Both the position numbers and the translations under genes were made by a program. The notes under the pieces were generated by a model. It saw only the letters and a list, made by a program, of their open reading frames with translations. It was not told the origin of the DNA and made no database searches. From an uncultured Carboxylicivirga sp. (GTDB lineage: Bacteria > Bacteroidota > Bacteroidia > Bacteroidales > Marinilabiliaceae): a stretch of DNA of 64,000 nt. The stretch's first letter is position 1. Each line of letters begins with the position of its first letter. Location of the stretch: NCBI RefSeq assembly GCF_963668385.1, contig NZ_OY764327.1:5836724-5900723 (forward strand). Direction: 5' to 3'. Shown one piece after another: positions 1-64,000 of this stretch.

Positions 1-2
1 AA

Positions 3-1400
3 CATTTTAATGTAACCCAGCAAATGATTCAGGAAATAATCAGAGAAGGATTATCTAAAGGCGGAGATTATTGCGATGTATATTTTCAACATATGATTGG
101 CAATTACATCGGTTTGGAAGACAAAGCTGTTAACAGAGCTTATTCTGATGTTAGCTTTGGTGTTGGAATTCGAGTGTTAAAGGGAGATCAAACAGGCTAT
201 TCATTCAGCGAAGAAATTACAATGGATGCCATGAAGTCTGCCGCACGCACAGCTGCCAATATAGCAAACAGCACAGCTAAAGTTGAACCAGTAGCTCTCG
301 AAAACCATAAATTACCCAACTACTATGTTATTAAAACACCATGGGAAGAGGTATCGATCAACGAAAAGATACCCTACCTGCAACAAATAAATGATAAGGT
401 CTTTGCTCATGACAATCGCATCATCAAATCAAATGTGTGGTTTATGGATGAAACATCATATGTACTTTTTGCCAATTCAGAAGGCCGTATGACCTTTGAT
501 TATCAACCAATGGGACAAATTTCAGTAAGTTGTACTGCCGAACAAAACGGACAAAAAGAACAAAATGGCTTTAACCTGTCAGGCCGACGAGGAATCGAAT
601 TCTTTACGCCTGAAAATATTGATTTACTAGCTTCGGAAGCCGTTAAACGAACCACTGATTTATTTGAAGCAGTGAAGCCTAAAGCCGGAGAATTACCAGT
701 TGTATTGGCCGCCGGAAGTTCTGGTATTTTGTTGCACGAAGCTATTGGTCATGGTATGGAAGCTGATTTCAACCGTAAAGATGTTTCTATTTTTAGTGAT
801 AAGATTGGCAAAAAAGTAGCCAAAGACTTTGTTACCATTGTTGATGATGGAACCAATCCTAATGTACGAGGATCAATCAATGTGGATGATGAAGGTAACG
901 ACACTGAAAAAACCTATCTGGTTTCAAATGGTACCATGACATCATACCTACATGACAGAATCAGTGCTAAGCATTACGGTGTAAAAACAACAGGCAGCGG
1001 TCGTCGCGAATCATTCCGTCATATGCCAATGCCACGTATGCGTAATACTTATATGGAGAATGGTCCTCATAAAAAAGAAGAAATCATCGATTCGGTTAAA
1101 TACGGAATTTATGCCGAAACCTTCACCAACGGACAGGTGATGATTGGTGCTGGTGACTTTACATTCTACGTAAAATCAGGCTATCTAATCGAAGATGGAA
1201 AATTAACACAACCTATCAAGGATATCAACATTATTGGCAATGGGCCGAAAGTTCTTTCTGATATTGAGATGGTAGCCGACGACTTTACAATGGCCGAAGG
1301 AGGTTGGACATGCGGTAAAAACGGACAAGGTGTACCGGTTTCAATGGGATTACCTACCGTTAAAGTTTCAAAAATTACTGTTGGCGGAGTAAACGCCTAA
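3..1400 (+). CDS. tldD: TldD family zinc metalloprotease, 5' end outside window
   Basis: This is the catalytic subunit of the TldD/TldE (PmbA) pair, a cytoplasmic heterodimer known to cleave unfolded or modified small peptides. The zinc motif HEAIGHGMEAD lies near residue 238 counted from the first visible ATG at 24, with the glycine-rich C-terminal TldD region behind it. No ribosome-binding site precedes base 24 and the frame stays open to base 3. TldD of E. coli has a further helix of about 20 residues before the segment matching DYCDVYFQ, and the upstream codons here resemble that helix. The real start is therefore probably outside the window. Its partner tldE follows after 27 bases, so the two are one transcription unit. 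Confidence 0.93.
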   Translation, partial: HFNVTQQMIQEIIREGLSKGGDYCDVYFQHMIGNYIGLEDKAVNRAYSDVSFGVGIRVLKGDQTGYSFSEEITMDAMKSAARTAANIANSTAKVEPVALENHKLPNYYVIKTPWEEVSINEKIPYLQQINDKVFAHDNRIIKSNVWFMDETSYVLFANSEGRMTFDYQPMGQISVSCTAEQNGQKEQNGFNLSGRRGIEFFTPENIDLLASEAVKRTTDLFEAVKPKAGELPVVLAAGSSGILLHEAIGHGMEADFNRKDVSIFSDKIGKKVAKDFVTIVDDGTNPNVRGSINVDDEGNDTEKTYLVSNGTMTSYLHDRISAKHYGVKTTGSGRRESFRHMPMPRMRNTYMENGPHKKEEIIDSVKYGIYAETFTNGQVMIGAGDFTFYVKSGYLIEDGKLTQPIKDINIIGNGPKVLSDIEMVADDFTMAEGGWTCGKNGQGVPVSMGLPTVKVSKITVGGVNA

Positions 1401-1427
1401 TCTTGTCTAACTCAAAACTAAACTAAA

Positions 1428-2747
1428 ATGAACACAAAAGAACGTAAAGACCTGGCCATTTGGGCTGTTGATTATGCAAAAAAACAAGGTGCATCCGAAG
1501 TTGCAGCTTCTGTATATAATTCCCGATCGGTTGAAATTGAAGTACGTGAACAAAAAATTGAAAAGATTAAGGAATCAACCACCAATGGTTTATCTCTTAA
1601 TATTTATCGCGATCACAAATATTCAGGTCATTCAACCAATAATTTAAGCAAAAACGATCTGCAAAAATTTATTAAAGAAGCAGTTGAAGCTACCAAGTAT
1701 CTAAGCCCTGATGATTATCGCGAATTACCCGATCCCTCTCTTTATCCCGAAAATTTGGAAAAAGATTTAAAAATTGAGGATCGTGATTATTTAAGTGTAT
1801 CTCCTGAAAAAAAAGTAAACATAGCAAAAGCAGTTGAAGAAGCGGCTCGTGCTCAAAGCGATAAAATTATTTCAGCAACCGGAGGTTATAGTGATGATTA
1901 TTCAGAAAGTGTAAAAGTTCACAGTAACGGTTTCGTTGGCGAACGCCTTTCAACCTCCTTTTGGGCTGGCGGCGAAGTAACTGTAAAAGATGAAGATGCA
2001 AGACCCGAAGGATACCATTGGGGCGGTAGTAGATTTTTTAAATCCATGCCAACTGCTGATGAATTAGGTAAAAAAGCAGCTCAAAATGCGCTAGGTAAAA
2101 TGGGGCAAACCAAAATTGCTTCGGGTAAATACGATATGATTATCGAAAACAGAGCTGTATCAAGAGTACTATATATGTTTTTTGGCCCGATGCAAGCACG
2201 CGCTTTACAACAAAAAAGCTCTTACCTCGAAGGAATGTTGGGTAAATCAATTGCATCGTCAAAACTTACGGTGATCGACGATCCATTTATCGAGGGAGGT
2301 TTTGCCTCTCGTTTGTACGATAGCGATGGTATAGCTGCTCAACCTCGCGTTATGATTGAAAAAGGTGTACTCAACCAATATTACATCGACAATTATTACG
2401 GAAAAAAATTAAACATGACACCTAACGGAGGACAGCCCTCAAACATTCGTTTCGAATTGGGTGAAAGAAACTTCGATAAAATTGCAAATGACATAAAAAA
2501 AGGTATATTTGTTACCTCTTTCAATGGAGGCAACTCAAATTCTACTACAGGTGATTTTTCATTTGGTGTTTCAGGATTCTTAATTGAAAACGGAAAAATA
2601 GCTCAACCTGTTAATGAAATGAACATCTCGGGTAACGCCAAAGATTTTTGGCAGAAATTATCTGAATTAGGCAACGACCCTTATCCTTTTTCCAGCATAT
2701 TAAGTCCAACTATGGTATTTAACGATATTGATTTTAGCGGACTTTAA
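1428..2747 (+). CDS. tldE: TldE/PmbA family subunit
   Basis: This 439-residue protein is the non-catalytic partner of TldD. It has the family fold (N-terminal segment with GASEVAASVYNSR, C-terminal segment with FGVSGFLIENGKI) but no HExxxH zinc motif, as is normal for TldE/PmbA. Family knowledge: the two subunits form a barrel that admits only flexible peptides and is used for peptide turnover and maturation of some ribosomally made peptides. The start at 1428 gives a full-length protein directly after tldD. A hairpin terminator follows 20 bases after the stop, so tldD-tldE ends here. No peptide-precursor gene is visible nearby. Confidence 0.92.
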   Translation: MNTKERKDLAIWAVDYAKKQGASEVAASVYNSRSVEIEVREQKIEKIKESTTNGLSLNIYRDHKYSGHSTNNLSKNDLQKFIKEAVEATKYLSPDDYRELPDPSLYPENLEKDLKIEDRDYLSVSPEKKVNIAKAVEEAARAQSDKIISATGGYSDDYSESVKVHSNGFVGERLSTSFWAGGEVTVKDEDARPEGYHWGGSRFFKSMPTADELGKKAAQNALGKMGQTKIASGKYDMIIENRAVSRVLYMFFGPMQARALQQKSSYLEGMLGKSIASSKLTVIDDPFIEGGFASRLYDSDGIAAQPRVMIEKGVLNQYYIDNYYGKKLNMTPNGGQPSNIRFELGERNFDKIANDIKKGIFVTSFNGGNSNSTTGDFSFGVSGFLIENGKIAQPVNEMNISGNAKDFWQKLSELGNDPYPFSSILSPTMVFNDIDFSGL

Positions 2748-2766
2748 TACTAGAAATCCAAGAAAG

Positions 2767-2797
2767 ACGGGGAACTTCAGCAATTCCCCGTTATTTT
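2767..2797 (+). terminator. Terminator after tldE
   Basis: Stem ACGGGGAA (2767-2774) pairs with TTCCCCGT (2784-2791) across a 9-base loop and runs into TATTTT. It ends the tldDE unit. Confidence 0.75.
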
Positions 2798-2843
2798 GGA
2801 TTATTTTAAGGATATTATTATCCTTTTTTCTTATTTGATTTTC

Positions 2844-2851
2844 TATTTTTG
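2844..2851 (+). promoter_or_regulatory. Bacteroidota -7 box upstream of trhO
   Basis: TATTTTTG matches the Bacteroidota -7 consensus TAnnTTTG and lies 17 bases before the trhO ATG. The T-rich region before it has no clean TTTG at the -33 position, so this is a motif call only. Confidence 0.5.
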
Positions 2852-2868
2852 CAGCAAAAAAGGAAATA

Positions 2869-3891
2869 ATGGATCCAAATAGCAAGAACAAAGGATTATA
2901 CAACAAACTAAGCCCCGATGAATTAAAGGGGCGATTGGCCGCCGAATCATTTAAACGAACAACTGTTTCGTTTTACAAATATGTAATAATTGATGATCCA
3001 TGGACTATTCGTAATTCATTGTACGAAAAATGGAGTCAATTTAATTGTCTGGGTAGAATTTATGTAGCGTCAGAAGGCATTAATGCGCAAATGAGCGTAC
3101 CTGACCATAAATGGGAAGACTTTGAAAAACACCTAAGGTCAATTCGTTTATTCGAAGATGTTCCTTTTAAAATTGCTGTGGAAGATGATGGAAAATCGTT
3201 TTTTAAATTACAGATAAAAGTTCGTAACCAAATTGTAGCTGACGGTTTGCAATCACATGAATATGATGTTACCAACGTTGGCAATCACTTATCTGCAAAA
3301 GAATGGAACCATGCACTAGAAGAAGGAGCAACAGTGGTGGATATGCGTAATCATTACGAAAGCGAAATAGGACATTTCAAAGGTGCTATACTCCCCAATG
3401 CCGAAACATTTAAAGAAGAGTTACCTGAGGTTCTTGAAAAATTAAAAGGGAGAGAAAACGAAAAAATCTTGCTGTATTGTACTGGTGGCGTTCGTTGCGA
3501 AAAAACTAGTGCTTATCTTAAACACCATGGTTTTTCAGATGTTAATCAGCTTTTGGGCGGTATTATTGATTATTCGCGTCAGGTTAAATCGCAAGGCTTA
3601 GAAAACACTTATAACGGCAAAAACTTTGTGTTCGACAACCGATTAGGAGAACGAATATCAGAAGATATTATTAGTCATTGCCACCAATGTGGTAAACCTT
3701 GCGATACCCACACCAATTGCGCCAATAAAAAATGTAATCTTCTATTTATTCAGTGCGATGCGTGTAAGACGAAATATGATGCATGCTGCGGCAATGATTG
3801 TCAAACGTATGTTTTAGCAACACCAGAAAAAAAATCTGAACTAGAACAACGCTTGGTATTTAAACGGGGTAAACGATTTTATAAAGTATAA
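2869..3891 (+). CDS. trhO: tRNA uridine(34) hydroxylase, rhodanese type (TrhO/YceA)
   Basis: This 340-residue cytoplasmic protein belongs to the TrhO/YceA family, which hydroxylates U34 of tRNA using prephenate-derived chemistry or oxygen. An N-terminal acylphosphatase-like domain (about 30-130) precedes a rhodanese domain (about 145-250) with the active-site loop LYCTGGVRCEK near residue 203. A C-terminal cysteine-rich tail (CHQCGKPCDTHTNC, CDACKTKYDACC) probably binds zinc. The ATG at 2869 follows AAAGGAAATA and a -7 box. The gene stands alone between tldE and thrS. Assignment rests on the domain order and the rhodanese loop. Confidence 0.9.
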   Translation: MDPNSKNKGLYNKLSPDELKGRLAAESFKRTTVSFYKYVIIDDPWTIRNSLYEKWSQFNCLGRIYVASEGINAQMSVPDHKWEDFEKHLRSIRLFEDVPFKIAVEDDGKSFFKLQIKVRNQIVADGLQSHEYDVTNVGNHLSAKEWNHALEEGATVVDMRNHYESEIGHFKGAILPNAETFKEELPEVLEKLKGRENEKILLYCTGGVRCEKTSAYLKHHGFSDVNQLLGGIIDYSRQVKSQGLENTYNGKNFVFDNRLGERISEDIISHCHQCGKPCDTHTNCANKKCNLLFIQCDACKTKYDACCGNDCQTYVLATPEKKSELEQRLVFKRGKRFYKV

Positions 3892-4046
3892 AACCCTCAA
3901 ACATACATCAATCTATAAAAGTAAATTAGTTTCAAACCTGATAGATTGTTTTACTACATCTTGGTTTTTTCATTAGTTTCTTACTTAAATTATCTAAAAA
4001 ACACACAAATGGCATTCGATTAAAAGGTTGTTTAATGGGATTTATT

Positions 4047-4054
4047 TATCTTTG
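4047..4054 (+). promoter_or_regulatory. Bacteroidota -7 box upstream of thrS
   Basis: TATCTTTG matches TAnnTTTG, with TTG at 4028-4030 as a possible -33 element. The box lies inside the stretch that would be coding if the TTG at 4028 were the start, which argues for the ATG at 4085 as the thrS start. Confidence 0.55.
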
Positions 4055-4084
4055 CGTGATTTTTCTATAAAAACGAAAAAAAGA

Positions 4085-6043
4085 ATGATAAAAATTACCT
4101 TTCCAGACCAAAGTGTCCGAGAGTACGAAGCCGGTGTAACAGGCCTTGATATTGCGCAAAGTATTAGCCCCCGTTTGGCTAAAGAAGTATTATCTATAAC
4201 GGTAAACGATACCCTTATGGATTTAACGCGCCCTATCTCCACGGATGCAACGGTAAAATTACACAAATGGGAAGATGAGGAAGGTAAACATGCGTTTTGG
4301 CACTCATCGGCTCACCTAATGGCCGAAGCTATTGAAGCACTTTATCCTGGTACAAAATTTGGAATTGGTCCTACTATTGAAAATGGATTCTATTACGACA
4401 TTGACCCAGGAGATGATGTAGTGATCAAAGATGGCGATTTGCCAAAAATAGAAAAGAAGTTCAAAGAACTTGCTAGCCAAAAACTAGAATACGTTAGAAG
4501 TGAAGTCTCAAAATCTGAAGCTTTAGATTATTTCACAAAGAAAAACGATGAATATAAATTGGAGTTAATAAACGATTTGGAAGACGGAACTATTTCGTTT
4601 TACAAACAAGGTAACTTCACTGATTTATGTCGCGGACCTCACTTACCTTCAACTGCCCCAATCAAAGCAGTTAAGTTATTAAGTGTTGCTGGAGCATACT
4701 GGAGAGGTGACGAAACACGTAAACAGCTTACACGTATTTATGGTATCACATTCCCTAAAGCAAAATTGCTTGAAGAATACATGACTTTATTAGAAGAAGC
4801 TCAAAAACGTGATCACCGTAAAATTGGTAAAGAGCTAGAGTTATTTGCCTTCTCTCAAAAAGTAGGTCAGGGTTTACCATTGTGGTTACCTAAAGGAGCC
4901 AGATTACGCGAGCGCTTAGAAAACTTCTTAAAGAAAGTGCAAGTTCAGTATGGTTACGAACCGGTAATTACACCTCACATTGGAAACAAAGAGTTGTATG
5001 TTACTTCGGGTCACTATGCTAAATATGGTAAAGACTCTTTCCAACCGATCACTACACCAGCTGAAGGTGAAGAGTTCTTATTAAAACCTATGAACTGCCC
5101 TCACCACTGTGAGATATACAAAACAAAACCTCGTTCATATAAAGATCTTCCTATTCGTTTTGCAGAGTTCGGAACTGTTTATCGTTACGAACAAAGTGGT
5201 GAATTGCATGGTTTAACAAGGGTACGTGGATTTACTCAGGATGATGCTCACTTATTCTGTCGTCCCGACCAACTGAAAGATGAGTTTAAGAAGGTTATTG
5301 ACATCATCTTTTACATCTTTAAAGCATTGGATTTTAAAGAGTACATCACACAGGTATCCTTACGCGACCCTAACGATCATACAAAATATATCGGAAGCGA
5401 AGATAACTGGAACAAAGCCGAACAAGCTATTATCGAAGCTTGTGAAGAACGTGGAATGGAAACCATTGTTGAATACGGAGAAGCAGCATTCTATGGTCCT
5501 AAGTTAGACTTTATGGTAAAAGATGCCCTTGGTCGTAAATGGCAGCTAGGAACTATTCAGGTAGATTACAATTTACCAGAGCGTTTTGAATTAGAATATA
5601 TAGGAAGTGACAATCAAAAACACCGTCCGGTGATGATTCACCGAGCTCCTTTTGGAAGTATGGAACGATTTGTTGCGGTATTAATTGAGCACACTGCTGG
5701 TAAATTCCCATTGTGGTTAACACCTGAACAAGTGGTAATTTGCCCTATTAGTGAAAAGTACAACGATTACGCAAAAAAAGTTTTTAATTTCCTAAATAAT
5801 TCCGATATTCGTGCCGTTCTTGACGACCGCAATGAGAAAATAGGTAAAAAGATCAGGGACAACGAGTTAAAGCGCATTCCATACCTTCTTATTGTTGGAG
5901 AAAAAGAAGCCGAAGAGCAAAAAGTTGCTGTTCGTAAACAAGGTGAAGGCGACAAAGGAGTGATGAAACTCGACGAATTTACAAGTTTTATTAATCAGGA
6001 AGTTGAAAATATGCTTTCTGCGATAGACAACAATATTAACTAA
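4085..6043 (+). CDS. thrS: Threonine--tRNA ligase
   Basis: This class II aminoacyl-tRNA synthetase charges tRNA-Thr and edits mischarged Ser. With the ATG at 4085 it is 652 residues. It has the N-terminal TGS domain ([11 protein letters not shown] onward), the editing domain with [10 protein letters not shown] near residue 73, the catalytic core ([11 protein letters not shown], FRCxE-type motif 2 as [12 protein letters not shown], motif 3 in [11 protein letters not shown]) and the anticodon-binding domain. A TTG 57 bases upstream extends the frame but overlaps the promoter box, so it was rejected. The gene is followed 17 bases later by infC, the classical thrS-infC-rpmI-rplT order. Confidence 0.97.
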
Positions 6044-6045
6044 AG

Positions 6046-6052
6046 AAGGAGG
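6046..6052 (+). promoter_or_regulatory. Strong Shine-Dalgarno that fixes an ATA start for infC
   Basis: AAGGAGG sits 8 bases before the ATA at 6061. A perfect Shine-Dalgarno is unusual in this window and supports initiation at a non-AUG codon. Confidence 0.75.
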
Positions 6053-6060
6053 GTTTAACT

Positions 6061-6621
6061 ATAGCTAGACCGAACAGAAGACAGGTACGACCTGTAAAAG
6101 AAGAGCCTGCGCACAGAATTAACAGGCACATTAGAGTGCCTCAGGTACGATTAGTTGGTGACAACATCGAAAATCCAGGTGTATTTCCAACATCGGAAGC
6201 GCTTAAAATGGCTGATGAATTGGATTTGGATTTGGTAGAAATTTCACCAAAGGCAGATCCTCCTGTATGTAAGATAACAGATTACCAAAAGTTTCTTTAT
6301 CAGCAAAAGAAGAAACAAAAAGAAATGAAAGCCAAAGCTGTAAAAGTGGTGGTTAAAGAGATTCGTTTTGGACCAAATACCGACGATCATGATTACCAGT
6401 TTAAGCTAAAGCATGCCGAGAAGTTTCTTCAAGAAGGTGCAAAAGTAAAAGCTTACGTTTTCTTTAAAGGACGTTCAATCCTTTTTAAAGAGCAAGGTGA
6501 GATTTTATTATTACGTTTTGCTCAAGACTTGGAAGAAATTGGTAAAGTGGAGCAATTGCCAAAATTAGAAGGTAAACGTATGATTATGTTCATAGCTCCT
6601 AAAGCGGCAAAGAAAAAATAG
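6061..6621 (+). CDS. infC: Translation initiation factor IF-3, ATA start
   Basis: IF-3 binds the 30S subunit, discriminates against non-canonical start codons and prevents premature subunit joining. Starting at ATA 6061 gives 186 residues. The N-terminal basic stretch [15 protein letters not shown] and the conserved [18 protein letters not shown] would be lost if the GTG at 6136 were used. The C-terminal domain contains [17 protein letters not shown]. No ATG exists in this region, and a perfect AAGGAGG lies 8 bases upstream of ATA. Family knowledge: infC commonly starts at a rare codon (AUU in E. coli) and so represses itself. The same logic is inferred here. Confidence 0.93.
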
Positions 6622-6652
6622 CGGATATTTTTTAACTAAATATATAGGAATA

Positions 6653-6850
6653 ATGCCGAAAATGAAGACAAATTCCAGTGCTAAGAAACGTTTTACCATC
6701 ACTGGAAGCGGAAAAATTAAAAGAAAGCATGCTTTTAAAAGTCACATCTTAACTAAGAAGACTACTAAGCAAAAAAGAAATTTGACCTATGCTGGCACTG
6801 TTCACAAAGCTGATGAATCAAACATCAAGCTATTATTGAACATGAAGTAA
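6653..6850 (+). CDS. rpmI: 50S ribosomal protein L35
   Basis: This 65-residue basic protein matches L35 across its whole length ([14 protein letters not shown] at the start, then [20 protein letters not shown]). It is part of the large subunit and sits 31 bases after infC and 101 bases before rplT, in the conserved infC-rpmI-rplT order. Confidence 0.97.
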
Positions 6851-6894
6851 TAACAAATTTCAAGAAGACAGAAAATTAATTTTAACTGAGTGAA

Positions 6895-6930
6895 TTAGCC
6901 GAAAGATCCCGACAGAGACTGGGACGCTAA
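6895..6930 (+). promoter_or_regulatory. Structured leader between rpmI and rplT
   Basis: Two nested pairings are visible: TTAGC (6895-6899) with GCTAA (6926-6930), and TCCC (6907-6910) with GGGA (6921-6924), separated by an internal bulge. No T-run follows, so it is not a terminator. Its place 21 bases before the rplT ATG suggests an L20-binding autoregulatory site; L20 is known to repress its own operon in E. coli and Bacillus. The role here is inferred. Confidence 0.4.
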
Positions 6931-6951
6931 CCATTCGAAAAGATTTAAAAA

Positions 6952-7305
6952 ATGCCAAGATCAGTAAATCATGCGGCGTCAAGAGAAAGACGCAGAAAGC
7001 TTTTAAAGCAAACCAAAGGTTACTTTGGACGTAGAAAAAATGTTTGGACGGTAGCTAAAAATGCCTACGAAAAAGGTATGACATATGCTTACCGCGACAG
7101 AAAAAAGAAAAAGAGCAACTTCCGTGCATTGTGGATTCAACGAATCAATGCAGCAGCTCGTATCGAAGGTGTATCTTATAGCAAGTTGATGGGTGCTTTA
7201 CACGCACAAAATATTGAAATCAACCGTAAGGTTCTTGCCGACTTAGCAGTGAATCATCCGGAAGCTTTCAAAGCTGTTGTTAAAAAAGCAATGGGCGCAG
7301 CTTAA
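6952..7305 (+). CDS. rplT: 50S ribosomal protein L20
   Basis: This 117-residue protein is full-length L20, with the typical start [20 protein letters not shown], the motif [10 protein letters not shown] and [17 protein letters not shown]. It binds 23S rRNA early in 50S assembly and represses its own expression in several bacteria. It is the last gene of the thrS-infC-rpmI-rplT unit and is followed by a strong terminator. Confidence 0.98.
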
Positions 7306-7326
7306 TTAGCTTTTCAAAATATTTTT

Positions 7327-7353
7327 AAAGGAGGTCAATCGACCTCCTTTTTT
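7327..7353 (+). terminator. Terminator after rplT
   Basis: AAAGGAGGTC (7327-7336) pairs perfectly with GACCTCCTTT (7341-7350) over the loop AATC, and T residues continue to 7353. Confidence 0.92.
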
Positions 7354-7427
7354 AATTTATATCCCTTTGTATTTAATCTAATATAAAACTAAACTTCTAT
7401 TTACCTTATTTACTTAAGCTCTTTTTT

Positions 7428-7435
7428 TATCTTTG
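7428..7435 (+). promoter_or_regulatory. Bacteroidota -7 box upstream of dapB
   Basis: TATCTTTG matches TAnnTTTG and lies 27 bases before the dapB ATG, just after the rplT terminator. No clear -33 TTTG is seen. Confidence 0.5.
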
Positions 7436-7462
7436 CTCCTATTAGATCAGAAATAATTAAAA

Positions 7463-8176
7463 ATGAAAATAGCATTAGTAGGATACGGTAAGATGGGCAA
7501 AGAGATTGAAAAAATTGCCATTGACAGAGGTCACGAAATTGTAAGTAAAATAGATGTAAGCAGTTCCGACTCTTTTGATGATGATGCTTTCAAATCGGCC
7601 GATGTTGCCATTGAGTTTACTCGACCCGAAGCCGCCTTCAATAACTATCAACAGTGTTTTAAAAGTAACATACCTGTTGTATCCGGAACAACTGGTTGGC
7701 TTGATAATTTTGCTGAAATTGAAAAAGCCTGTAACGAAAACAATCAAACATTTTTCTATGCTTCCAATTTTAGTTTGGGAGTAAATATATTTTTCGAGAT
7801 CAATAAGCAATTAGCTAAGATTATGAACAAAGTTAAAGAGTACGATGTATCAATGGAAGAAGTTCATCATACTCAAAAACTGGATGAGCCAAGTGGAACA
7901 GCTATTACCTTAGCTGAAGGTATTATCGAAAATCTGGAAAGAAAAAATAGTTGGACCCTTGAAGAACCTAAAGAAGGTGAAATAAATATTAAAGCCATAA
8001 GAGAAGGCCAAGTTCCGGGTATCCACACCATCAAATACGATTCGCCTGTTGACGAAATAGTAATTCATCACAGCGCTAAATCGCGCCAAGGATTTGCCTT
8101 GGGAGCTGTATTAGCTGCAGAATTCACACAAGGTAAATCTGGTTTACTTAGCATGAAAGACCTACTTAACTTTTAA
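7463..8176 (+). CDS. dapB: 4-hydroxy-tetrahydrodipicolinate reductase
   Basis: DapB reduces hydroxy-tetrahydrodipicolinate in the diaminopimelate/lysine pathway. This 237-residue protein has the dinucleotide-binding start IALVGYGKMGKEI, the SGTTGW loop, and the substrate motif EVHHTQKLDEPSGTA. It is shorter than E. coli DapB (273) but normal for Bacteroidota. It is followed closely by two signal peptidase genes; dapB-lepB-lepB-wbqC looks like one cluster starting from the promoter box at 7428. Confidence 0.95.
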   Translation: MKIALVGYGKMGKEIEKIAIDRGHEIVSKIDVSSSDSFDDDAFKSADVAIEFTRPEAAFNNYQQCFKSNIPVVSGTTGWLDNFAEIEKACNENNQTFFYASNFSLGVNIFFEINKQLAKIMNKVKEYDVSMEEVHHTQKLDEPSGTAITLAEGIIENLERKNSWTLEEPKEGEINIKAIREGQVPGIHTIKYDSPVDEIVIHHSAKSRQGFALGAVLAAEFTQGKSGLLSMKDLLNF

Positions 8177-8190
8177 TAAAATCACGCATA

Positions 8191-9624
8191 ATGCTTAACA
8201 AATCGTATTTTAAATGGGTGAAACTAGCAATTGCAAGTATTATCTATATCCTTTGGGTTGTATGGATAGGCAACTATTGGTTTTTATTGGGATACCCACT
8301 TGTTTTTGATAACTACGTCACAAAAAAGATTCCATGGGGATTCTGGAAAAAAAGAAAAGATGGCAAAAAGCCCAGTGCAATTGTTGAATGGATCGATGCC
8401 ATTGTTTTTGCATTAGTAGCCGTTTACATTATCAATATTTTTCTGTTTCAGAATTATAAAATTCCAACTAGTTCACTCGAAAAATCATTATTAGTTGGCG
8501 ATTATCTCTTTGTTAGTAAAGCCAGTTACGGACCTCGAATGCCTAATACTCCTATTGCATTTCCATTGGTTCAAAACACCTTTTCGTCAACAACCAATAT
8601 TAAATCGTACCTCGACTGGCCTCATTGGGATTACAAACGCTTAAAAGGTATTACCAATATCAAACACAACGATATTGTGGTATTCAACTTTCCGGCTGGA
8701 GATACAGTCCCTTTTAAATCAAACAATCCCGATTTTTATAATCAAGCTTTGATTTATGGGATACAGGAAGCATCGAATAACCAAAACCTGATGCCAACTA
8801 AACCGTTTGATTCAGATTACGAAAGAAACCACTATTTTATGAATATTGGTAGAAAAAGAATCTATAATAATCCTGAAACATTTGGAGACGTTTTATATCG
8901 TCCTGTCGATAAGCGCGATAATTATGTAAAAAGATGCATTGCTCTTCCGGGAGATGTTTTTGAGGTAAGACACAATCAGGTATATATTAATGATAAAGCT
9001 GTTGAAAATCCTGAAGGATTGCAGCACAACTACATTATTAAAACTGATGGAACAATATTAAATGATCGTTTTTACGAGAGAATGGGCGTATCTAATGCTG
9101 ATCGTGGAGGAAGAATGGGCAACGATTTTTATGTACCTCTAACCAAAGACAAAGCTGATTTAGTTAAAGATATGCCATTTGTTCAATCGATAACTATCGA
9201 CGAAGAGATGCCTAATAATTCAGGTTTACAAGTATTCCCATACAGTTCGGACTACAATTGGAGTCGCGATAATTTTGGCCCGCTAACCATGCCAGCTAAA
9301 GGAACCACTATTGATTTGACAATCACAAATCTTCCTATTTACGAACGAATTATTACAGCTTACGAAGGCAACAAGCTAAAAGTAAAAGATGGTCAGATTT
9401 TCATTAATGAAAAACCTGCCACTAACTATACGTTTAAAATGGATTATTACTTTATGCTAGGTGATAACCGACATAATTCGTTAGATTCCAGGTCATGGGG
9501 ATTTGTTCCTGAAGATCATATCGTTGGAAAACCAATTCTAGTTTGGTTATCGCTCGATAAAGATAAGAGCTTCCCAGCCAATATCCGCTGGGACCGAATT
9601 TTTAAATTAGTTCACAAAGACTAA
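8191..9624 (+). CDS. lepB: Signal peptidase I
   Basis: This inner-membrane serine protease (477 residues) removes signal peptides from exported proteins. Two or three hydrophobic segments occupy the first 90 residues. The catalytic Ser lies in IPTSSLEKSLLVGD (near residue 92), the general-base Lys in YVKRCIALPGD (near 249), and the C-terminal box is MLGDNRHNSLDSRSWGFVP. A large insertion separates the Ser and Lys boxes, as in other Bacteroidota LepB. It starts 14 bases after dapB and is followed by a terminator that separates it from a paralogue. Confidence 0.93.
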   Translation: MLNKSYFKWVKLAIASIIYILWVVWIGNYWFLLGYPLVFDNYVTKKIPWGFWKKRKDGKKPSAIVEWIDAIVFALVAVYIINIFLFQNYKIPTSSLEKSLLVGDYLFVSKASYGPRMPNTPIAFPLVQNTFSSTTNIKSYLDWPHWDYKRLKGITNIKHNDIVVFNFPAGDTVPFKSNNPDFYNQALIYGIQEASNNQNLMPTKPFDSDYERNHYFMNIGRKRIYNNPETFGDVLYRPVDKRDNYVKRCIALPGDVFEVRHNQVYINDKAVENPEGLQHNYIIKTDGTILNDRFYERMGVSNADRGGRMGNDFYVPLTKDKADLVKDMPFVQSITIDEEMPNNSGLQVFPYSSDYNWSRDNFGPLTMPAKGTTIDLTITNLPIYERIITAYEGNKLKVKDGQIFINEKPATNYTFKMDYYFMLGDNRHNSLDSRSWGFVPEDHIVGKPILVWLSLDKDKSFPANIRWDRIFKLVHKD

Positions 9625-9630
9625 CCAATA

Positions 9631-9666
9631 AAACAGCAAGGTCCTACACCTTGCTGTTTCTTTTTT
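9631..9666 (+). terminator. Terminator between the two signal peptidase genes
   Basis: AAACAGCAAGGT (9631-9642) pairs with ACCTTGCTGTTT (9648-9659) over a 5-base loop and is followed by CTTTTTTA. It ends only 12 bases before the next ATG, so the downstream gene is either read through or has a promoter hidden in it. Confidence 0.88.
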
Positions 9667-9677
9667 ATCCAATCGCA

Positions 9678-10859
9678 ATGAAGGTAAGTAAGAAAGCAAT
9701 CATCCATTACGCCATAACCATTTTATTTTTACTTCTAAGCTTATGGGCACAAAGTTGGCTATTGATGATTCTTTTAATCATTCATCTTTTTGTTTTATGG
9801 CACCACCCCACTAAAGAGATAATCAAGAAATGGTTTAAAGAGCAAAATAATCGTAATAAAAAAATTTACAGTTGGATTTTAGCTTCGGTTTATGCAATTG
9901 TTATTATTCTCTTCATCAATGTTTACTTTTTTGGCATATATACCCTTCGCTCTTCATCGATGGAACCCACCTATAAAACAGGAAATGTTTTTATAATGAA
10001 CAAGGTTGAAATTGGAACTGGTAAATCCATTGATGATCCTGATAGTTACCACCGCATTAGAGGAATTGATAAACTAGATTATGGTGAGGTTATTGTTTTT
10101 CATTTTCCTGAAGCAGATACCGTTTTTATAGACCACCCAAAAGAAAACTATCATTACAAAAAACGTGAATTAAAACTTAGTGGCAAAGCCACCAGCATGA
10201 AGAATTCTAAAACAGAATTCACTCCAATTAATCAACGTCCTCGTTTTATAAAAAGAATAATCGCATTACCCGGAGATACTCTTAAGATTATTGATGGCAA
10301 CTATTATATCAATAGCCAATTATATCAATACAATAATCTTCTTATTAACAAATATGTATTACAAAAAAATACACCTAAAAATATTCAATCTTCTATCTTA
10401 AACAATGCACACTCGGCATATACTGAAGATGGGAAACAAATTATTGAAATTCAGGAGAAAGTTGTTGAAAATCACAAATGGACAATCTACCTAAAACGAC
10501 AAGAGCAACCACTGAATATGCCTGATCCTTACATTTTTCCATTTAGTACTTCCTCGCTTTGGAATGCATCCTTCTGGGGACCATCAGTGATTCCAGCCAA
10601 AGGGACAACTATTGACATTAATGAAGATAACATTGCACTATACCTAAGAATAATAGAAACCTACGAAAACAATAAAGTTAAGCTGAAAGACAAAGATATT
10701 TATGTAAATGGTAAAATTTGCCATCATTATACTTTTAAAATGAATTATTATTGGGTAGCCGGAGATAATCGCCCACACTCTTTTGATAGTAGATATTGGG
10801 GATTTGTACCCGAAAATCATATTATAGGGGTAATTAACAAATTACCATTTACAAAATAA
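9678..10859 (+). CDS. Signal peptidase I paralogue
   Basis: This 393-residue membrane protease is a second member of the S26 family. It has N-terminal membrane segments and the full catalytic set: Ser in LRSSSMEPTYKTGN, Lys in FIKRIIALPGD, and the box VAGDNRPHSFDSRYWGFVP. The ATG at 9678 was chosen because the upstream TTG at 9651 lies inside the terminator stem. It is shorter and more diverged than the first copy, which suggests a specialised substrate range. That is an inference. Confidence 0.9.
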   Translation: MKVSKKAIIHYAITILFLLLSLWAQSWLLMILLIIHLFVLWHHPTKEIIKKWFKEQNNRNKKIYSWILASVYAIVIILFINVYFFGIYTLRSSSMEPTYKTGNVFIMNKVEIGTGKSIDDPDSYHRIRGIDKLDYGEVIVFHFPEADTVFIDHPKENYHYKKRELKLSGKATSMKNSKTEFTPINQRPRFIKRIIALPGDTLKIIDGNYYINSQLYQYNNLLINKYVLQKNTPKNIQSSILNNAHSAYTEDGKQIIEIQEKVVENHKWTIYLKRQEQPLNMPDPYIFPFSTSSLWNASFWGPSVIPAKGTTIDINEDNIALYLRIIETYENNKVKLKDKDIYVNGKICHHYTFKMNYYWVAGDNRPHSFDSRYWGFVPENHIIGVINKLPFTK

Positions 10860-10905
10860 GAAGCAATTTCTTACATTAGTTTACTAATTGTAAAACCCCA
10901 AAACA

Positions 10906-11157
10906 ATGAAAAAAACATTTTGGATAGCCACCGTTTTTGCAATACTATTGGTTGTATTTTCGGTTCAAAATGCAAAAGAAGTAACTGTTCAATTCTTTTT
11001 TAAAGATGTAACAATATCTCTTGCGGTATTATTAATATCAGTATTTATCTTTGGCGCCATAACCGGAGCTTCGTATTTTTTCTTTTGGAAAAGGAAAGAA
11101 AAAAAGAAAGTAAAAGAAGATATAGAGGAAACAGTTGAAAATGAAACAGCCGAATAA
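10906..11157 (+). CDS. LapA/DUF1049-like membrane protein
   Basis: This 83-residue protein has two hydrophobic segments (about 4-20 and 37-60) and a charged, Lys/Glu-rich cytoplasmic tail, the layout of the LapA (DUF1049) family. The motif FSVQNAKEVTVQFF fits the family. In E. coli LapA helps control lipopolysaccharide synthesis; the role here is unknown. The end overlaps the start of the WbqC-like gene by 17 bases, implying translational coupling. Confidence 0.75.
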   Translation: MKKTFWIATVFAILLVVFSVQNAKEVTVQFFFKDVTISLAVLLISVFIFGAITGASYFFFWKRKEKKKVKEDIEETVENETAE

Positions 11158-11779
11158 GATTATTCCACTTACATACCTTGGACCTATTCAACTTTTTGCT
11201 CACCTGAAAGAAGGTGATCATGTATTGATTGATCAACATTGTTCGTACGAACGGAAATCGTTTCGGAATCGTTGTAATATTATTGGAGCTAATGGGCCAC
11301 TATCGCTGTCTGTTCCAGTCATCAATCAAAAAAACATTAAAATTAAAACTGCTGATGCGCTTATTAGTTACGACACTGATTGGCAAAAACAACATTGGCG
11401 TTCAATAATATCAGCCTACAACTCCTCTCCTTTCTTGGAATATTACGCTGATGATTTTGAACACTTTTATGAAAAACGTTTTAACTCACTGGTACAATTC
11501 AACGTTGGCCTATTCCAAACAATTCTTGATGCCTTGGAGTTAAACATCACTTATTCTTTAAGTTCAGAATATATTGAATGCGATGAAAATCAGGAAGACC
11601 TGCGCTTTTTAATCAGTCCTAAACATAAACCAGAATACGATCAAAGCTTTAAAGTTATTGATTACTGGCAGGTTTTTGCTCAAAAACATGGTTTCCTGCC
11701 ACATATGAGTATTCTGGATTTACTTTTTAATATGGGGCCTGAGTCGAATATTGTTTTAGCCCAATCATTAAATATTTAA
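11141..11779 (+). CDS. WbqC family protein
   Basis: This 212-residue protein fits the WbqC family: LTYLGPIQLFAHL at the start, then DQHCSYERKSFRNRC and WQKQHWRSIISAYNSSPFLEYY. The family is linked to O-antigen or other glycan loci, but its reaction is not established. The ATG at 11141 is preferred over a TTG two codons earlier. It overlaps the LapA-like gene by 17 bases and converges on the Nudix gene, overlapping its 3' end by 12 bases. Confidence 0.85.
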   Translation: MKQPNKIIPLTYLGPIQLFAHLKEGDHVLIDQHCSYERKSFRNRCNIIGANGPLSLSVPVINQKNIKIKTADALISYDTDWQKQHWRSIISAYNSSPFLEYYADDFEHFYEKRFNSLVQFNVGLFQTILDALELNITYSLSSEYIECDENQEDLRFLISPKHKPEYDQSFKVIDYWQVFAQKHGFLPHMSILDLLFNMGPESNIVLAQSLNI

Positions 11780-12196
11780 AAATTCTTTGGCTTCAGCTAC
11801 AATTAAATAATGATCAAAAGCTAATTCAGGTAAGTTGTCCAAATTAAACCATTGGGCATCTGCAGCATCATCTTGCCCTGTGCATGCCAGCTCACTATCA
11901 ACATATCCGGTATAAACAACCGAAATTGTTCTGTGACGGGGATCGCGATTAACACCTCCATATGTTCGAAACTGTTGTACTTGAACATCAGTAATTCCTG
12001 TTTCTTCTTCCAACTCTCGAAGTGCAGCTGTTTTTAAATCCTCATCCATATCAACAAAACCACCTGGCAAAGCCCATTTACCTTTAAAAGGATCGTTTCC
12101 TCTTTGAATCAATAAAATTTTATGCGGAACGTCTTTGGTTAACAATAAGACATCTGTTGTAACCGCCGGACGAGGATATTCGTAAGTAAAACTCAT
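11768..12196 (-). CDS. Nudix hydrolase
   Basis: This 142-residue protein carries a complete Nudix box (G-x5-E-x7-REL-x-EE-x-GI, in GGFVDMDED...RELEEETGI), which binds metal for cleavage of nucleoside-diphosphate-linked compounds. The start VTTDVLLLTKDVPHKILLIQRG resembles the ADP-ribose/NrtR-like subgroup but has no regulator domain. The substrate cannot be told from sequence. Its start overlaps the stop of the NlpC/P60 gene by four bases (ATGA), so the two are translated together. Confidence 0.92.
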   Translation of the reverse strand: MSFTYEYPRPAVTTDVLLLTKDVPHKILLIQRGNDPFKGKWALPGGFVDMDEDLKTAALRELEEETGITDVQVQQFRTYGGVNRDPRHRTISVVYTGYVDSELACTGQDDAADAQWFNLDNLPELAFDHYLIVAEAKEFLNI

Positions 12197-12972
12197 TCAA
12201 TAATACGTTTAATTACTCTTAGTTTGTGAGTATAAGTGTTGCTTTCGTTATTAAATATTCCCTGATGATCAAATTTATCAATTCGTACTTTCCCCGAGGC
12301 ATGAATAATCTGGCCTTTCCCTAAACACATACCTACATGAATAATCTTCCCCTCTTCATTATCAAAGAACGCAAGATCTCCGGCTTTTGCCTCTTCAACA
12401 AACGAAACCATTGAACCAATATTGACTTGCTTCGAAGCATCGCGAGGCATTTGTATACCTTTTATAGCATAAACAACCTGCACAAATCCAGAGCAATCCA
12501 TACCAAAAAAATTACGCCCTCCCCATAAATAAGGTACATTGATAAACGAATAGGCTACATCTGTAATACCACCAACTGACTTATCTATATTATAATTACT
12601 CGAAATATAAAATTCCTTTGTACCGATGGTAAAACTACTTCTATCAGCAGCATTCATATGAATTAAACTACCTCCAGAAATATAATGTGTTGTTTTATCG
12701 GGCTCTGATACAATTTTTATAAATGGCCCGGGAACACACCATTTGGCAGATGTCTGCCATAAATCAACGGACTTCTCGGATAGTTTGCAAACTAGTTTCG
12801 AATCAATCCACCCTTCATACTTATCTGTATGTAAAAGAATTCGACACCATTTCTCAGTTCGTTCTTGAATACTATACGATTCTCCAAACAAAATCTGAGA
12901 AACCATCTCAGACTGTTCGGCTGGTTCCTTCCTAATGGGAATAAAACCATATGTACAAATTGACTTCTCCAT
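12193..12972 (-). CDS. NlpC/P60 peptidoglycan endopeptidase with SH3-like domains
   Basis: This 259-residue protein has SH3-like segments in the first 120 residues and a C-terminal NlpC/P60 domain with the catalytic Cys in DCSGFVQVVYAI, the His in HVGMCLGKGQIIHASG, and the WGGRN segment. The family cleaves gamma-D-glutamyl-diamino acid bonds in murein peptides (YkfC type). No signal peptide is visible, which fits cytoplasmic recycling of murein peptides. It is the first gene of a two-gene unit with the Nudix hydrolase and is divergent from the 7TM-HD gene. Confidence 0.9.
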   Translation of the reverse strand: MEKSICTYGFIPIRKEPAEQSEMVSQILFGESYSIQERTEKWCRILLHTDKYEGWIDSKLVCKLSEKSVDLWQTSAKWCVPGPFIKIVSEPDKTTHYISGGSLIHMNAADRSSFTIGTKEFYISSNYNIDKSVGGITDVAYSFINVPYLWGGRNFFGMDCSGFVQVVYAIKGIQMPRDASKQVNIGSMVSFVEEAKAGDLAFFDNEEGKIIHVGMCLGKGQIIHASGKVRIDKFDHQGIFNNESNTYTHKLRVIKRIIE

Positions 12973-13037
12973 TATGGATGCGATAATAGTGCTATTTATA
13001 GATAGCCAAATTATTAAAAATTCTGTAAGGATTTACG

Positions 13038-13045
13038 TACTTTTG
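13038..13045 (+). promoter_or_regulatory. Bacteroidota -7 box upstream of the 7TM-HD gene
   Basis: TACTTTTG matches TAnnTTTG and lies 35 bases before the ATG at 13081. No good -33 element is seen. Confidence 0.5.
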
Positions 13046-13080
13046 ATGTTTAATACATAATATTTGTAAAATCTATTTGT

Positions 13081-15222
13081 ATGCTTGAGCGTTTTCCTCA
13101 TTTCAAATCGAAATATTTTCACCCATTGGTGAGAGCTATTTTCTTTATTATTGCTATCGGAACAGTTACCTACTTACTTCCTAAAACTGGCAAATTTGGT
13201 TATGAATATATAAATGGATTACCGTGGAAACATCAAACCTTAATTGCTCCATTCGATTTTCCGATATACAAAACCAGTACCGAGTTAAAACTAGAAACCG
13301 ACAGTTTAATTAAGCACTACCGACCTTACTTTTTTAAAGATACTAAAAAAGAAAAAACTATAACCGCAAGATTTGAAAGTGATTTTAATGACTTGGTTAC
13401 CAATAAAAAATCATCTTACCCAAGTTTAGCAAAATCATATACCAAGGATACTAGTTACTTCGGATATGTTAAAAAATCAATCACTGATGGCTTATCTAAA
13501 ATCTATAAAAAAGGAGTAATCTTATTACCAGATCAATACATTGGTGTTGAAGATAATTTTGAATTAATGCTGGTTACAGGCAACTATGCTGAGCCTTATG
13601 CATTATCGGAGATGTACCTACAGACTCAAGCTTATCAGTACTTATCAACACAAACCATTAGAGCAATTGTTGGAGACGCTGGTGTGATTAATAGTGAATT
13701 AACCCAGTTTATTACTGATTTGGAATTAAACAATTATATAGAGCCTAATATTATCTACGATGAAGAAAGAAACCCCAAAGAGCTGGCAAACTTACAAAAT
13801 AACATCTCTTTAACTTCAGGAAGAGTATTAGCCGGCCAACGAATTATTGATCAAGGAGAAATTGTAAATAACGCTACAGTTAAAGTATTGGATAGCCTAC
13901 GCAGAAGTTACGAATCGAAGCTTTCAACTTCATCAAACTATTATTTTATTTTGGCAGGCCAAATATTAATGGTTACTCTCCTGTTTGTTACCATATTATT
14001 ATTCCTATATTTCTTTCGAAACGATGTTTACAAAAACATCAGTTCTATTGGATTTATCCTGCTTATTACTTTAATAATGACAGGACTAGCCAGTTTAGAT
14101 AAAATATTCGACGATTTTCCATTTTATATCATTCCATTTGCAATTCTACCTATTATTATTCGTACTTTCTTCGATAGCCGACTGGCGTTTTTTATGTATG
14201 TTATTACCATTCTGATAAGTGCCTTTTTCACTGAAAATAGTTTCGAGTTTGTATTTATTCAAATACCTGCCGGTTTAGTAGCATTATTTAGTCTGTTCCG
14301 AATGGTGCGCCGAAGTCATATTGTACGTGCAGCAATATTAATTACTATTACCTATTCGCTGTTTTATACTGCTCTTTCGTTGTGGCGCGAAGGCGATTTT
14401 ACTTCCATCGATGTAAAAACATATATCTATTTTGGAATTAATGGTATTATGCTTTTAATGGTTTATCCATTAATCTGGATTTTCGAGCGACTTTTTGGTT
14501 TCTTGTCTGATGTTACATTAGTAGAGTTATCTGATACCAATCATCCAATCTTACGTAAAATGGCTGAAGCTTGTCCGGGAACTTTCCAACACAGCATTCA
14601 GGTTGGTAATCTTGCCCAGGAAGTTGCTTATAAATTAAATGCTAATCCAGCTTTGGTGAGAGCAGGAGCGATGTATCACGATATTGGCAAGATGGCATCT
14701 CCTATGTATTTCACCGAAAATCAAGCTGAAGGATTAAACCCCCATTCCGAACTTACCTACGAAGAAAGTGCCCGAGTGGTAGTTAATCACATCGAAAATG
14801 GTGTAAAAATGGCAATGAAAGAGAATCTTCCCAAGCAAGTAATTGACTTTATTACTACACATCAGGGAACTACTAAGACATGGTATTTCTACAATTCTTT
14901 CATTAACGATAATCCTGACAAAGAGGTGGATGTTAGCATTTTTACCTATCCAGGCCCTACTCCGTTTACCAAAGAAACTGCTATTTTAATGATGGCCGAT
15001 TCAATAGAAGCAGCATCGCGTAGTTTAAAGAAATATAACGACGATGAAATTGACAAGCTGGTTGAACGTATTATTGATAAACAAATTGAAGAAGATCAAT
15101 TCATTAATGCACCTATTACTTTTGCTGAAATAACTGAAGCTAAAGAAGTGTTTAAAACCAAGCTTAAAAACATTTATCACGCTCGTATTGAGTATCCAAA
15201 GCTCAAGAAGAAAAAGAACTAA
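13081..15222 (+). CDS. 7TM-HD family phosphodiesterase (PgpH-like)
   Basis: This 713-residue membrane protein has an N-terminal anchor (about 18-36), a large extracytoplasmic 7TMR-HDED domain (about 40-290), seven membrane helices (about 290-475) and a cytoplasmic HD domain with HSIQVGNLAQEV and YHDIGKM. This order is that of PgpH, which hydrolyses the second messenger cyclic di-AMP. The regulator role and substrate are inferred from the family. The gene stands alone, divergent from the NlpC/P60 gene, and ends in a strong terminator shared with the convergent chemoreceptor gene. Confidence 0.88.
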   Translation: MLERFPHFKSKYFHPLVRAIFFIIAIGTVTYLLPKTGKFGYEYINGLPWKHQTLIAPFDFPIYKTSTELKLETDSLIKHYRPYFFKDTKKEKTITARFESDFNDLVTNKKSSYPSLAKSYTKDTSYFGYVKKSITDGLSKIYKKGVILLPDQYIGVEDNFELMLVTGNYAEPYALSEMYLQTQAYQYLSTQTIRAIVGDAGVINSELTQFITDLELNNYIEPNIIYDEERNPKELANLQNNISLTSGRVLAGQRIIDQGEIVNNATVKVLDSLRRSYESKLSTSSNYYFILAGQILMVTLLFVTILLFLYFFRNDVYKNISSIGFILLITLIMTGLASLDKIFDDFPFYIIPFAILPIIIRTFFDSRLAFFMYVITILISAFFTENSFEFVFIQIPAGLVALFSLFRMVRRSHIVRAAILITITYSLFYTALSLWREGDFTSIDVKTYIYFGINGIMLLMVYPLIWIFERLFGFLSDVTLVELSDTNHPILRKMAEACPGTFQHSIQVGNLAQEVAYKLNANPALVRAGAMYHDIGKMASPMYFTENQAEGLNPHSELTYEESARVVVNHIENGVKMAMKENLPKQVIDFITTHQGTTKTWYFYNSFINDNPDKEVDVSIFTYPGPTPFTKETAILMMADSIEAASRSLKKYNDDEIDKLVERIIDKQIEEDQFINAPITFAEITEAKEVFKTKLKNIYHARIEYPKLKKKKN

Positions 15223-15225
15223 CAA

Positions 15226-15255
15226 AAAGAGGAGCCAATCGCTCCTCTTTTTTTT
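15226..15255. terminator. Bidirectional terminator between convergent genes
   Basis: AAAGAGGAGC (15226-15235) pairs with GCTCCTCTTT (15241-15250) over CAATC, with T-runs on the plus strand to 15255 and A-runs before the stem that become T-runs on the minus strand. Confidence 0.9.
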
Positions 15256-15272
15256 GTTAACCTTATCTTTTA

Positions 15273-17222
15273 TTAGAATTTCTCATAATCGTCATAGCTT
15301 CCTCCGAGTTCAATATTATATCCAACTTCGGCAACTTCCCTTTCCTTATTCGATTGATAAGTAGGTATTTTCTTTTGAGGTTTAACTAGTGACTGTGGCT
15401 TTGTTGGTGCCTGCACCTTTTGCTTTATTACAGGTTCCTTATCTTTTTTTACATCTCCACTAAAAAGCAAAATAGCCTTACTTAATTGATCAGACAAACT
15501 ATCCAACGAAGTTGCAGCTTCTCTGATTTGCTCAGCATTTGCAGCATTACGTTGTGTTACATTATTTAATTGCTGGATAGCATTATTTATTTGCTCAACA
15601 CCTGTTACCTGTTCTAACGAAGCTGACGTAATTTCTTTCACCAACTCTGCTGTTTTTTGAATTTCAGGTGTGATTAAATCTAACTTTTGTGTGGCACTAT
15701 TGGACGATTCTAAAGTAATATTAGATGACTTAGTTATCTCAACAGCGGCCTCTTGACTTCGTTCAGCAAGTTTACGAACTTCAGCAGCTACAACAGCAAA
15801 ACCTCTTCCTTCCTGACCCGCTCTGGCGGCTTCAACAGCTGCATTTAAAGCAAGAATATTAGTTTGGAAAGCAATATCGCTAATCACATTAATTTTATCG
15901 GTAATTTCATGAAGGTTATTTGCTGCAACTTTTGAAGCTTCGTTACTTTCCTGAATACCTAAAGAAGCCTGCGAAGCTATTTCTTCAGTTTGTTTTGAAT
16001 TATCTGTATTCTGCTGAATATTGGCGTACATTTCTTCCATCGATGAAGAAACCTCTTCTGCAGATGAAGCCTGTTCGGTAGCTCCCTCTGATAATTCTAT
16101 TGCTCCTGTATTTAATTTTAGACTGGCCTGAGCAATTGCTTCCGACGATTTGGTTACCTGATAGATTACTGTTTTCAAATTTTCAACCATCTGATTTAAA
16201 GCCTTAGATAAAGCTCCTACTTCATCATTACTATCTGCAATAAACTCTACTGATAAATCGCCCTTGGCCAACCTTTCAGCTTTTTCAATTCCTTCTTCAA
16301 TTGGTTTAGATATCGCTTTAGATAAGGTAAATACTAAAAATGCAAACAATACAAAAACAACTATTAAGGCATAGATCAAAAACTGTTTTTGTAACGACAC
16401 AATGGTTGAATTTTCATCTCCCATTTTCATCATTAAATCAAGTCCTACATCAGAAGTAGCACCTGTATCCCACATTATGCTTTTTGCCAATTCGAATCGA
16501 CGAAGCTCAAGTTTTTTTACTTCTCTTAAATCTGTTAAATACAACGATAATGCATTTAAAGTAGATTCCAATTCACGATCAAACGCATCACTATACTTAA
16601 CTTTTGTAACTTTTTTATTAAGCTCCCTCAGTTCATCCTTATGTTGCTCAATTAGTCGATAATCCTGTCTTTTATCTTCTAAAACAAGAGTTGAAACAAA
16701 CTCTGCAATCAAATTAGAAGTACGGAATGTTGAAGTCCCCATTCCTGCAGCTAGTTTTTGTAGATTACTTCCACCATCAATAAATTGATTTTTAGCATCA
16801 TTTGCCGTTTTTTGCCTTCCAAAAAACTGAGAAGTAACTTTTTTATAACTATCAACATCTTTTTTTAACCCAGCCATATCAATACCTTTATCAAGCATAA
16901 TACTTTCCTGACCGTCGAGCACCAGAACCAGATTATCCAAAGCTGAATACATTCTCTCCATACTCACATCTGCCCTATCACTGAAGTAAGTTTCACCGGT
17001 AAATTCATAACTTCGTGAGTATTCGCGAGCTTCCTTCCAATACTTATCCAACTTAACGGACTCGCGTACAATTGGTATGTACGTTTTCCTTAATGAATCA
17101 GTACCTTTGTCAACTTTTTGTAAGTTATAGATCATAACCACTCCAAGTATTAAAACCACAGCCATTATAGCCGTAAATCCGCTGCCAATTTTGGCACGAA
17201 TTTTAAGATCTTTCCACCTCAT
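15273..17222 (-). CDS. Methyl-accepting chemotaxis protein
   Basis: This 649-residue chemoreceptor has a first membrane helix at about 12-33, a four-helix-type extracytoplasmic sensor of about 250 residues, a second helix at about 283-305, a HAMP linker and a signalling domain with the hairpin tip [39 protein letters not shown] (quoted only by position, near residues 450-490). A flexible tail ends in DYEKF, like the CheR-docking pentapeptide. The ATG at 17222 ([13 protein letters not shown]) was chosen; 41 earlier in-frame residues lack a start context. It is divergent from a sugar-binding lipoprotein. Confidence 0.93.
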
Positions 17223-17343
17223 ACAGATTATTTTAATAGATAGCTTCCTTGGGTTAAATATGGTAAAAATTGTGCCTATAATGAAATATTTAATCAACAA
17301 AATACTACATTTATCACATAAATAAATCCAAGAATAATAATAC

Positions 17344-18348
17344 ATGCGCGTTATGAGAATCTATACTATTTTAACAGCTATAGTAATTTTACTATCGAGT
17401 TGCACTAAAAATGAGAAACATAAAATTGGCTTTTTATTTTCATCTCCTATTACTAAACGATTTGTTACTGAAGGTAATTACTTTAAAGAAAGAGCTTCAG
17501 AACTTGGAGCAGAAGTGGTAATTGATAATGGTAATGGTAACGAAGCATTACAATATGATAAGGCAATAGAAATGTTCGATTCGGGCATTAACGCTTTAGT
17601 ATTAATTGCTATCAATGCAAATACTGCAGCATCCATTGTTAGAGAAGGACAAAGCAGAGGTATAAAAGTAATTGCATACAATCGGATTATCTTCAACTGC
17701 GAACCTGATTTATTTGTATCTGGAGACACCAAACAATTGGGTAAACTGATGATAAACGAAGTCCTTAAAAAACGAAAAGAAGGAAAAGTCGTAATTCTCG
17801 GAGGAGATAAATATGACAGAAATGCCATTGGACTAATGAACTCTATCGATGAGGAGATAAAACCATATGTGGAATCGGGAGCATTTAAAATCTTATATAA
17901 AACATATATTGAAGAGTGGAGTGATAAAAATGCTGAATACGAAATGCGCCAATTTATTTCACTTAGTAATGAAAAACCAGATATAGTCCTTGCCAGTTTT
18001 GATGGTATTGCTAATGCTGTAGTTCATGTTTTAGAAGAAAATAATATGCTTGATGGAGTATTAATTACCGGACAAGATGCTGAGTTAAGAGGAATTAAAA
18101 ACATAGTTGCCGGTAAACAGTTAATGACTGCCTATCACCCACTAAAAAAGAACGCATATACTGCTGCAGAATTAACTATTGACTTATTAAATGGTAAAAC
18201 GATTGATAAAAATATTCTTAGTTATACATTCAACGGTTCTATTGATGTTCCTACCATTAAAATTCCTTCGATACCAATTACCAAAGAAAATATAGATAAA
18301 GAACTGATTCAAACAGGAGTATATACCAAAGAAGAGGTATATAACTAA
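17344..18348 (+). CDS. Periplasmic sugar-binding lipoprotein (Peripla_BP_4, XylF/RbsB-like)
   Basis: This 334-residue protein starts with a lipoprotein signal (ILLSSC lipobox near residue 21) followed by a type 1 periplasmic binding fold: [64 protein letters not shown]. It resembles xylose/ribose binding proteins. No permease or ATPase gene lies nearby. Its only neighbour in the shared intergenic region is a divergent chemoreceptor 122 bases away, so a role as a ligand-presenting partner for sensing is plausible. A second ATG four codons in (17353) is an alternative start. Confidence 0.85.
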
Positions 18349-18377
18349 GTCGTTATCAGAAAGAACATATTCATAAT

Positions 18378-18431
18378 AAAAAATTCCTTCGAATACTGTT
18401 GCTACGCAATCAATATTCGAAGGAATTTTTT
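18378..18431. terminator. Long bidirectional terminator hairpin
   Basis: An 18-bp stem, AAAAAATTCCTTCGAATA-like from 18378 pairing with 18414-18431, encloses a loop holding a smaller hairpin (TTGC/GCAA). T-runs exist on both strands, suiting the convergent lipoprotein and PfkB genes. Confidence 0.88.
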
Positions 18432-18454
18432 ATTATCTATTAAATTACAGAAGG

Positions 18455-19405
18455 TTAATTTATCGTTTCAATTCGCTTCTGAACTTTATCATGCAGTTTT
18501 TTGCTAAAATCGGTATGAATATAATTATCCAATCGCATACAAACTTCAGCCGAAAACTCTATTCCGTATGCTGCTAAATGCATCCATTCTTCTTTAGAAA
18601 GGTATAAGTCTTTTGATTTTATAATATTAAAATCGAGGAAAGCCTTAATTATTCCAGCATTAAAATTATCGCCAGCACCAATCGTACTAACAGGTTCAAT
18701 TACCGGAACCTTATAATGACGATAATGATTTTCACCAAAAGCATAAACTCCATTTTTGTTTGCTGTAATAATCAGGTTGGAACAGAACTGGGCTACTTTC
18801 GAATATACTTCAACTGGATTAGTGGTTCCATAAATGTTCTCAAAATCTTCATCGCTGCCTCGCACCAAATCTGCTAACTCTAAGTTTTCTTCAATTATAG
18901 GCAATAATAACTTACGATTTTCGAGGTGATGACTTCTGAAATTAGGATCATAAATAATAATAGCACCTGCTGCTTTGGCCTTTTGAAGATACTCCATCAA
19001 TCGAGGACGAATGGCTGGATTTAAACCAAAATAAGAACCAAATACTAAAATGTCGCCAGGTGTAAAATCAGGAATCTCTCCAACCAACCGTTGTTTCGGA
19101 TAATCTTTGAAAAATTCGTAATCAGCATCATTATCTTCATTTAAAAAAGCTAAAGCCAAAGCTGATTTCCCTTCCGAAAAACGACAAATATAGTCGGTAT
19201 TCAATTGATTCTCCTTCAAAAAATCCATTATCACCTGCCCTAAGCGATCGGTTCCAACTTCACTAATAAAATAAGAAGATGCATTCATACGCGCCAACGA
19301 CACCATTGTGTTTAGGGCGCTTCCCCCTGCTTTCGCAGCAATGGGTTGATTATCCTTAAAAATCATATCCATTACTGTTTCTCCTAATCCAAAAACTCTT
19401 CTCAT
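18455..19405 (-). CDS. PfkB family carbohydrate kinase (fructokinase-like)
   Basis: This 316-residue cytoplasmic sugar kinase starts with RRVFGLGETVMDMIF, has the family GGSALNTMVSLARM sugar-binding motif, and the ATP/anion-hole motif IGAGDNFNAG near residue 243 with the catalytic Asp. The family phosphorylates fructose, ribose or related sugars; the substrate cannot be fixed. It starts with its own intergenic region and converges on the sugar-binding lipoprotein. Confidence 0.88.
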   Translation of the reverse strand: MRRVFGLGETVMDMIFKDNQPIAAKAGGSALNTMVSLARMNASSYFISEVGTDRLGQVIMDFLKENQLNTDYICRFSEGKSALALAFLNEDNDADYEFFKDYPKQRLVGEIPDFTPGDILVFGSYFGLNPAIRPRLMEYLQKAKAAGAIIIYDPNFRSHHLENRKLLLPIIEENLELADLVRGSDEDFENIYGTTNPVEVYSKVAQFCSNLIITANKNGVYAFGENHYRHYKVPVIEPVSTIGAGDNFNAGIIKAFLDFNIIKSKDLYLSKEEWMHLAAYGIEFSAEVCMRLDNYIHTDFSKKLHDKVQKRIETIN

Positions 19406-19423
19406 ATTTTAAACCTTCTGATT

Positions 19424-19455
19424 ACTAAAAAAGCCATTCCTTTTGGGAATGGCTT
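19424..19455 (-). terminator. Terminator after the isochorismatase-like gene
   Basis: AAGCCATTCC (19431-19440) pairs with GGAATGGCTT (19446-19455). On the minus strand the stem is followed by TTTTTAGT, so it ends the three-gene unit coming from 22156. Confidence 0.8.
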
Positions 19456-19474
19456 CAAAATAAAGGAATTAATT

Positions 19475-20017
19475 TTATTTCACCAACTTACTAATCGCTT
19501 TAAAGGTATCAGAACCTGCAAAACGACATAGTTCAAACAACAACGATTCGTAAGATGTAACAATAGCTCCTTCCTGACGCAAACGTGCAATTGCATTTTG
19601 CTTATTAGCCAATGTACGCGAGCTAACACAATCTTCAACAACCACAGGATGATATCCTCGTTCGATAAGATCGATAGCTGTTTGCAATACACATATATGA
19701 GTTTCCATCCCGGCCAAAATAACAAAGCGCTTACCTGTTAATTCTGTTTCTTCCATCAATTTTGGCTCATCGCAACAGCTAAAAGCCATCTTTTCGACAT
19801 GAGGATCGGATGCAATCAATTTTTCGATTGATTCAATGGTATCACCTAAGCCTTTTTTATATTGCTCACTTACAATTACAGGTACTTTTAAAGCCTGCAA
19901 TCCCTGAATCAAAATTTCGATATTGGCAGCCAGTTGCTCGTGTTCGTGAATATGCGGAAACAAACGTTCCTGAACATCAACAATCATTGCAACCGCATTA
20001 TCCTTCAATACTCGCAT
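19475..20017 (-). CDS. Isochorismatase family cysteine hydrolase
   Basis: This 180-residue hydrolase has the triad of the nicotinamidase/isochorismatase fold: Asp in MIVDVQERLF, Lys in VEKMAFSC, and Cys in METHICVLQTA. The family includes nicotinamidase and YcaC-like enzymes; the substrate is unknown. It starts 3 bases after the stop of the phosphohexomutase gene, so it is co-transcribed with it. Confidence 0.9.
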   Translation of the reverse strand: MRVLKDNAVAMIVDVQERLFPHIHEHEQLAANIEILIQGLQALKVPVIVSEQYKKGLGDTIESIEKLIASDPHVEKMAFSCCDEPKLMEETELTGKRFVILAGMETHICVLQTAIDLIERGYHPVVVEDCVSSRTLANKQNAIARLRQEGAIVTSYESLLFELCRFAGSDTFKAISKLVK

Positions 20018-20020
20018 AAT

Positions 20021-21538
20021 TTATCTATTTTTTAATATATTAAAGTTAAGGCATTTAAATTCTTCAAAAAATCCTACTAATTGATCAGCAATAGCATCTA
20101 CTCCACCTTTTATATCCGATTCTATATTCAGTGGTATTACTGGATCGTGTAACGACAAGCGAAGCAAAAACCATCCTTTTTGTTGTTGATGTTCGCACGC
20201 AACCCTTACTCCTTCATAATTATCGGACATAATTTTCCAACCTTCCTGTGCAGACGCGAACAATTCTAAGTCATTAATCACTTTTTCTCCGTAACCTCTA
20301 AAATCTTCTGCTTCTATTTTTATCCTGAATTCTTTACTATCAGCAGGTTGAGGCAAATCTTCTATTAGTGAAGTAAGCGTTTTACCTTCCTTCTTAAGCC
20401 GGGCCATTTTTATCAGGATTTTTGTAACCAGATAAGCTCCATCATCCAAAAAATAATTCTCTTTTAGTGCGGCATGCCCTGAGGTTTCGATTGCTAACCA
20501 CGATTCTTTTCCTTCTTTATTTAATCGAATCGATTCATTAATTACATTCTTATACCCACGTTTAAATCGGTGATGAGTGGCTTTTAAATGATCGTTGATA
20601 AACCACGACAATCCATCTGAAGTAATGGAATCAGTTACGACAACCGAACCCGGATGTTCTTCGTTTATAATAGCTGCCGAAAGCGCGATTAATTCATTTC
20701 GATTAATAGGATTAGCCAATTCATCAACAATAGCCGCACGATCCACATCTGTATCAAAAATAATCCCTAAATCAGCTTTTGTTTCTTTCACTGCTTCACA
20801 AATAGAACTCATCGCCTTATTGTCTTCCGGATTCGGTATATGATTCAGGAATCGCCCGTCGGGATCTAAAAACTGGCTACCCGAAATATCAGCTCCCAAA
20901 TATTTCAACACCTTATAGGCATAAAAACCTCCGGCTCCATTACCAGCATCCAATACTATTTTAAAGCCGTCTAAAGGTTTATCAAAATTCTCGGAATTAA
21001 CTTCATTTTTGATCTTTTCAGCAAGAATACCAGAATACACATCAATAAATGCAATATTCTCAATAGTTCCGGCCACACCAGCACTTTCAACATCACCTGA
21101 TGCCGCTAAAGACAGGATTTCGCTTATATCAGCTTTTTCTAATCCTCCTTTCGAAGTAAAAAACTTTAATCCGTTTCGATTAAATGGCAGATGACTGGCA
21201 GTTAACATTACGGCACCATCGGTAAGATATGGCTTGGTAACCGTGGTCATAAACATGGCTGGTGTTGACGCTAAAGCACAATCCATCACATCAACTCCTT
21301 GTTTTACAAGACTATTGATAAACGATGCTTTTAAATCGGGACCGGACAAACGAGAGTCCATCCCAACTGCAATTTTTAGCTTGTGTTTGTCCGACTTTTT
21401 CTTTAACCACAGAACAAACGCTTCTGCCAATCGGGCTACCGTCCGTTCATTTAAATTAACTGTTTCGCCGGGAACTCCTTCCAGAGCAACCCCTCTGATA
21501 TCAGAACCATTTTGTAAACTATTCCAGTTAAAAGCCAT
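20021..21538 (-). CDS. Phosphomannomutase/phosphoglucomutase family enzyme
   Basis: This 505-residue cytoplasmic enzyme belongs to the alpha-D-phosphohexomutase family. It has the start SDIRGVALEGV, the phosphoserine loop TASHLPFNRNGLKFF (Leu replaces the Asn of the usual SHNP), the metal loop DTDVDRAAIVD, and the sugar-binding ETSGHAALKENYF. It probably interconverts hexose-6- and hexose-1-phosphates for nucleotide sugar synthesis. It lies 6 bases after the SIS isomerase gene. A shared role with it in glycan precursor supply is an inference from position. Confidence 0.9.
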   Translation of the reverse strand: MAFNWNSLQNGSDIRGVALEGVPGETVNLNERTVARLAEAFVLWLKKKSDKHKLKIAVGMDSRLSGPDLKASFINSLVKQGVDVMDCALASTPAMFMTTVTKPYLTDGAVMLTASHLPFNRNGLKFFTSKGGLEKADISEILSLAASGDVESAGVAGTIENIAFIDVYSGILAEKIKNEVNSENFDKPLDGFKIVLDAGNGAGGFYAYKVLKYLGADISGSQFLDPDGRFLNHIPNPEDNKAMSSICEAVKETKADLGIIFDTDVDRAAIVDELANPINRNELIALSAAIINEEHPGSVVVTDSITSDGLSWFINDHLKATHHRFKRGYKNVINESIRLNKEGKESWLAIETSGHAALKENYFLDDGAYLVTKILIKMARLKKEGKTLTSLIEDLPQPADSKEFRIKIEAEDFRGYGEKVINDLELFASAQEGWKIMSDNYEGVRVACEHQQQKGWFLLRLSLHDPVIPLNIESDIKGGVDAIADQLVGFFEEFKCLNFNILKNR

Positions 21539-21544
21539 AGCGAA

Positions 21545-22156
21545 TTATTTTATTCCCGCTGCCTTCCTTGATTTGTCACCTAAATATCCACCATGATGAC
21601 GCTTTGCATAATCGGCATTGGTAAAATTAATTTTTTTCATAAGCAGCACCACCAAAACATCGCCAATAACGGTCATTGTTGTGGTTGAAGTAGTTGGCGT
21701 TAATCCCAAAGCACATACTTCGGTTGGATTTCCGGTACTAATACAAACATCAGACTCTTGTGCCAGAACCGATTCAGTATTACTGGTAATAACAATAATT
21801 GGAATGTTAGGATGTAGACCTCGAGCCAAATCAATAAGCTCAATTATTTCGCGCGTTTTACCCGAATTTGAAATCATCAACATCACATCGTTTTCCTGTA
21901 CAACTCCCAAATCTCCATGTTGAGCTTCACTCGGATGCAAAAAAACAGATGGAGTTCCGGTAGAACTGAAAGTTGTAGCCATATTAACAGCTATCTGACC
22001 AGCTTTGCCCATGCCTGTTGTGATAAGCTTTCCTTTCTTTTCGTGAATTTGCTGATACATTAAATTAACAGCTTTTTCAAAGTCGTCGGTTGCAGGAATA
22101 TTTTGTATTGCTTGCGCCTCGTGTTGTAAAAGCGCTTTTACTTCTTCTAATATCAT
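21545..22156 (-). CDS. SIS domain isomerase (KdsD/KpsF-like, no CBS domains)
   Basis: This 203-residue protein is a single SIS domain with LITTGMGKAGQIAVNMATTFSSTG, the LHPSEAQHGDLG motif of arabinose-5-phosphate isomerases, ISNSGKTREI and TPTTSTTTM. The C-terminal CBS pair of the E. coli enzyme is absent, as in several Bacteroidota. The likely reaction is ribulose-5-phosphate to arabinose-5-phosphate for Kdo synthesis. It is the first gene of a three-gene unit (isomerase, phosphohexomutase, isochorismatase) preceded by a -7 box. Confidence 0.85.
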   Translation of the reverse strand: MILEEVKALLQHEAQAIQNIPATDDFEKAVNLMYQQIHEKKGKLITTGMGKAGQIAVNMATTFSSTGTPSVFLHPSEAQHGDLGVVQENDVMLMISNSGKTREIIELIDLARGLHPNIPIIVITSNTESVLAQESDVCISTGNPTEVCALGLTPTTSTTTMTVIGDVLVVLLMKKINFTNADYAKRHHGGYLGDKSRKAAGIK

Positions 22157-22175
22157 ACTATGAATTTTTTCAACA

Positions 22176-22183
22176 CAAAGGTA
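22176..22183 (-). promoter_or_regulatory. Bacteroidota -7 box for the SIS-hexomutase operon
   Basis: On the minus strand TACCTTTG matches TAnnTTTG, 19 bases before the ATG at 22156. A TTTG further upstream (22197-22200) is too close for the usual spacing. Confidence 0.45.
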
Positions 22184-22208
22184 TTATTTTCATTTGCAAA
22201 AAAACATG

Positions 22209-23171
22209 TTAAAGCTCTTCCGATTCTAAATAAAGATAATCCCAAACACCACCTAACCAATCCTTATATAAATTAATTGAATTATGCTTCTTAAGCTTTC
22301 GAAAATAACGTTTCGATTCATTATTTTTCGATAAAGGATAAAACCAAAAATCATTGAAATAATTATAAGCCTGATTCCAGTTTATTGTATTTTCTTCTAT
22401 CAAGTTATAAAATACATTGTGTAATTCCTGAAACAAATCAATCTTTTCCTTTCGTGTTAACGATTTCTTCAAAATAATAGCAGGATCTGCTAAAATCCCC
22501 CTTCCAATCATAACACCCTTAATATTAGGAAAACGCTCCGCTAAATCATTCATAGCTGTTTGATTCACAATATCTCCATTGGCAACGACCGGAAGTTGGC
22601 ACGAGCTCATCATATGTTCAAAGGCATTCCAATCGGGTTCTCCTTTATATTTTTGAGTAACCAAGCGTGGATGAATTATCACCTCCTCAATAGGATACTG
22701 ATTTAATATAGAAATGATTTGACTTCCTTGTGCCTGATCATTTAATCCCGTTCGCATTTTTATCGAAAGCTTTAGCTTTAGATCTTTTTGAAAGTAATCA
22801 TCCAGCAACTTTTTAATTAAATCAGGTTCCGAAAGCATACCCCCTCCCTTTTTACGTTTCACAAGCATAGGAAAGGGACAACCCATATTTATATTTAACT
22901 CTTCATATCCAAATGCTTTTATTTTCTTTGCAAACTCGATTAAGAATGATGAAGTATTAACCGCAATCTGAGGTATTAAATTATTTCCAAAATTAAGTTC
23001 TTCATTTAATTCCGGTAATAAATCAGGATTCGAAAAAGTATCTTTCCCTTCTTCAAAAAAAGGCGTAAAATATTTATCAATACCCCCATACACCTTGGCC
23101 AAGGCCTTTCGATAGAAAACACTGGTATAACCCTGAAGCGGGGCTAAATATATTTGTTTACTGCTTTTCAA
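22209..23171 (-). CDS. tRNA-dihydrouridine synthase
   Basis: This 320-residue FMN enzyme reduces uridine to dihydrouridine in tRNA. It has YLAPLQGYT at the start, the catalytic Cys in NINMGCPFPMLVKRKKGGGM, then SIKMRTG, VIIHPRLVTQKYKG, PVVANGDI and MIGRGILADP. It resembles the DusB/C group rather than one clear subfamily. The gene is divergent from a DeoR regulator over 117 bases. Confidence 0.9.
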   Translation of the reverse strand: MKSSKQIYLAPLQGYTSVFYRKALAKVYGGIDKYFTPFFEEGKDTFSNPDLLPELNEELNFGNNLIPQIAVNTSSFLIEFAKKIKAFGYEELNINMGCPFPMLVKRKKGGGMLSEPDLIKKLLDDYFQKDLKLKLSIKMRTGLNDQAQGSQIISILNQYPIEEVIIHPRLVTQKYKGEPDWNAFEHMMSSCQLPVVANGDIVNQTAMNDLAERFPNIKGVMIGRGILADPAIILKKSLTRKEKIDLFQELHNVFYNLIEENTINWNQAYNYFNDFWFYPLSKNNESKRYFRKLKKHNSINLYKDWLGGVWDYLYLESEEL

Positions 23172-23288
23172 ATTAATTGTGTTACTAATTATTCTGTAAA
23201 AATATTGAATCTGTAACGACTAGTATATCTTTAGCAAAAATTTTAGTTAATTTGTGAAAATAGTTTTATCGAAAGAAAACGAAACGAA

Positions 23289-24071
23289 ATGAATGACTTT
23301 GATCCGAATACTACCGTTGGCCGACGTGGACTTATTCTAAAAATATTAGACGAAAAAGGACAAGTTAATGTGCACGAACTAAGTGAGCAATTTGAAGTTA
23401 GTGAAGTTACTATTCGTAACGACCTAACCCAATTGGAGCATAAAAACCTGCTTATCAGAGCCCGGGGTGGTGCCATCAAAACAGATAAAGTAAATCTGGA
23501 AATTAAGCTTTCGGATAAAAAAATTCAGCATAGCAAAGAAAAAGAAGCCATTGGCAAAAGAGCGGCAAAACTCATCGAAGAAGGTGATACAATTGTATTG
23601 GACTCAGGCACAACCACCAAAGAAGTTGCCAATCATTTGCATCGTTTCAAAAACCTTACGGTAATAACCAATGCCTTAAACATTGCAGCACCCCTGGCTG
23701 AATCGGAACATATTAATATTATTATGCCTGGTGGTGTAATGCGAAAAAATTCACTTTCGCTGGTAGGGTCCATCGGGCAAAATAACTTGAAAAGCTTTTT
23801 TAGCGATAAACTATTTATTGGCGCCGATGGCATTGATGCTCAATTAGGTATTAGTACTCCTCACATCGAAGAAGCAGCACTAAATCGCACCATGCTAAAA
23901 ATGGCAAAAAAAGTGATTTTAGTTGCTGACTCCAGTAAGTTCAAAAAACGTAGTTTGGCTATCATTGGGCAACTTACCGACATTGATGTAGTAGTAACCG
24001 ACAAAGGACTAGCCGAAGATGACTATGAGAAGTTAATCAATGCCGGCATTGAAGTAATAATAGCCGATTAA
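23289..24071 (+). CDS. DeoR/GlpR family transcriptional regulator
   Basis: This 260-residue regulator has an N-terminal winged helix (GRRGLILKILDEKGQVNVHELSEQF, EVTIRNDLTQLE) and a C-terminal sugar-phosphate effector domain (DSGTTTKEVANHL, ITNALNIA, PGGVMRKNSLSLVG, FIGADGID). Family members usually repress sugar or amino-sugar catabolism and release DNA on binding a phosphorylated sugar. No catabolic operon adjoins it, so the target is unknown. Confidence 0.93.
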   Translation: MNDFDPNTTVGRRGLILKILDEKGQVNVHELSEQFEVSEVTIRNDLTQLEHKNLLIRARGGAIKTDKVNLEIKLSDKKIQHSKEKEAIGKRAAKLIEEGDTIVLDSGTTTKEVANHLHRFKNLTVITNALNIAAPLAESEHINIIMPGGVMRKNSLSLVGSIGQNNLKSFFSDKLFIGADGIDAQLGISTPHIEEAALNRTMLKMAKKVILVADSSKFKKRSLAIIGQLTDIDVVVTDKGLAEDDYEKLINAGIEVIIAD

Positions 24072-24129
24072 AAATATTTTGAACATCGCGTAATTAATCC
24101 TGTTAAAGTTAAATAAAGCCTTAACGAAT

Positions 24130-24903
24130 ATGATTATTGTAATTTCTCCAGCTAAAACATTAGATTTCGAAACTCCGGTTACAAAAACCGAAAATACTGA
24201 TATACGATTTCCGAAAGAATCATCAACTTTGGTAAAAAACCTGAAAAAGGTTAAGCCCGAAGAACTGGCCAAACTTATGAGCATTAGTTCGCCATTGGCA
24301 AATCTTAACTATCACAGGTTTCAATTGTGGAATCATCCTTTTAATGAGGAAGACACAAGAGCTGCTCTTTTTGCATTTAAAGGCGATGTTTATACCGGAA
24401 TAGATGCCACTACTCTTAACTCAAATGAATTGGATTATACCAATTCGCACCTTCGTATTTTATCCGGGCTATATGGATTGCTGCGACCACTTGACGCAAT
24501 TATGCCCTATCGTCTAGAAATGGGAACCAAACTTCAAACCGGATCAAATAAAAACCTTTATGAATTCTGGGGAGATAAAATTACGAAACTTCTGGCTGAT
24601 GATATGAAAGCCAACAATGAAGAAGTACTGATCAATTTAGCTTCCAACGAATATTTTAAATCCATTGATAAAAAGAAGCTCAAAAAACGGATTATCACAC
24701 CCGTTTTTAAGGATCAGAAAAATGGCGAATACAAAGTCATCAGCTTTTTTGCAAAAAAAGCCAGAGGTATGATGACCCGTTTTATCATTCAGAATAAAAT
24801 AGAAAACCCGGAAGATTTAAGAGCTTTTGATTTAGGAGGTTACTATTACCACCAGGATTTATCGAAACCCGACATGCCTGTTTTTGTTCGCGATAATGCT
24901 TAA
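24130..24903 (+). CDS. yaaA: Peroxide stress protein YaaA (DUF328)
   Basis: This 257-residue protein matches YaaA over its length: MIIVISPAKTLDFE, YTGIDATTLN, LRILSGLYGLLRPLD, MPYRLEMGTKL, NLASNEYFKSID, and FAKKARGMMTRFII. In E. coli YaaA limits free iron and oxidative DNA damage during peroxide stress. The gene is solitary, between the DeoR regulator and an unknown protein. Confidence 0.95.
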   Translation: MIIVISPAKTLDFETPVTKTENTDIRFPKESSTLVKNLKKVKPEELAKLMSISSPLANLNYHRFQLWNHPFNEEDTRAALFAFKGDVYTGIDATTLNSNELDYTNSHLRILSGLYGLLRPLDAIMPYRLEMGTKLQTGSNKNLYEFWGDKITKLLADDMKANNEEVLINLASNEYFKSIDKKKLKKRIITPVFKDQKNGEYKVISFFAKKARGMMTRFIIQNKIENPEDLRAFDLGGYYYHQDLSKPDMPVFVRDNA

Positions 24904-24940
24904 ATCAAGAGATACTTAAGTAGGCAAGAACTTGGATTAA

Positions 24941-24948
24941 TATATTTG
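24941..24948 (+). promoter_or_regulatory. Possible -7 box upstream of the 237-residue unknown protein
   Basis: TATATTTG matches TAnnTTTG and would give a leader of about 120 bases before 25075. No -33 match at proper spacing. Confidence 0.35.
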
Positions 24949-25074
24949 AGCATCTATTTTTTAAGTTTTTTCTGGTCAATAAATTAAACTCATAGTTGAT
25001 CCCTAATAATTTTTGTTTTAACTTTTAGTCAATGCAAATAGAAATTAGGAGGCTAATTATTAAAACACACATCT

Positions 25075-25788
25075 ATGAGTCAAAACCAATTAATACTCCA
25101 GCGATATGGTAATTTACTAAAAGAGGAATCTTTAGTAACCATGAATGATAAGATCCTTCCCAATACTTTTGTATTGGAAGCTCCAGAACCATTTCCCGGA
25201 TACTTTGGCTATTATAGCGATATCCCTTCTGACTCTAAACCCTTATATCTTTATTTGGTATTAAAAGGTTTGTATACACTGGAAGAAGTAACCAGAGCTA
25301 CCCAAAATATTAAAAAGTATTTTGGAACTAACTTCAATGCTGCGGCAGGTACCATTTACATGTACAACAAATTATTTCATATCATAAGGGTTCGCCATTT
25401 AGATACTTTTGATCAGATTGCAGATTTACAACATGGCTATCTTGATCAGGGCATTGAATTTAAAAAGAAACCTAAAAACATTTCGGGTAAAGCGATAATT
25501 CGGTTAAAAAAATTCTTCATGCTCGAAGAAGTAGAAGATGGTGTTTATTTTGACTTAGACGAAAAAGACCATGGCTACTTCACCATTCCTTACAAATTAC
25601 CATGGAAACATTTTGAAGACATTACTAAAAAGGCCAAACACAATTGGGATCGAAGTGTCTTCGATTCAGCCTTGGGCCATATTCACGAAAATTTCGGTAT
25701 CAGAGATATCATTCGTATTTATAATCCAAACATAGATATTAATTATCTGATGGATGCACGAAAAGTATACCTCGACCGGATTAAATAG
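25075..25788 (+). CDS. Conserved-looking protein of unknown function
   Basis: I do not recognise this 237-residue protein. It has no signal peptide and no membrane helix, and is mixed charged and aromatic (PGYFGYYSDIP, GTIYMYNKLFHIIRVRHL, YFTIPYKLPWKHF). The composition suggests a soluble globular cytoplasmic protein. An AGGAGG lies about 25 bases before the ATG, too far for a standard site. It has its own terminator downstream and no functional neighbours. Confidence 0.8.
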   Translation: MSQNQLILQRYGNLLKEESLVTMNDKILPNTFVLEAPEPFPGYFGYYSDIPSDSKPLYLYLVLKGLYTLEEVTRATQNIKKYFGTNFNAAAGTIYMYNKLFHIIRVRHLDTFDQIADLQHGYLDQGIEFKKKPKNISGKAIIRLKKFFMLEEVEDGVYFDLDEKDHGYFTIPYKLPWKHFEDITKKAKHNWDRSVFDSALGHIHENFGIRDIIRIYNPNIDINYLMDARKVYLDRIK

Positions 25789-25808
25789 TTCAGATTTAGT
25801 TAGCACCT

Positions 25809-25839
25809 TACCCGATTCTTCTGATTCGGGTATTTTTTT
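25809..25839 (+). terminator. Terminator after the 237-residue unknown protein
   Basis: TACCCGA (25809-25815) pairs with TCGGGTA (25826-25832) and is followed by seven T. Confidence 0.85.
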
Positions 25840-25939
25840 CGACTAATTGGTCGAAATTTCGAAAAATTTAACACACATCAGTAAACCATTTACTAATCTT
25901 TTGCCTTTATTTGAAAACAAAATCACAATCATTTCTCCT

Positions 25940-26707
25940 ATGTTTAAAAATAAAAAACATTATACGCATGCAAATTTTGTATTCGTACTATTGTTATCAT
26001 CTTTACTAAGTTGTAATAATGCACATTACTCTTCAAGTAAAACAGATTCGCACACTACGTTTTTGGACGACTCGTTTAAAAACGAGAGTTCATTTGATGA
26101 ATTAATCAAACCTTACAAAGACACCATCGATTCAAAAATGTATAAGGTTATTGGACATGCAGCCCAAACTTTAGATAAAGCACAGCCCGAAGGTTTGTTA
26201 ACTAACTTTATTTCAGATTTGATTTTAGAAGAATCTCAAATTATAAGTGCTGAAAAATCACTTCCTAAACCAGAAATGGCCTTAATGAATTTCAAAGGAT
26301 TAAGAACCATAATAAACGAAGGCCCCATTACCGTTAATAATATCTTTCAATTAATGCCTTTCGAAAACGAGGTGGTTTTGGTAACACTTAGTAAAGAACA
26401 AACCATCGAGTTTCTAAATTACATAGCAAGTGAAGGTGGTGATGGCATTGCCGGGGCAAAGTTTAAAATTAAAGATGGCAAAGCCACTAATATCAAAATT
26501 GATGGTAAACCTTTAAACAAATCGGAATATGTAATTGCAACTTCCGACTATTTATCGAAAGGAGGTGATCATTATACTATTTTTACGCAAGGATCGATAA
26601 CCGAGACAAAAGTAAAACTACGGGATATGATAATCGATCATATCACAAAATTGGAAGAAAAAGGATTGAAAGCAGATGCTAAACTGGATAACAGAATTAC
26701 ATTATGA
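25940..26707 (+). CDS. Lipoprotein with 5'-nucleotidase C-terminal domain
   Basis: Starting at ATG 25940 this is a 255-residue lipoprotein (FVLLLSSLLSC lipobox near residue 24). The rest matches the substrate-specificity domain of periplasmic 5'-nucleotidases: ALMNFKGLRTIINEGPITVNNIFQLMPFEN and ATSDYLSKGGDHY. An in-frame start at 25847 was rejected because it would hide the lipoprotein signal inside the protein. It overlaps the next gene by four bases; that gene encodes the missing catalytic domain, so the two together replace one two-domain enzyme. Confidence 0.9.
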   Translation: MFKNKKHYTHANFVFVLLLSSLLSCNNAHYSSSKTDSHTTFLDDSFKNESSFDELIKPYKDTIDSKMYKVIGHAAQTLDKAQPEGLLTNFISDLILEESQIISAEKSLPKPEMALMNFKGLRTIINEGPITVNNIFQLMPFENEVVLVTLSKEQTIEFLNYIASEGGDGIAGAKFKIKDGKATNIKIDGKPLNKSEYVIATSDYLSKGGDHYTIFTQGSITETKVKLRDMIIDHITKLEEKGLKADAKLDNRITL

Positions 26708-27615
26708 TACAGAACAGACGCAAATTTATTAAACAATTAGGAGCTGGCACATTAACTGCAGCTGTGGTTCCTCAACTACTTTCTTGTTCAAAAAAAGAAG
26801 TGCGCTTAACCGTTCTGCATACCAATGATGTACACAGTCAGATAGAACCATTACCAGCCGATCATCATGAATATCCTAACGGAGGAGGTTTTGCCAAACG
26901 AGCTGCTTTAGTTGAAAAAATCAGGCAAGAAAACGACAATGTTCTACTTTTAGATTGTGGAGATATTTTTCAGGGAACACCTTACTTTAATTTTTATAAA
27001 GGTGAGCTTGAAATAAAACTGATGAGTAAAATGGGTTACGATGCCAGTACCATTGGTAATCATGAATTTGATAATGGCATTGAAGAATTATCCAAGCAAA
27101 TTAAAAAAGCCAACTTCCCATTTATTTGTAGTAACTACGTTTTTGATAATACCCCTCTTGAAGGATTAACAATCCCTTATAAAACCTTTATTAAAGGGCC
27201 TCTGAAAATTGGTATTATGGGCTTAGGTATAGAGTTGGATGGCCTTGTTAACAACGATCGCTTTGGCAATACCCAATATATCGATCCCATTGAAGTGGCT
27301 AACAATACCGCTAAACTATTGAAAGAAAAAGAGAAGTGCGATTACATCATTGCTTTGTCTCACCTTGGATTTGATTATGCTTACGACAAGGTTTCGGATA
27401 AAAAAATTGCCGAAAATACGAGCGATATCAACATGATATTAGGTGGCCATACGCATACATTTATGAAAGAGCCTGCAATAGCTATAAATAAAGTAGGTAA
27501 AGAAGTGATTATTAATCAGGTTGGTAAATCAGGTATTTTCTTAGGCAGACTTGACGTTACCTTTTCAACCGAAAACAAGCAACCAACTGTTTTGAATATC
27601 ATGTATCAAGTCTGA
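26704..27615 (+). CDS. Exported metallophosphatase, 5'-nucleotidase N-terminal domain
   Basis: This 303-residue protein has a twin-arginine-like signal (NRRKFIKQLGAGTL) ending in a lipobox-like LLSC, then the calcineurin-type metallophosphatase motifs VLHTNDVHSQIEP, DCGDIFQGTP, GNHEFDNG, LSHLG and GGHTHTF. It would hydrolyse nucleotides outside the cytoplasm. It lacks the C-terminal domain found in E. coli UshA, which is encoded by the preceding gene; the ATGA overlap implies balanced synthesis. Confidence 0.92.
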   Translation: MIQNRRKFIKQLGAGTLTAAVVPQLLSCSKKEVRLTVLHTNDVHSQIEPLPADHHEYPNGGGFAKRAALVEKIRQENDNVLLLDCGDIFQGTPYFNFYKGELEIKLMSKMGYDASTIGNHEFDNGIEELSKQIKKANFPFICSNYVFDNTPLEGLTIPYKTFIKGPLKIGIMGLGIELDGLVNNDRFGNTQYIDPIEVANNTAKLLKEKEKCDYIIALSHLGFDYAYDKVSDKKIAENTSDINMILGGHTHTFMKEPAIAINKVGKEVIINQVGKSGIFLGRLDVTFSTENKQPTVLNIMYQV

Positions 27616-27718
27616 TAAAATATAACTATTCTGGCATTCACCAATAATATAGCAAAATTTTTTCGCCAATTTAATAAAGGAACTTCACTTTAATCATCGT
27701 AGTTTAAAAGAGTATAAT

Positions 27719-27750
27719 AAAGGCTGTTCAAAAATTAATAACAGCCTTTT
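27719..27750. terminator. Hairpin between convergent genes
   Basis: AAAGGCTGTT (27719-27728) pairs with AACAGCCTTT (27740-27749). The A/T ends could serve as a weak terminator in both directions. Confidence 0.7.
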
Positions 27751-27840
27751 AATATGATGTTTATTTTACCTAAGACATTTTAACATTTGCGACTTAAGCA
27801 AATATTAAATTTGTGAATGCCAGTTTGTTAAATCACTAAA

Positions 27841-28842
27841 TTAATACCTTAGTTGCTTCCAAGGCCCCATAGATCCATCCTCTTGTCTCATTCTGACCTT
27901 ACGATCTTTCTCTTCTCTAAATAGCTGTCCTTCTTCATCATACCACTGTGCATTATTAGTAACGATATAAGAGCTTGATTTTGATTCATCAAGACCATCA
28001 TCCTTAAGCCTATAAACTATCTCGCAATCACGCTTTTCATTAAACTCACCTGTTGATTTATACCTTTTAAGCTGATACTTTGACAACCACTCCATCTCAT
28101 CATATTCACAGGTTAATATCTCCGAAAGAGTATTATCTTCAAAAAACTCATTTTTAACAGATTTACCTGTATCATCTAACAATACTATATATTTTGTTAC
28201 AGTAGAACTTCCTTTACCATAATGAAAATTTTTAGTGTCAGTTATGGTTATTGTATTAATATCTGCTTCAATTTTCACAACACTACTCCTCTCAACAATT
28301 TCTTTATCCTTTTTCTTTGTTTTCTCACGATAAATGGTATTACTAATTATCATCGTTTTGTTATCTGGATATGATATTTCTGTTGCTGCTATTTTGTATG
28401 CAAACAAAAGTTTAGCATCCTTATTTAAGGAAGTCCTTCTTTCTATTATCTTTTCAGCACTTTTTACGCGTCCTTCAGAATCATATTTTAATTTTGAATT
28501 TGCCCAAATAAAAATCTTTTTTGATGTTGTATATCTATTATATGCAAAAGAAACTTCTCCATTTGGATTAAGAGCTCTTCTCTTATTTAATACCATTCTG
28601 CCATTTTCAAAATTCATGGGTGTAACTGAGCAGATATTTGAAAATAATATTCCATCATTAGATTTTCCTATATAAAACCCGCTTACTTGACCAATATTTG
28701 CCATTACAAAGTCTGTCATTCGTTTAACCAAAACCTCTTTCTCATTATTTGTCAACTCATTATTAAAATTTTGAGCATCTATAACTGCAGGGTTAAAAAC
28801 AATTAAGAAAATAACAATTGCTGCAATAATAATTTTTCTCAT
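27841..28842 (-). CDS. Secreted protein of unknown function
   Basis: I do not recognise this 333-residue protein. It has a signal peptide (IIIAAIVIFLIVFNPAVIDAQ, cleavage after VIDA) and then a charged, beta-rich sequence with several short repeats of the type YDSEGRVKSAE / YDEEGQLFREE / YRLKDDGLDE, similar in style to MORN-like or toxin-antitoxin-associated repeats. It lacks a lipobox and a type IX sorting tail. It is monocistronic with its own -7 box. Confidence 0.8.
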   Translation of the reverse strand: MRKIIIAAIVIFLIVFNPAVIDAQNFNNELTNNEKEVLVKRMTDFVMANIGQVSGFYIGKSNDGILFSNICSVTPMNFENGRMVLNKRRALNPNGEVSFAYNRYTTSKKIFIWANSKLKYDSEGRVKSAEKIIERRTSLNKDAKLLFAYKIAATEISYPDNKTMIISNTIYREKTKKKDKEIVERSSVVKIEADINTITITDTKNFHYGKGSSTVTKYIVLLDDTGKSVKNEFFEDNTLSEILTCEYDEMEWLSKYQLKRYKSTGEFNEKRDCEIVYRLKDDGLDESKSSSYIVTNNAQWYDEEGQLFREEKDRKVRMRQEDGSMGPWKQLRY

Positions 28843-28885
28843 CCTAAAAAATTGAAGTTATTAGTAAATTATAGCTTATATTAAA

Positions 28886-28893
28886 CAAATATA
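28886..28893 (-). promoter_or_regulatory. -7 box for the secreted unknown protein
   Basis: On the minus strand TATATTTG matches TAnnTTTG, 43 bases before the ATG at 28842. No -33 TTTG at normal spacing. Confidence 0.4.
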
Positions 28894-29153
28894 TAATTAA
28901 AATTCTATATAATACATTGCAATTATTATATATTCTTATTCTATACATATTGATGATTTAATTATAACAAAAACATCCCCATTTGCATGCCATTATAAAT
29001 AACAGAAAGCTTACTCTCAACAATCTTGTAGGTATTATTTTTTAGTCCTTTTTGACAATTTTCAATTAATATATTTTGAAAATTCTATATTATTTTTTTT
29101 AATAACTTTATATGCAAAAAAATGAATTAATCCTATTTCTTAATTCATTAGCA

Positions 29154-29184
29154 TAAAAAAAAGGTTGCCTAGTAAGACAACCTT
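29154..29184 (-). terminator. Terminator after the Lrp gene
   Basis: AAGGTTG (29161-29167) pairs with CAACCTT (29178-29184); the A-run at 29155-29160 reads as a T-run on the minus strand. Confidence 0.8.
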
Positions 29185-29205
29185 CATATCCAATGTAATA
29201 TTTTT

Positions 29206-29670
29206 TTACTCAATAGGTAACTGACGCTTAAAGCTTTCATCCAACGAAATAATGGTTTCGGTAGCTGAAATACCTGCAATAGACTGCAACTTATCGTGCA
29301 AAATACGCTTCAAATGCTCATTACTCTTAGCATAAATTTTAATAAACACTGCGTACTGACCAGTTGTATAATGACATTCAACAATTTGTGGGATATCTTC
29401 TAACATCTTCACCACTTTATCGAACAAACTAGCTTTTTTAAGAAAGATTCCCATAAAAGCACATGTATGATATCCTATTTTTGTTGGATTAATGATAAAC
29501 TCAGAGCCTTTTATAACGCCCATATTCATTAAACGTTGTATACGTTGATGAATAGCAGCACCTGATACCTTACATTCACGCGCAACTTCCAAAAATGGAA
29601 TACGAGCATTTTTAGTAATCAGTGACAAAATCTTTTTATCTAAGTTATCGATTTGTGAATTACTCTCCAT
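29206..29670 (-). CDS. Lrp/AsnC family transcriptional regulator
   Basis: This 154-residue regulator has an N-terminal AsnC helix-turn-helix (DNLDKKILSLITKNARIPFLEVARECKVS, IHQRIQRL) and a C-terminal RAM/AsnC ligand domain (VECHYTTGQYAVFIKIYAKS). Family members sense amino acids and control amino-acid metabolism. No obvious target lies next to it; the mscS gene is downstream-divergent in context only. Confidence 0.93.
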   Translation of the reverse strand: MESNSQIDNLDKKILSLITKNARIPFLEVARECKVSGAAIHQRIQRLMNMGVIKGSEFIINPTKIGYHTCAFMGIFLKKASLFDKVVKMLEDIPQIVECHYTTGQYAVFIKIYAKSNEHLKRILHDKLQSIAGISATETIISLDESFKRQLPIE

Positions 29671-29731
29671 ACTAATTTTGACAATTGTTAGAATTTGTAA
29701 ATAAATTTACGCTTTCATTAATAATTTGGTA

Positions 29732-29739
29732 CAAAATTA
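29732..29739 (-). promoter_or_regulatory. -7 box for the Lrp gene
   Basis: On the minus strand TAATTTTG matches TAnnTTTG, 62 bases before the ATG at 29670. No paired -33 element. Confidence 0.35.
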
Positions 29740-29923
29740 ATCTATATAAATTTAATATCCAATGATAAGATATTGAAATGTGAAAATTTTAACTTTGAAA
29801 AACAGTTAACCATACCAATTTTCAAACACAACATCACCCAATATGTCAATACATTAACATCAAAACATCACTAACACTGCACCGATACAACATTAATCTA
29901 TAAGTACCAAAAGTCATAATTTG

Positions 29924-31207
29924 TTAATCCATTACTAAACTTCCCGAAGTTGGAAATTGATAAACCCGTAAATCAAATTCGGGTAATATAGCAAGTATAT
30001 GATCCATAATATCAGCCTGAATTGATTCATAATTACCCCATGCCTGATCGTTACTAAAAACATAGAATTCAATAGGCAAGCCTTTTTCTGTTGGTTGTAA
30101 GTGTCGCACTAAAAAAGTCATTTCGCTATGAATTTTAGGATGATGATGCAAATACTCTTCAAGGTACTTACGAAACAATCCAATGTTGGTTAAGCGGCGC
30201 CCATTAACCTTCACACTTTCATCAATTCCCATTTCTTTGTTATAATTTGCAATCTCTTTTTCTTTCGTTTCAATATAAGAATTAAGGAAATGTATTTTTT
30301 TAGCACGTTCCAGCATTTCAGTCGAGCAAAATTTTACACTTCGCATGTCAATATTTACCGCTCTTTTTATTCGTCGACCACCCGATTCTTCCATCCCTTT
30401 CCAATTCATAAACGGATGCGAAACCATTTCGTAGGTAGGAATTGTTGTGATTGTTTTATCCCAGTTCTGAATTTTTACAGTATTTAGCGAAATATCCATA
30501 ACGGTACCATCGGCATTATGCGAAGGCATGCTAACCCAATCGCCTATACGAACCATTTTATACGCCGATAATTGAACACTGGCAACCAGCCCTAAAATAG
30601 TATCTTTAAATATTAATAATAGCACTGCTGCAATGGCCCCCAAACCAGTAAACAATGCAACGAGCTTTACATTAAAAACAATGGAAACCACCACCAATAC
30701 GCCAATAAAATAACCAATAATCTGAGCTACCTGAATGTATCCTTTAATAGGCCTTTCCTGCGCATAATCGTGCGTTTCGTAAATATCCATAATGGCATTA
30801 AAAAAGGCAGTTAAACTCCATACAAACACCACTACCAGATAAATCATAATAGCTTTATGTACAATATCTCCTACTTGTGGAAAATCGTTAAAAACAATTC
30901 CATTAAAGACGTACAGTACAAAAGCCGGAGCCAAATGCGATAATCGATGAAATACCTGACGGTCTACAAAAAAATCATCGTACTTCGATTTAGTTTTGCG
31001 TATTACCTTTTCAATAGCTTTGATAATATAAAAACGAGTGAGTTTATTTACCAAATAACTTATTAGTAATACAATAATTGATAGAACTACAACTTTTAAT
31101 ATGAGTCCTGAAGTGTCGGATAATCCTAAATTGGTAAAATACTGATCAACCCAACTATTAATTATATTATCAAACTCGATGGTTCCTTGCGTATCTGTCG
31201 CCTCCAT
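29924..31207 (-). CDS. MscS-family mechanosensitive channel (YbdG-like)
   Basis: This 427-residue inner-membrane protein has about five hydrophobic helices up to residue 205, then the MscS pore helix and beta domain (LFTGLGAIAAVLLLIFKDTILGLVASVQL, MVRIGDWVSMP, DGTVMDISLNTVKIQNWDKT, TIPTYEMVSHPFMNWKGM). Its length and C-terminal region with insertions fit the YbdG subgroup, which responds to mild osmotic stress. It is divergent from the M64 peptidase gene over 70 bases. Confidence 0.9.
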   Translation of the reverse strand: MEATDTQGTIEFDNIINSWVDQYFTNLGLSDTSGLILKVVVLSIIVLLISYLVNKLTRFYIIKAIEKVIRKTKSKYDDFFVDRQVFHRLSHLAPAFVLYVFNGIVFNDFPQVGDIVHKAIMIYLVVVFVWSLTAFFNAIMDIYETHDYAQERPIKGYIQVAQIIGYFIGVLVVVSIVFNVKLVALFTGLGAIAAVLLLIFKDTILGLVASVQLSAYKMVRIGDWVSMPSHNADGTVMDISLNTVKIQNWDKTITTIPTYEMVSHPFMNWKGMEESGGRRIKRAVNIDMRSVKFCSTEMLERAKKIHFLNSYIETKEKEIANYNKEMGIDESVKVNGRRLTNIGLFRKYLEEYLHHHPKIHSEMTFLVRHLQPTEKGLPIEFYVFSNDQAWGNYESIQADIMDHILAILPEFDLRVYQFPTSGSLVMD

Positions 31208-31263
31208 TATTTATGATTTTGTTCTTGATTTATGGTTTAAAACTGTAATTTTAGCTCTTGTCA

Positions 31264-31271
31264 CAAAAATA
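31264..31271 (-). promoter_or_regulatory. -7 box for the MscS gene
   Basis: On the minus strand TATTTTTG matches TAnnTTTG, about 57 bases upstream of the ATG at 31207. Confidence 0.35.
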
Positions 31272-31277
31272 AATTCT

Positions 31278-32564
31278 ATGCAAAAAGTCTTAGTAAATAT
31301 CATTATCTTTTTCGGAATTACAAGCTGCCTAAGGGCTCAAACTTTCTACGATGAGCACTTCGAAGATAAATCGATGCGAATTGATTTAATTTTGGCAGGT
31401 AATAAAGATTCTCAGACGGTATATATTTCGGAGTTTAAAAAAGAGCCTTATTGGGGAGGATCAAAACAAAATTTGATCGATAGTTTTAACTATGGAGAGT
31501 ATCGCTATTTTATTATTGATGAAGAAACGAGCGATACTTTATACTCAAGAGGATTTTGCACTTTATTTGAAGAGTGGCGAAGTACCGAAGAAGCCAAACA
31601 CATGAATAAAGCTTTTTATCAAACCGTTACTTTTCCTTTTCCTAAGCATGAGTTTTCTTTCGTTCTTAACGAGCGTCATCGCGATGGCAGTTTTTCAACC
31701 ATGCTTAGTCAGAAAATTGATCCAACGGATGTTAATATTCGCCAAACACAAACAGGAAAATACGAAGTTGCACAAATTATAAATAACGGCCCATCCGATC
31801 AAATGGTCGATCTTTTATTCATTGCTGAAGGCTACACAGCTAATGAAATGGATAAATTTAAGAACGACGTAAAAAAACAAGCTGAATACTTATTAAGTCA
31901 ATCACCATATCTCGAAAATAAAGACAAGTTTAACTTTTGGGCAGTTTGCTCACCATCGAAAGATAGCGGACCAAGCGAACCAGAAAAAGGTATTTGGAAA
32001 GAAACAGCTGTTAATTCAGCATTCAACACCTTTTATGTCGATCGTTATTTAGAAACCACTGATGTAAAAGCCATTCGTGATATTGCTGCCGAAGCACCTT
32101 ACGATCACATTGTAGTTTTGGTCAATTCGAAACGATATGGCGGAGGTGGAATTTACAATCACTTTTCTCTGGGAACAGCCGATAATCATTTAGCCAATAC
32201 CGTTTTAATTCACGAACTAGGTCATGGTTTATTTGGATTAGCTGATGAATATTACACCTCTGATGTTGCCTACGAAGACTTTTTTGATTTAAAGGTTGAA
32301 CCCTGGCAACCTAACATTACCACTTTAGTTGATTTCGATTCAAAATGGAAAGGAATGATATCGACAAATACTCCGGTACCGACTCCAACTGGCTCCGAAT
32401 TCGATGATCAAACAGGAGTGTTTGAGGGAGGTGGCTATGTTTCGAAAGGCGTTTATCGTCCGGCTGTTAATTGCCGAATGAAATCAAATGAAGCAGCAGG
32501 TTTTTGCGATGTATGCAAAGATGCTGGCAATAAAATGATAATATTTCTAACTCAACACCAATAA
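31278..32564 (+). CDS. Secreted M64 family metallopeptidase
   Basis: Starting at ATG 31278 this is a 428-residue secreted protein with signal peptide VNIIIFFGITSCLRAQ. The zinc motif HELGHGLFGLADEYY and the preceding DHIVVLVNSKRYGGGGIYN are typical of the M64 (IgA peptidase-like) family in Bacteroidota. An N-terminal domain (about 20-150) precedes the catalytic domain. An upstream in-frame start at 31179 overlaps the divergent mscS gene and has no signal peptide, so it was rejected. It ends one base before the aldo-keto reductase start. Confidence 0.9.
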   Translation: MQKVLVNIIIFFGITSCLRAQTFYDEHFEDKSMRIDLILAGNKDSQTVYISEFKKEPYWGGSKQNLIDSFNYGEYRYFIIDEETSDTLYSRGFCTLFEEWRSTEEAKHMNKAFYQTVTFPFPKHEFSFVLNERHRDGSFSTMLSQKIDPTDVNIRQTQTGKYEVAQIINNGPSDQMVDLLFIAEGYTANEMDKFKNDVKKQAEYLLSQSPYLENKDKFNFWAVCSPSKDSGPSEPEKGIWKETAVNSAFNTFYVDRYLETTDVKAIRDIAAEAPYDHIVVLVNSKRYGGGGIYNHFSLGTADNHLANTVLIHELGHGLFGLADEYYTSDVAYEDFFDLKVEPWQPNITTLVDFDSKWKGMISTNTPVPTPTGSEFDDQTGVFEGGGYVSKGVYRPAVNCRMKSNEAAGFCDVCKDAGNKMIIFLTQHQ

Positions 32565-32565
32565 T

Positions 32566-33564
32566 ATGAACTACGTAGCAGCTAACAACCGATACGACAA
32601 AATGCTATATAATCGCTGTGGTCGAAGCGGACTAAAGCTTTCTGCAATTTCGCTGGGGTTATGGCATAACTTTGGCTCGGCTGATGTTTTTGATAATTCT
32701 CGCTCCATTCTGTTACATGCCTTCGATAACGGAATTACGCACTTTGATTTAGCCAATAATTATGGTCCTCAGCCAGGTTCTGCCGAAGAAACACTGGGGC
32801 GCGTATTAAAAAGCGATTTGAAAAGCTATCGCGATGAACTGGTAATATCAACCAAAGCCGGATATTTAATGTGGGATGGCCCATACGGCGACTGGGGATC
32901 GAAAAAGTACCTTACCGCCAGCCTCAATCAAAGCTTAAAAAGAATGGGATTAGATTATGTTGATATTTTCTATCATCATCGCCCCGACCCAGAAACGCCT
33001 TTGGAGGAAACCATGGCTGCTTTGGATTTAATTGTTCGTCAAGGCAAAGCTCTATATGTAGGTTTATCTAACTACTCGGCAGAGCAAACTCAAAAAGCAG
33101 AATCGATTCTTCGCGAATTGGGAACTCCTTGCTTAATTCATCAGCCCCGATATCATATTTTCGAAAGATGGGTAGAAGGTGGTTTGTTAGAAGTATTAGA
33201 AAAAAGAGGCATAGGCTGCATTCCGTTCTCGCCTTTGGCACAGGGCCTACTTACCGATCGATATTTAAAAGGTATACCTGAAGATTCGAGAATGGCAAAA
33301 GCTCATTTCTTAAAAGAATCGATGCTAACCGATGTAAAACGAAAAGCTATTTTTGAACTAAATGAGATGGCTCAACAACGAGGCCAATCTTTGGCACAAA
33401 TGGCTGTTGCATGGCTTTTAAGTCATAAAACGGTTACAACCGTTTTGGTTGGAGCATCATCGACACAACAATTAAGCAACAACATTGCAGCTCTCGACAA
33501 TATTGAGTTTACTGCCGAAGAATTAGAAAAGATTGATACGATATCAAAACCCGTTTGGGCTTAG
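32566..33564 (+). CDS. Aldo/keto reductase (YghZ/Gpr-like)
   Basis: This 332-residue NADPH-dependent reductase resembles E. coli YghZ, which reduces L-glyceraldehyde-3-phosphate and other aldehydes. Visible motifs are THFDLANNYGPQPGSAEE (Asp and Tyr of the catalytic tetrad), STKAGYLMWDGPYGDWGS (Lys), DIFYHHRPD (His) and PFSPLAQGLLTDRYL. It starts one base after the M64 peptidase stop, so they are co-transcribed, though no functional link is clear. Confidence 0.93.
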   Translation: MNYVAANNRYDKMLYNRCGRSGLKLSAISLGLWHNFGSADVFDNSRSILLHAFDNGITHFDLANNYGPQPGSAEETLGRVLKSDLKSYRDELVISTKAGYLMWDGPYGDWGSKKYLTASLNQSLKRMGLDYVDIFYHHRPDPETPLEETMAALDLIVRQGKALYVGLSNYSAEQTQKAESILRELGTPCLIHQPRYHIFERWVEGGLLEVLEKRGIGCIPFSPLAQGLLTDRYLKGIPEDSRMAKAHFLKESMLTDVKRKAIFELNEMAQQRGQSLAQMAVAWLLSHKTVTTVLVGASSTQQLSNNIAALDNIEFTAEELEKIDTISKPVWA

Positions 33565-33577
33565 ATAAATCATCATC

Positions 33578-33615
33578 ATAAAAAAACGAAAGCTGCCCGT
33601 TATGGAGCAGCTTTC
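33578..33615. terminator. Terminator between convergent genes
   Basis: GAAAGCTGC (33588-33596) pairs with GCAGCTTTC (33607-33615). The A-run at 33580-33586 gives a T-run for the minus strand, so it best serves the secreted zincin-like gene; on the plus strand only TTATT follows. Confidence 0.85.
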
Positions 33616-33650
33616 TTATTATAATAATAGCTTGATAACTTCAATGCAAT

Positions 33651-36200
33651 TTATTGAATGATCAATTTATAGGTGTCGGTATTACCCGCTGATTCAACCG
33701 ATAAGATGTAAATTCCTTTTTTCAATTGAGATGTACTTAACTTCATTTCCGAGCTATTGGTTTTAGAAGTTAAAACCAATCCTCCACCAATGTTATAAAC
33801 TTTTACATAAGCATCAGAAGCATCCTCATTACTAAAACTAATTTTCACCTCTTCACCCGATTTCACAGGGTTAGGATAAACCGATAGCATTTGTAAAGCA
33901 TCCGCATCCTTCTTAATTGAAGTTGGAAGTGCCACATTTGATAGATCATTATCGTATTGATACCAACGAAGATTCCAATTGGCGCGTTCTTTTACTCCAT
34001 CGCCTAATTGTAATCGATAATCAAAATGAGCTTTTCTGGTTTGCTCGCCTTCGTAGATATAATCAGTATTACAAATAACAGCTATAACCAAATCGTTGGC
34101 AGCAGGCTTATCAATATTAAGTGAACATTCGCCACCCAAAACAGGCTCACCATAAACAACCGTTCCATCTGTAGCCCGGTAACATAACTGGCAGCTCATA
34201 TTGTTACCAATAGGCTGGAAATCAACAGTAACTTTATCACCCTCTACAATTAAAGGAATTTGATTGGCACCCGACCAACCCGGAGTTGTTCTGTACTCAG
34301 GTGTAAGCAAACCAGTTCCATCATCAGTTGTTACCGCATAAGGAGTTGCATACCACACATCAGGTTTTATCCATGCTGGCTCCCACTCTGCCTGAATGGC
34401 ACTGCCAAAATTATCATCCAATAACTGACGACATGCTCCTGTCCAGTTACCCATATCAACCATAGCTTGTTTGGCTCTGTATTCCATAATTAAACGACGC
34501 ATTTGATAATCGCCCAACGTTTCGCTAATACCATCTAAAACCCTGTTTTCGCAATTACGCCAAATCCATGCCACACTATGATCACCAAATATTTGACTAA
34601 ATATAACCGGGAATAGGTTTCCATATTGATTACCTCCTAATAGATTACGCCATGTACAAATTTGCTGATCACCATCAAACATATTTACACCTTCGGCCGA
34701 AGGACCACCAAAACTACCATCCTGAAGCCATCCACTGTAACATTCAATTGGCATAAACGGAGCTATTAAAGCACCGGCATTTAAGAAGCCCATTGATGAA
34801 TAATCGCCTGATTTTTGCGACTCCATCTCTTGTTGCAACCAGGTATTTCCACCTTCCTGAAACCAAGCAGCATTTTTAGCTCCGGGTAAATCAGCCAATA
34901 GAGAGTGAATTCCTTCATGAATCATTGCTCCCATCTGGGCTTCTCTATCGTTGTAAGGACAATTAGGATCGAAAGAATAAACCGGATAATACGAAGCTAA
35001 TACCATTGGCCAGTTCTCGCCTTCATAATTAATGTTTCCCATCCATCCGCCTAAGGCTTCGTCATCGGCATCATCGGTACTTAAACCAGAACCATAAAGG
35101 TAGATAGCACTACGATATCCATTTTTTATCCTCTTATCTGGTGGCCATCCCATAACATCTCTGAAATAAGCAAAATCCTGATTAAAGCGATCTAACATTG
35201 GTTGAATAGCAGCTTCGGTAATTTCGCTACGAGCATTAGGTCCCCATACAAATGTCCACCATCCCGAAGACAAACGACCTTCAACATTTTCGCAATCATC
35301 TAAATCCTTCGTTGGCATTTCCAATTCGGGAAACTCATCTTTAAAATCGTAATAAATAGGAGGATCGTAAGCAGGCCATGCGAATGCAGAACCATCGTTA
35401 CTATTGCTAACAGTAACGTTGACTACCTTCTGAGAGTAACCACCACAATCGTTGATACATACAACCTGATAAGCCCCCATTTGATTAACTTGTAGATTCT
35501 CCAGGAAGATATTGTCCACACCCGAAGCACTAAAATCATCCGGACCAAACCAATACAACTCGCCATCACCAGATATCTCAGCGGTAATGCTTACATTATC
35601 GCCAGCCACAACTACCACATTCGATAGTTCTACGGCATCAGAATTATTTACCTGCACCATTGTTTCAATCTCTGATGCCGAACATGGTGATTCGTCAGAT
35701 GCAAATACGCGCCACTCGATAATACCGGTAGCCGTTTCGCTTTTCATATTAATGCGAATTTTACTCGACCAAACACCAAGCGACAATGAGTTATCAACAT
35801 CTAATTCAGCACCAATCTGTCCGGCATTTATCCAGCTTACACCATTCCAATATTCGATATAAGCATCAGTTGGTTGACCAATACCACCTCCATCGGACCA
35901 CCAAAACACATTGGTAGATTCAATATTAATTTGAGTATCCCACTCATACTGAACCCAATTATAGGTATTGTAAAACGAATCGCCATTCCAGTTACCATAT
36001 GCCCCTTCTTCAGGTTTCTCCATTGAACTGGTTGATGAAATACCATCATTAACTGCAGTAAGCACCTCCCATGGCGATACAAAGGAAGTAGAAACGGTGG
36101 CCTCCAAAGCCCGATTAGTGATTGTTTGGGCCCACATATTACTTGCATTCAAAAACAAGAATAGCAGAACTACTCTGAAAAATGTAAATTTTAAATTCAT
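33651..36200 (-). CDS. Secreted zincin-like protein with Ig-like domain and type IX sorting domain
   Basis: This 849-residue protein has a signal peptide (VVLLFLFLNASNMWAQ), an N-terminal beta-sandwich that looks discoidin-like (about 25-170), an Ig-like domain (about 180-265), a central domain with HEGIHSLL near residue 428 followed by AAWFQEGGNTWLQQEM (a plausible HExxH...E gluzincin site), and a C-terminal type IX secretion sorting domain (SVYPNPVKSGEEVKI, KVYNIGG, LKKGIYIL). The central domain resembles DUF6055-type proteins; I am not certain of that name. It is probably exported and attached to the cell surface. Proteolytic activity is inferred. Confidence 0.85.
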   Translation of the reverse strand: MNLKFTFFRVVLLFLFLNASNMWAQTITNRALEATVSTSFVSPWEVLTAVNDGISSTSSMEKPEEGAYGNWNGDSFYNTYNWVQYEWDTQINIESTNVFWWSDGGGIGQPTDAYIEYWNGVSWINAGQIGAELDVDNSLSLGVWSSKIRINMKSETATGIIEWRVFASDESPCSASEIETMVQVNNSDAVELSNVVVVAGDNVSITAEISGDGELYWFGPDDFSASGVDNIFLENLQVNQMGAYQVVCINDCGGYSQKVVNVTVSNSNDGSAFAWPAYDPPIYYDFKDEFPELEMPTKDLDDCENVEGRLSSGWWTFVWGPNARSEITEAAIQPMLDRFNQDFAYFRDVMGWPPDKRIKNGYRSAIYLYGSGLSTDDADDEALGGWMGNINYEGENWPMVLASYYPVYSFDPNCPYNDREAQMGAMIHEGIHSLLADLPGAKNAAWFQEGGNTWLQQEMESQKSGDYSSMGFLNAGALIAPFMPIECYSGWLQDGSFGGPSAEGVNMFDGDQQICTWRNLLGGNQYGNLFPVIFSQIFGDHSVAWIWRNCENRVLDGISETLGDYQMRRLIMEYRAKQAMVDMGNWTGACRQLLDDNFGSAIQAEWEPAWIKPDVWYATPYAVTTDDGTGLLTPEYRTTPGWSGANQIPLIVEGDKVTVDFQPIGNNMSCQLCYRATDGTVVYGEPVLGGECSLNIDKPAANDLVIAVICNTDYIYEGEQTRKAHFDYRLQLGDGVKERANWNLRWYQYDNDLSNVALPTSIKKDADALQMLSVYPNPVKSGEEVKISFSNEDASDAYVKVYNIGGGLVLTSKTNSSEMKLSTSQLKKGIYILSVESAGNTDTYKLIIQ

Positions 36201-36670
36201 TTTTTCATAGATTTTTAGTTAAGAATTTTGGTTTAGAAACCTCTAAGATTTCACTTCAAAACTATAACATGAATGATATTTAACTATATCACAAATGATT
36301 ATTATACTTGTACAAATGTTTATATTAAAGAGAATATCAATCTTCCAAAATTATATTAATTAATACTATCAAAGCAGACACAATCCGTGCAATGCCTTAT
36401 CACTCCAAGAAAGTAATGCCATTCAATATACACTAACTGATTCTTAAATAATACTCAAACAAAATTGTTTTGATTTGCTTATCAATCAATTGCACATAAA
36501 CATGTAGTTAAACTACAATCCAATTATCTAATTATTTATATTATTATAACCCCAACAACAAGAAACAAACTAAAAAAATTGACTACCTCATCAATAATAT
36601 GCAGTAATAACAGATGATTTAAAATCATTTCAAATTAACAACAAAAACACCAAGTATACTTTCATTTTAA
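36201..36670. other. Gene-free AT-rich interval of about 470 bases
   Basis: Very AT-rich. The only supported element is a -7 box for the gene on its left (36257-36264). No ORF with a credible start and no strong hairpin were seen. Confidence 0.6.
36257..36264 (-). promoter_or_regulatory. -7 box for the secreted zincin-like gene
   Basis: On the minus strand TAGTTTTG matches TAnnTTTG, 56 bases before the ATG at 36200. Confidence 0.4.
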
Positions 36671-36700
36671 TTGTAAAAGATCAATTATTCTTTAAATTTG
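36671..36700 (+). promoter_or_regulatory. Promoter upstream of the 242-residue unknown protein
   Basis: TAAATTTG (36693-36700) is a -7 match with TTG at 36671-36673, 19 bases upstream. The transcription start would be near 36707, giving a short leader before 36729. Confidence 0.6.
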
Positions 36701-36728
36701 AACACACAAAAGCAGAATTACTATAAAT

Positions 36729-37457
36729 ATGGAATACTTAAAGGCAACCACATCTCTTCTTTCGTTTATAAAAGAAACCAATCAGAAACTGCTTGGTAAT
36801 TTATCTGAACTGGCACAAACACCTAACAAGATGTTTATTCAAAGCAGTACTAAAGATGTTAAAGAAGTTGTGATGACAGCCTTTTCCAACGATTTTGTAA
36901 ATACGACTCTAGCCAACGAAAGCAATTCGAAAGCTTTTGTAATGACCGATATTGCCACCATGCTTGTAAAAGGTACCGAGTTAACCTACATTCTATACAA
37001 AGGGTATCATTCGGCTATTGAAAAAGGAATGGTATTTTACCAAATCATCAATCGCGATACATTAGAATACATTAACGATCTTCAGTTTAGCAACATTGAA
37101 GAGAATATTTTTTACTCGATATCTGCTCCCGAACAAGAAGAGAGTTCGTGCAATGCCATGGAAACCGATGAGGAAGTAAAAAATGGCAAAAGCATTGTAT
37201 TTCTTATTGGCCACATGAACGAAAACCGGCTTTTATATGATATTCAACGTTTGATTTTTGATACGGTGAATAACGTAAGAAAGCACTCCACCATTCAATT
37301 TAACTTCATCATTAACATTGCCCGTTTTGGCGGAAGTCCATCGGCAGAATTAAAACAAGCGGTAAAAAACATCGAAGCTTATACCAAGCAGCACATCTAT
37401 ACCGAATATCAAAATGTTGATTTTAAATTTGAGTTTGAGCAAGAATCAAACCTTTAG
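36729..37457 (+). CDS. Cytoplasmic protein of unknown function
   Basis: I do not recognise this 242-residue protein. It has no signal peptide or membrane helix; an acidic linker (APEQEESSCNAMETDEE) near residue 140 divides it into two mixed alpha/beta halves. It has its own promoter and is followed by a 340-base gap. No conserved catalytic motif is visible. Confidence 0.8.
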   Translation: MEYLKATTSLLSFIKETNQKLLGNLSELAQTPNKMFIQSSTKDVKEVVMTAFSNDFVNTTLANESNSKAFVMTDIATMLVKGTELTYILYKGYHSAIEKGMVFYQIINRDTLEYINDLQFSNIEENIFYSISAPEQEESSCNAMETDEEVKNGKSIVFLIGHMNENRLLYDIQRLIFDTVNNVRKHSTIQFNFIINIARFGGSPSAELKQAVKNIEAYTKQHIYTEYQNVDFKFEFEQESNL

Positions 37458-37799
37458 CAAAAACGGGGCATAATATTTAACATGCCAATACTTCGGAAAA
37501 AACATGCTTACGTTTTTGTAAAACATGCTTACGTTTTTTAGCCTACTTAGTAAGTGTTTATTATCAATAACTTACAAACTAAGAAAAACGCACTTTTCAA
37601 GTGTACTTTTGAGCATGAAAATAAAAGTATTTATAGGCAATCTACCCTTTAAAACATCAATATAGAAACCAGTTATAGTCTGTATTTTGCAATTGACTAC
37701 ATAAAATCAACAATTCACTTCATTGCATTTTTAATAGGAGTTCATTCATTATAATATTGTAGTATCGATAATTGATTAGAAACCTATTAAACATACAAT
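37458..37799. other. Intergenic region with a 21-bp direct repeat and RRM-like fragment
   Basis: AACATGCTTACGTTTTT occurs twice at 37501-37517 and 37522-37538, exactly 21 bases apart. A -7-like TACTTTTG lies at 37604-37611. Just after it an ATG at 37615 opens 16 codons reading KVFIGNLPFKT, which resembles the RNP2 motif of RRM proteins, before a stop at 37663. The rest holds nothing I can support. Confidence 0.5.
37615..37665 (+). pseudogene. Possible remnant of an RRM RNA-binding protein gene
   Basis: Sixteen codons encode VFIGNLPFKT, close to the N-terminal RNP2 motif of small bacterial RRM proteins, then an in-frame TAG. No RNP1 motif follows in any forward frame. This may be a decayed gene or a coincidence. 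Confidence 0.25.
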
Positions 37800-39557
37800 A
37801 TGAACCGAACATCTACCATTAAAACCCAACCAGCTTATAAACTACTGCTGCTAATACTACTAACAGCTGTATTTTTTGCGGAAGCCAAAGCCGAAGATAA
37901 ACCCGGTAAAAAAACCAAAGTGTATGTTTTCGACAACGGAAACATTACCATAACAACCGGCACACAAGATTTTCCTTTTGATTTAAAATACGAAGGAATT
38001 GTAGATATATCGAACGATGATAAAATGATTAACTCCATATCGCCAGGTGGATTTGTTGAAATTAACAAAACAGCCTTTGGCAATAATCGTCGTTTATTTA
38101 TTTATGCCGATGATAACGGTAAACTCACCTACGAATACTATGTAGGTAAATCAAAAACATCGTTTGAACCCGAAGGTAAAAAATGGCTGGCCGAAGTACT
38201 TCCCGAAATTGTTTCCAAGAGTAATTTAGGCATTGAATCGCGCATACGCCGCATATACAATCAGGAAGGACTCCAAGCTGTTTTGTCTCTGATAAACAAC
38301 GAAACATCATCGCGCAAAACACGCACCGAATGGTCTTTTTTTAGCATGGAAACCGTTACCATAAAATCGTCATCAAGAACCGATGCATTAAAAACTCTGG
38401 TATTCGACAACCGTATTCAAAATCGCGATCTTACACGAGTTATCGATGCTATTAGTGAGGTAAGTTCCAACAGCACCAAAGGAACATTACTAAGGTACAT
38501 TTTGGAAAATTACCAGCTTAATACCGATCAATCGGCAGCTTTATTAAGAGCTGTTTCAACACACGAATACAACACCGAACGCGGTTCGACACTTCGCATG
38601 TTTAATCAATACTATAGCGACGATTACATCATCAGAAAGGAATATTTCGATATTATTGACGATATGGAGATTAACTCTGAAAAAGGAAACGTATTGAAAG
38701 ATCTGATCAGAAAGAAAACTCTTTCGCGCGATACATGGATTAGCTTGCTGGATGTAGTTTCTGATTTTTCGTCAGAAAGAGAAAAAGGAGCTTTGCTTTT
38801 ATTTGCACTTCCGTACTTACCTTACGACGAAAGTGTAATGGCTGAATTCCGAAATACTTTAGAAGATATGTCGAGCAGCTATTATGTGTTAAAAGGTGAA
38901 ATCACCACCGCCATGCTCGAAAGTAATTTCTCGCATAATCAGAAGCCAGATAAATATGCTTTATTAAACTATTTAAAAACGGCCGAAAACATTTCGTCGA
39001 ATAGTCAACGAGGTCAGATCCTACGCAAAGCCAATCGACTTTTTATTAACGATGATGAAGTAGTTGATGCTTACTTTGGTGTTTTATCAAGCATGGATAG
39101 CGAAATGGAAATATACAATGTAATGCTTGATTTACTTGATAAAAACAAGTTGAACGAAAAAGCCATGTCGCGCTTGTTACGTCAAACCAGCAACCTGGTA
39201 CCCGACTTTCAGCATGGTGCCGGAGCTATATTGCGCGCAGTAATTCAACAGTTCCCTTTGACCGATAGTAATTACAACCAGTTTTTTTCAGTGATAGATC
39301 GCATGGATCAAAACTCAACAATAGAAGAAGTTTTGCGATTAGTGATTGATCATCCTGTTTTAAACAATAATATATTGATAAAGGTAATGGAGTGCAATCA
39401 ACGTATTGATGTTGATGTTGAAAAGGCATCTATACTAGTTAGAATCAGCCCACACATTCCAGGCAATGATTCATCCATACAATATATTTTTCAATCGATG
39501 GCAAAAGAGCTGGATTCGGGATACGAAAAAAACAGAGTTTTAAAAACTATCCGTTAA
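37800..39557 (+). CDS. Exported alpha-helical repeat protein of unknown function
   Basis: This 585-residue protein has a signal peptide (LLLLILLTAVFFAEAKA), a beta-rich N-terminal part (about 30-110) and then about nine helical repeats of 35-40 residues with the pattern S-x-x-x-x-G-x-x-L followed by Leu-rich helices (SSNSTKGTLLRYIL, NSEKGNVLKDLI, SSEREKGALLLFAL, SSNSQRGQILRKAN). Such repeats recall the tails of some M56/BlaR1-type sensor proteins. It lies 9 bases before a LytS kinase and seems to lead that operon, so a role in envelope sensing is possible. The name is not assigned. Confidence 0.82.
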   Translation: MNRTSTIKTQPAYKLLLLILLTAVFFAEAKAEDKPGKKTKVYVFDNGNITITTGTQDFPFDLKYEGIVDISNDDKMINSISPGGFVEINKTAFGNNRRLFIYADDNGKLTYEYYVGKSKTSFEPEGKKWLAEVLPEIVSKSNLGIESRIRRIYNQEGLQAVLSLINNETSSRKTRTEWSFFSMETVTIKSSSRTDALKTLVFDNRIQNRDLTRVIDAISEVSSNSTKGTLLRYILENYQLNTDQSAALLRAVSTHEYNTERGSTLRMFNQYYSDDYIIRKEYFDIIDDMEINSEKGNVLKDLIRKKTLSRDTWISLLDVVSDFSSEREKGALLLFALPYLPYDESVMAEFRNTLEDMSSSYYVLKGEITTAMLESNFSHNQKPDKYALLNYLKTAENISSNSQRGQILRKANRLFINDDEVVDAYFGVLSSMDSEMEIYNVMLDLLDKNKLNEKAMSRLLRQTSNLVPDFQHGAGAILRAVIQQFPLTDSNYNQFFSVIDRMDQNSTIEEVLRLVIDHPVLNNNILIKVMECNQRIDVDVEKASILVRISPHIPGNDSSIQYIFQSMAKELDSGYEKNRVLKTIR

Positions 39558-39566
39558 TTTAGACAA

Positions 39567-40670
39567 ATGCTTATGTCCGGATCTATATACTCTTCGAAAA
39601 AACTACTTATTCAAACATTGGTCAGCACCCTTTATGGGGTGTTGATTTATAGCTATCTGTTATTTAGCGAACAAGGCGATCTTAGTTCTTTTGGACAAGA
39701 AGTAGATACGCTTTCGCTTTTTATCATTACATCGTGGATTGTTTTTGGAGCCTTTTCGCTTGTAAACAAAGGCTTGAATCAGTATAAAACATGGAATAAA
39801 GGAACAGCTCCGCGTTTTATTATACAATTTATTGCCAACACACTAGTAGCTATGCTGCTGTTGCTTTTAAGTACTTTTCTGTTTGTTACTCTTAAACGTC
39901 CCGAGCAATCACTGTCTCAGTTCTTTTCTGAATCGGGCGATGCTACATTAAAATTCATCATACTTTTCCTGCTTTCGAATGTTGTTTACATACTTATCAA
40001 CCTTTATCAATACTCGTACACAAGCTTTATTCAGGCAAATATCGAGAGCGAAAAGATGATACGCGAGCGATTAAAATTGCAATACGAGATATTAAAAAGT
40101 CAGCTAAGCCCACATTATTTGTTTAACACACTTAATACCATTGCATCCCTACTTCATCGCGATATAGCAACAACCGAGGGTTTTGTCAGACGTTTTGCTC
40201 ACACCTTCAATTACATTCTTAAAAGTCATCAAAAAGATTTGGTATCGGTAAAAGAAGAACTTGCTTTTATTGATGCTTACTATTTTCTGTTGCAAATTAG
40301 GTTTGAAAATGCTCTACAACTAACTATTGAAATTGATGACAATGTGAAGGATACCTACATACCTCCCATGACTTTGCAATTATTGGTTGAAAATGCGGTA
40401 AAGCATAATCATTTCGACGAAGACAAACCTTTAATTATTGAAATTACTTCTGATAAAAATACCATAAGTGTAAGTAACAATTTCGAACGTAAACCAGGTT
40501 TTATAAAGGTTGATAACCAAATTGTAAAAAAGCCCAATCAACATGTATCGCACAAAGTGGGGCTCGAAAACATAAAAAAACGTTACTCCTATTTCACACG
40601 ACGCGAGCTCATCATCAATCGCGATAAACATTTTACCGTTCAGCTTCCTTTAATAATCAACCATAACTAG
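39567..40670 (+). CDS. LytS/YehU-type sensor histidine kinase
   Basis: This 367-residue membrane kinase has four hydrophobic segments in the first 150 residues, then the His_kinase domain with SQLSPHYLFNTLNTIASLLHRD (phospho-His near residue 181) and an HATPase domain with the N box LQLLVENAVKHN and the G box KVGLENIKKRY. Family kinases pass phosphate to LytTR response regulators. The LytTR regulator is two genes downstream, and a degenerate homologue is in between. Confidence 0.92.
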   Translation: MLMSGSIYSSKKLLIQTLVSTLYGVLIYSYLLFSEQGDLSSFGQEVDTLSLFIITSWIVFGAFSLVNKGLNQYKTWNKGTAPRFIIQFIANTLVAMLLLLLSTFLFVTLKRPEQSLSQFFSESGDATLKFIILFLLSNVVYILINLYQYSYTSFIQANIESEKMIRERLKLQYEILKSQLSPHYLFNTLNTIASLLHRDIATTEGFVRRFAHTFNYILKSHQKDLVSVKEELAFIDAYYFLLQIRFENALQLTIEIDDNVKDTYIPPMTLQLLVENAVKHNHFDEDKPLIIEITSDKNTISVSNNFERKPGFIKVDNQIVKKPNQHVSHKVGLENIKKRYSYFTRRELIINRDKHFTVQLPLIINHN

Positions 40671-40714
40671 TTTAATCTTTAGCGATTGCTTAATTTTAAC
40701 AATTAAACCACCTG

Positions 40715-41809
40715 ATGAAGAAAACAAGTAACTTAAATAAATGGCTTCGGTTTTTATTACCTATCCCAACAGGTATTATTGTTTATATTCTGATATTGCT
40801 GGTTTTTGACACCCTCAATCAATTAGGAAGTCACTTTTTTAGCAACGAAGTCGTTGTAACGATTATCTTTTCTTTTATTCTTCTCGAAATTCAAAGATTA
40901 ATCCTTAATTATACCGACAAGCGTTTCCCCATTAACCTCATCAACCAAACGGAAGAAGAAAACCAAAACAACGAAACTCTTCTTAAAGCTCCCGGAGCTT
41001 CCAACCGAATTATCATCATCCCTCTGTTTTCATTGCTTGTTTCGATTATAATTATTACCACTCTGGTAACATTATACTATACTTATGGATTAGGCTTAAG
41101 TGATTTTAACCACGAGTTGATAGTGTTCAATGGCGTATTCGGTATTGTATCCGTAGTTTACTCCATCATACATGTAAGCACATCTTTTTTAGCCGTTAAC
41201 AAACAACTTAACTACATTCGCGAAAAAGAACTTCGCAAAAGTCTTGAACACGATTTAGAAAACTACAAATTGCAAATCAATCCACAACTATTATACGATG
41301 GTCTTGAAAATCTAATCTCAGTTGTTAAGCACGATAAAAAAATGGCAGAAACCATTATCAATCATTTGTCGGGTATTTATCGTTATGTGCTGGATACCCG
41401 CCATATTGAATTGGTAAGCGTTGCTGATGAACTAAAAAACCTTAACTCGCTTATTTATATTCTAAATTATAAATACAGCGGAACCATTCACATTACAGAT
41501 GCTATAGATGAGAATTGCAATTACAATCAAATTGTACCCGGCACCATTGCAACTTTATTAACCGAACTCTGCAATCGTTCCATCATCAACCAATACCAAC
41601 CTCTTGAAATTAATTTAAGCAGCTACAACCAACATCTGTTGTTAAAAGCCAGTAATAATCCGCGAATAATTTTAGAAAACCAAGCTGGTTGGAACATTAA
41701 TCATTTAAACAGAGCCTACGACTATTTTGGTTCAGAGCGACCTGTTATTAATGATAAAAATGATGAAGTACACATTAACATACCCCTTTTTGAAATAGAA
41801 GAAGAATAA
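40715..41809 (+). CDS. LytS-like membrane protein lacking catalytic residues (probable pseudokinase)
   Basis: This 364-residue protein has the same layout as the kinase upstream: four hydrophobic helices, a charged linker, and the His_kinase segment near residue 189. The segment reads INPQLLYDGLENL, so Gln replaces the phospho-accepting His. The N box reads LLTELCNRSI, so the ATP/metal-binding Asn is lost, and no G box is clear. It is full length and in frame, which argues against random decay. It likely pairs with the intact LytS protein or the LytTR regulator; this is inferred. Confidence 0.85.
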   Translation: MKKTSNLNKWLRFLLPIPTGIIVYILILLVFDTLNQLGSHFFSNEVVVTIIFSFILLEIQRLILNYTDKRFPINLINQTEEENQNNETLLKAPGASNRIIIIPLFSLLVSIIIITTLVTLYYTYGLGLSDFNHELIVFNGVFGIVSVVYSIIHVSTSFLAVNKQLNYIREKELRKSLEHDLENYKLQINPQLLYDGLENLISVVKHDKKMAETIINHLSGIYRYVLDTRHIELVSVADELKNLNSLIYILNYKYSGTIHITDAIDENCNYNQIVPGTIATLLTELCNRSIINQYQPLEINLSSYNQHLLLKASNNPRIILENQAGWNINHLNRAYDYFGSERPVINDKNDEVHINIPLFEIEEE

Positions 41810-41812
41810 ACC

Positions 41813-42583
41813 ATGAGAGTACTTATAATTGAAGACGAAAAACCGGCAAGCGAAATTCTTGTCAGATTACTACAACGATACGATTCAAACATTCATATCG
41901 AAAGCATTATTGAATCGGTTCAAAAGTCGGTTGAATGGTTGCAAAACCCATTGAATAATGTTGATCTGATTTTTATGGATATTCATCTGTCGGATGGTTT
42001 AAGTTTTGAGATATTCAATAAAGTTCAGGTAAATATTCCGGTTATTTTCACCACTGCCTACAACGAGTATGCAATTCAGGCATTCAAAGTAAATAGCATT
42101 GATTATTTGTTGAAGCCTATTAATTATGATGATCTGTTTCACAGTCTCGAAAAATTGGAAAGTCTTCGCCAGAACCTTTCTTCGGCCAGTCAACGATTAA
42201 AACTGGAAGAACTTAATGAAGCGCTTTTGAGTTACCGAAAAACATACAAAGAGCGTTTTATGGTAAAGCTCGGCGAACGCATTAAATCCGTTACCACCAA
42301 CAAAATAGTACTTTTCTATGCTGAGGGCCGCAATGCTTTTATTCTGACCGAAAAAGGTAATCGTTACATTATAGACTACAAACTGGAAGAGCTGGAAGAA
42401 ATGTTGAATCCTTCTGAATTCTATCGCATTAGCCGCTCTTTTATCGTCAATATTAATCAGATACAGGAAGTTTTGGTTCATTCGAATAGTAGATTAAAAA
42501 TTAAACCAAACGTAGAATTCGATCGCGAAATAATTGTGAGCCGCGAAAAAGTAGCCGCTTTTAAAAGTTGGTTTAACGGGTAA
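41813..42583 (+). CDS. LytTR family response regulator
   Basis: This 256-residue regulator has a receiver domain (VLIIEDEKPASEIL, phospho-Asp near residue 56 in IFMDIHL, TTAYNEYAIQAF, DYLLKPI) and a C-terminal LytTR DNA-binding domain (FMVKLGERIKSV, IVLFYAEGRNAFILTEKGNRYIID, YRISRSFIVNINQI). It begins 3 bases after the pseudokinase stop and is the output of the operon. Target sites cannot be read here. Confidence 0.95.
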   Translation: MRVLIIEDEKPASEILVRLLQRYDSNIHIESIIESVQKSVEWLQNPLNNVDLIFMDIHLSDGLSFEIFNKVQVNIPVIFTTAYNEYAIQAFKVNSIDYLLKPINYDDLFHSLEKLESLRQNLSSASQRLKLEELNEALLSYRKTYKERFMVKLGERIKSVTTNKIVLFYAEGRNAFILTEKGNRYIIDYKLEELEEMLNPSEFYRISRSFIVNINQIQEVLVHSNSRLKIKPNVEFDREIIVSREKVAAFKSWFNG

Positions 42584-42753
42584 GGTTAGACCATTAGAGT
42601 TATAGATCGATAGACTATTTGAGTCAAGTGAATTTTAAACATTTGCATATTACTTATATCTATAAATCGGTTGGCTACTATCTAATCACTATAGACTGTC
42701 GAACTACGACCTTCTGCTTTACTTCTTATGAACTATTTATAAAACTATTTACC

Positions 42754-42761
42754 TACCTTTG
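42754..42761 (+). promoter_or_regulatory. -7 box upstream of the ABC-F gene
   Basis: TACCTTTG matches TAnnTTTG, 20 bases before the ATG at 42782. No clear -33. Confidence 0.5.
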
Positions 42762-42781
42762 CGGCTTCAAAATAGCTGATC

Positions 42782-44653
42782 ATGATAAATTACCTATCTG
42801 CCGAAAATATAACCCAGCATTGGGGCGACATTTGTTTATTCGAGAACATTAACATCGGATTATCCGAAGGTCAAAAAGTTGCTTTAATTGCACGCAATGG
42901 TGCTGGTAAAACTACCTTACTAAATATTTTGGCAGGAAAAACACCCTCTAACGAAGGCAACATCATCTTGCGTAACGGCATTACACTCGGCTATTTAAGT
43001 CAGGATCCATACCTCGATGCACAACACACCGTAATTGAAGAGGTATTCAATACCGAAAGTGAAGTGGTACAAACCATCAAAGCTTATGAACAAGCCATCG
43101 AAAACAACGATCAGCAAGCAATGGGCGAACTGATTGAAAAGATGGATGCTCTTCAGGCCTGGGATTATGAGCAACGCATCAAGCAGGTTTTATCACAATT
43201 AAAGATTACGAAGTTCGATCAACCTGTTTCAGAACTATCAGGAGGTCAGCGTAAGCGTGTAGCATTGGCAAGCATCCTTATTTCCGAACCTGATCTATTA
43301 ATTTTAGATGAACCTACCAACCACCTCGATTTGGAAATGGTTGATTGGTTAGAGCAATATTTATCAAAGTCAAAAGCAACCTTATTAATGGTTACTCACG
43401 ACCGGTATTTTCTCGATAGAGTATGTAACGAAATCATTGAGTTAGCCGATCAAACCATCTATAAATACGAAGGCAATTATTCTTACTTTCTGCAAAAACG
43501 TCAGGAAAGAATTGAGACACAACAAGCCGAGGTAGAAAAAGCACGAAACCTACTGCGCCGTGAGCAGGAATGGATGAATCGTATGCCACAGGCACGTGCC
43601 ACCAAAGCCAAATACCGTGTTGATGCTTTTCACGAGTTAAAAGACAAAGCGTCGCAAAACCTGAATGAGCAAAACCTGGAGTTAGGAATAGCACAGGCTC
43701 GTTTAGGAAAAAAAGTAATTAACCTGCATAATATCTCTAAATCGTTTGATGATAAAAAACTGATTGAAGATTTTAGCTATAAGTTTGCACCCTACGAAAA
43801 GGTTGGTATTGTCGGAAAAAACGGTACAGGTAAATCTACCTTTTTAAATATTCTTACCGAAACACTTCAACCAGACACGGGAGAAGTCGAAAAAGGCGAA
43901 ACCGTTGTTTTTGGTTATTACCGCCAGGAAGGTATAAAAATTGATGAAGGCAAAAAGGTTATTGATGTTATTTCAGAAATTGCTGATGATATCTCCCTGG
44001 GGAATAATCAAAGAATGTCAGCAGCTCAGTTTTTGCGCTATTTCCTGTTTCCAAACGAGATGCACCACGTATTTGTTAGCAAACTAAGTGGTGGAGAAAA
44101 GAAGCGCTTATTCCTGATGACAGTTTTAATAAAAAATCCGAACTTTCTAATTCTGGATGAGCCAACCAATGATTTAGATATTTTCACACTAAATGTATTA
44201 GAAGACTACCTTCAGAGCTTTAAAGGTTGTGTATTAATTGTATCTCACGATCGTTATTTCCTTGATAAAGTTTGCGATCACCTATTTGCTTTTGAAGGAG
44301 AGGGCCGCATCAAAGACTTCCCTGGTAATTACTCTGATTATAATGCTAACTCAAAAAAAGAGCTTCGCGATAAAGCTAAAACTGAGAAAAAAGCATCAAA
44401 ACCAGCTGCCACACCTCAACCAAAAGAAAAAACAAAAAAGCTAAGCTATAAAGAGAAACGAGAACTAGAAGCCATAGAGTCAGAATTAGAAGAGCTTGAA
44501 TTAAAGAAAGAGGAATTACAAAACCAATTGAATTCAGGAAACTTAAATGCTGAAGAATTAGTTGAAAAATCAGCACTTTTGGGACAAACAATGGAACTAA
44601 TCGAAGAAAAAGAAATGCGTTGGCTCGAACTAAAAGAAATAGAAGAATTGTAA
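42782..44653 (+). CDS. ABC-F family ATPase (Uup-like)
   Basis: This 623-residue soluble protein has two ABC domains with Walker A ARNGAGKTTLL and GKNGTGKSTFL, signatures LSGGQRKRVALA and LSGGEKKRLFL, and Walker B LLILDEPTNHLDLE and FLILDEPTNDLDIF, joined by the ABC-F linker (YFLQKRQERIETQQAEVEKARNLL, cited by region 235-260). A C-terminal coiled coil (about 545-620) matches the Uup/ABC_tran_CTD type. ABC-F proteins act on ribosomes, easing stalls or conferring drug protection; no membrane domain exists. The specific role is unknown. Confidence 0.93.
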   Translation: MINYLSAENITQHWGDICLFENINIGLSEGQKVALIARNGAGKTTLLNILAGKTPSNEGNIILRNGITLGYLSQDPYLDAQHTVIEEVFNTESEVVQTIKAYEQAIENNDQQAMGELIEKMDALQAWDYEQRIKQVLSQLKITKFDQPVSELSGGQRKRVALASILISEPDLLILDEPTNHLDLEMVDWLEQYLSKSKATLLMVTHDRYFLDRVCNEIIELADQTIYKYEGNYSYFLQKRQERIETQQAEVEKARNLLRREQEWMNRMPQARATKAKYRVDAFHELKDKASQNLNEQNLELGIAQARLGKKVINLHNISKSFDDKKLIEDFSYKFAPYEKVGIVGKNGTGKSTFLNILTETLQPDTGEVEKGETVVFGYYRQEGIKIDEGKKVIDVISEIADDISLGNNQRMSAAQFLRYFLFPNEMHHVFVSKLSGGEKKRLFLMTVLIKNPNFLILDEPTNDLDIFTLNVLEDYLQSFKGCVLIVSHDRYFLDKVCDHLFAFEGEGRIKDFPGNYSDYNANSKKELRDKAKTEKKASKPAATPQPKEKTKKLSYKEKRELEAIESELEELELKKEELQNQLNSGNLNAEELVEKSALLGQTMELIEEKEMRWLELKEIEEL

Positions 44654-44683
44654 TTGTCGAGTAGGGCATTTAGTCGAATTGTT

Positions 44684-44691
44684 TATATTTG
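44684..44691 (+). promoter_or_regulatory. -7 box upstream of the SBP-sensor kinase
   Basis: TATATTTG matches TAnnTTTG, 16 bases before the ATG at 44708. A TTG at 44654-44656 is too far for a standard -33. Confidence 0.45.
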
Positions 44692-44707
44692 TATTAATTA
44701 ACGACTT

Positions 44708-46774
44708 ATGCCCAAAACACTTTTTATCATACTTGTTCTTTTTTTGGCGAGTTATGCTCACAATGCCGTTGCTTTTGTTGACAGCAACTACAAGCGTGAG
44801 TTAAAAGTTGGTGTTTATCACAACCCTCCTCTCATTTTTTCTGATTCTACGGGTAAAGCCAAAGGCATATTCATAGATATACTCGAAAACTTAGCAAAAG
44901 AAAAAGACTGGAAGCTAAACTATCAGATTTTAACACTTGATGAGGTACTTGCAGCTACAGCAAGTAATTTGATCGACATTGCTCCATGTATAGCATATTC
45001 AAAAAAACGGGAACAATATCTTTTATACTCTAAAGACCCCATCTTTATTAATTGGGGCGTTATTTACACCTGTTTAAATTGTAAAATCAGCAATATCTCC
45101 GACATGGAAGGTAAAATGCTAGGCATTGAAAAAAGAGATATTCATGGTGTGGCATTTATTAATTTACTTAACGATTTTAACATACATTCTAACATACAAA
45201 CTTATTCAAATCAAAAACAACTAGTTGATGCATTAAAATCAGGTAAAGTTGAAGCAATTGCTATCAATAAGGTGTTTGGTTACAATGTTAACATCAACAA
45301 AGATCTTAGAGAGACATCAATTTTATTTAACCCTGTACATCTTAACTTTGCAACTAGTCGCGAAGCGGTTGATCTAATGAATGAGCTCAACGAATCAGTT
45401 GCTGATTTTTTAACAAACTCTCCTGAAGTTTACCATTCCATTATCGATAAATGGATGCTTTCTCCTGTTGAAAAAGAGAAACCATTATGGTTGCGCATTT
45501 TAATGTTCATATTTGGTTTTATCATCATCATTTTAACCGGATATCTTGTCTATCTTCAATTTAAAATTACAAAAAACAAAAACGACCTAAACAAAGAGTT
45601 AAAGCAACGAGCTATAAATGAGAAACTAATAGCTCAACTGGTTAACGAAAAAGAACTAATTCTAAACAGTATTGATGAGCAAGTAGTATACATCGATAAT
45701 CATTACAGAATTCTTTGGGCTAATAAAGCATTTAAAAATGATTCAATTAATCATTTCTCTGATGAAGTTGGTTTGAAATGTTATGAAATGACGAGCGGCA
45801 GAAAAAAGCCTTGTAAACATTGTCAAATTCCAATCTGTATAAAATCAGAAGTAACGGAAGCAATTGAATACTACGACCCAAAACACAATAGATATCTATA
45901 CACCAAAACCAGTCCGGTTTATAATGGAGGAAAGAACCCAATTGGCTATGTAAAAGTAATCTCCGACATCACTGACAAAAAGGAGAATGAACAAGCTTTA
46001 ATTGCAGCCAAAGAAAAAGCCGAAGAAGCAGATTTTATGAAATCTACCTTTTTAGCTAATATGTCGCACGAAATCAGAACTCCGATGAATGCCATTATTG
46101 GTTTCTCAGAATTACTGGAAGATTCTGATTTGAACATGGAACAAAAACACACTTATTTAAATATTATTCAATCGAATGGTCAACAACTATTAAAGTTAAT
46201 TTCTGATATTCTAATATTTTCACAACTCGAAAGTGGCCATATCGAATTACAATATTCCTCTTTTAATGTTGTTGATATACTAAAAGAAATTCATCAACAA
46301 TTCGTTAGCGAAAAGGCGAAACTAGACAAGCCTGATCTGGAGATCAACCTATGCATTGATAAACTTGATGACAATACTGAACTTCACTCAGACAATATCC
46401 GCTTAAAGCAAATTATATTCAACCTAATGACCAATGCCTTAAAATTCACACAAAAAGGAAGCATTACTTTAGGGGCTTACACGAAAAAGAAAATGCTTGT
46501 TATTTATGTAAAAGACACTGGCATTGGAATACCCAAAGATCAACTGGAAAAAATCTTCCATCGTTTTCTTCAGGTTGAAAATACCCAACTTAAAAAGGCT
46601 GAAGGTACCGGCTTAGGCTTAACCATATCCAACGACCTAATAACCATACTTGGAGGTAAAATAAAAGTAGAATCGAAAGAAGGTGTTGGTAGTACTTTTA
46701 AAGTGTATCACCCATTTATTAATCAGGAAGCCTACACTCAATTAGCCACCAAACAGAAACTAAGAGTACAATAA
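44708..46774 (+). CDS. Sensor histidine kinase with periplasmic solute-binding domain and Cys-rich PAS
   Basis: This 688-residue membrane kinase has a signal/anchor, a periplasmic family 3 solute-binding domain (about 30-255; LKVGVYHNPPLIF, GIFIDILENLA), a membrane helix (about 260-282), a PAS-like domain (about 315-425), HisKA with MSHEIRTPMNAIIG (His near residue 454), and HATPase with NLMTNALKF, VKDTGIGIP and GTGLGL. The PAS part has a cysteine cluster C-x10-C-x2-C-x4-C starting near 45779, which could bind metal or sense redox. No receiver domain or adjacent response regulator is present. Confidence 0.9.
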   Translation: MPKTLFIILVLFLASYAHNAVAFVDSNYKRELKVGVYHNPPLIFSDSTGKAKGIFIDILENLAKEKDWKLNYQILTLDEVLAATASNLIDIAPCIAYSKKREQYLLYSKDPIFINWGVIYTCLNCKISNISDMEGKMLGIEKRDIHGVAFINLLNDFNIHSNIQTYSNQKQLVDALKSGKVEAIAINKVFGYNVNINKDLRETSILFNPVHLNFATSREAVDLMNELNESVADFLTNSPEVYHSIIDKWMLSPVEKEKPLWLRILMFIFGFIIIILTGYLVYLQFKITKNKNDLNKELKQRAINEKLIAQLVNEKELILNSIDEQVVYIDNHYRILWANKAFKNDSINHFSDEVGLKCYEMTSGRKKPCKHCQIPICIKSEVTEAIEYYDPKHNRYLYTKTSPVYNGGKNPIGYVKVISDITDKKENEQALIAAKEKAEEADFMKSTFLANMSHEIRTPMNAIIGFSELLEDSDLNMEQKHTYLNIIQSNGQQLLKLISDILIFSQLESGHIELQYSSFNVVDILKEIHQQFVSEKAKLDKPDLEINLCIDKLDDNTELHSDNIRLKQIIFNLMTNALKFTQKGSITLGAYTKKKMLVIYVKDTGIGIPKDQLEKIFHRFLQVENTQLKKAEGTGLGLTISNDLITILGGKIKVESKEGVGSTFKVYHPFINQEAYTQLATKQKLRVQ

Positions 46775-46858
46775 TCAACCACTGGGCTAAGTTTAAATTA
46801 TCAGTAAAACCGAAGCAATACTTACTATTTAAATTTCTTGGTATTTTTTTACTCACAA

Positions 46859-46889
46859 TTTGGTAATCTAAAATTATTCTCTACATTTG
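46859..46889 (+). promoter_or_regulatory. Promoter of the aromatic amino-acid operon
   Basis: TTTG (46859-46862), 19 bases, then TACATTTG (46882-46889): both Bacteroidota promoter elements at the consensus spacing. Transcription would start near 46896, thirteen bases before the leader peptide ATG. Confidence 0.8.
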
Positions 46890-46908
46890 TAGCCATAATT
46901 AACACAAG

Positions 46909-46980
46909 ATGGCTCACAACTTTTTTTATAGCTTTTATTATTTCTTTTTTATCAGATTAAAAGAGGTGGGCACGCTATAA
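46909..46980 (+). CDS. Phe/Tyr-rich leader peptide of the pheA operon
   Basis: A 23-codon ORF runs from ATG 46909 to TAA 46978-46980. Residues 5-14 read FFYSFYYFFF: six Phe and three Tyr. It lies between a consensus promoter and an intrinsic terminator, 71 bases before pheA. This is the design of an attenuation leader peptide: ribosomes stalling at Phe or Tyr codons would alter the folding of the downstream RNA. It encodes no product with a function of its own. Confidence 0.88.
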   Translation: MAHNFFYSFYYFFFIRLKEVGTL

Positions 46981-47033
46981 GATAATTTAGACAATCAAAT
47001 ATATAGAAACCCGCCTCGCAAGGCGGGTTTTTT
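46963..47033 (+). promoter_or_regulatory. Attenuator: antiterminator and intrinsic terminator before pheA
   Basis: AACCCGCCT (47008-47016) pairs with AGGCGGGTT (47021-47029) over CGCA, followed by six T: an intrinsic terminator 18 bases before the pheA ATG. GAGGTGGG (46963-46970) in the leader peptide gene can instead pair with CCCGCCTC (47010-47017), 8 bp with one G-U, and break the terminator. A ribosome stalled on the Phe/Tyr codons leaves 46963-46970 free; one at the stop codon covers it. Confidence 0.85.
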
Positions 47034-47051
47034 CATATACATACATTAACA

Positions 47052-47951
47052 ATGAAACCAAAGAAAAAAATAGCAATACAGGGTTGGCCAGGCGCAAACC
47101 ACGAAATAGCTGCCAAAGCCTATTTTGAAGAGGATAATCTGGAGATGATTCCTTGCCTTACCTTCCCCGATTTGTTTCAAACATTAAAAGAGGATAGATC
47201 CATTTACGGGATTATTGCTATTGAAAATACTTTGGTAGGTAGCATCTTGCAAAACTACACCATGCTAAAGGATAGCGATCTGGTAATTATTGGCGAATAC
47301 AAATTACGCATCAAGCACCAGTTGATGGCCTTACCCGGACAAACCATTGAAGATATCCGCGAGGTTCACTCGCACCCAATGGCTCTGGCACAATGCGAGG
47401 AGTACTTTAAAGATTATCCACACATTAAATTGATTGCTTCAGAAGATACTGCCTTAAGTGCTAAACTAATTTACGAAGAAAAACGAGAGGGTATTGCGGC
47501 TATTGCCTCTGAACTAGCAGCTGATATGTACCATCTTAATATTATTGCCAGCGGAATAGAAACCAATAAACGTAACTACACCCGCTTTTTGGTTATTACC
47601 GACAGAGCTTTAACCGAAACTGACGAATTATTAGCTCAAAACCGCATTAATAAATCATCATTGGTATTTTCATTACCTCACGATGAAGGAAGCTTATCTA
47701 AAGTGCTAACCGTTTTGAGTTTTTATAACATAAACTTAACTAAAATTCAATCTCTACCCATTGTTGGACAAGAGTGGGAGTATTTATTTTACATCGATCT
47801 TACATTTAATGATTATAAACGCTATTTACAATCATTAGATGCGATACGACCTTTGTGCAAAAAATTAAAGATTTTAGGTGAGTACGAAAAAGGAAAACAA
47901 TCATACCCTATTCAAAACGGTAATATAGTAGAAACTGCAAATCATGAATAA
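47052..47951 (+). CDS. pheA: Prephenate dehydratase
   Basis: This 299-residue enzyme converts prephenate to phenylpyruvate. The catalytic domain has IAIQGWPGANHEIAA, IENTLVGSI, SHPMALAQCEEYF and the NYTRFLVI motif (Thr-Arg-Phe at the active site). A C-terminal ACT domain (from about residue 200) has DEGSLSKVLTVL and KIQSLP, the places of the GALV and ESRP motifs, so Phe feedback is likely. No chorismate mutase domain is attached; that activity is in the third gene. It overlaps the aminotransferase gene by eight bases. Confidence 0.95.
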   Translation: MKPKKKIAIQGWPGANHEIAAKAYFEEDNLEMIPCLTFPDLFQTLKEDRSIYGIIAIENTLVGSILQNYTMLKDSDLVIIGEYKLRIKHQLMALPGQTIEDIREVHSHPMALAQCEEYFKDYPHIKLIASEDTALSAKLIYEEKREGIAAIASELAADMYHLNIIASGIETNKRNYTRFLVITDRALTETDELLAQNRINKSSLVFSLPHDEGSLSKVLTVLSFYNINLTKIQSLPIVGQEWEYLFYIDLTFNDYKRYLQSLDAIRPLCKKLKILGEYEKGKQSYPIQNGNIVETANHE

Positions 47952-49113
47952 CATAAAACCAGCCGATAGAATCAACCAGGTAGAAGAATACTACTTTTCT
48001 ATCAAACTAAAAGAGCTTGACAAATTACGTAAAGAAGGTAAGTCAATTATTAATCTGGGTATTGGAAACCCTGATATGGCCCCTGCCCCATCGGTTATTG
48101 AAGAAATTGCAAAACAGAGCCAGGTAGAGACCAATCATGGTTACCAAAGCTATGTGGGTATTCCTGAACTTCGTGAAGCTTTCAGTAGCTGGTACGAGAG
48201 ATATTACGGTGTAAAAGCCGATGCTACAACAGAGATTTTACCATTGATGGGATCAAAAGAAGGAATCATGCACATTACTCTTGCATTCCTTAATCCGGGC
48301 GATGGAGTATTGGTTCCTAATCCGGGATATCCAACTTATGCATCAGCAAGTAAAATTGCACAAGCTACTTTAATCCCTTATGATTTGGATGAAAACAATG
48401 GCTGGTTACCTAACCTCGATGAACTGGAGAAACAGGATTTGAGCAAGGTGAAACTCATGTGGATTAACTATCCAAACATGCCAACAGGTGCCAATGCCAA
48501 TACCAGCTTTTTCGAGAAGGTGATTGCCTTTGGAAAGAAGCACAACATCGTTATTTGTAACGATAACCCATATAGCTTTATCCTGAATGATTCACCTCAG
48601 AGTATTTTATCTATTGAAGGAGCCAAAGACATTGCCATTGAGCTGAACTCACTGAGCAAATCACACAATATGGCCGGATGGCGTGTGGGTGCAGCATTCT
48701 CAAACCCTACTTTCATTCAATATATATTAAGAGTGAAAAGTAATATGGACTCAGGAATGTTCAGACCCTTACAATTAGCGGCTGTTAAAGCTTTGGAACT
48801 AGACAGCGACTGGTACAGCACCGTTAACCAAGAATACAAACAACGCAGAGTACTGGTTCAGGATATAATGGACATACTGGAATGTACTTACGATACCAAT
48901 CAAACAGGAATGTTTGTATGGGCTCGTATTCCTGAGAAATATAAAGATAGTGGTGAATTATCTGACAAGATCTTATACGGAGTTGATGTATTTATCACAC
49001 CTGGCCTGATATTTGGTGAGATTGGCAACCGATACATACGAATAAGCCTGTGCACTAAACAAGAAGTATTAATTGAAGCAAAACAAAGAATAGAAAATAT
49101 AATAAAACAATAA
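47944..49113 (+). CDS. Class I/II aminotransferase, probably for aromatic amino acids
   Basis: This 389-residue PLP enzyme has INLGIGNPDMAPAP, MGSKEGIMHI, VLVPNPGYPTYAS, NYPNMPTGA, and the PLP Lys in ELNSLSKSHNMAGWRVG. It resembles the LL-diaminopimelate/aspartate aminotransferase group; its place between pheA and DAHP synthase suggests it transaminates phenylpyruvate and hydroxyphenylpyruvate. It overlaps the end of pheA and lies 2 bases before the next gene. Confidence 0.9.
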   Translation: MNNIKPADRINQVEEYYFSIKLKELDKLRKEGKSIINLGIGNPDMAPAPSVIEEIAKQSQVETNHGYQSYVGIPELREAFSSWYERYYGVKADATTEILPLMGSKEGIMHITLAFLNPGDGVLVPNPGYPTYASASKIAQATLIPYDLDENNGWLPNLDELEKQDLSKVKLMWINYPNMPTGANANTSFFEKVIAFGKKHNIVICNDNPYSFILNDSPQSILSIEGAKDIAIELNSLSKSHNMAGWRVGAAFSNPTFIQYILRVKSNMDSGMFRPLQLAAVKALELDSDWYSTVNQEYKQRRVLVQDIMDILECTYDTNQTGMFVWARIPEKYKDSGELSDKILYGVDVFITPGLIFGEIGNRYIRISLCTKQEVLIEAKQRIENIIKQ

Positions 49114-49115
49114 CC

Positions 49116-50216
49116 ATGGAAAATAAACTGGATTTACTACCATTGGAATTACCAGGATACAAACTGGAGCGTCCTATGTTGATTGCAGGCCCTTGTAGCG
49201 CCGAAACAGAAGAGCAAGTATTAACTACAGCTAAACAACTAGCTGCTCAGGGAGTGAAAATATTCCGTTCAGGAATTTGGAAACCACGTACTCGCCCGGG
49301 TGCTTTTGAAGGAGTTGGAACCGTTGGTTTACCTTGGTTGAAAAAGGTGAAAGAAGAAACGGGTATGTTTATCAGCATTGAGGTAGCCACAGCTCATCAT
49401 GTATACGAAGCCTTGAAATTTGGTGTGGATATGCTTTGGGTAGGTGCTCGTACTACTGCTAACCCTTTTGCAGTGCAGGAAGTAGCTGATGCATTAGCGG
49501 GTGTTGACATTCCTGTGTTGGTTAAAAACCCGGTAAATCCCGATTTAGAATTATGGATTGGTGCTATGGAAAGAATCAACCAGGCAGGCATTAAGCGTTT
49601 AGGTGCTATCCACCGCGGATTCAGTACTTACGACAAAACCAAATATCGTAACAATCCTGAGTGGCAGATTCCTATTGAGCTTCGTCGTCGTATTCCTAAT
49701 TTGCCAATCATTACTGACCCTAGCCACATCTCGGGTAAGAGTGAAATGATTGCTGAAGTATCGCAGGAAGCAATGGACTTAAACTTCGATGGTTTAATCA
49801 TCGAATCGCATATGTGTCCTGAAAAAGCATGGAGTGATGCCAGCCAACAGGTAACACCCGATCATTTAAAAACAATAATGGATGACTTGGTGGTTCGCGA
49901 ATCAGCTATTGGTGAAAAACCACGTGTTGACTTAGATGAGTTACGTAAAAAAATCGATTTACTTGATCAACAATTGCTTGAGACATTAAGCTCACGTATG
50001 AAGATTTCGGAAGCTATTGGTAAGTACAAATATGATAACGATATTACCATTCTTCAAACTCGTCGTTACGATGAAATTATGAATAAACGTCGTAATCAGG
50101 CTGAGGAAAACAAATTGAATCCTGAATTTGTGGTAAAAGTGTTCGAACACATTCACGAGGAATCAATCAATCGTCAGAATATTGTGATGAATAAAGAATT
50201 ATCTAAGAAAAAATAA
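49116..50216 (+). CDS. Bifunctional DAHP synthase / chorismate mutase
   Basis: This 366-residue fusion has an N-terminal DAHP synthase (PMLIAGPCSAET, IFRSGIWKPRTRPGAFEG, MLWVGARTTANPFAVQE, IHRGFS, PIITDPSHISGK) and a C-terminal AroQ-type chorismate mutase (about 270-360; VDLDELRKKIDLLDQQLLETLSSRM, IGKYKYDNDI). It supplies both the entry of the shikimate pathway and prephenate. Physical fusion lets prephenate-branch signals control entry. A terminator follows it. Confidence 0.93.
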   Translation: MENKLDLLPLELPGYKLERPMLIAGPCSAETEEQVLTTAKQLAAQGVKIFRSGIWKPRTRPGAFEGVGTVGLPWLKKVKEETGMFISIEVATAHHVYEALKFGVDMLWVGARTTANPFAVQEVADALAGVDIPVLVKNPVNPDLELWIGAMERINQAGIKRLGAIHRGFSTYDKTKYRNNPEWQIPIELRRRIPNLPIITDPSHISGKSEMIAEVSQEAMDLNFDGLIIESHMCPEKAWSDASQQVTPDHLKTIMDDLVVRESAIGEKPRVDLDELRKKIDLLDQQLLETLSSRMKISEAIGKYKYDNDITILQTRRYDEIMNKRRNQAEENKLNPEFVVKVFEHIHEESINRQNIVMNKELSKKK

Positions 50217-50220
50217 TATC

Positions 50221-50258
50221 AAATTAAGGAGTAGTGATAATGCTACTCCTTAATTTTT
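50221..50258 (+). terminator. Terminator between the DAHP synthase and tyrA genes
   Basis: AAATTAAGGAGTAG (50221-50234) pairs with CTACTCCTTAATTT (50243-50256) over 8 bases. tyrA then starts at 50341, so it probably needs read-through or its own promoter. Confidence 0.88.
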
Positions 50259-50340
50259 ATCTATCGTTCGATTAATGTCTTAGCATTAAACTACTGACCA
50301 CTGACTACAATCTAACGATCTAACGATCTAATATTACATT

Positions 50341-51114
50341 ATGAAAATCTGTATTCTTGGAGCAGGGAAAATGGGTACCTGGTTAACCGATGCCCTTTGT
50401 CTCGATCATGAAGTTGCTATTTTTGACCGCGATATGAGCAAGCTTCGATACGTATTTAATACGCAACGTTTAACTAAATTCGAAGAAATTACCGAGTTTG
50501 CTCCTGAGATTTTAATCAATGCAGTAACACTTAAATATACCTTACCTGCTTTCAAAGAGGTATTACCCTATGTTCCTAAAACATGTATTTTATCCGATAT
50601 TTCATCGGTTAAAACAGGCCTTCAGGAATTTTACGAAGAAAGTGGTTATCGTTACGTGTCAACTCACCCTATGTTTGGTCCTACCTTTGCCAATCTTAAG
50701 GATTTGAGCATGCATCATGCCATTATTATTACACAAGGAGATCATTTGGGCAAAACCTTTTTTAAAGATTTCTTCAGCTCTTTAAAACTAAATATTCACG
50801 AATACAGTTTTGACGGACATGACGAAACCATTGCTTACTCTTTGTCTATCCCCTTTGCATCATCGTTGGTTTTTGGTGCGTGTATGAAACATCAGGAGGC
50901 TCCGGGTACAACCTTCAGCAAGCATATGGATATTGCCAAAGGTTTGATGTCGGAAGAAGATTATTTATTAACTGAGATTCTTTTTAACCCATACACTTAC
51001 CAACAGGTTGAGAATATACGTTTTCAACTTAAGAACTTATTGGGTCTGATTGAGAAGAAAGATACCGAAGGACTACAAGAGTTTATAAATATGGTTCGAA
51101 AGAATATTGAGTAA
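50341..51114 (+). CDS. tyrA: Prephenate dehydrogenase
   Basis: This 257-residue NAD(P)-dependent enzyme makes hydroxyphenylpyruvate from prephenate for Tyr. It has ICILGAGKMGTWLTDAL, LSDISSVKTGL, STHPMFGPTFANL, and a C-terminal dimerisation helix region. The order pheA, aminotransferase, DAHP synthase-mutase, tyrA is a complete terminal branch of Phe/Tyr synthesis. A 125-base gap with a terminator separates it from the rest. Its stop is followed 5 bases later by the repeat array. Confidence 0.9.
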   Translation: MKICILGAGKMGTWLTDALCLDHEVAIFDRDMSKLRYVFNTQRLTKFEEITEFAPEILINAVTLKYTLPAFKEVLPYVPKTCILSDISSVKTGLQEFYEESGYRYVSTHPMFGPTFANLKDLSMHHAIIITQGDHLGKTFFKDFFSSLKLNIHEYSFDGHDETIAYSLSIPFASSLVFGACMKHQEAPGTTFSKHMDIAKGLMSEEDYLLTEILFNPYTYQQVENIRFQLKNLLGLIEKKDTEGLQEFINMVRKNIE

Positions 51115-51119
51115 CCATT

Positions 51120-51863
51120 CCCCCCTCAGTCCTGCGGACAGCTCCCCAAGGGGAGCATGACCCCAAGTGAGCTGCCGGTAATGTAAATCAATCTTCCCCC
51201 AAGGGGAAGTGGTCGCAGACCGATGGGGGATCGTACCAGAAGAAAATAACTAAAGTAGGCAGAAGGATATTGAACACGCAGAACGATTCTGAACCCCTCT
51301 GTCCTGTGGGCTGCTTTCCAAAGAGAGTATTCCCCCTCAGTCAGTGAAATACTGACAGCTCCCCAAGGGGAGCATGACCCCAAGTGAGCTGCCGGTAATG
51401 TAAATCAATCTTCCCCCAAGGGGAAGTGGTCGCAGACCGATGGGGGATCGTACCAGAAGAAAATAACTAAAGTAGGCGGAGGGATATTGAACACACAGAA
51501 CAATTCAGAACCCCTCTGTCCTGTGGGCAGCTCCTCAAAGAGAGCATTCCCCCTCAGTCAGTGAAATACTGACAGCTCCCCAAAGGGAGCATAACCCCAA
51601 GTGAGCTGCCGGTAATGTAAATCAATCTTCCCCCAAGGGGAAGTGGTCGTAGACCGATGGGGGATCGTACCAGAAGAAAATAACTAAAGTAGGCAGAAGG
51701 ATATTGAACACACAGAACAATTCAGAACCCCTCTGTCCTGTGGGCAGCTCCTCAAAGGGAGTATTCCCCCTCAGTCAGTGAAATACTGACAGCTCCTCAA
51801 AGAGAGCATGACCCCAAGTGAGCTGCCGGTAATGTAAATCAATCTTCCCCCAAGGGGAAGTGG
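51120..51863. repeat. 217-bp tandem repeat array of double-hairpin modules, left part
   Basis: The motif CTTCCCCCAAGGGGAAG starts at 51193, 51410, 51627 and 51844, exactly 217 bases apart. Each unit has an A module (CCCCCTCAGTC, hairpin, GACAGCTCCCC, AA, GGGGAGC) and a B module (CTTCCCCC, AA, GGGGAAG, TGGTCGCAGACC, GATGGGGG); the reverse complement of B resembles A, so they are inverted partners. The first A hairpin reads GTCCTGCGGAC where later units have GTCAGTGAAATACTGAC: different sequence, same fold. The conserved spacer begins ATCGTACCAG. The fourth B module is broken by an IS21-family element. Confidence 0.9.
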
Positions 51864-51935
51864 TGTTTATTTCAATCAGAAAGTATACCAGTATTTCAAT
51901 CCAAAAGTATACCATTTCTTTTAAAAAGGAAAGAG

Positions 51936-51975
51936 AGATGATCGTTCTCTGGGGTACCCCAGAGAACGATCATCT
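51936..51975. repeat. 40-bp perfect palindrome inside the left end of the IS
   Basis: Bases 51936-51975 are a perfect inverted repeat centred at 51955/51956 on GGGGTACCCC, with the arms containing GATCGTTCTCT. A T-run follows on the plus strand from about 51986. It lies just beyond the istB stop and could be a two-way terminator that protects the IS or its host gene. Confidence 0.85.
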
Positions 51976-51999
51976 GGTGCGCGGATTTTTTTGTTTTTT

Positions 52000-52755
52000 T
52001 CATTTTTTCATCATTTGCTTTGTTTCTTTTAGTCTGTACGATTCACCATTCATATTTATTAAGTATGCCTTATGAGTCAGTCTGTCGACAAGAGCAGCTG
52101 TTAATACTGGATCTCCAAATATTTCTTCCCATCGATCAAAACCAAGATTGGTTGTAATAATGGTTGATTTACGTCCAACCCTTAATGATAAATGGTTAAA
52201 AAGAAGTTCAGAACCTTCTTTATCAAAGGAGATATAACCAAATTCATCACATATAACCAGATCGTATTTTTCAAACTTAAGTTCCATTTGGCGTAATGAA
52301 CGTTCAGAGTGAGCCTCTCGTAGTTGGGTTAGCAGTCGGTGCACCGTTGTAAAAAGCACTTTGTAGCCTTGCATGCAAGCTTTAAGACCTAAGCCTGTTG
52401 CAATATGAGTTTTACCCGTTCCCGGATTACCTGCCAATACTATGTTTTGACCTTCAGCGATAAAATCAAGCCTTTCCAACAATGGTAGTTTTTCATTTGC
52501 ATCGGGTGGCAACTGGTCTCTTTTTAAATCACCCAGATACATTTTAGCAGGAAAACCGGCTAACCTGATCTGTGATTTCTTTCGGTTTTCAAGGCGTACT
52601 TCAAACTCTTTTTCCATTAATTTGAGCAGATATTGTTCGTAATCCAGATTTTCTTTGGCTGCTTCCTGGGCTATATGCTTAAAATCTCTTCTGAAAACAG
52701 GCAATCTAAGCTCTTTGCTGTATTTGATGATTTCGTTATTTGTATAATTATCCAT
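52000..52755 (-). CDS. istB: IS21 helper ATPase IstB
   Basis: This 251-residue AAA+ ATPase has Walker A GNPGTGKTH (109-117) and Walker B LVICDEFGYISFD, followed by the sensor STIITTNLGFDRWEEIFGD. In IS21 elements it binds target DNA and activates the IstA transposase. It lies 11 bases downstream of istA and is full length, so the element could be active. Confidence 0.95.
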   Translation of the reverse strand: MDNYTNNEIIKYSKELRLPVFRRDFKHIAQEAAKENLDYEQYLLKLMEKEFEVRLENRKKSQIRLAGFPAKMYLGDLKRDQLPPDANEKLPLLERLDFIAEGQNIVLAGNPGTGKTHIATGLGLKACMQGYKVLFTTVHRLLTQLREAHSERSLRQMELKFEKYDLVICDEFGYISFDKEGSELLFNHLSLRVGRKSTIITTNLGFDRWEEIFGDPVLTAALVDRLTHKAYLINMNGESYRLKETKQMMKK

Positions 52756-52766
52756 GACTTGATTTT

Positions 52767-54299
52767 TTAATTTAGTAATGCTGTTATTTGAGATAATTGC
52801 TGTTTGGCCAGTCCGGTTGTTAAATCTGCTTGCTGTTGATAATTACTGTCTTGCTTATTCCCCAATAAGGCTTTTATCTGTTCTGATGTAATTTGTTGCA
52901 CACCGCAATCCAACAACCTTTTTACTGTGTTTTCAAGCCGTTCTCCTTCAATAGCGTATTTTTGGCAATAGGTTAATAGCTCTATAAAATCCTTAGGTAC
53001 ATCTATAAAAAATTCATCATACAGCCCTTTAAGATATTTACTGCAAGCCAGTGCTACACTTCCTTTTAGAGCTCCGGGCTTTTGCTTAAAAGTGGTAAGA
53101 TAATGCTCTATGGTTATGACCCATTGATGCAGCCCATAACATCGGGCATGCTTTGCAAGTAAAACACCTTCGGCATAAACAAGTATGTGATGGCTCATTA
53201 CCCTCACTTCCAACATGTGCCCAACCAAACGATCCGGCACTGAGTAACGATTGGTTCGGTAGCAAATAGTGGCATATTTGTCTACCCTAAGAAATTCTTC
53301 TTCGTAACACGATAATTTAGGAGGGCAGGATAATAAGGCTTGCTTCTCAATAGCAAATAACTCTGCTGCTGTTTTTCCGGTTAGTTGTTGTTTGGTACTA
53401 TTGACCTTTTGTATGGCTGTGTCAAGTTTCTTTTGTGCTGATTCGATAGTGTCAAAATGATCTGTCAGACTAAAAGCTTTACGTCTTATGTATTCAACAC
53501 TTCGTTCTACATGTCCTTTTTCATTGCCTCTGTAAGCATTGCAAAAGCGATGACTAAATTGATAATGACCTCGCATCCTTAATAGTGCTTTTGTGGGCTC
53601 TTTCTCATGTCTGCCAACAAAATTTGCCACTGCAACACGCATATTATCATATATCATTTGCTTATAAACTCCACCGGCAAATTCCATGAAAGAAACATGA
53701 GACTCCATAAAAGACAAAGTATCCTGACGCTGGTAAATGGCTGCATATCGATAATTGCTGTAAGTAGAGGTAAAAACAGCTAATTGTAATCGTACCAATC
53801 GTCCCTGGATGTAAAGTTTTATTTCACCCCAATCAAACTCACAACTCTCTCCAGGTTGGTACTCCTGGCGGATATATGCTTCTTTTGATGATGGAATGTT
53901 TTCTTTTTCCCGGATGTAATTACAAACGGTGGTATAGCCTATTTTAAATCCACATTCATTTAACTGCTCATGAATATCCTTTTTCTTCATTATTTGCTTG
54001 CGCAAACCGCCTTTTTGCTTTTGTGCATTAAGCAACAATAATCGGTCTATTTCTGCTTGAACTTCTTGTGTTAGCTTCAACTTGCTTCTGTCACCTTGTT
54101 TGTATTTTATTGGCTCTGTAAGGTAGTGTGTTAATAATGTTGTTGAACTCTTGTTTGACTGGCAATACTGTTCGTATTCTTCTATGTACTTTTTTACCGT
54201 TTTTCGGCTAATATTTAGTTCCCTTGATATGGCACGTTGACTTTTGCCTTCTCGGTAACTACTTATGATTATTTCTTGCTTTGTATACATACTTATCAT
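52767..54299 (-). CDS. istA: IS21 transposase IstA
   Basis: This 510-residue DDE transposase has an N-terminal helix-turn-helix (GKSQRAISRELNISRKTVKKYI) and an integrase core with Asp in CEFDWGEIKLY, Asp in MIYDNMRVAV and Glu in NEKGHVERSVEYI. A second start at MYTKQEI (54290) is possible. It is intact and followed by istB in the usual order. Confidence 0.95.
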   Translation of the reverse strand: MISMYTKQEIIISSYREGKSQRAISRELNISRKTVKKYIEEYEQYCQSNKSSTTLLTHYLTEPIKYKQGDRSKLKLTQEVQAEIDRLLLLNAQKQKGGLRKQIMKKKDIHEQLNECGFKIGYTTVCNYIREKENIPSSKEAYIRQEYQPGESCEFDWGEIKLYIQGRLVRLQLAVFTSTYSNYRYAAIYQRQDTLSFMESHVSFMEFAGGVYKQMIYDNMRVAVANFVGRHEKEPTKALLRMRGHYQFSHRFCNAYRGNEKGHVERSVEYIRRKAFSLTDHFDTIESAQKKLDTAIQKVNSTKQQLTGKTAAELFAIEKQALLSCPPKLSCYEEEFLRVDKYATICYRTNRYSVPDRLVGHMLEVRVMSHHILVYAEGVLLAKHARCYGLHQWVITIEHYLTTFKQKPGALKGSVALACSKYLKGLYDEFFIDVPKDFIELLTYCQKYAIEGERLENTVKRLLDCGVQQITSEQIKALLGNKQDSNYQQQADLTTGLAKQQLSQITALLN

Positions 54300-54392
54300 G
54301 TTTTATGAACGTAATAATCTTCGTTCATTTATGAATAACAAGTGGTATACTTTTCGATTAATATGTGGGGTACTTTCTTATTAATATATACA

Positions 54393-54418
54393 GGGAAGTG
54401 GTCGCAGACCGATGGGGG
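54393..54418. repeat. Right half of the B module split by the IS
   Basis: GGGAAGTGG followed by TCGCAGACC and GATGGGGG completes the fourth B module. It ends exactly one base before the stop codon of the DUF559 gene. Confidence 0.9.
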
Positions 54419-54817
54419 TTATAGTCCGAATTGCTTCTTCCTTTCTTCTACTTCTTGTGCCACAATTCCTAATGTGGTTGTTAGAAGATCTAGAATCATA
54501 CTATCGTCGAAGCGAAGTACTTTAAAACCTACTTCCTGCAAAAGCGCATCTCTTTTTGCATCTTTTTCAGCAGCTCCTTCTATAAGATGACTGGCTCCAT
54601 CGCATTCGATGATCAGTAGCAAATCGCGGCACATAAAATCAGCTATATAGTTTAATACCGGACGCTGACGTAAAAATTTAACACCCATCAAACTTCCTCG
54701 CAATCCAAACTTCCACAAATAAGCCTCCGACTTGGTAAAGTGCTTACGTAGATATCTGGCTCTTTCGGTCAGGTAAGGATTATAGTGCCAATTGTTTTTA
54801 GATGATGCAATTTCCAT
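54419..54817 (-). CDS. DUF559 endonuclease-like protein
   Basis: This 132-residue protein is a DUF559 family member, related to very-short-patch-repair and PD-(D/E)XK nucleases. Visible are NPYLTERARYLRKHFTKSEAYLW, then Asp60 in YIADFMC, Glu71 in IIECDG, and GFKVLRFDD at the end. The catalytic pattern appears intact. The stop codon abuts the B module on one side, and A modules begin 36 bases beyond the start on the other, so the gene sits in the place of the ordinary 60-80-base spacer between modules. It may be the mobilising or cutting partner of these repeats; that is inferred. Confidence 0.88.
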   Translation of the reverse strand: MEIASSKNNWHYNPYLTERARYLRKHFTKSEAYLWKFGLRGSLMGVKFLRQRPVLNYIADFMCRDLLLIIECDGASHLIEGAAEKDAKRDALLQEVGFKVLRFDDSMILDLLTTTLGIVAQEVEERKKQFGL

Positions 54818-54852
54818 GATTGATATTGGGGTTAAGTTCTGTTTTTAGTCCC

Positions 54853-55195
54853 CTCTGTCCTGCGGACAGCTTTCCCAAAAGAGCATTACCCCCTCAGTCC
54901 TGCGGACAGCTCCCCGAGGGGAGCAGGGCACCAGGGCGGCAGTCAGTCATGTAAATCAATCTTCCCCAAGGGGAAGTGGTCGTAGACCGATGGGGGATCG
55001 TACCAGAAGAAAATAACTAAAGTAGGCAGAGGGATATTGAACACACAGAACGATTCGGACCCCCTCTGTACTGTGGGCTGCTCTTCAAAGGGAGTATTCC
55101 CCCTCAGTCAGTGAAATACTGACAGCTCCCCAAAGGGAGCATTACCCCCTCTGTCCTCCGGCAGCTCCCCGAGGGGAGCAGTGCCCAAGGGTAGT
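54853..55195. repeat. Hairpin-module repeats, right part
   Basis: A modules start near 54853, 54890, 55060, 55100 and 55145, and one B module at 54961-54996 is followed by the same ATCGTACCAGAAG spacer as in the left part. The last module (CCCCCTCTGTCC to GGGGAGC) ends three bases before the stop codon of the next gene. The arrangement is the same family as 51120-51863 but without strict periodicity. Confidence 0.85.
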
Positions 55196-55197
55196 AT

Positions 55198-55884
55198 TTA
55201 CACGGTTTCTTCCTTATCAACTTCTGTTTGTTCGGCGATGGGTTTCGACGATCCATAAATTACATAATCGGTAAAATAAGCTTCGTTTTTACCCTTCCAA
55301 ATCAACTTTCCAATTTCGCAAGCTTCACTAATTAAAGCATACAATTCGTTGGCCATGGTAATTCGCTCCACCGATTTTTCGCGACGCTTGGACATTGCTA
55401 AGCTTTGTTCATCAATCACATCGTCTAATAAAGTGCGATTACTTAAAATTGAATCGATCAACACTTGCGAAACCTGACGATTTGCTAATATATTTAATCG
55501 CGACTCGGCTGTTTTGGCCACGTGTAAAGCATGTGTCACAAGCTCATTATCGGCAAGCTGATGGGTGCGACCAAATTGAAAAATATCATACTCTACCGAT
55601 TTTGAGCCATAGGTAAGGCGCGCACGATTACGTAAATCATTAATATCATTCTCAAGAGCCGACCGGATATTACCTTTTTTATCGGTCAGGAGCTTTTGCT
55701 CGCCTTCGTAGTAGGCATTCGATGGCATTTCTTTAAGGTTAGTACCCAAAGAGGCCATCTGCTCGAGTATATCATTACCCGAACCATATCCCTGAAATTG
55801 CTCTGTATCGCGTTTCATTACCACTTGTAACTTATCGTTACGTTGCAACAATTCTGCAATCGAAAATCCAAAATTAGTCCTCAT
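55198..55884 (-). CDS. Cytoplasmic protein of unknown function
   Basis: I do not recognise this 228-residue protein. It has no signal peptide or membrane segment, is rich in charged residues and long helices (about 20-60, 80-180), and ends in an acidic tail. The stop codon is next to the hairpin-repeat array, so the array may have inserted into its 3' flank. No partner gene is visible. Confidence 0.78.
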   Translation of the reverse strand: MRTNFGFSIAELLQRNDKLQVVMKRDTEQFQGYGSGNDILEQMASLGTNLKEMPSNAYYEGEQKLLTDKKGNIRSALENDINDLRNRARLTYGSKSVEYDIFQFGRTHQLADNELVTHALHVAKTAESRLNILANRQVSQVLIDSILSNRTLLDDVIDEQSLAMSKRREKSVERITMANELYALISEACEIGKLIWKGKNEAYFTDYVIYGSSKPIAEQTEVDKEETV

Positions 55885-56251
55885 AACAAATGTTTTAAAT
55901 AGTATTAAATGAGATGAATTATTAATATTGAGGCGCGGAAAGAAGATTCCGGAGATCTACAGCTTTTGCATCAATATAACAAAACAATGTTTAATAATTC
56001 ACCCCTGAATACAGCGTGAGTATTAGTAATTTGTTAGATAAAAAACACACCTAATACCACATAAATATTCTATATCCTTTTGTAATTAAGCAATACAGAA
56101 AGTCATATATAACTATAAAATCACATTTCAACAATTTACTTATGTTTATCAAAGCCTATAATTTAGACTGACTCTTAATTATATTATCAACAATACATTA
56201 AGCATCAACATCAACCATTTTTAGAGGTACTACAATACCTTATAACAGGCT
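55885..56251. other. Gene-free AT-rich interval of about 370 bases
   Basis: No ORF with a credible start and no strong hairpin were seen before the 21-bp repeat track that starts at 56252. Confidence 0.6.
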
Positions 56252-56437
56252 AAAACACCTTAGGCATATTTATTTTTTTTGTTGATGAACACACTTAAGG
56301 TGTTTTTATACATACTTAAGGCATTGTTATACACACTAAAGGTGTTGATAAGTACACTTGAAGTATTGTTGCGCATACTTAACACGTTGTTGCGCACACT
56401 TAAGGTGTTTTTATATTAACTGGAGGTATATTTAAAT
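56252..56437 (+). repeat. 21-bp degenerate tandem repeat track
   Basis: Seven 21-base units start at 56291, 56312, 56333, 56354, 56375, 56396 and 56417, based on ACACTTAAGGTGTTTTTATAC. The inverted copy AAAACACCTTA (56252-56262) can pair with TAAGGTGTTTT (56296-56306), 11 bp, placing the ATG of the small ORF in the loop. Confidence 0.8.
56285..56419 (+). CDS. Possible 44-residue heptad-repeat microprotein
   Basis: ATG 56285 to TAA 56417-56419 encodes 44 residues: Met-Asn and six heptads (TLKVFLY, ILKALLY, TLKVLIS, TLEVLLR, ILNTLLR, TLKVFLY). Changes between units are mostly conservative, with Leu at fixed positions, which suggests selection on the protein. But the unit also looks like a DNA repeat, no Shine-Dalgarno is seen, and a similar 21-bp repeat exists elsewhere in the window without a clear ORF. 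Function unknown. Confidence 0.4.
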   Translation: MNTLKVFLYILKALLYTLKVLISTLEVLLRILNTLLRTLKVFLY

Positions 56438-56573
56438 ACAACAAGGATGTTGATGTCTATGACAAGAACATAGTTAAGGTAAAGTAAGAGTTTATACAGT
56501 AAATTGTGCCCACTGGATTTAAAAGTAATCACTACTTGATGGCAATACTACTTACTAGCGGCTTTATGCTATA

Positions 56574-57890
56574 TTATAAGTCACAACATTTAGATGTTTT
56601 ATGACTGGCTCTGATGTTGAACACCGGTTTATATGGAATGGTGAAGAAAAATACAGATCCTTTATCTACTTCTGATTCAACCCATATTTTGCCTCCTAAC
56701 AGGCTAACTAATTCTTTAGCAATGGCAAGGCCTAATCCGGTACCTCCATACAATTCTTTTATTGAATTGTTGGCTTTAATAAAGCGCTGAAAAATTTTTT
56801 GGTGCGCTTCAGGATGAATCCCTATCCCATTATCCTTCACATAAAATATTAATTCATTATTTACATTATTATAACCAAACTCAACAGAACCTTTAGGTGA
56901 AAATTTCAACGAGTTAGTTAATAAATAAGATAAAATCTGAATGATTTTAGATTTATCGGAATAAACCTCGAGTTGTTTGTTTTTTATGGATTGCTTAGCT
57001 ACTAATGCTATATTTTGCTTAACAGCCTCCTGATGAAACATGGCAGATAATTCATCTATCAGGTCGTTCACTCTAAATTTTGACAGATTAATTTTTTCCT
57101 GCTTGGTTTCGATAGATGATATTGTCATAATATCAGTAATGATGGCAATTAACTGATCTGCATTTTCCTGAATAATGTGCATAAAGTTTTTACACTCTTC
57201 TTCCGAAAACTCAAAACTGTTTATTAATTCAGCAAATCCTGAAATGGCATTTAAAGGTGTTCGGATTTCATGCGACATATTTTGCAAAAAAGCGGTTTTT
57301 AACAAGTTACTTTCTTCGGCTTTTTCTTTGGTAATGGTTAACTCGCATTCAACTTTTTTACCCTGAGTAATGTCTGTATGTATACCCAGGTTGGCCACAT
57401 GCTTGCCATGTGCATCATAAACCGATTTTGCATTAAAGAGTGTTATAAGGTCTGATCCATCCTTTCGTTTAAACTTAAATTCGCCCTGGATTAATTTATT
57501 ATAACGCAAACGGTTTCTTATTGCTATCATCTCCGAAACGTACTCGTCGTTTGCAAACCGAGTCATATTTTGGTTGAATATATCTTGGGTTGAATAACCT
57601 AACATATTTGCGAATTGCCTATTTAAATAGGTGCAATTACCATTCAAATCAGTCATTACAATACCTTCTCTCGCATTTTCAACAATAATGCGGTAAATTT
57701 CGTATGCTTTATCTTTATATTTTGAAAACGCAACCTCGTCGCTCATATAATGTGAAGCACTCCTATTAAAAGCATCACTTTTTTGGGGGCTAATATAATT
57801 TTGAAGGATTATGTCCTTCTCATGAAGTTCTTTTTCTAATTGAGCTATACGATTTTCGAGATCGTTATAAGTTAAATTACAATTCTTCAT
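56574..57890 (-). CDS. Soluble PAS histidine kinase
   Basis: This 438-residue cytoplasmic kinase has a short coiled coil (about 8-28), a PAS domain (about 65-175; EGIVMTDLNGNCTYLNRQFANMLGYS), HisKA with MSHEIRTPLNAISG (His near 205), and HATPase with YLLTNSLKF, VKDNGIGI and GTGLGLAIAKEL. No membrane segment and no receiver domain exist. It starts 7 bases after the chemoreceptor stop, so the two are one unit: a receptor next to a non-CheA kinase. Confidence 0.92.
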   Translation of the reverse strand: MKNCNLTYNDLENRIAQLEKELHEKDIILQNYISPQKSDAFNRSASHYMSDEVAFSKYKDKAYEIYRIIVENAREGIVMTDLNGNCTYLNRQFANMLGYSTQDIFNQNMTRFANDEYVSEMIAIRNRLRYNKLIQGEFKFKRKDGSDLITLFNAKSVYDAHGKHVANLGIHTDITQGKKVECELTITKEKAEESNLLKTAFLQNMSHEIRTPLNAISGFAELINSFEFSEEECKNFMHIIQENADQLIAIITDIMTISSIETKQEKINLSKFRVNDLIDELSAMFHQEAVKQNIALVAKQSIKNKQLEVYSDKSKIIQILSYLLTNSLKFSPKGSVEFGYNNVNNELIFYVKDNGIGIHPEAHQKIFQRFIKANNSIKELYGGTGLGLAIAKELVSLLGGKIWVESEVDKGSVFFFTIPYKPVFNIRASHKTSKCCDL

Positions 57891-57897
57891 GTTTGAA

Positions 57898-59955
57898 TTA
57901 AAATGTCTGATATTCCTCGTAAACCTTTTTATCCAATTTTTTATTGTATCTGATTTCGGTATTTAAATCAGACGTTTTAATATTTGAAAGCTTATTACCG
58001 GCCGGCCTTTTCGTTGCTTGATTTAACTTGTTTACAGGCGCTGAAGTTGCTGCCTCAACTTTAAAGAAAGAAACCATTTCTTTTAATTTTTCAGCCTGAG
58101 CTGATAATTCCTCCGAATTAGAAGCCAATTCTTCACTAGCAGCCGCATTTTGTTGAGTAACGTAATTGAGTTGCTGAATTGAATTATTAATCTGTATGGC
58201 CCCGGCATCCTGCTCCTGACTCGAAGCGGTTATTTCTTTAATCAGGTTGGTTGTTTCTTCAATTTGCGGCAATAACGATTTCATCTTATCACCCGTTTGA
58301 ACTGCCACTGTTACACCATTATCCACTTCACTAATAATTTCATCTGAAGCTATCTTACTTCGCTCAGCTAATTTTCTTACTTCGGCAGCTACCACTGCAA
58401 AGCCTCTACCATATTCTCCCGAATTTGCTGCTTCAACAGCTGCATTAAGTGCTAAAATATTAGTTTGAAAGGCAATTTCGCTGATTATTTTTGTTTTATC
58501 TGCAATTATTCGGCTAGCCTTAACGGTATCTTCGGTATCCTCCGATAGCTCGTCGATACCTTGTCTTGTTAAATTCGAAATTGATTCGTTTTTAAGGGCA
58601 TTGCTTTTATTTTGCGAAATATTCGAAGCTATTTCCTCCATTGTACTCGAAATTTCTTCAACAGAGGCAGCTTGTTCGCTGGCATGCTGACTTAATTGTT
58701 GAGAAGAAGTACTCAGCTGTTCGCTGGCCAGCACCAGGTTATTTGATCCGTTAATTACCTCCGAAATAATTTCTCTGAGCTTTATTACCATCAATTGCAA
58801 AGAAGCTGCAGTTCGGCCAATTTCATCCTTACTATTGATGTTAATTTGCACATCGAGCTCTCCTTTGGCAATTTTTGACGATACCTCGGCTATGGACTTT
58901 ATTCCAAATAAAACAGGTTTGAGTAAAAAGAAGATACCAATAAAAGTGAGTAGCAAACTAACTATTATTCCAATAATAATGATGGTATTTAAAACCCTTA
59001 AACTCTCGTACATATCCTTTTCGTACAGCGAAACACAAACATAGCAATCGTAAGGTTGATAATACCTGAAAAACTGCTGCTTCCATTCGCTCCCTTTTTT
59101 TTCAGGATGCAAATACCTTGAGTTTCCGGCAATCTCCTTAGAGGCATCCTTCATTTGCTTAAAAAAAGTATCTTTTGCTATGTTTTGTCCTTCAGACTTT
59201 GGGTGAATAATTAAATTACCCTGTGCATCTACTATAAAAGGATATCCTTCGGAGAAATACTTCCTTGATGAAAATTTACTTTTTAAAAAGTCATATTCCT
59301 TTTCTTTAACCCCCACATATAACATCGCTTTTATTTCGCCATTAATTTTAATGGGTTCATAGGCAGTTAGGCACCAATCGTCGATAACAAATGATCGACC
59401 ATAGTACTTTTTACCTTGTTCAATGGTTTTAATAACTTCTGATGTATTAGGTATGAAAGTAGCCACAGCTCTTGTTCCATCGCTTCTACGAACATTGGTA
59501 GCAATTCTTAAATAACCCTCTTTTATCTTTTGGAATATAGTTACCGTTTCTGCCGATTGTGCGCCAATATCATCAACCAATTGGTTATTGTGATAAAGTG
59601 GTTCTCCTTTGTATAACAGGGTTGGTATTTCGCAATCAAATGTTTGATTCGTATTTTGATTACTTACAACAGTGTTTATTTTTTCTTTTGATTCGGTAAT
59701 GCTACCTGAATTAAAAAGGTAGTTGTGAGCAATGTTTAATGATAATTTAACGGTGGCCTGTTTACCATTAACATGCGTATCCAATATATCAACCAAATCG
59801 TTCAGATGCGTATACATTTGCTCATCTGTATTTTTAACAATGCTCTTTTTTAGATAATTGGTAATTACTATCCCTAAGATTGTAAATACTAAAAGAAGCA
59901 ATACAGCAAAAGCACTATTAATTCTGACTTTTAACTTCAGATCTGTAAATTTCAT
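57898..59955 (-). CDS. Cache-domain methyl-accepting chemotaxis protein
   Basis: This 685-residue chemoreceptor has a membrane helix (about 12-30), an extracytoplasmic Cache domain of about 290 residues ([36 protein letters not shown]), a second helix (about 325-348), a HAMP linker and a signalling domain with the tip [24 protein letters not shown] (near residues 495-518) and [16 protein letters not shown]. The tail ends EYQTF, like a CheR-docking pentapeptide. A PAS kinase follows 7 bases later. Confidence 0.93.
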
Positions 59956-60417
59956 AATTGGTTATTGTAAATCAATACTATAAAATGTATTCAATCAATA
60001 ATTTGTTATTTACTATGTTGTAGATTTATTGTCGGATGACGGGTATAGAGTAAAAAAATTCTAAAGAAGTGCTGCTTTAAGCTATTGTTAATAGGCTACC
60101 ACAATTTAATTCAAAGCCCCCCAAGCTGTATCCTTATATTTGTGAATAACCAGGCAGGTTTAATACCCCAATAGGTTACACAAAAATTAATTTGGTGCGC
60201 TACTAAACAAGTTTCTATTTGCAAATAGTAATACTTACATTTTTTCTCAACCGCCTCATCCAACACCTTCGTTAGTCATCAAACTATCTTTGCAACAATA
60301 ACAAATGCTTTTATTGACTATTTAATACACTGCTTTAAAATATATTTACAAATGTACTCTGTTGAATTTGATAGGAAACAACACAATTCAAATCTATAAT
60401 TATAAAAATCAAACCTT
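59956..60417. other. Gene-free AT-rich interval with one orphan -7 box
   Basis: About 460 bases upstream of the chemoreceptor and downstream of the AraC gene. On the plus strand TATCTTTG at 60285-60292 matches TAnnTTTG, but only tiny ORFs of up to 15 codons follow, so it may be chance or drive a small RNA. Nothing else was supported. Confidence 0.5.
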
Positions 60418-61272
60418 TTATGCTCTAAATAGCTTTGGTGAAGTACCTGTATGTTTCTTGAAAAAATTATTAAAATAGGCAGGGTACTCAAATCCAAGCA
60501 TATAAGCTATCTCATTAATATTTAAATCGGAATGTTTTAATATAGCTTTAGCTTCAATAACTATCCGTTCATGAATATGTGCAGAGGTAGATTTACCCGT
60601 GGCTTTTTTTACAGCTCGGTTTAAATAATTGATATGTACAGCCAAAATATTTGCATAATCTTTGGGCGTTTTATACTGAAGTGGCTGACCTAATTTTGTA
60701 TTGGCAAATTGCCTGTCTAATAATCCCAGAAACGTTGAACTCAACCTTGTAGAGGCATCAACCTTATCCCCATTCATCTTAGAAGGTTTCATTTTTAAAG
60801 CTTCGTGAAGTATTAAGTTGATGTAAGTACGAATTAAGTCTTCTTTATGGGGGTAACACGAATTCTGTTCTGCAATTACTTTCTTAAAAATATCCTTCAA
60901 TAACTCTCTTTGATCCTCTGATATTTTAACAATAGGAGAACCATCTATTTTAAAAAAAGAAGAATTTAATAAACTTTCTTGCCGATCAGTTACTTTAAAA
61001 AACTCATCTGAAAATAAAATTGTGTATCCTTCAATATCAGAAGATACCGTTTGCCATGAATAGGGTACCAGAGGAGTACCAAAAAAAAGGATAGAACCGT
61101 CTTCGTGATACTTCTTGTCTGCGTAATAAATAATTCTTTTACCGGAAGTGATACATATCTTATAAAAATGCTTTCGCCCATAAACAAGATTTATATTGGC
61201 ATCACCTTCTATTTTAAAAGCATTAAAACCACTAATATTTAGCTGATAATTACAATCTGAAACAATTTTCAT
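60418..61272 (-). CDS. AraC family transcriptional regulator
   Basis: Starting at ATG 61272 this is a 284-residue regulator; a GTG twelve bases upstream is less likely. A cupin-like N-terminal part precedes a C-terminal AraC domain with two helix-turn-helix units (NYLNRAVKKATGKSTSAHI, LNINEIAYMLGFEYPAYFNNFFKKHTGTSPKLFR). Such regulators in Bacteroidota usually sit near a target transporter; the EamA gene upstream on the same strand is a possible target but is separated by 470 bases. Confidence 0.92.
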   Translation of the reverse strand: MKIVSDCNYQLNISGFNAFKIEGDANINLVYGRKHFYKICITSGKRIIYYADKKYHEDGSILFFGTPLVPYSWQTVSSDIEGYTILFSDEFFKVTDRQESLLNSSFFKIDGSPIVKISEDQRELLKDIFKKVIAEQNSCYPHKEDLIRTYINLILHEALKMKPSKMNGDKVDASTRLSSTFLGLLDRQFANTKLGQPLQYKTPKDYANILAVHINYLNRAVKKATGKSTSAHIHERIVIEAKAILKHSDLNINEIAYMLGFEYPAYFNNFFKKHTGTSPKLFRA

Positions 61273-61740
61273 AGATAAAAACACATAACCACATCACTCC
61301 CACTTGTTTTATTTATAATAGGCATGATGAACTCTCTCTTAAAACTTAGTAAAAACAAAGAAATAGCGGTTCTCAAAAAACCATATCTAAATAAAGTTTA
61401 CAAACATACTATTCTTCAATAAAAGTTCAAACACCAATGAATTCCTTCATAACGGTTTTAGGTTAACTACATCGACAAAAAAACTTTTAATCTAAATTTG
61501 AATACTTTGCTATTTCTTTAACTGATTAATACAAAAGTAATACAAGAGTCACTTATTGAGATAAAACTATTCAAATTAAAAATTATGAGAATCAAACTTT
61601 TTTATAATTAATAAATCGGATACCCAAAGCAGAACTAACGGCTAAAGAATAGTACTTTCGCATAATTAATAAAGTTGCTAAACCTTATACTTTTCGTCTA
61701 ACTTTTAAATAATTCAATGTTAATAAAGAAATAAGCCCTT
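61273..61740. other. Leader and gene-free interval upstream of the AraC gene
   Basis: It contains the AraC promoter (61401-61431) and a long AT-rich stretch. No ORF with a start and no strong hairpin were seen. Confidence 0.6.
61401..61431 (-). promoter_or_regulatory. Promoter of the AraC gene
   Basis: On the minus strand TTTG (61431-61428), 19 bases, then TATGTTTG (61408-61401): both consensus elements at standard spacing. Start of transcription near 61394 leaves a leader of about 120 bases. Confidence 0.75.
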
Positions 61741-62655
61741 CTATTTCATATTCTTTGTTTCTTCTTTAGCCTTACTGGTAGTAACCAGATAAACGCCTGC
61801 AAAAACCAACACAATAGCAAAAACCTTTGGCCAGCCAAAACTATCTAACTGAAGCATAACAGCGGCTATGGCAGCTACAATAGGTTGCACATTATTATAC
61901 ATGGTGGCCACCGTTGGTCGAAGGTATTTTTGTGCAATGGGTATCATCATATACGACAAAAAAGTGGATCCAAGTACGATAAAGGCAAGCTGTCCCATGG
62001 TAGTAACCGACATATTAGCATAATCAACACCCGAAATATTAGACCAGGTAAGTGGCAAATAGATGCACGCACTAAAAAGAAACATCCATTTCATAATGGT
62101 AATGGAGTGATATTTTTTGATGATATTTTTAAAAAACACAAAGTATATAGCATAGCTAAACTGCGCCATAAAGCACAATAAAATTCCCTTTAATCCTAAT
62201 TCGCCAAACGATTTACCCGACGAACTATTGAGGATAATAACAATGGCTCCGCTTGCCCCAATGGCAATACCAACCAGCTTTTTCCAGGTAACCGGTTCTT
62301 TTAAATAAAAGGCCGAAATAACCATGGCAATAATAGGTAAAGTAGTAGTGACAATAGAAGCATTAATGGGCGAAGTATACGAAACACCAAACACAAATAC
62401 TCCCTGATTAAGAATAATACCAAACAGAGCACCCAACACCAGCCATCGTAAATCTTTAAACGGAATGCGTTCTTTGGGAATAAACATCGAGGCAGTCCAA
62501 AAAGCAATAGCTGCACCCGTTACCCGATAGGCAACGATCGTCCATGCATCAATATTACTGTTAACAACCACCGCCTTTACAAAAGGCGACATTAGACCCC
62601 ATGCCATATTTGCAACTATCATTGCCATATGGCCTTTCACTTTATCTATTCTCAT
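61741..62655 (-). CDS. EamA/DMT family transporter
   Basis: Starting at ATG 62655 this is a 304-residue protein with ten hydrophobic segments and two EamA repeats (GHMAMIVANMAWGLMSPFVKAV and GLKGILLCFMAQFSYAIYFVFFK, cited by start). DMT family members export metabolites such as amino acids or nucleotides; the substrate is unknown. An in-frame TTG at 62697 was rejected for lack of context. Confidence 0.88.
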   Translation of the reverse strand: MRIDKVKGHMAMIVANMAWGLMSPFVKAVVVNSNIDAWTIVAYRVTGAAIAFWTASMFIPKERIPFKDLRWLVLGALFGIILNQGVFVFGVSYTSPINASIVTTTLPIIAMVISAFYLKEPVTWKKLVGIAIGASGAIVIILNSSSGKSFGELGLKGILLCFMAQFSYAIYFVFFKNIIKKYHSITIMKWMFLFSACIYLPLTWSNISGVDYANMSVTTMGQLAFIVLGSTFLSYMMIPIAQKYLRPTVATMYNNVQPIVAAIAAVMLQLDSFGWPKVFAIVLVFAGVYLVTTSKAKEETKNMK

Positions 62656-62793
62656 TTCGGATGCAAAAGTGAGAAAAGAAGCGATACTTTGTATCAACTT
62701 GCCTTAATAATTAAAGTGCAAATCAAAAAAAGGTCCAACTTTTAAGCTGAACCCCACTAACTTTACTTAATCTTACACTAAACCGATAATTTG

Positions 62794-63291
62794 TTAGTTT
62801 TTTGAATTATTTAACCACATGGTAAGCATCCAGTGTTCTTTCTCCAATGAACGAATCATAGAGTTCATCAAATCCAGTGTCGCCATATCACCGGCTTTTT
62901 GAGCCGCCTCGGCAACATCCACCAATAATCCATCTAGTTTTTCAATATCACCCAAAACCTGTTGCGTCATTTGAATAGGTGTTAAATCGGTTCCGGTTTC
63001 TTTAATTTCGGCTACCTGCAAATACTCACCTAATGTACTCATGGGTGTTTTACCAAATACTCTGATGCGTTCGGCAACCTCATCAATATTAGTAACAGCA
63101 GCGGTATATAGCTCTTCAAACTTTTCGTGAAGGTCGAAGAAGTCGCCACCTTTAACATTCCAATGGTAGTTTCTTAATTTTTGATAGAAAATATGGTAGT
63201 TAGCCAATACAATGTTCATTGTTGATACCATTTCGGCAGTATCTAATCCTGTAAATCCTAATTTTCGGTATGTTTTTATTGTAGTTTCCAT
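62794..63291 (-). CDS. dps: Dps family ferritin-like DNA-protection protein
   Basis: This 165-residue protein matches Dps: NYHWNVKGGDFFDLHEKFEELY holds the ferroxidase His, Asp and Glu, and the family ending EHWMLTMWL follows. Dps forms a 12-mer that stores iron, consumes peroxide and binds DNA. It is a likely oxidative-stress gene, like yaaA elsewhere in the window. Its promoter could not be read. Confidence 0.93.
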   Translation of the reverse strand: METTIKTYRKLGFTGLDTAEMVSTMNIVLANYHIFYQKLRNYHWNVKGGDFFDLHEKFEELYTAAVTNIDEVAERIRVFGKTPMSTLGEYLQVAEIKETGTDLTPIQMTQQVLGDIEKLDGLLVDVAEAAQKAGDMATLDLMNSMIRSLEKEHWMLTMWLNNSKN

Positions 63292-63617
63292 GATATTATA
63301 TTTTTTAAAAATGATTAATTATGCGAATCAACAGCTGACCCACTTTGGGAGTCCTTTATAATACGTTCATATTCCACGGGTTCCACCAGCGGCTATTCAT
63401 ATTAAATCCTGAAGGGATTTATAAATGTTTGAAGGACATTAAGAATAATAGCCTTGTGCGAAGCGCGGGGTGACTATTTGACTAATGATACAACTCCGAT
63501 AGTGGGTTGAACTATGATATAAAAACAATTTGAACTATTGATTCGCATTTATTATTTGATTGTATATTATTCGAAATTTATGGTCGCTATTGTGCCATAA
63601 CATTCTTTCACTTGAAT
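63292..63617. repeat. Intergenic region with a long degenerate inverted repeat
   Basis: GGCTATT near 63411 pairs with AATAGCC near 63447; inside, TTAAATCC pairs with GGATTTAT, and outside CCACGGG-like and CGCGGGG-like arms extend the similarity from about 63371 to 63478. This looks like a dispersed hairpin element or its remnant. No ORF is supported. Confidence 0.5.
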
Positions 63618-64000
63618 TTATTCGTAAAACATCAGAACAGGCTTGTCTGACTTACTTGATATTTCAATGGCCTGACTTTTATTAAACAGGTTCTCGAAAA
63701 AATCTTTCTTTTCGCGAAGCACAGCCACCAGATCGTAGCCATTTTGGGTGGCATAATTATTTATACCATCTGTAATATCTGATGCTTTAATGGTTCTTAC
63801 CACCAACTTGTTGTAGTTTACTTTATCAAGAATTTCTTTGCCGACATTAATGGTGTCAAATTTTTCGATTTCGTCGGCTGTGGCAATATGAAGCAGGGTT
63901 ACCTTTGCATTAAATACCTCTGCAATGGAAGTTAATTTCTGCAATTTAGGTATATCAACTTCCAGGAAGTTGGATGCATAAAGTATTTTCGTAAAAGGTT
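63618..64000 (-). CDS. Universal stress protein domain, 5' end outside window
   Basis: The visible part is about 127 residues and its frame remains open to the end of the window. Upstream codons read TKILYASNFLEVDIPKLQKL, the normal first strand and helix of a UspA domain, followed by FNAKVTLLHIATADE and the end SDKPVLMFYE. The apparent start at 63944 (TTG) is therefore internal. It may be the second domain of a tandem UspA protein. Function: stress resistance, probably by nucleotide binding in this family. Confidence 0.85.
   Translation of the reverse strand, partial: PFTKILYASNFLEVDIPKLQKLTSIAEVFNAKVTLLHIATADEIEKFDTINVGKEILDKVNYNKLVVRTIKASDITDGINNYATQNGYDLVAVLREKKDFFENLFNKSQAIEISSKSDKPVLMFYE

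Follow-up and report, generated by a model that had tools for sequence, protein, structure and literature searches.

At this locus an intrinsic terminator lies shortly ahead of pheA. In the stretch of DNA analysed here (the window; 64,000 nt of an uncultured Carboxylicivirga sp., contig NZ_OY764327.1, positions 5,836,724–5,900,723, with all coordinates below counted within the window), the terminator sits 233 nt past the stop codon of an upstream kinase gene and 19 nt ahead of pheA, and it follows a short open reading frame (ORF) rich in Phe and Tyr codons. Stalled-ribosome attenuation is a textbook mechanism in enterobacteria, and its hallmarks, namely a run of end-product codons within a short ORF, an intrinsic terminator, a competing antiterminator and a predicted protector over the sensing codons, are all found at this locus. 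The element very probably controls the pheA operon by ribosome-mediated transcription attenuation, sensing the charged forms of Phe-tRNA and Tyr-tRNA.

The leader and the operon

The features of the locus, all on the plus strand, are as follows.

46859–46889 (+): promoter of the Bacteroidota type, read from the sequence; TTTG (46859–46862), a 19-nt spacer and TACATTTG (46882–46889)
46909–46980 (+): leader ORF of 23 codons (ATG at 46909, stop at 46978–46980), peptide MAHNFFYSFYYFFFIRLKEVGTL; read from the sequence and kept in relatives
46921–46950 (+): sensing codons FFYSFYYFFF, residues 5–14 (six Phe, three Tyr, one Ser); read from the sequence
46924–46982 (+): predicted protector (1:2) hairpin, 46924–46932/46974–46982 and 46938–46948/46959–46969; from the MFE fold
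46963–46970 (+): antiterminator segment 2, GAGGTGGG; pairs with 47010–47017, with covariation
47010–47017 (+): segment 3, CCCGCCTC, common to antiterminator and terminator; from sequence and covariation
47007–47033 (+): intrinsic terminator (3:4), with a 10-bp stem (47007–47016/47021–47030), a 4-nt loop (47017–47020) and a T-run to 47033; from sequence, with covariation in relatives
47052–47951 (+): pheA, prephenate dehydratase (PF00800, E 5.1e-58)
47944–49113 (+): aminotransferase class I/II (PF00155)
49116–50216 (+): DAHP synthase fused to chorismate mutase (PF00793 and PF01817)
50221–50256 (+): terminator-like hairpin past the end of the DAHP synthase gene and ahead of tyrA, with 16 pairs, four of them G-C; consensus match only
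50341–51114 (+): tyrA, prephenate dehydrogenase (PF02153)

An earlier note on this DNA had described a promoter, a 23-codon ORF, an antiterminator and a terminator in that order before pheA, and its coordinates proved exact. The 8-bp alternative pairing that it drew on the 5' arm of the terminator (GAGGTGGG with CCCGCCTC) was reread and holds, with one G-U pair, and the downstream genes, said to make both Phe and Tyr, give Pfam matches in agreement. The predicted protector hairpin, absent from that note, completes the classical three-way switch.

Transcription would start at the promoter at 46859–46889, and the leader ORF begins 19 nt past its end. This promoter is absent from the output of a generic sigma-70 scan, since promoters of the Bacteroidota type lie outside the scope of that scan. 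At the distal end of the operon, the hairpin at 50221–50256 may partly uncouple tyrA from the first three genes. Further downstream, positions 51137–51864 hold a tandem array of 3.4 copies of a 217-nt unit (96% alike), located between tyrA and an IS21-type element on the minus strand (52000–54299) that carries istB-like ATPase and istA-like transposase genes.

In the proposed mechanism, a ribosome would enter the leader ORF behind RNA polymerase. When charged Phe-tRNA and Tyr-tRNA are both in good supply, it would pass the aromatic codons, reach the stop codon and cover 46963–46970, or the protector hairpin would mask that segment; with segment 2 blocked, segment 3 would be free, the terminator at 47007–47033 would form and transcription would end. 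With Phe or Tyr scarce, the ribosome would stall on 46921–46950 and melt the protector hairpin that contains these codons, leaving segment 2, just past its leading edge, free to pair with segment 3. This 2:3 pairing would prevent the terminator from forming, and pheA, the aminotransferase gene, the DAHP synthase/chorismate mutase gene and perhaps tyrA would be transcribed.

The predicted folds are consistent with such a switch. The leader RNA of the window folds at −39.3 kcal/mol (z = −6.18, 200 shuffles) and its antiterminator stretch alone at −16.6 kcal/mol (z = −4.26), and the protector, antiterminator and terminator helices (−15.2, −16.6 and −16.0 kcal/mol respectively) are nearly equal in strength, which suits the requirement of a switch.

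Conservation, chance controls and covariation

Comparison with related genomes, which the earlier note had proposed as a check, bears out the conservation of the F/Y-rich ORF. The sample of relatives comprised 60 genomes, 44 of them with PheA, from which 43 loci were fetched (that of G041 is missing); one locus with 3 nt upstream of pheA (L014) was dropped throughout, leaving 42 testable loci of the family and order, the window's own included. An ORF with at least six aromatic residues in ten precedes pheA in all 42. A phylum-wide sample of 296 genomes, 258 with PheA, was examined for 2/2 further members of the order, 66/66 other members of the class and 34 of the 189 genomes from other classes; an aromatic leader precedes pheA in 2/2, 54/66 and 5/34 of these respectively, and the remaining 29 genomes of other classes are without one. 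The twelve class genomes without a leader belong to just three families: f29 accounts for six, f36 for two and f34 for four, out of seven f34 genomes. In three of the f34 misses a protein-coding stretch, which from its translated motifs we take to be an aroA-like gene or its neighbourhood, lies upstream of pheA, so that pheA seems to have been relocated.

In named genomes, a complete attenuator was found by script in 73 of the 80 loci, out of 583, that are nearest the query; five of the other seven have a leader ORF by eye that the script missed, and two (L263 and L279) are too short upstream. The locus sets overlap (L255 is L005, L256 is L015 and L258 is L028). RNA models built from the leaders match 39 of 148 and 114 of 295 genomes of the order, under strict filters by which weak matches are lost. 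Judged from these genomes, the leader is widespread in the class Bacteroidia and not particular to the species of the window; pheA attenuation would span much of the class, including the human gut species Phocaeicola vulgatus, whose strain ATCC 8482 is among the 73.

Of the 99 leaders, 61 have the promoter element TAnnTTTG no more than 75 nt ahead of the leader start, as against 5.6% of shuffled stretches, and 45 of these 61 have TTG 16–25 nt further upstream. A Shine-Dalgarno-like AGGA, GGAG or GAGG at 4–18 nt upstream of the start codon occurs in 0/97 leaders (L113 and L051 left out of the count), where shuffles predict 4.6%, and position −3 is A in 61% (n = 97). If attenuation operates on leaders that have no Shine-Dalgarno sequence, translation must follow transcription closely at these leaders; transcription–translation coupling in the phylum would then be directly testable with one reporter.

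Several controls address how often such a leader would arise by chance. In the 64-kb window, on both strands, the leader ORF is the only one of 8–45 codons with at least eight aromatic residues in ten, and three ORFs of that length reach seven. At seven in ten, an ORF is found in 97 of 131 regions upstream of pheA but in 11 of 1310 dinucleotide-shuffled copies, and at eight in ten in 70 of the 131 but in one of the 1310. Searched against its own genome, the leader model gives one match (E 2.1e-14), the next best having E 0.19; the weak matches elsewhere (E at least 0.19) were inspected and judged to be chance.

At 99 loci the competing pairing was scored as the best match that the sequence following the aromatic codons can make with the 5' arm of the terminator. 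Own partners score 21.1 on average and shuffled stretches 12.3; when partners are swapped among loci the mean is 14.3 (sd 0.34), and the highest value in 5000 swaps is 15.5; for the 47 distinct arms the values are 20.9 for own and 13.8 for exchanged partners (sd 0.48; highest of 20000, 15.9). Measured against its own shuffles, the pairing is significant at p 0.05 in 87 of 99 loci, the other 12 failing to beat 95% of theirs. In the set of 47 distinct arms, 13 members pair best with their own arm, and for 33 it ranks in the top five.

In the family alignment (31 sequences, 30 distinct), the 2:3 helix is paired in 95.0% of cells and holds 14 compensatory cells, compared to 5.0 in shuffled alignments (0/500 reach the real value) and 0–3 when slid; its score is 0.228 against 0.142 shuffled (0/500 reach). 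Two of the five measures of covariation do not stand out from the shuffled alignments: the number of pairs in which both bases have changed (2 against 1.1; 108/500 reach) and the number of pair types (8 against 7.2; 113/500 reach). The terminator itself has 26 compensatory cells, as against 6.9 shuffled. The sequences are related and these statistics carry no tree correction. Covariation between 46963–46970 and 47010–47017, the second check that the earlier note had suggested, is thus seen both on exchange of partners and in the compensatory cells. In a wide alignment (A2, 25 loci) segment 2 was out of register; covariation was not counted on it for that reason, and partner exchange was substituted.

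Spacing, codon composition and rival explanations

The position of segment 2 is tied to the aromatic codons. Across the 99 leaders it starts a median of 13 nt past the first base of the last aromatic codon (5–95%: 9–18), and in 96% of them 8–19 nt past that base, compared to 26% when shuffled; in the window the distance is 15 nt. The stop codon, by contrast, varies in position between 5 nt ahead of segment 2 and about 28 nt past its first base (5–95%), and its distance from segment 2 scatters about four times as widely (sd 10.9 against 2.7 for the last aromatic codon; distances of at least 30 left out). A ribosome that has the last aromatic codon in its A site should reach 12–13 nt downstream, so that a stall anywhere in the aromatic run would leave segment 2 free. 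A ribosome at the stop codon of the window should cover 46963–46970. In L025 and L028 the stop lies 38–40 nt downstream, too far for a terminating ribosome to cover segment 2, which counts against the model.

A predicted protector could serve the same end. In the leader fold of the window the aromatic codons are paired with segment 2 and most of the antiterminator segment is hidden; folding of whole leaders hides half or more of segment 2 in 93 of 97 cases (mean z −2.05, with z < −1 in 76). L040 and L113, in which segment 2 was misassigned, were left out of both protector analyses. In the RNAalifold consensus of 31 family members the last Phe codons pair with the start of segment 2, with no covariation at that point; the protector shows little covariation because its 5' arm hardly varies. 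When only sequence that precedes the aromatic codons is allowed to pair, the result is significant over the whole set (15.9 against 13.4, sd 0.26), but at individual loci it is weak, with p ≤ 0.05 in 26 of 97; this upstream-only arm was set aside, as whole-leader folds with the Phe codons as the 5' arm explain the masking better.

What the leader senses is suggested by its codons. Within the ten-codon windows of the 99 leaders, 782 of 990 codons are TTT, TTC, TAT or TAC, and where operons are split the mix, with exceptions, follows the downstream genes. Ahead of a lone pheA (the 3.4 kb that follow give no match to an aminotransferase, DAHP synthase or TyrA) in three genomes (G053, G358 and G538), the leaders run Phe without Tyr (MTRFFTHFFFFF, SFRFFFFFAFFF and TFRFFFFFAFFF). 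Seven leaders precede tyrA or an aminotransferase gene with no pheA between, and six of them have 56–67% Tyr among Phe and Tyr codons, the exception being that of G599 (36%). In the split-operon loci (L247/L248 of G053, L249/L250 of G358 and L251/L254 of G538), the Phe-only leader stands before the lone pheA and the Tyr-rich one before tyrA or aminotransferase-aroF-tyrA; tyrA of G053 and G466 was confirmed by Pfam, and the operons of G430 and G459 were read only up to the DAHP synthase gene.

Leaders of joined operons (97 in all) have a median Tyr share of 0.33 (29 in the family) and 0.44 (68 at order level), and only one of them, L027, whose ORF is ambiguous, is without Tyr. Rank tests give p 0.0005 and 0.0017, ignoring dependence among leaders (G358, G538, G459 and G599 belong to a single genus, each tandem contributes two leaders and some genomes are entered twice). 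Beside L027, L280, which lies outside the 97, is a second exception: its leader is Phe-only (MKHFFFTSFCFFFFFFF...), yet pheA is followed there by aminotransferase and DAHP synthase genes. Since composition tracks the downstream genes in split operons, the mixed Phe/Tyr leader of the window fits an operon serving both amino acids, and the split operons constitute a natural experiment on what the leader senses. Trp codons lie within or end the Phe/Tyr run in 35 of the 99 leaders (for example L016, L017, L024, L028, L029 and L032), which look as if they sense the third aromatic amino acid in those species.

Other explanations have to be weighed against attenuation. The hairpin could be no more than a terminator or insulator, such as one serving the upstream kinase gene, with the small ORF a by-product of T-rich sequence, as might be expected in an A+T-rich region where aromatic codons are themselves T-rich. 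The full detector (ORF, terminator and antiterminator pairing) is nevertheless positive in 97 of 131 real regions but in only one of 1310 shuffled ones, and twice within a region in five real and no shuffled cases; the covarying pairing competes with the terminator and would be purposeless in a plain one; and the hairpin stands far from the kinase stop, yet directly before pheA. Given the covariation and the conserved spacing, a plain terminator is extremely improbable. The same very slight probability attaches to a ribosome-independent leader RNA (T-box, riboswitch or protein-binding attenuator) that happens to contain an ORF. The RNA is strongly folded, as noted above, but a search with Rfam 15 puts no family at or above its gathering score, either in the window or at the loci of 20 relatives, the conserved feature is the in-frame run of Phe and Tyr codons, and the spacing of segment 2 is fixed to the last aromatic codon rather than to the stop.

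A little less remote, though still very unlikely, is a leader that senses general ribosome slowing or arrest by the nascent chain instead of the charging of Phe- and Tyr-tRNA, since a hydrophobic aromatic run might itself stall the ribosome and the ten residues of the aromatic run vary less than the tail of the peptide. Against this, the order and kind of the residues are free to vary (F, Y and sometimes W), and the shift from Phe-only to Tyr-rich leaders in split operons suits codon sensing and not a fixed arrest peptide. Attenuation through Phe and Tyr codons is thus the preferred reading in what follows.

Known attenuators and tandem forms

The nearest known system is enterobacterial pheL/pheA (RF01859, Phe_leader), with which the window shares a leader ORF with Phe codons, alternative protector, antiterminator and terminator structures and a position directly before pheA. 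The RF01859 covariance model aligns end to end (1–125) to 46908–47036 with the terminator matched, scoring 36.9 bits where the gathering score is 55, and the relation is a working resemblance and not membership. The window differs in mixing Tyr with Phe codons, in lacking a Shine-Dalgarno sequence and in its Bacteroidota-type promoter, and its operon additionally contains the DAHP synthase, aminotransferase and tyrA genes. E. coli pheL has Phe codons and is not known to contain Tyr codons.

Going by its name, the Bacteroid-trp motif (RF01692) is a trp leader. It has no match in the window's own genome (the control genome, Bacteroides ihuae, matches) and none at gathering score in the window or the loci of the 20 relatives. 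The motif was reported as a probable cis-regulatory RNA of Bacteroidetes (Weinberg et al. 2010, PMC2864571). Strong clues for leader-peptide attenuation before amino-acid biosynthesis operons were described in Flavobacterium psychrophilum, of the same class (PMC9723704); the main text of that paper leaves phenylalanine unmentioned, and its passages on attenuation specify neither an operon or amino acid nor an alignment or covariation. In B. thetaiotaomicron, 5' UTRs that contain short ORFs have been remarked upon (PMC7366714), and leader genes near structural genes have been counted in Bacteroidetes (PMC4833913). Within open-licence papers, no description was found of a Bacteroidia-wide Phe/Tyr leader, its tandem form or the lack of a Shine-Dalgarno sequence, which is weak evidence of novelty. 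Lopatovskaya et al. (2010) reportedly treat attenuation of amino-acid operons in bacteria, and their work may cover part of the present finding. The element represents a variant of the classical mechanism that is widespread and had not been filed before.

In some genomes of the order, two leader-model matches lie less than 200 nt apart. By script, two complete attenuators precede pheA at 16 of 68 distinct order-level loci (L161, L163, L167, L176, L178, L179, L180, L187, L221, L227–L232 and L244), a proportion not usable as a frequency because some loci were fetched since their match positions already hinted at a tandem; L048, L081 and L113 are tandem outside the order. In total there are 19 such genomes in about a dozen families, by the family numbering of the search, and each unit has an ORF, an antiterminator and a terminator; the weakest units are those of L113 and the one that comes first in L036/L178. 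The count leaves out L175, whose second unit is cut by the contig end, and L202, known from model positions only. A second aromatic ORF in L032 was rejected as a tandem attenuator, being weak (pairing score 6). Tandem attenuators are known from Salmonella mgtCBR, with a leader that contains two short ORFs and with control over transcription of the coding region (PMC3641672). mgtCBR is not an amino-acid biosynthesis operon; in the tandems found here, both units carry runs of the same aromatic codons.

Taken together, these observations are probably best read as an ancient dual Phe/Tyr attenuator of the Bacteroidia on leaders lacking a Shine-Dalgarno sequence, hence with ribosomes that would closely trail RNA polymerase. 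Its codon mix would have been retuned when operons split (Phe-only for a lone pheA, Tyr-rich for tyrA or aminotransferase operons), and in several families it would have been doubled, with both units sensing the same amino acids, to yield a switch that is steeper and leaks less. The tandem forms offer a natural experiment on why two attenuators of identical type should stand in series. The window itself carries a single attenuator, as do all 73 complete loci of the named set.
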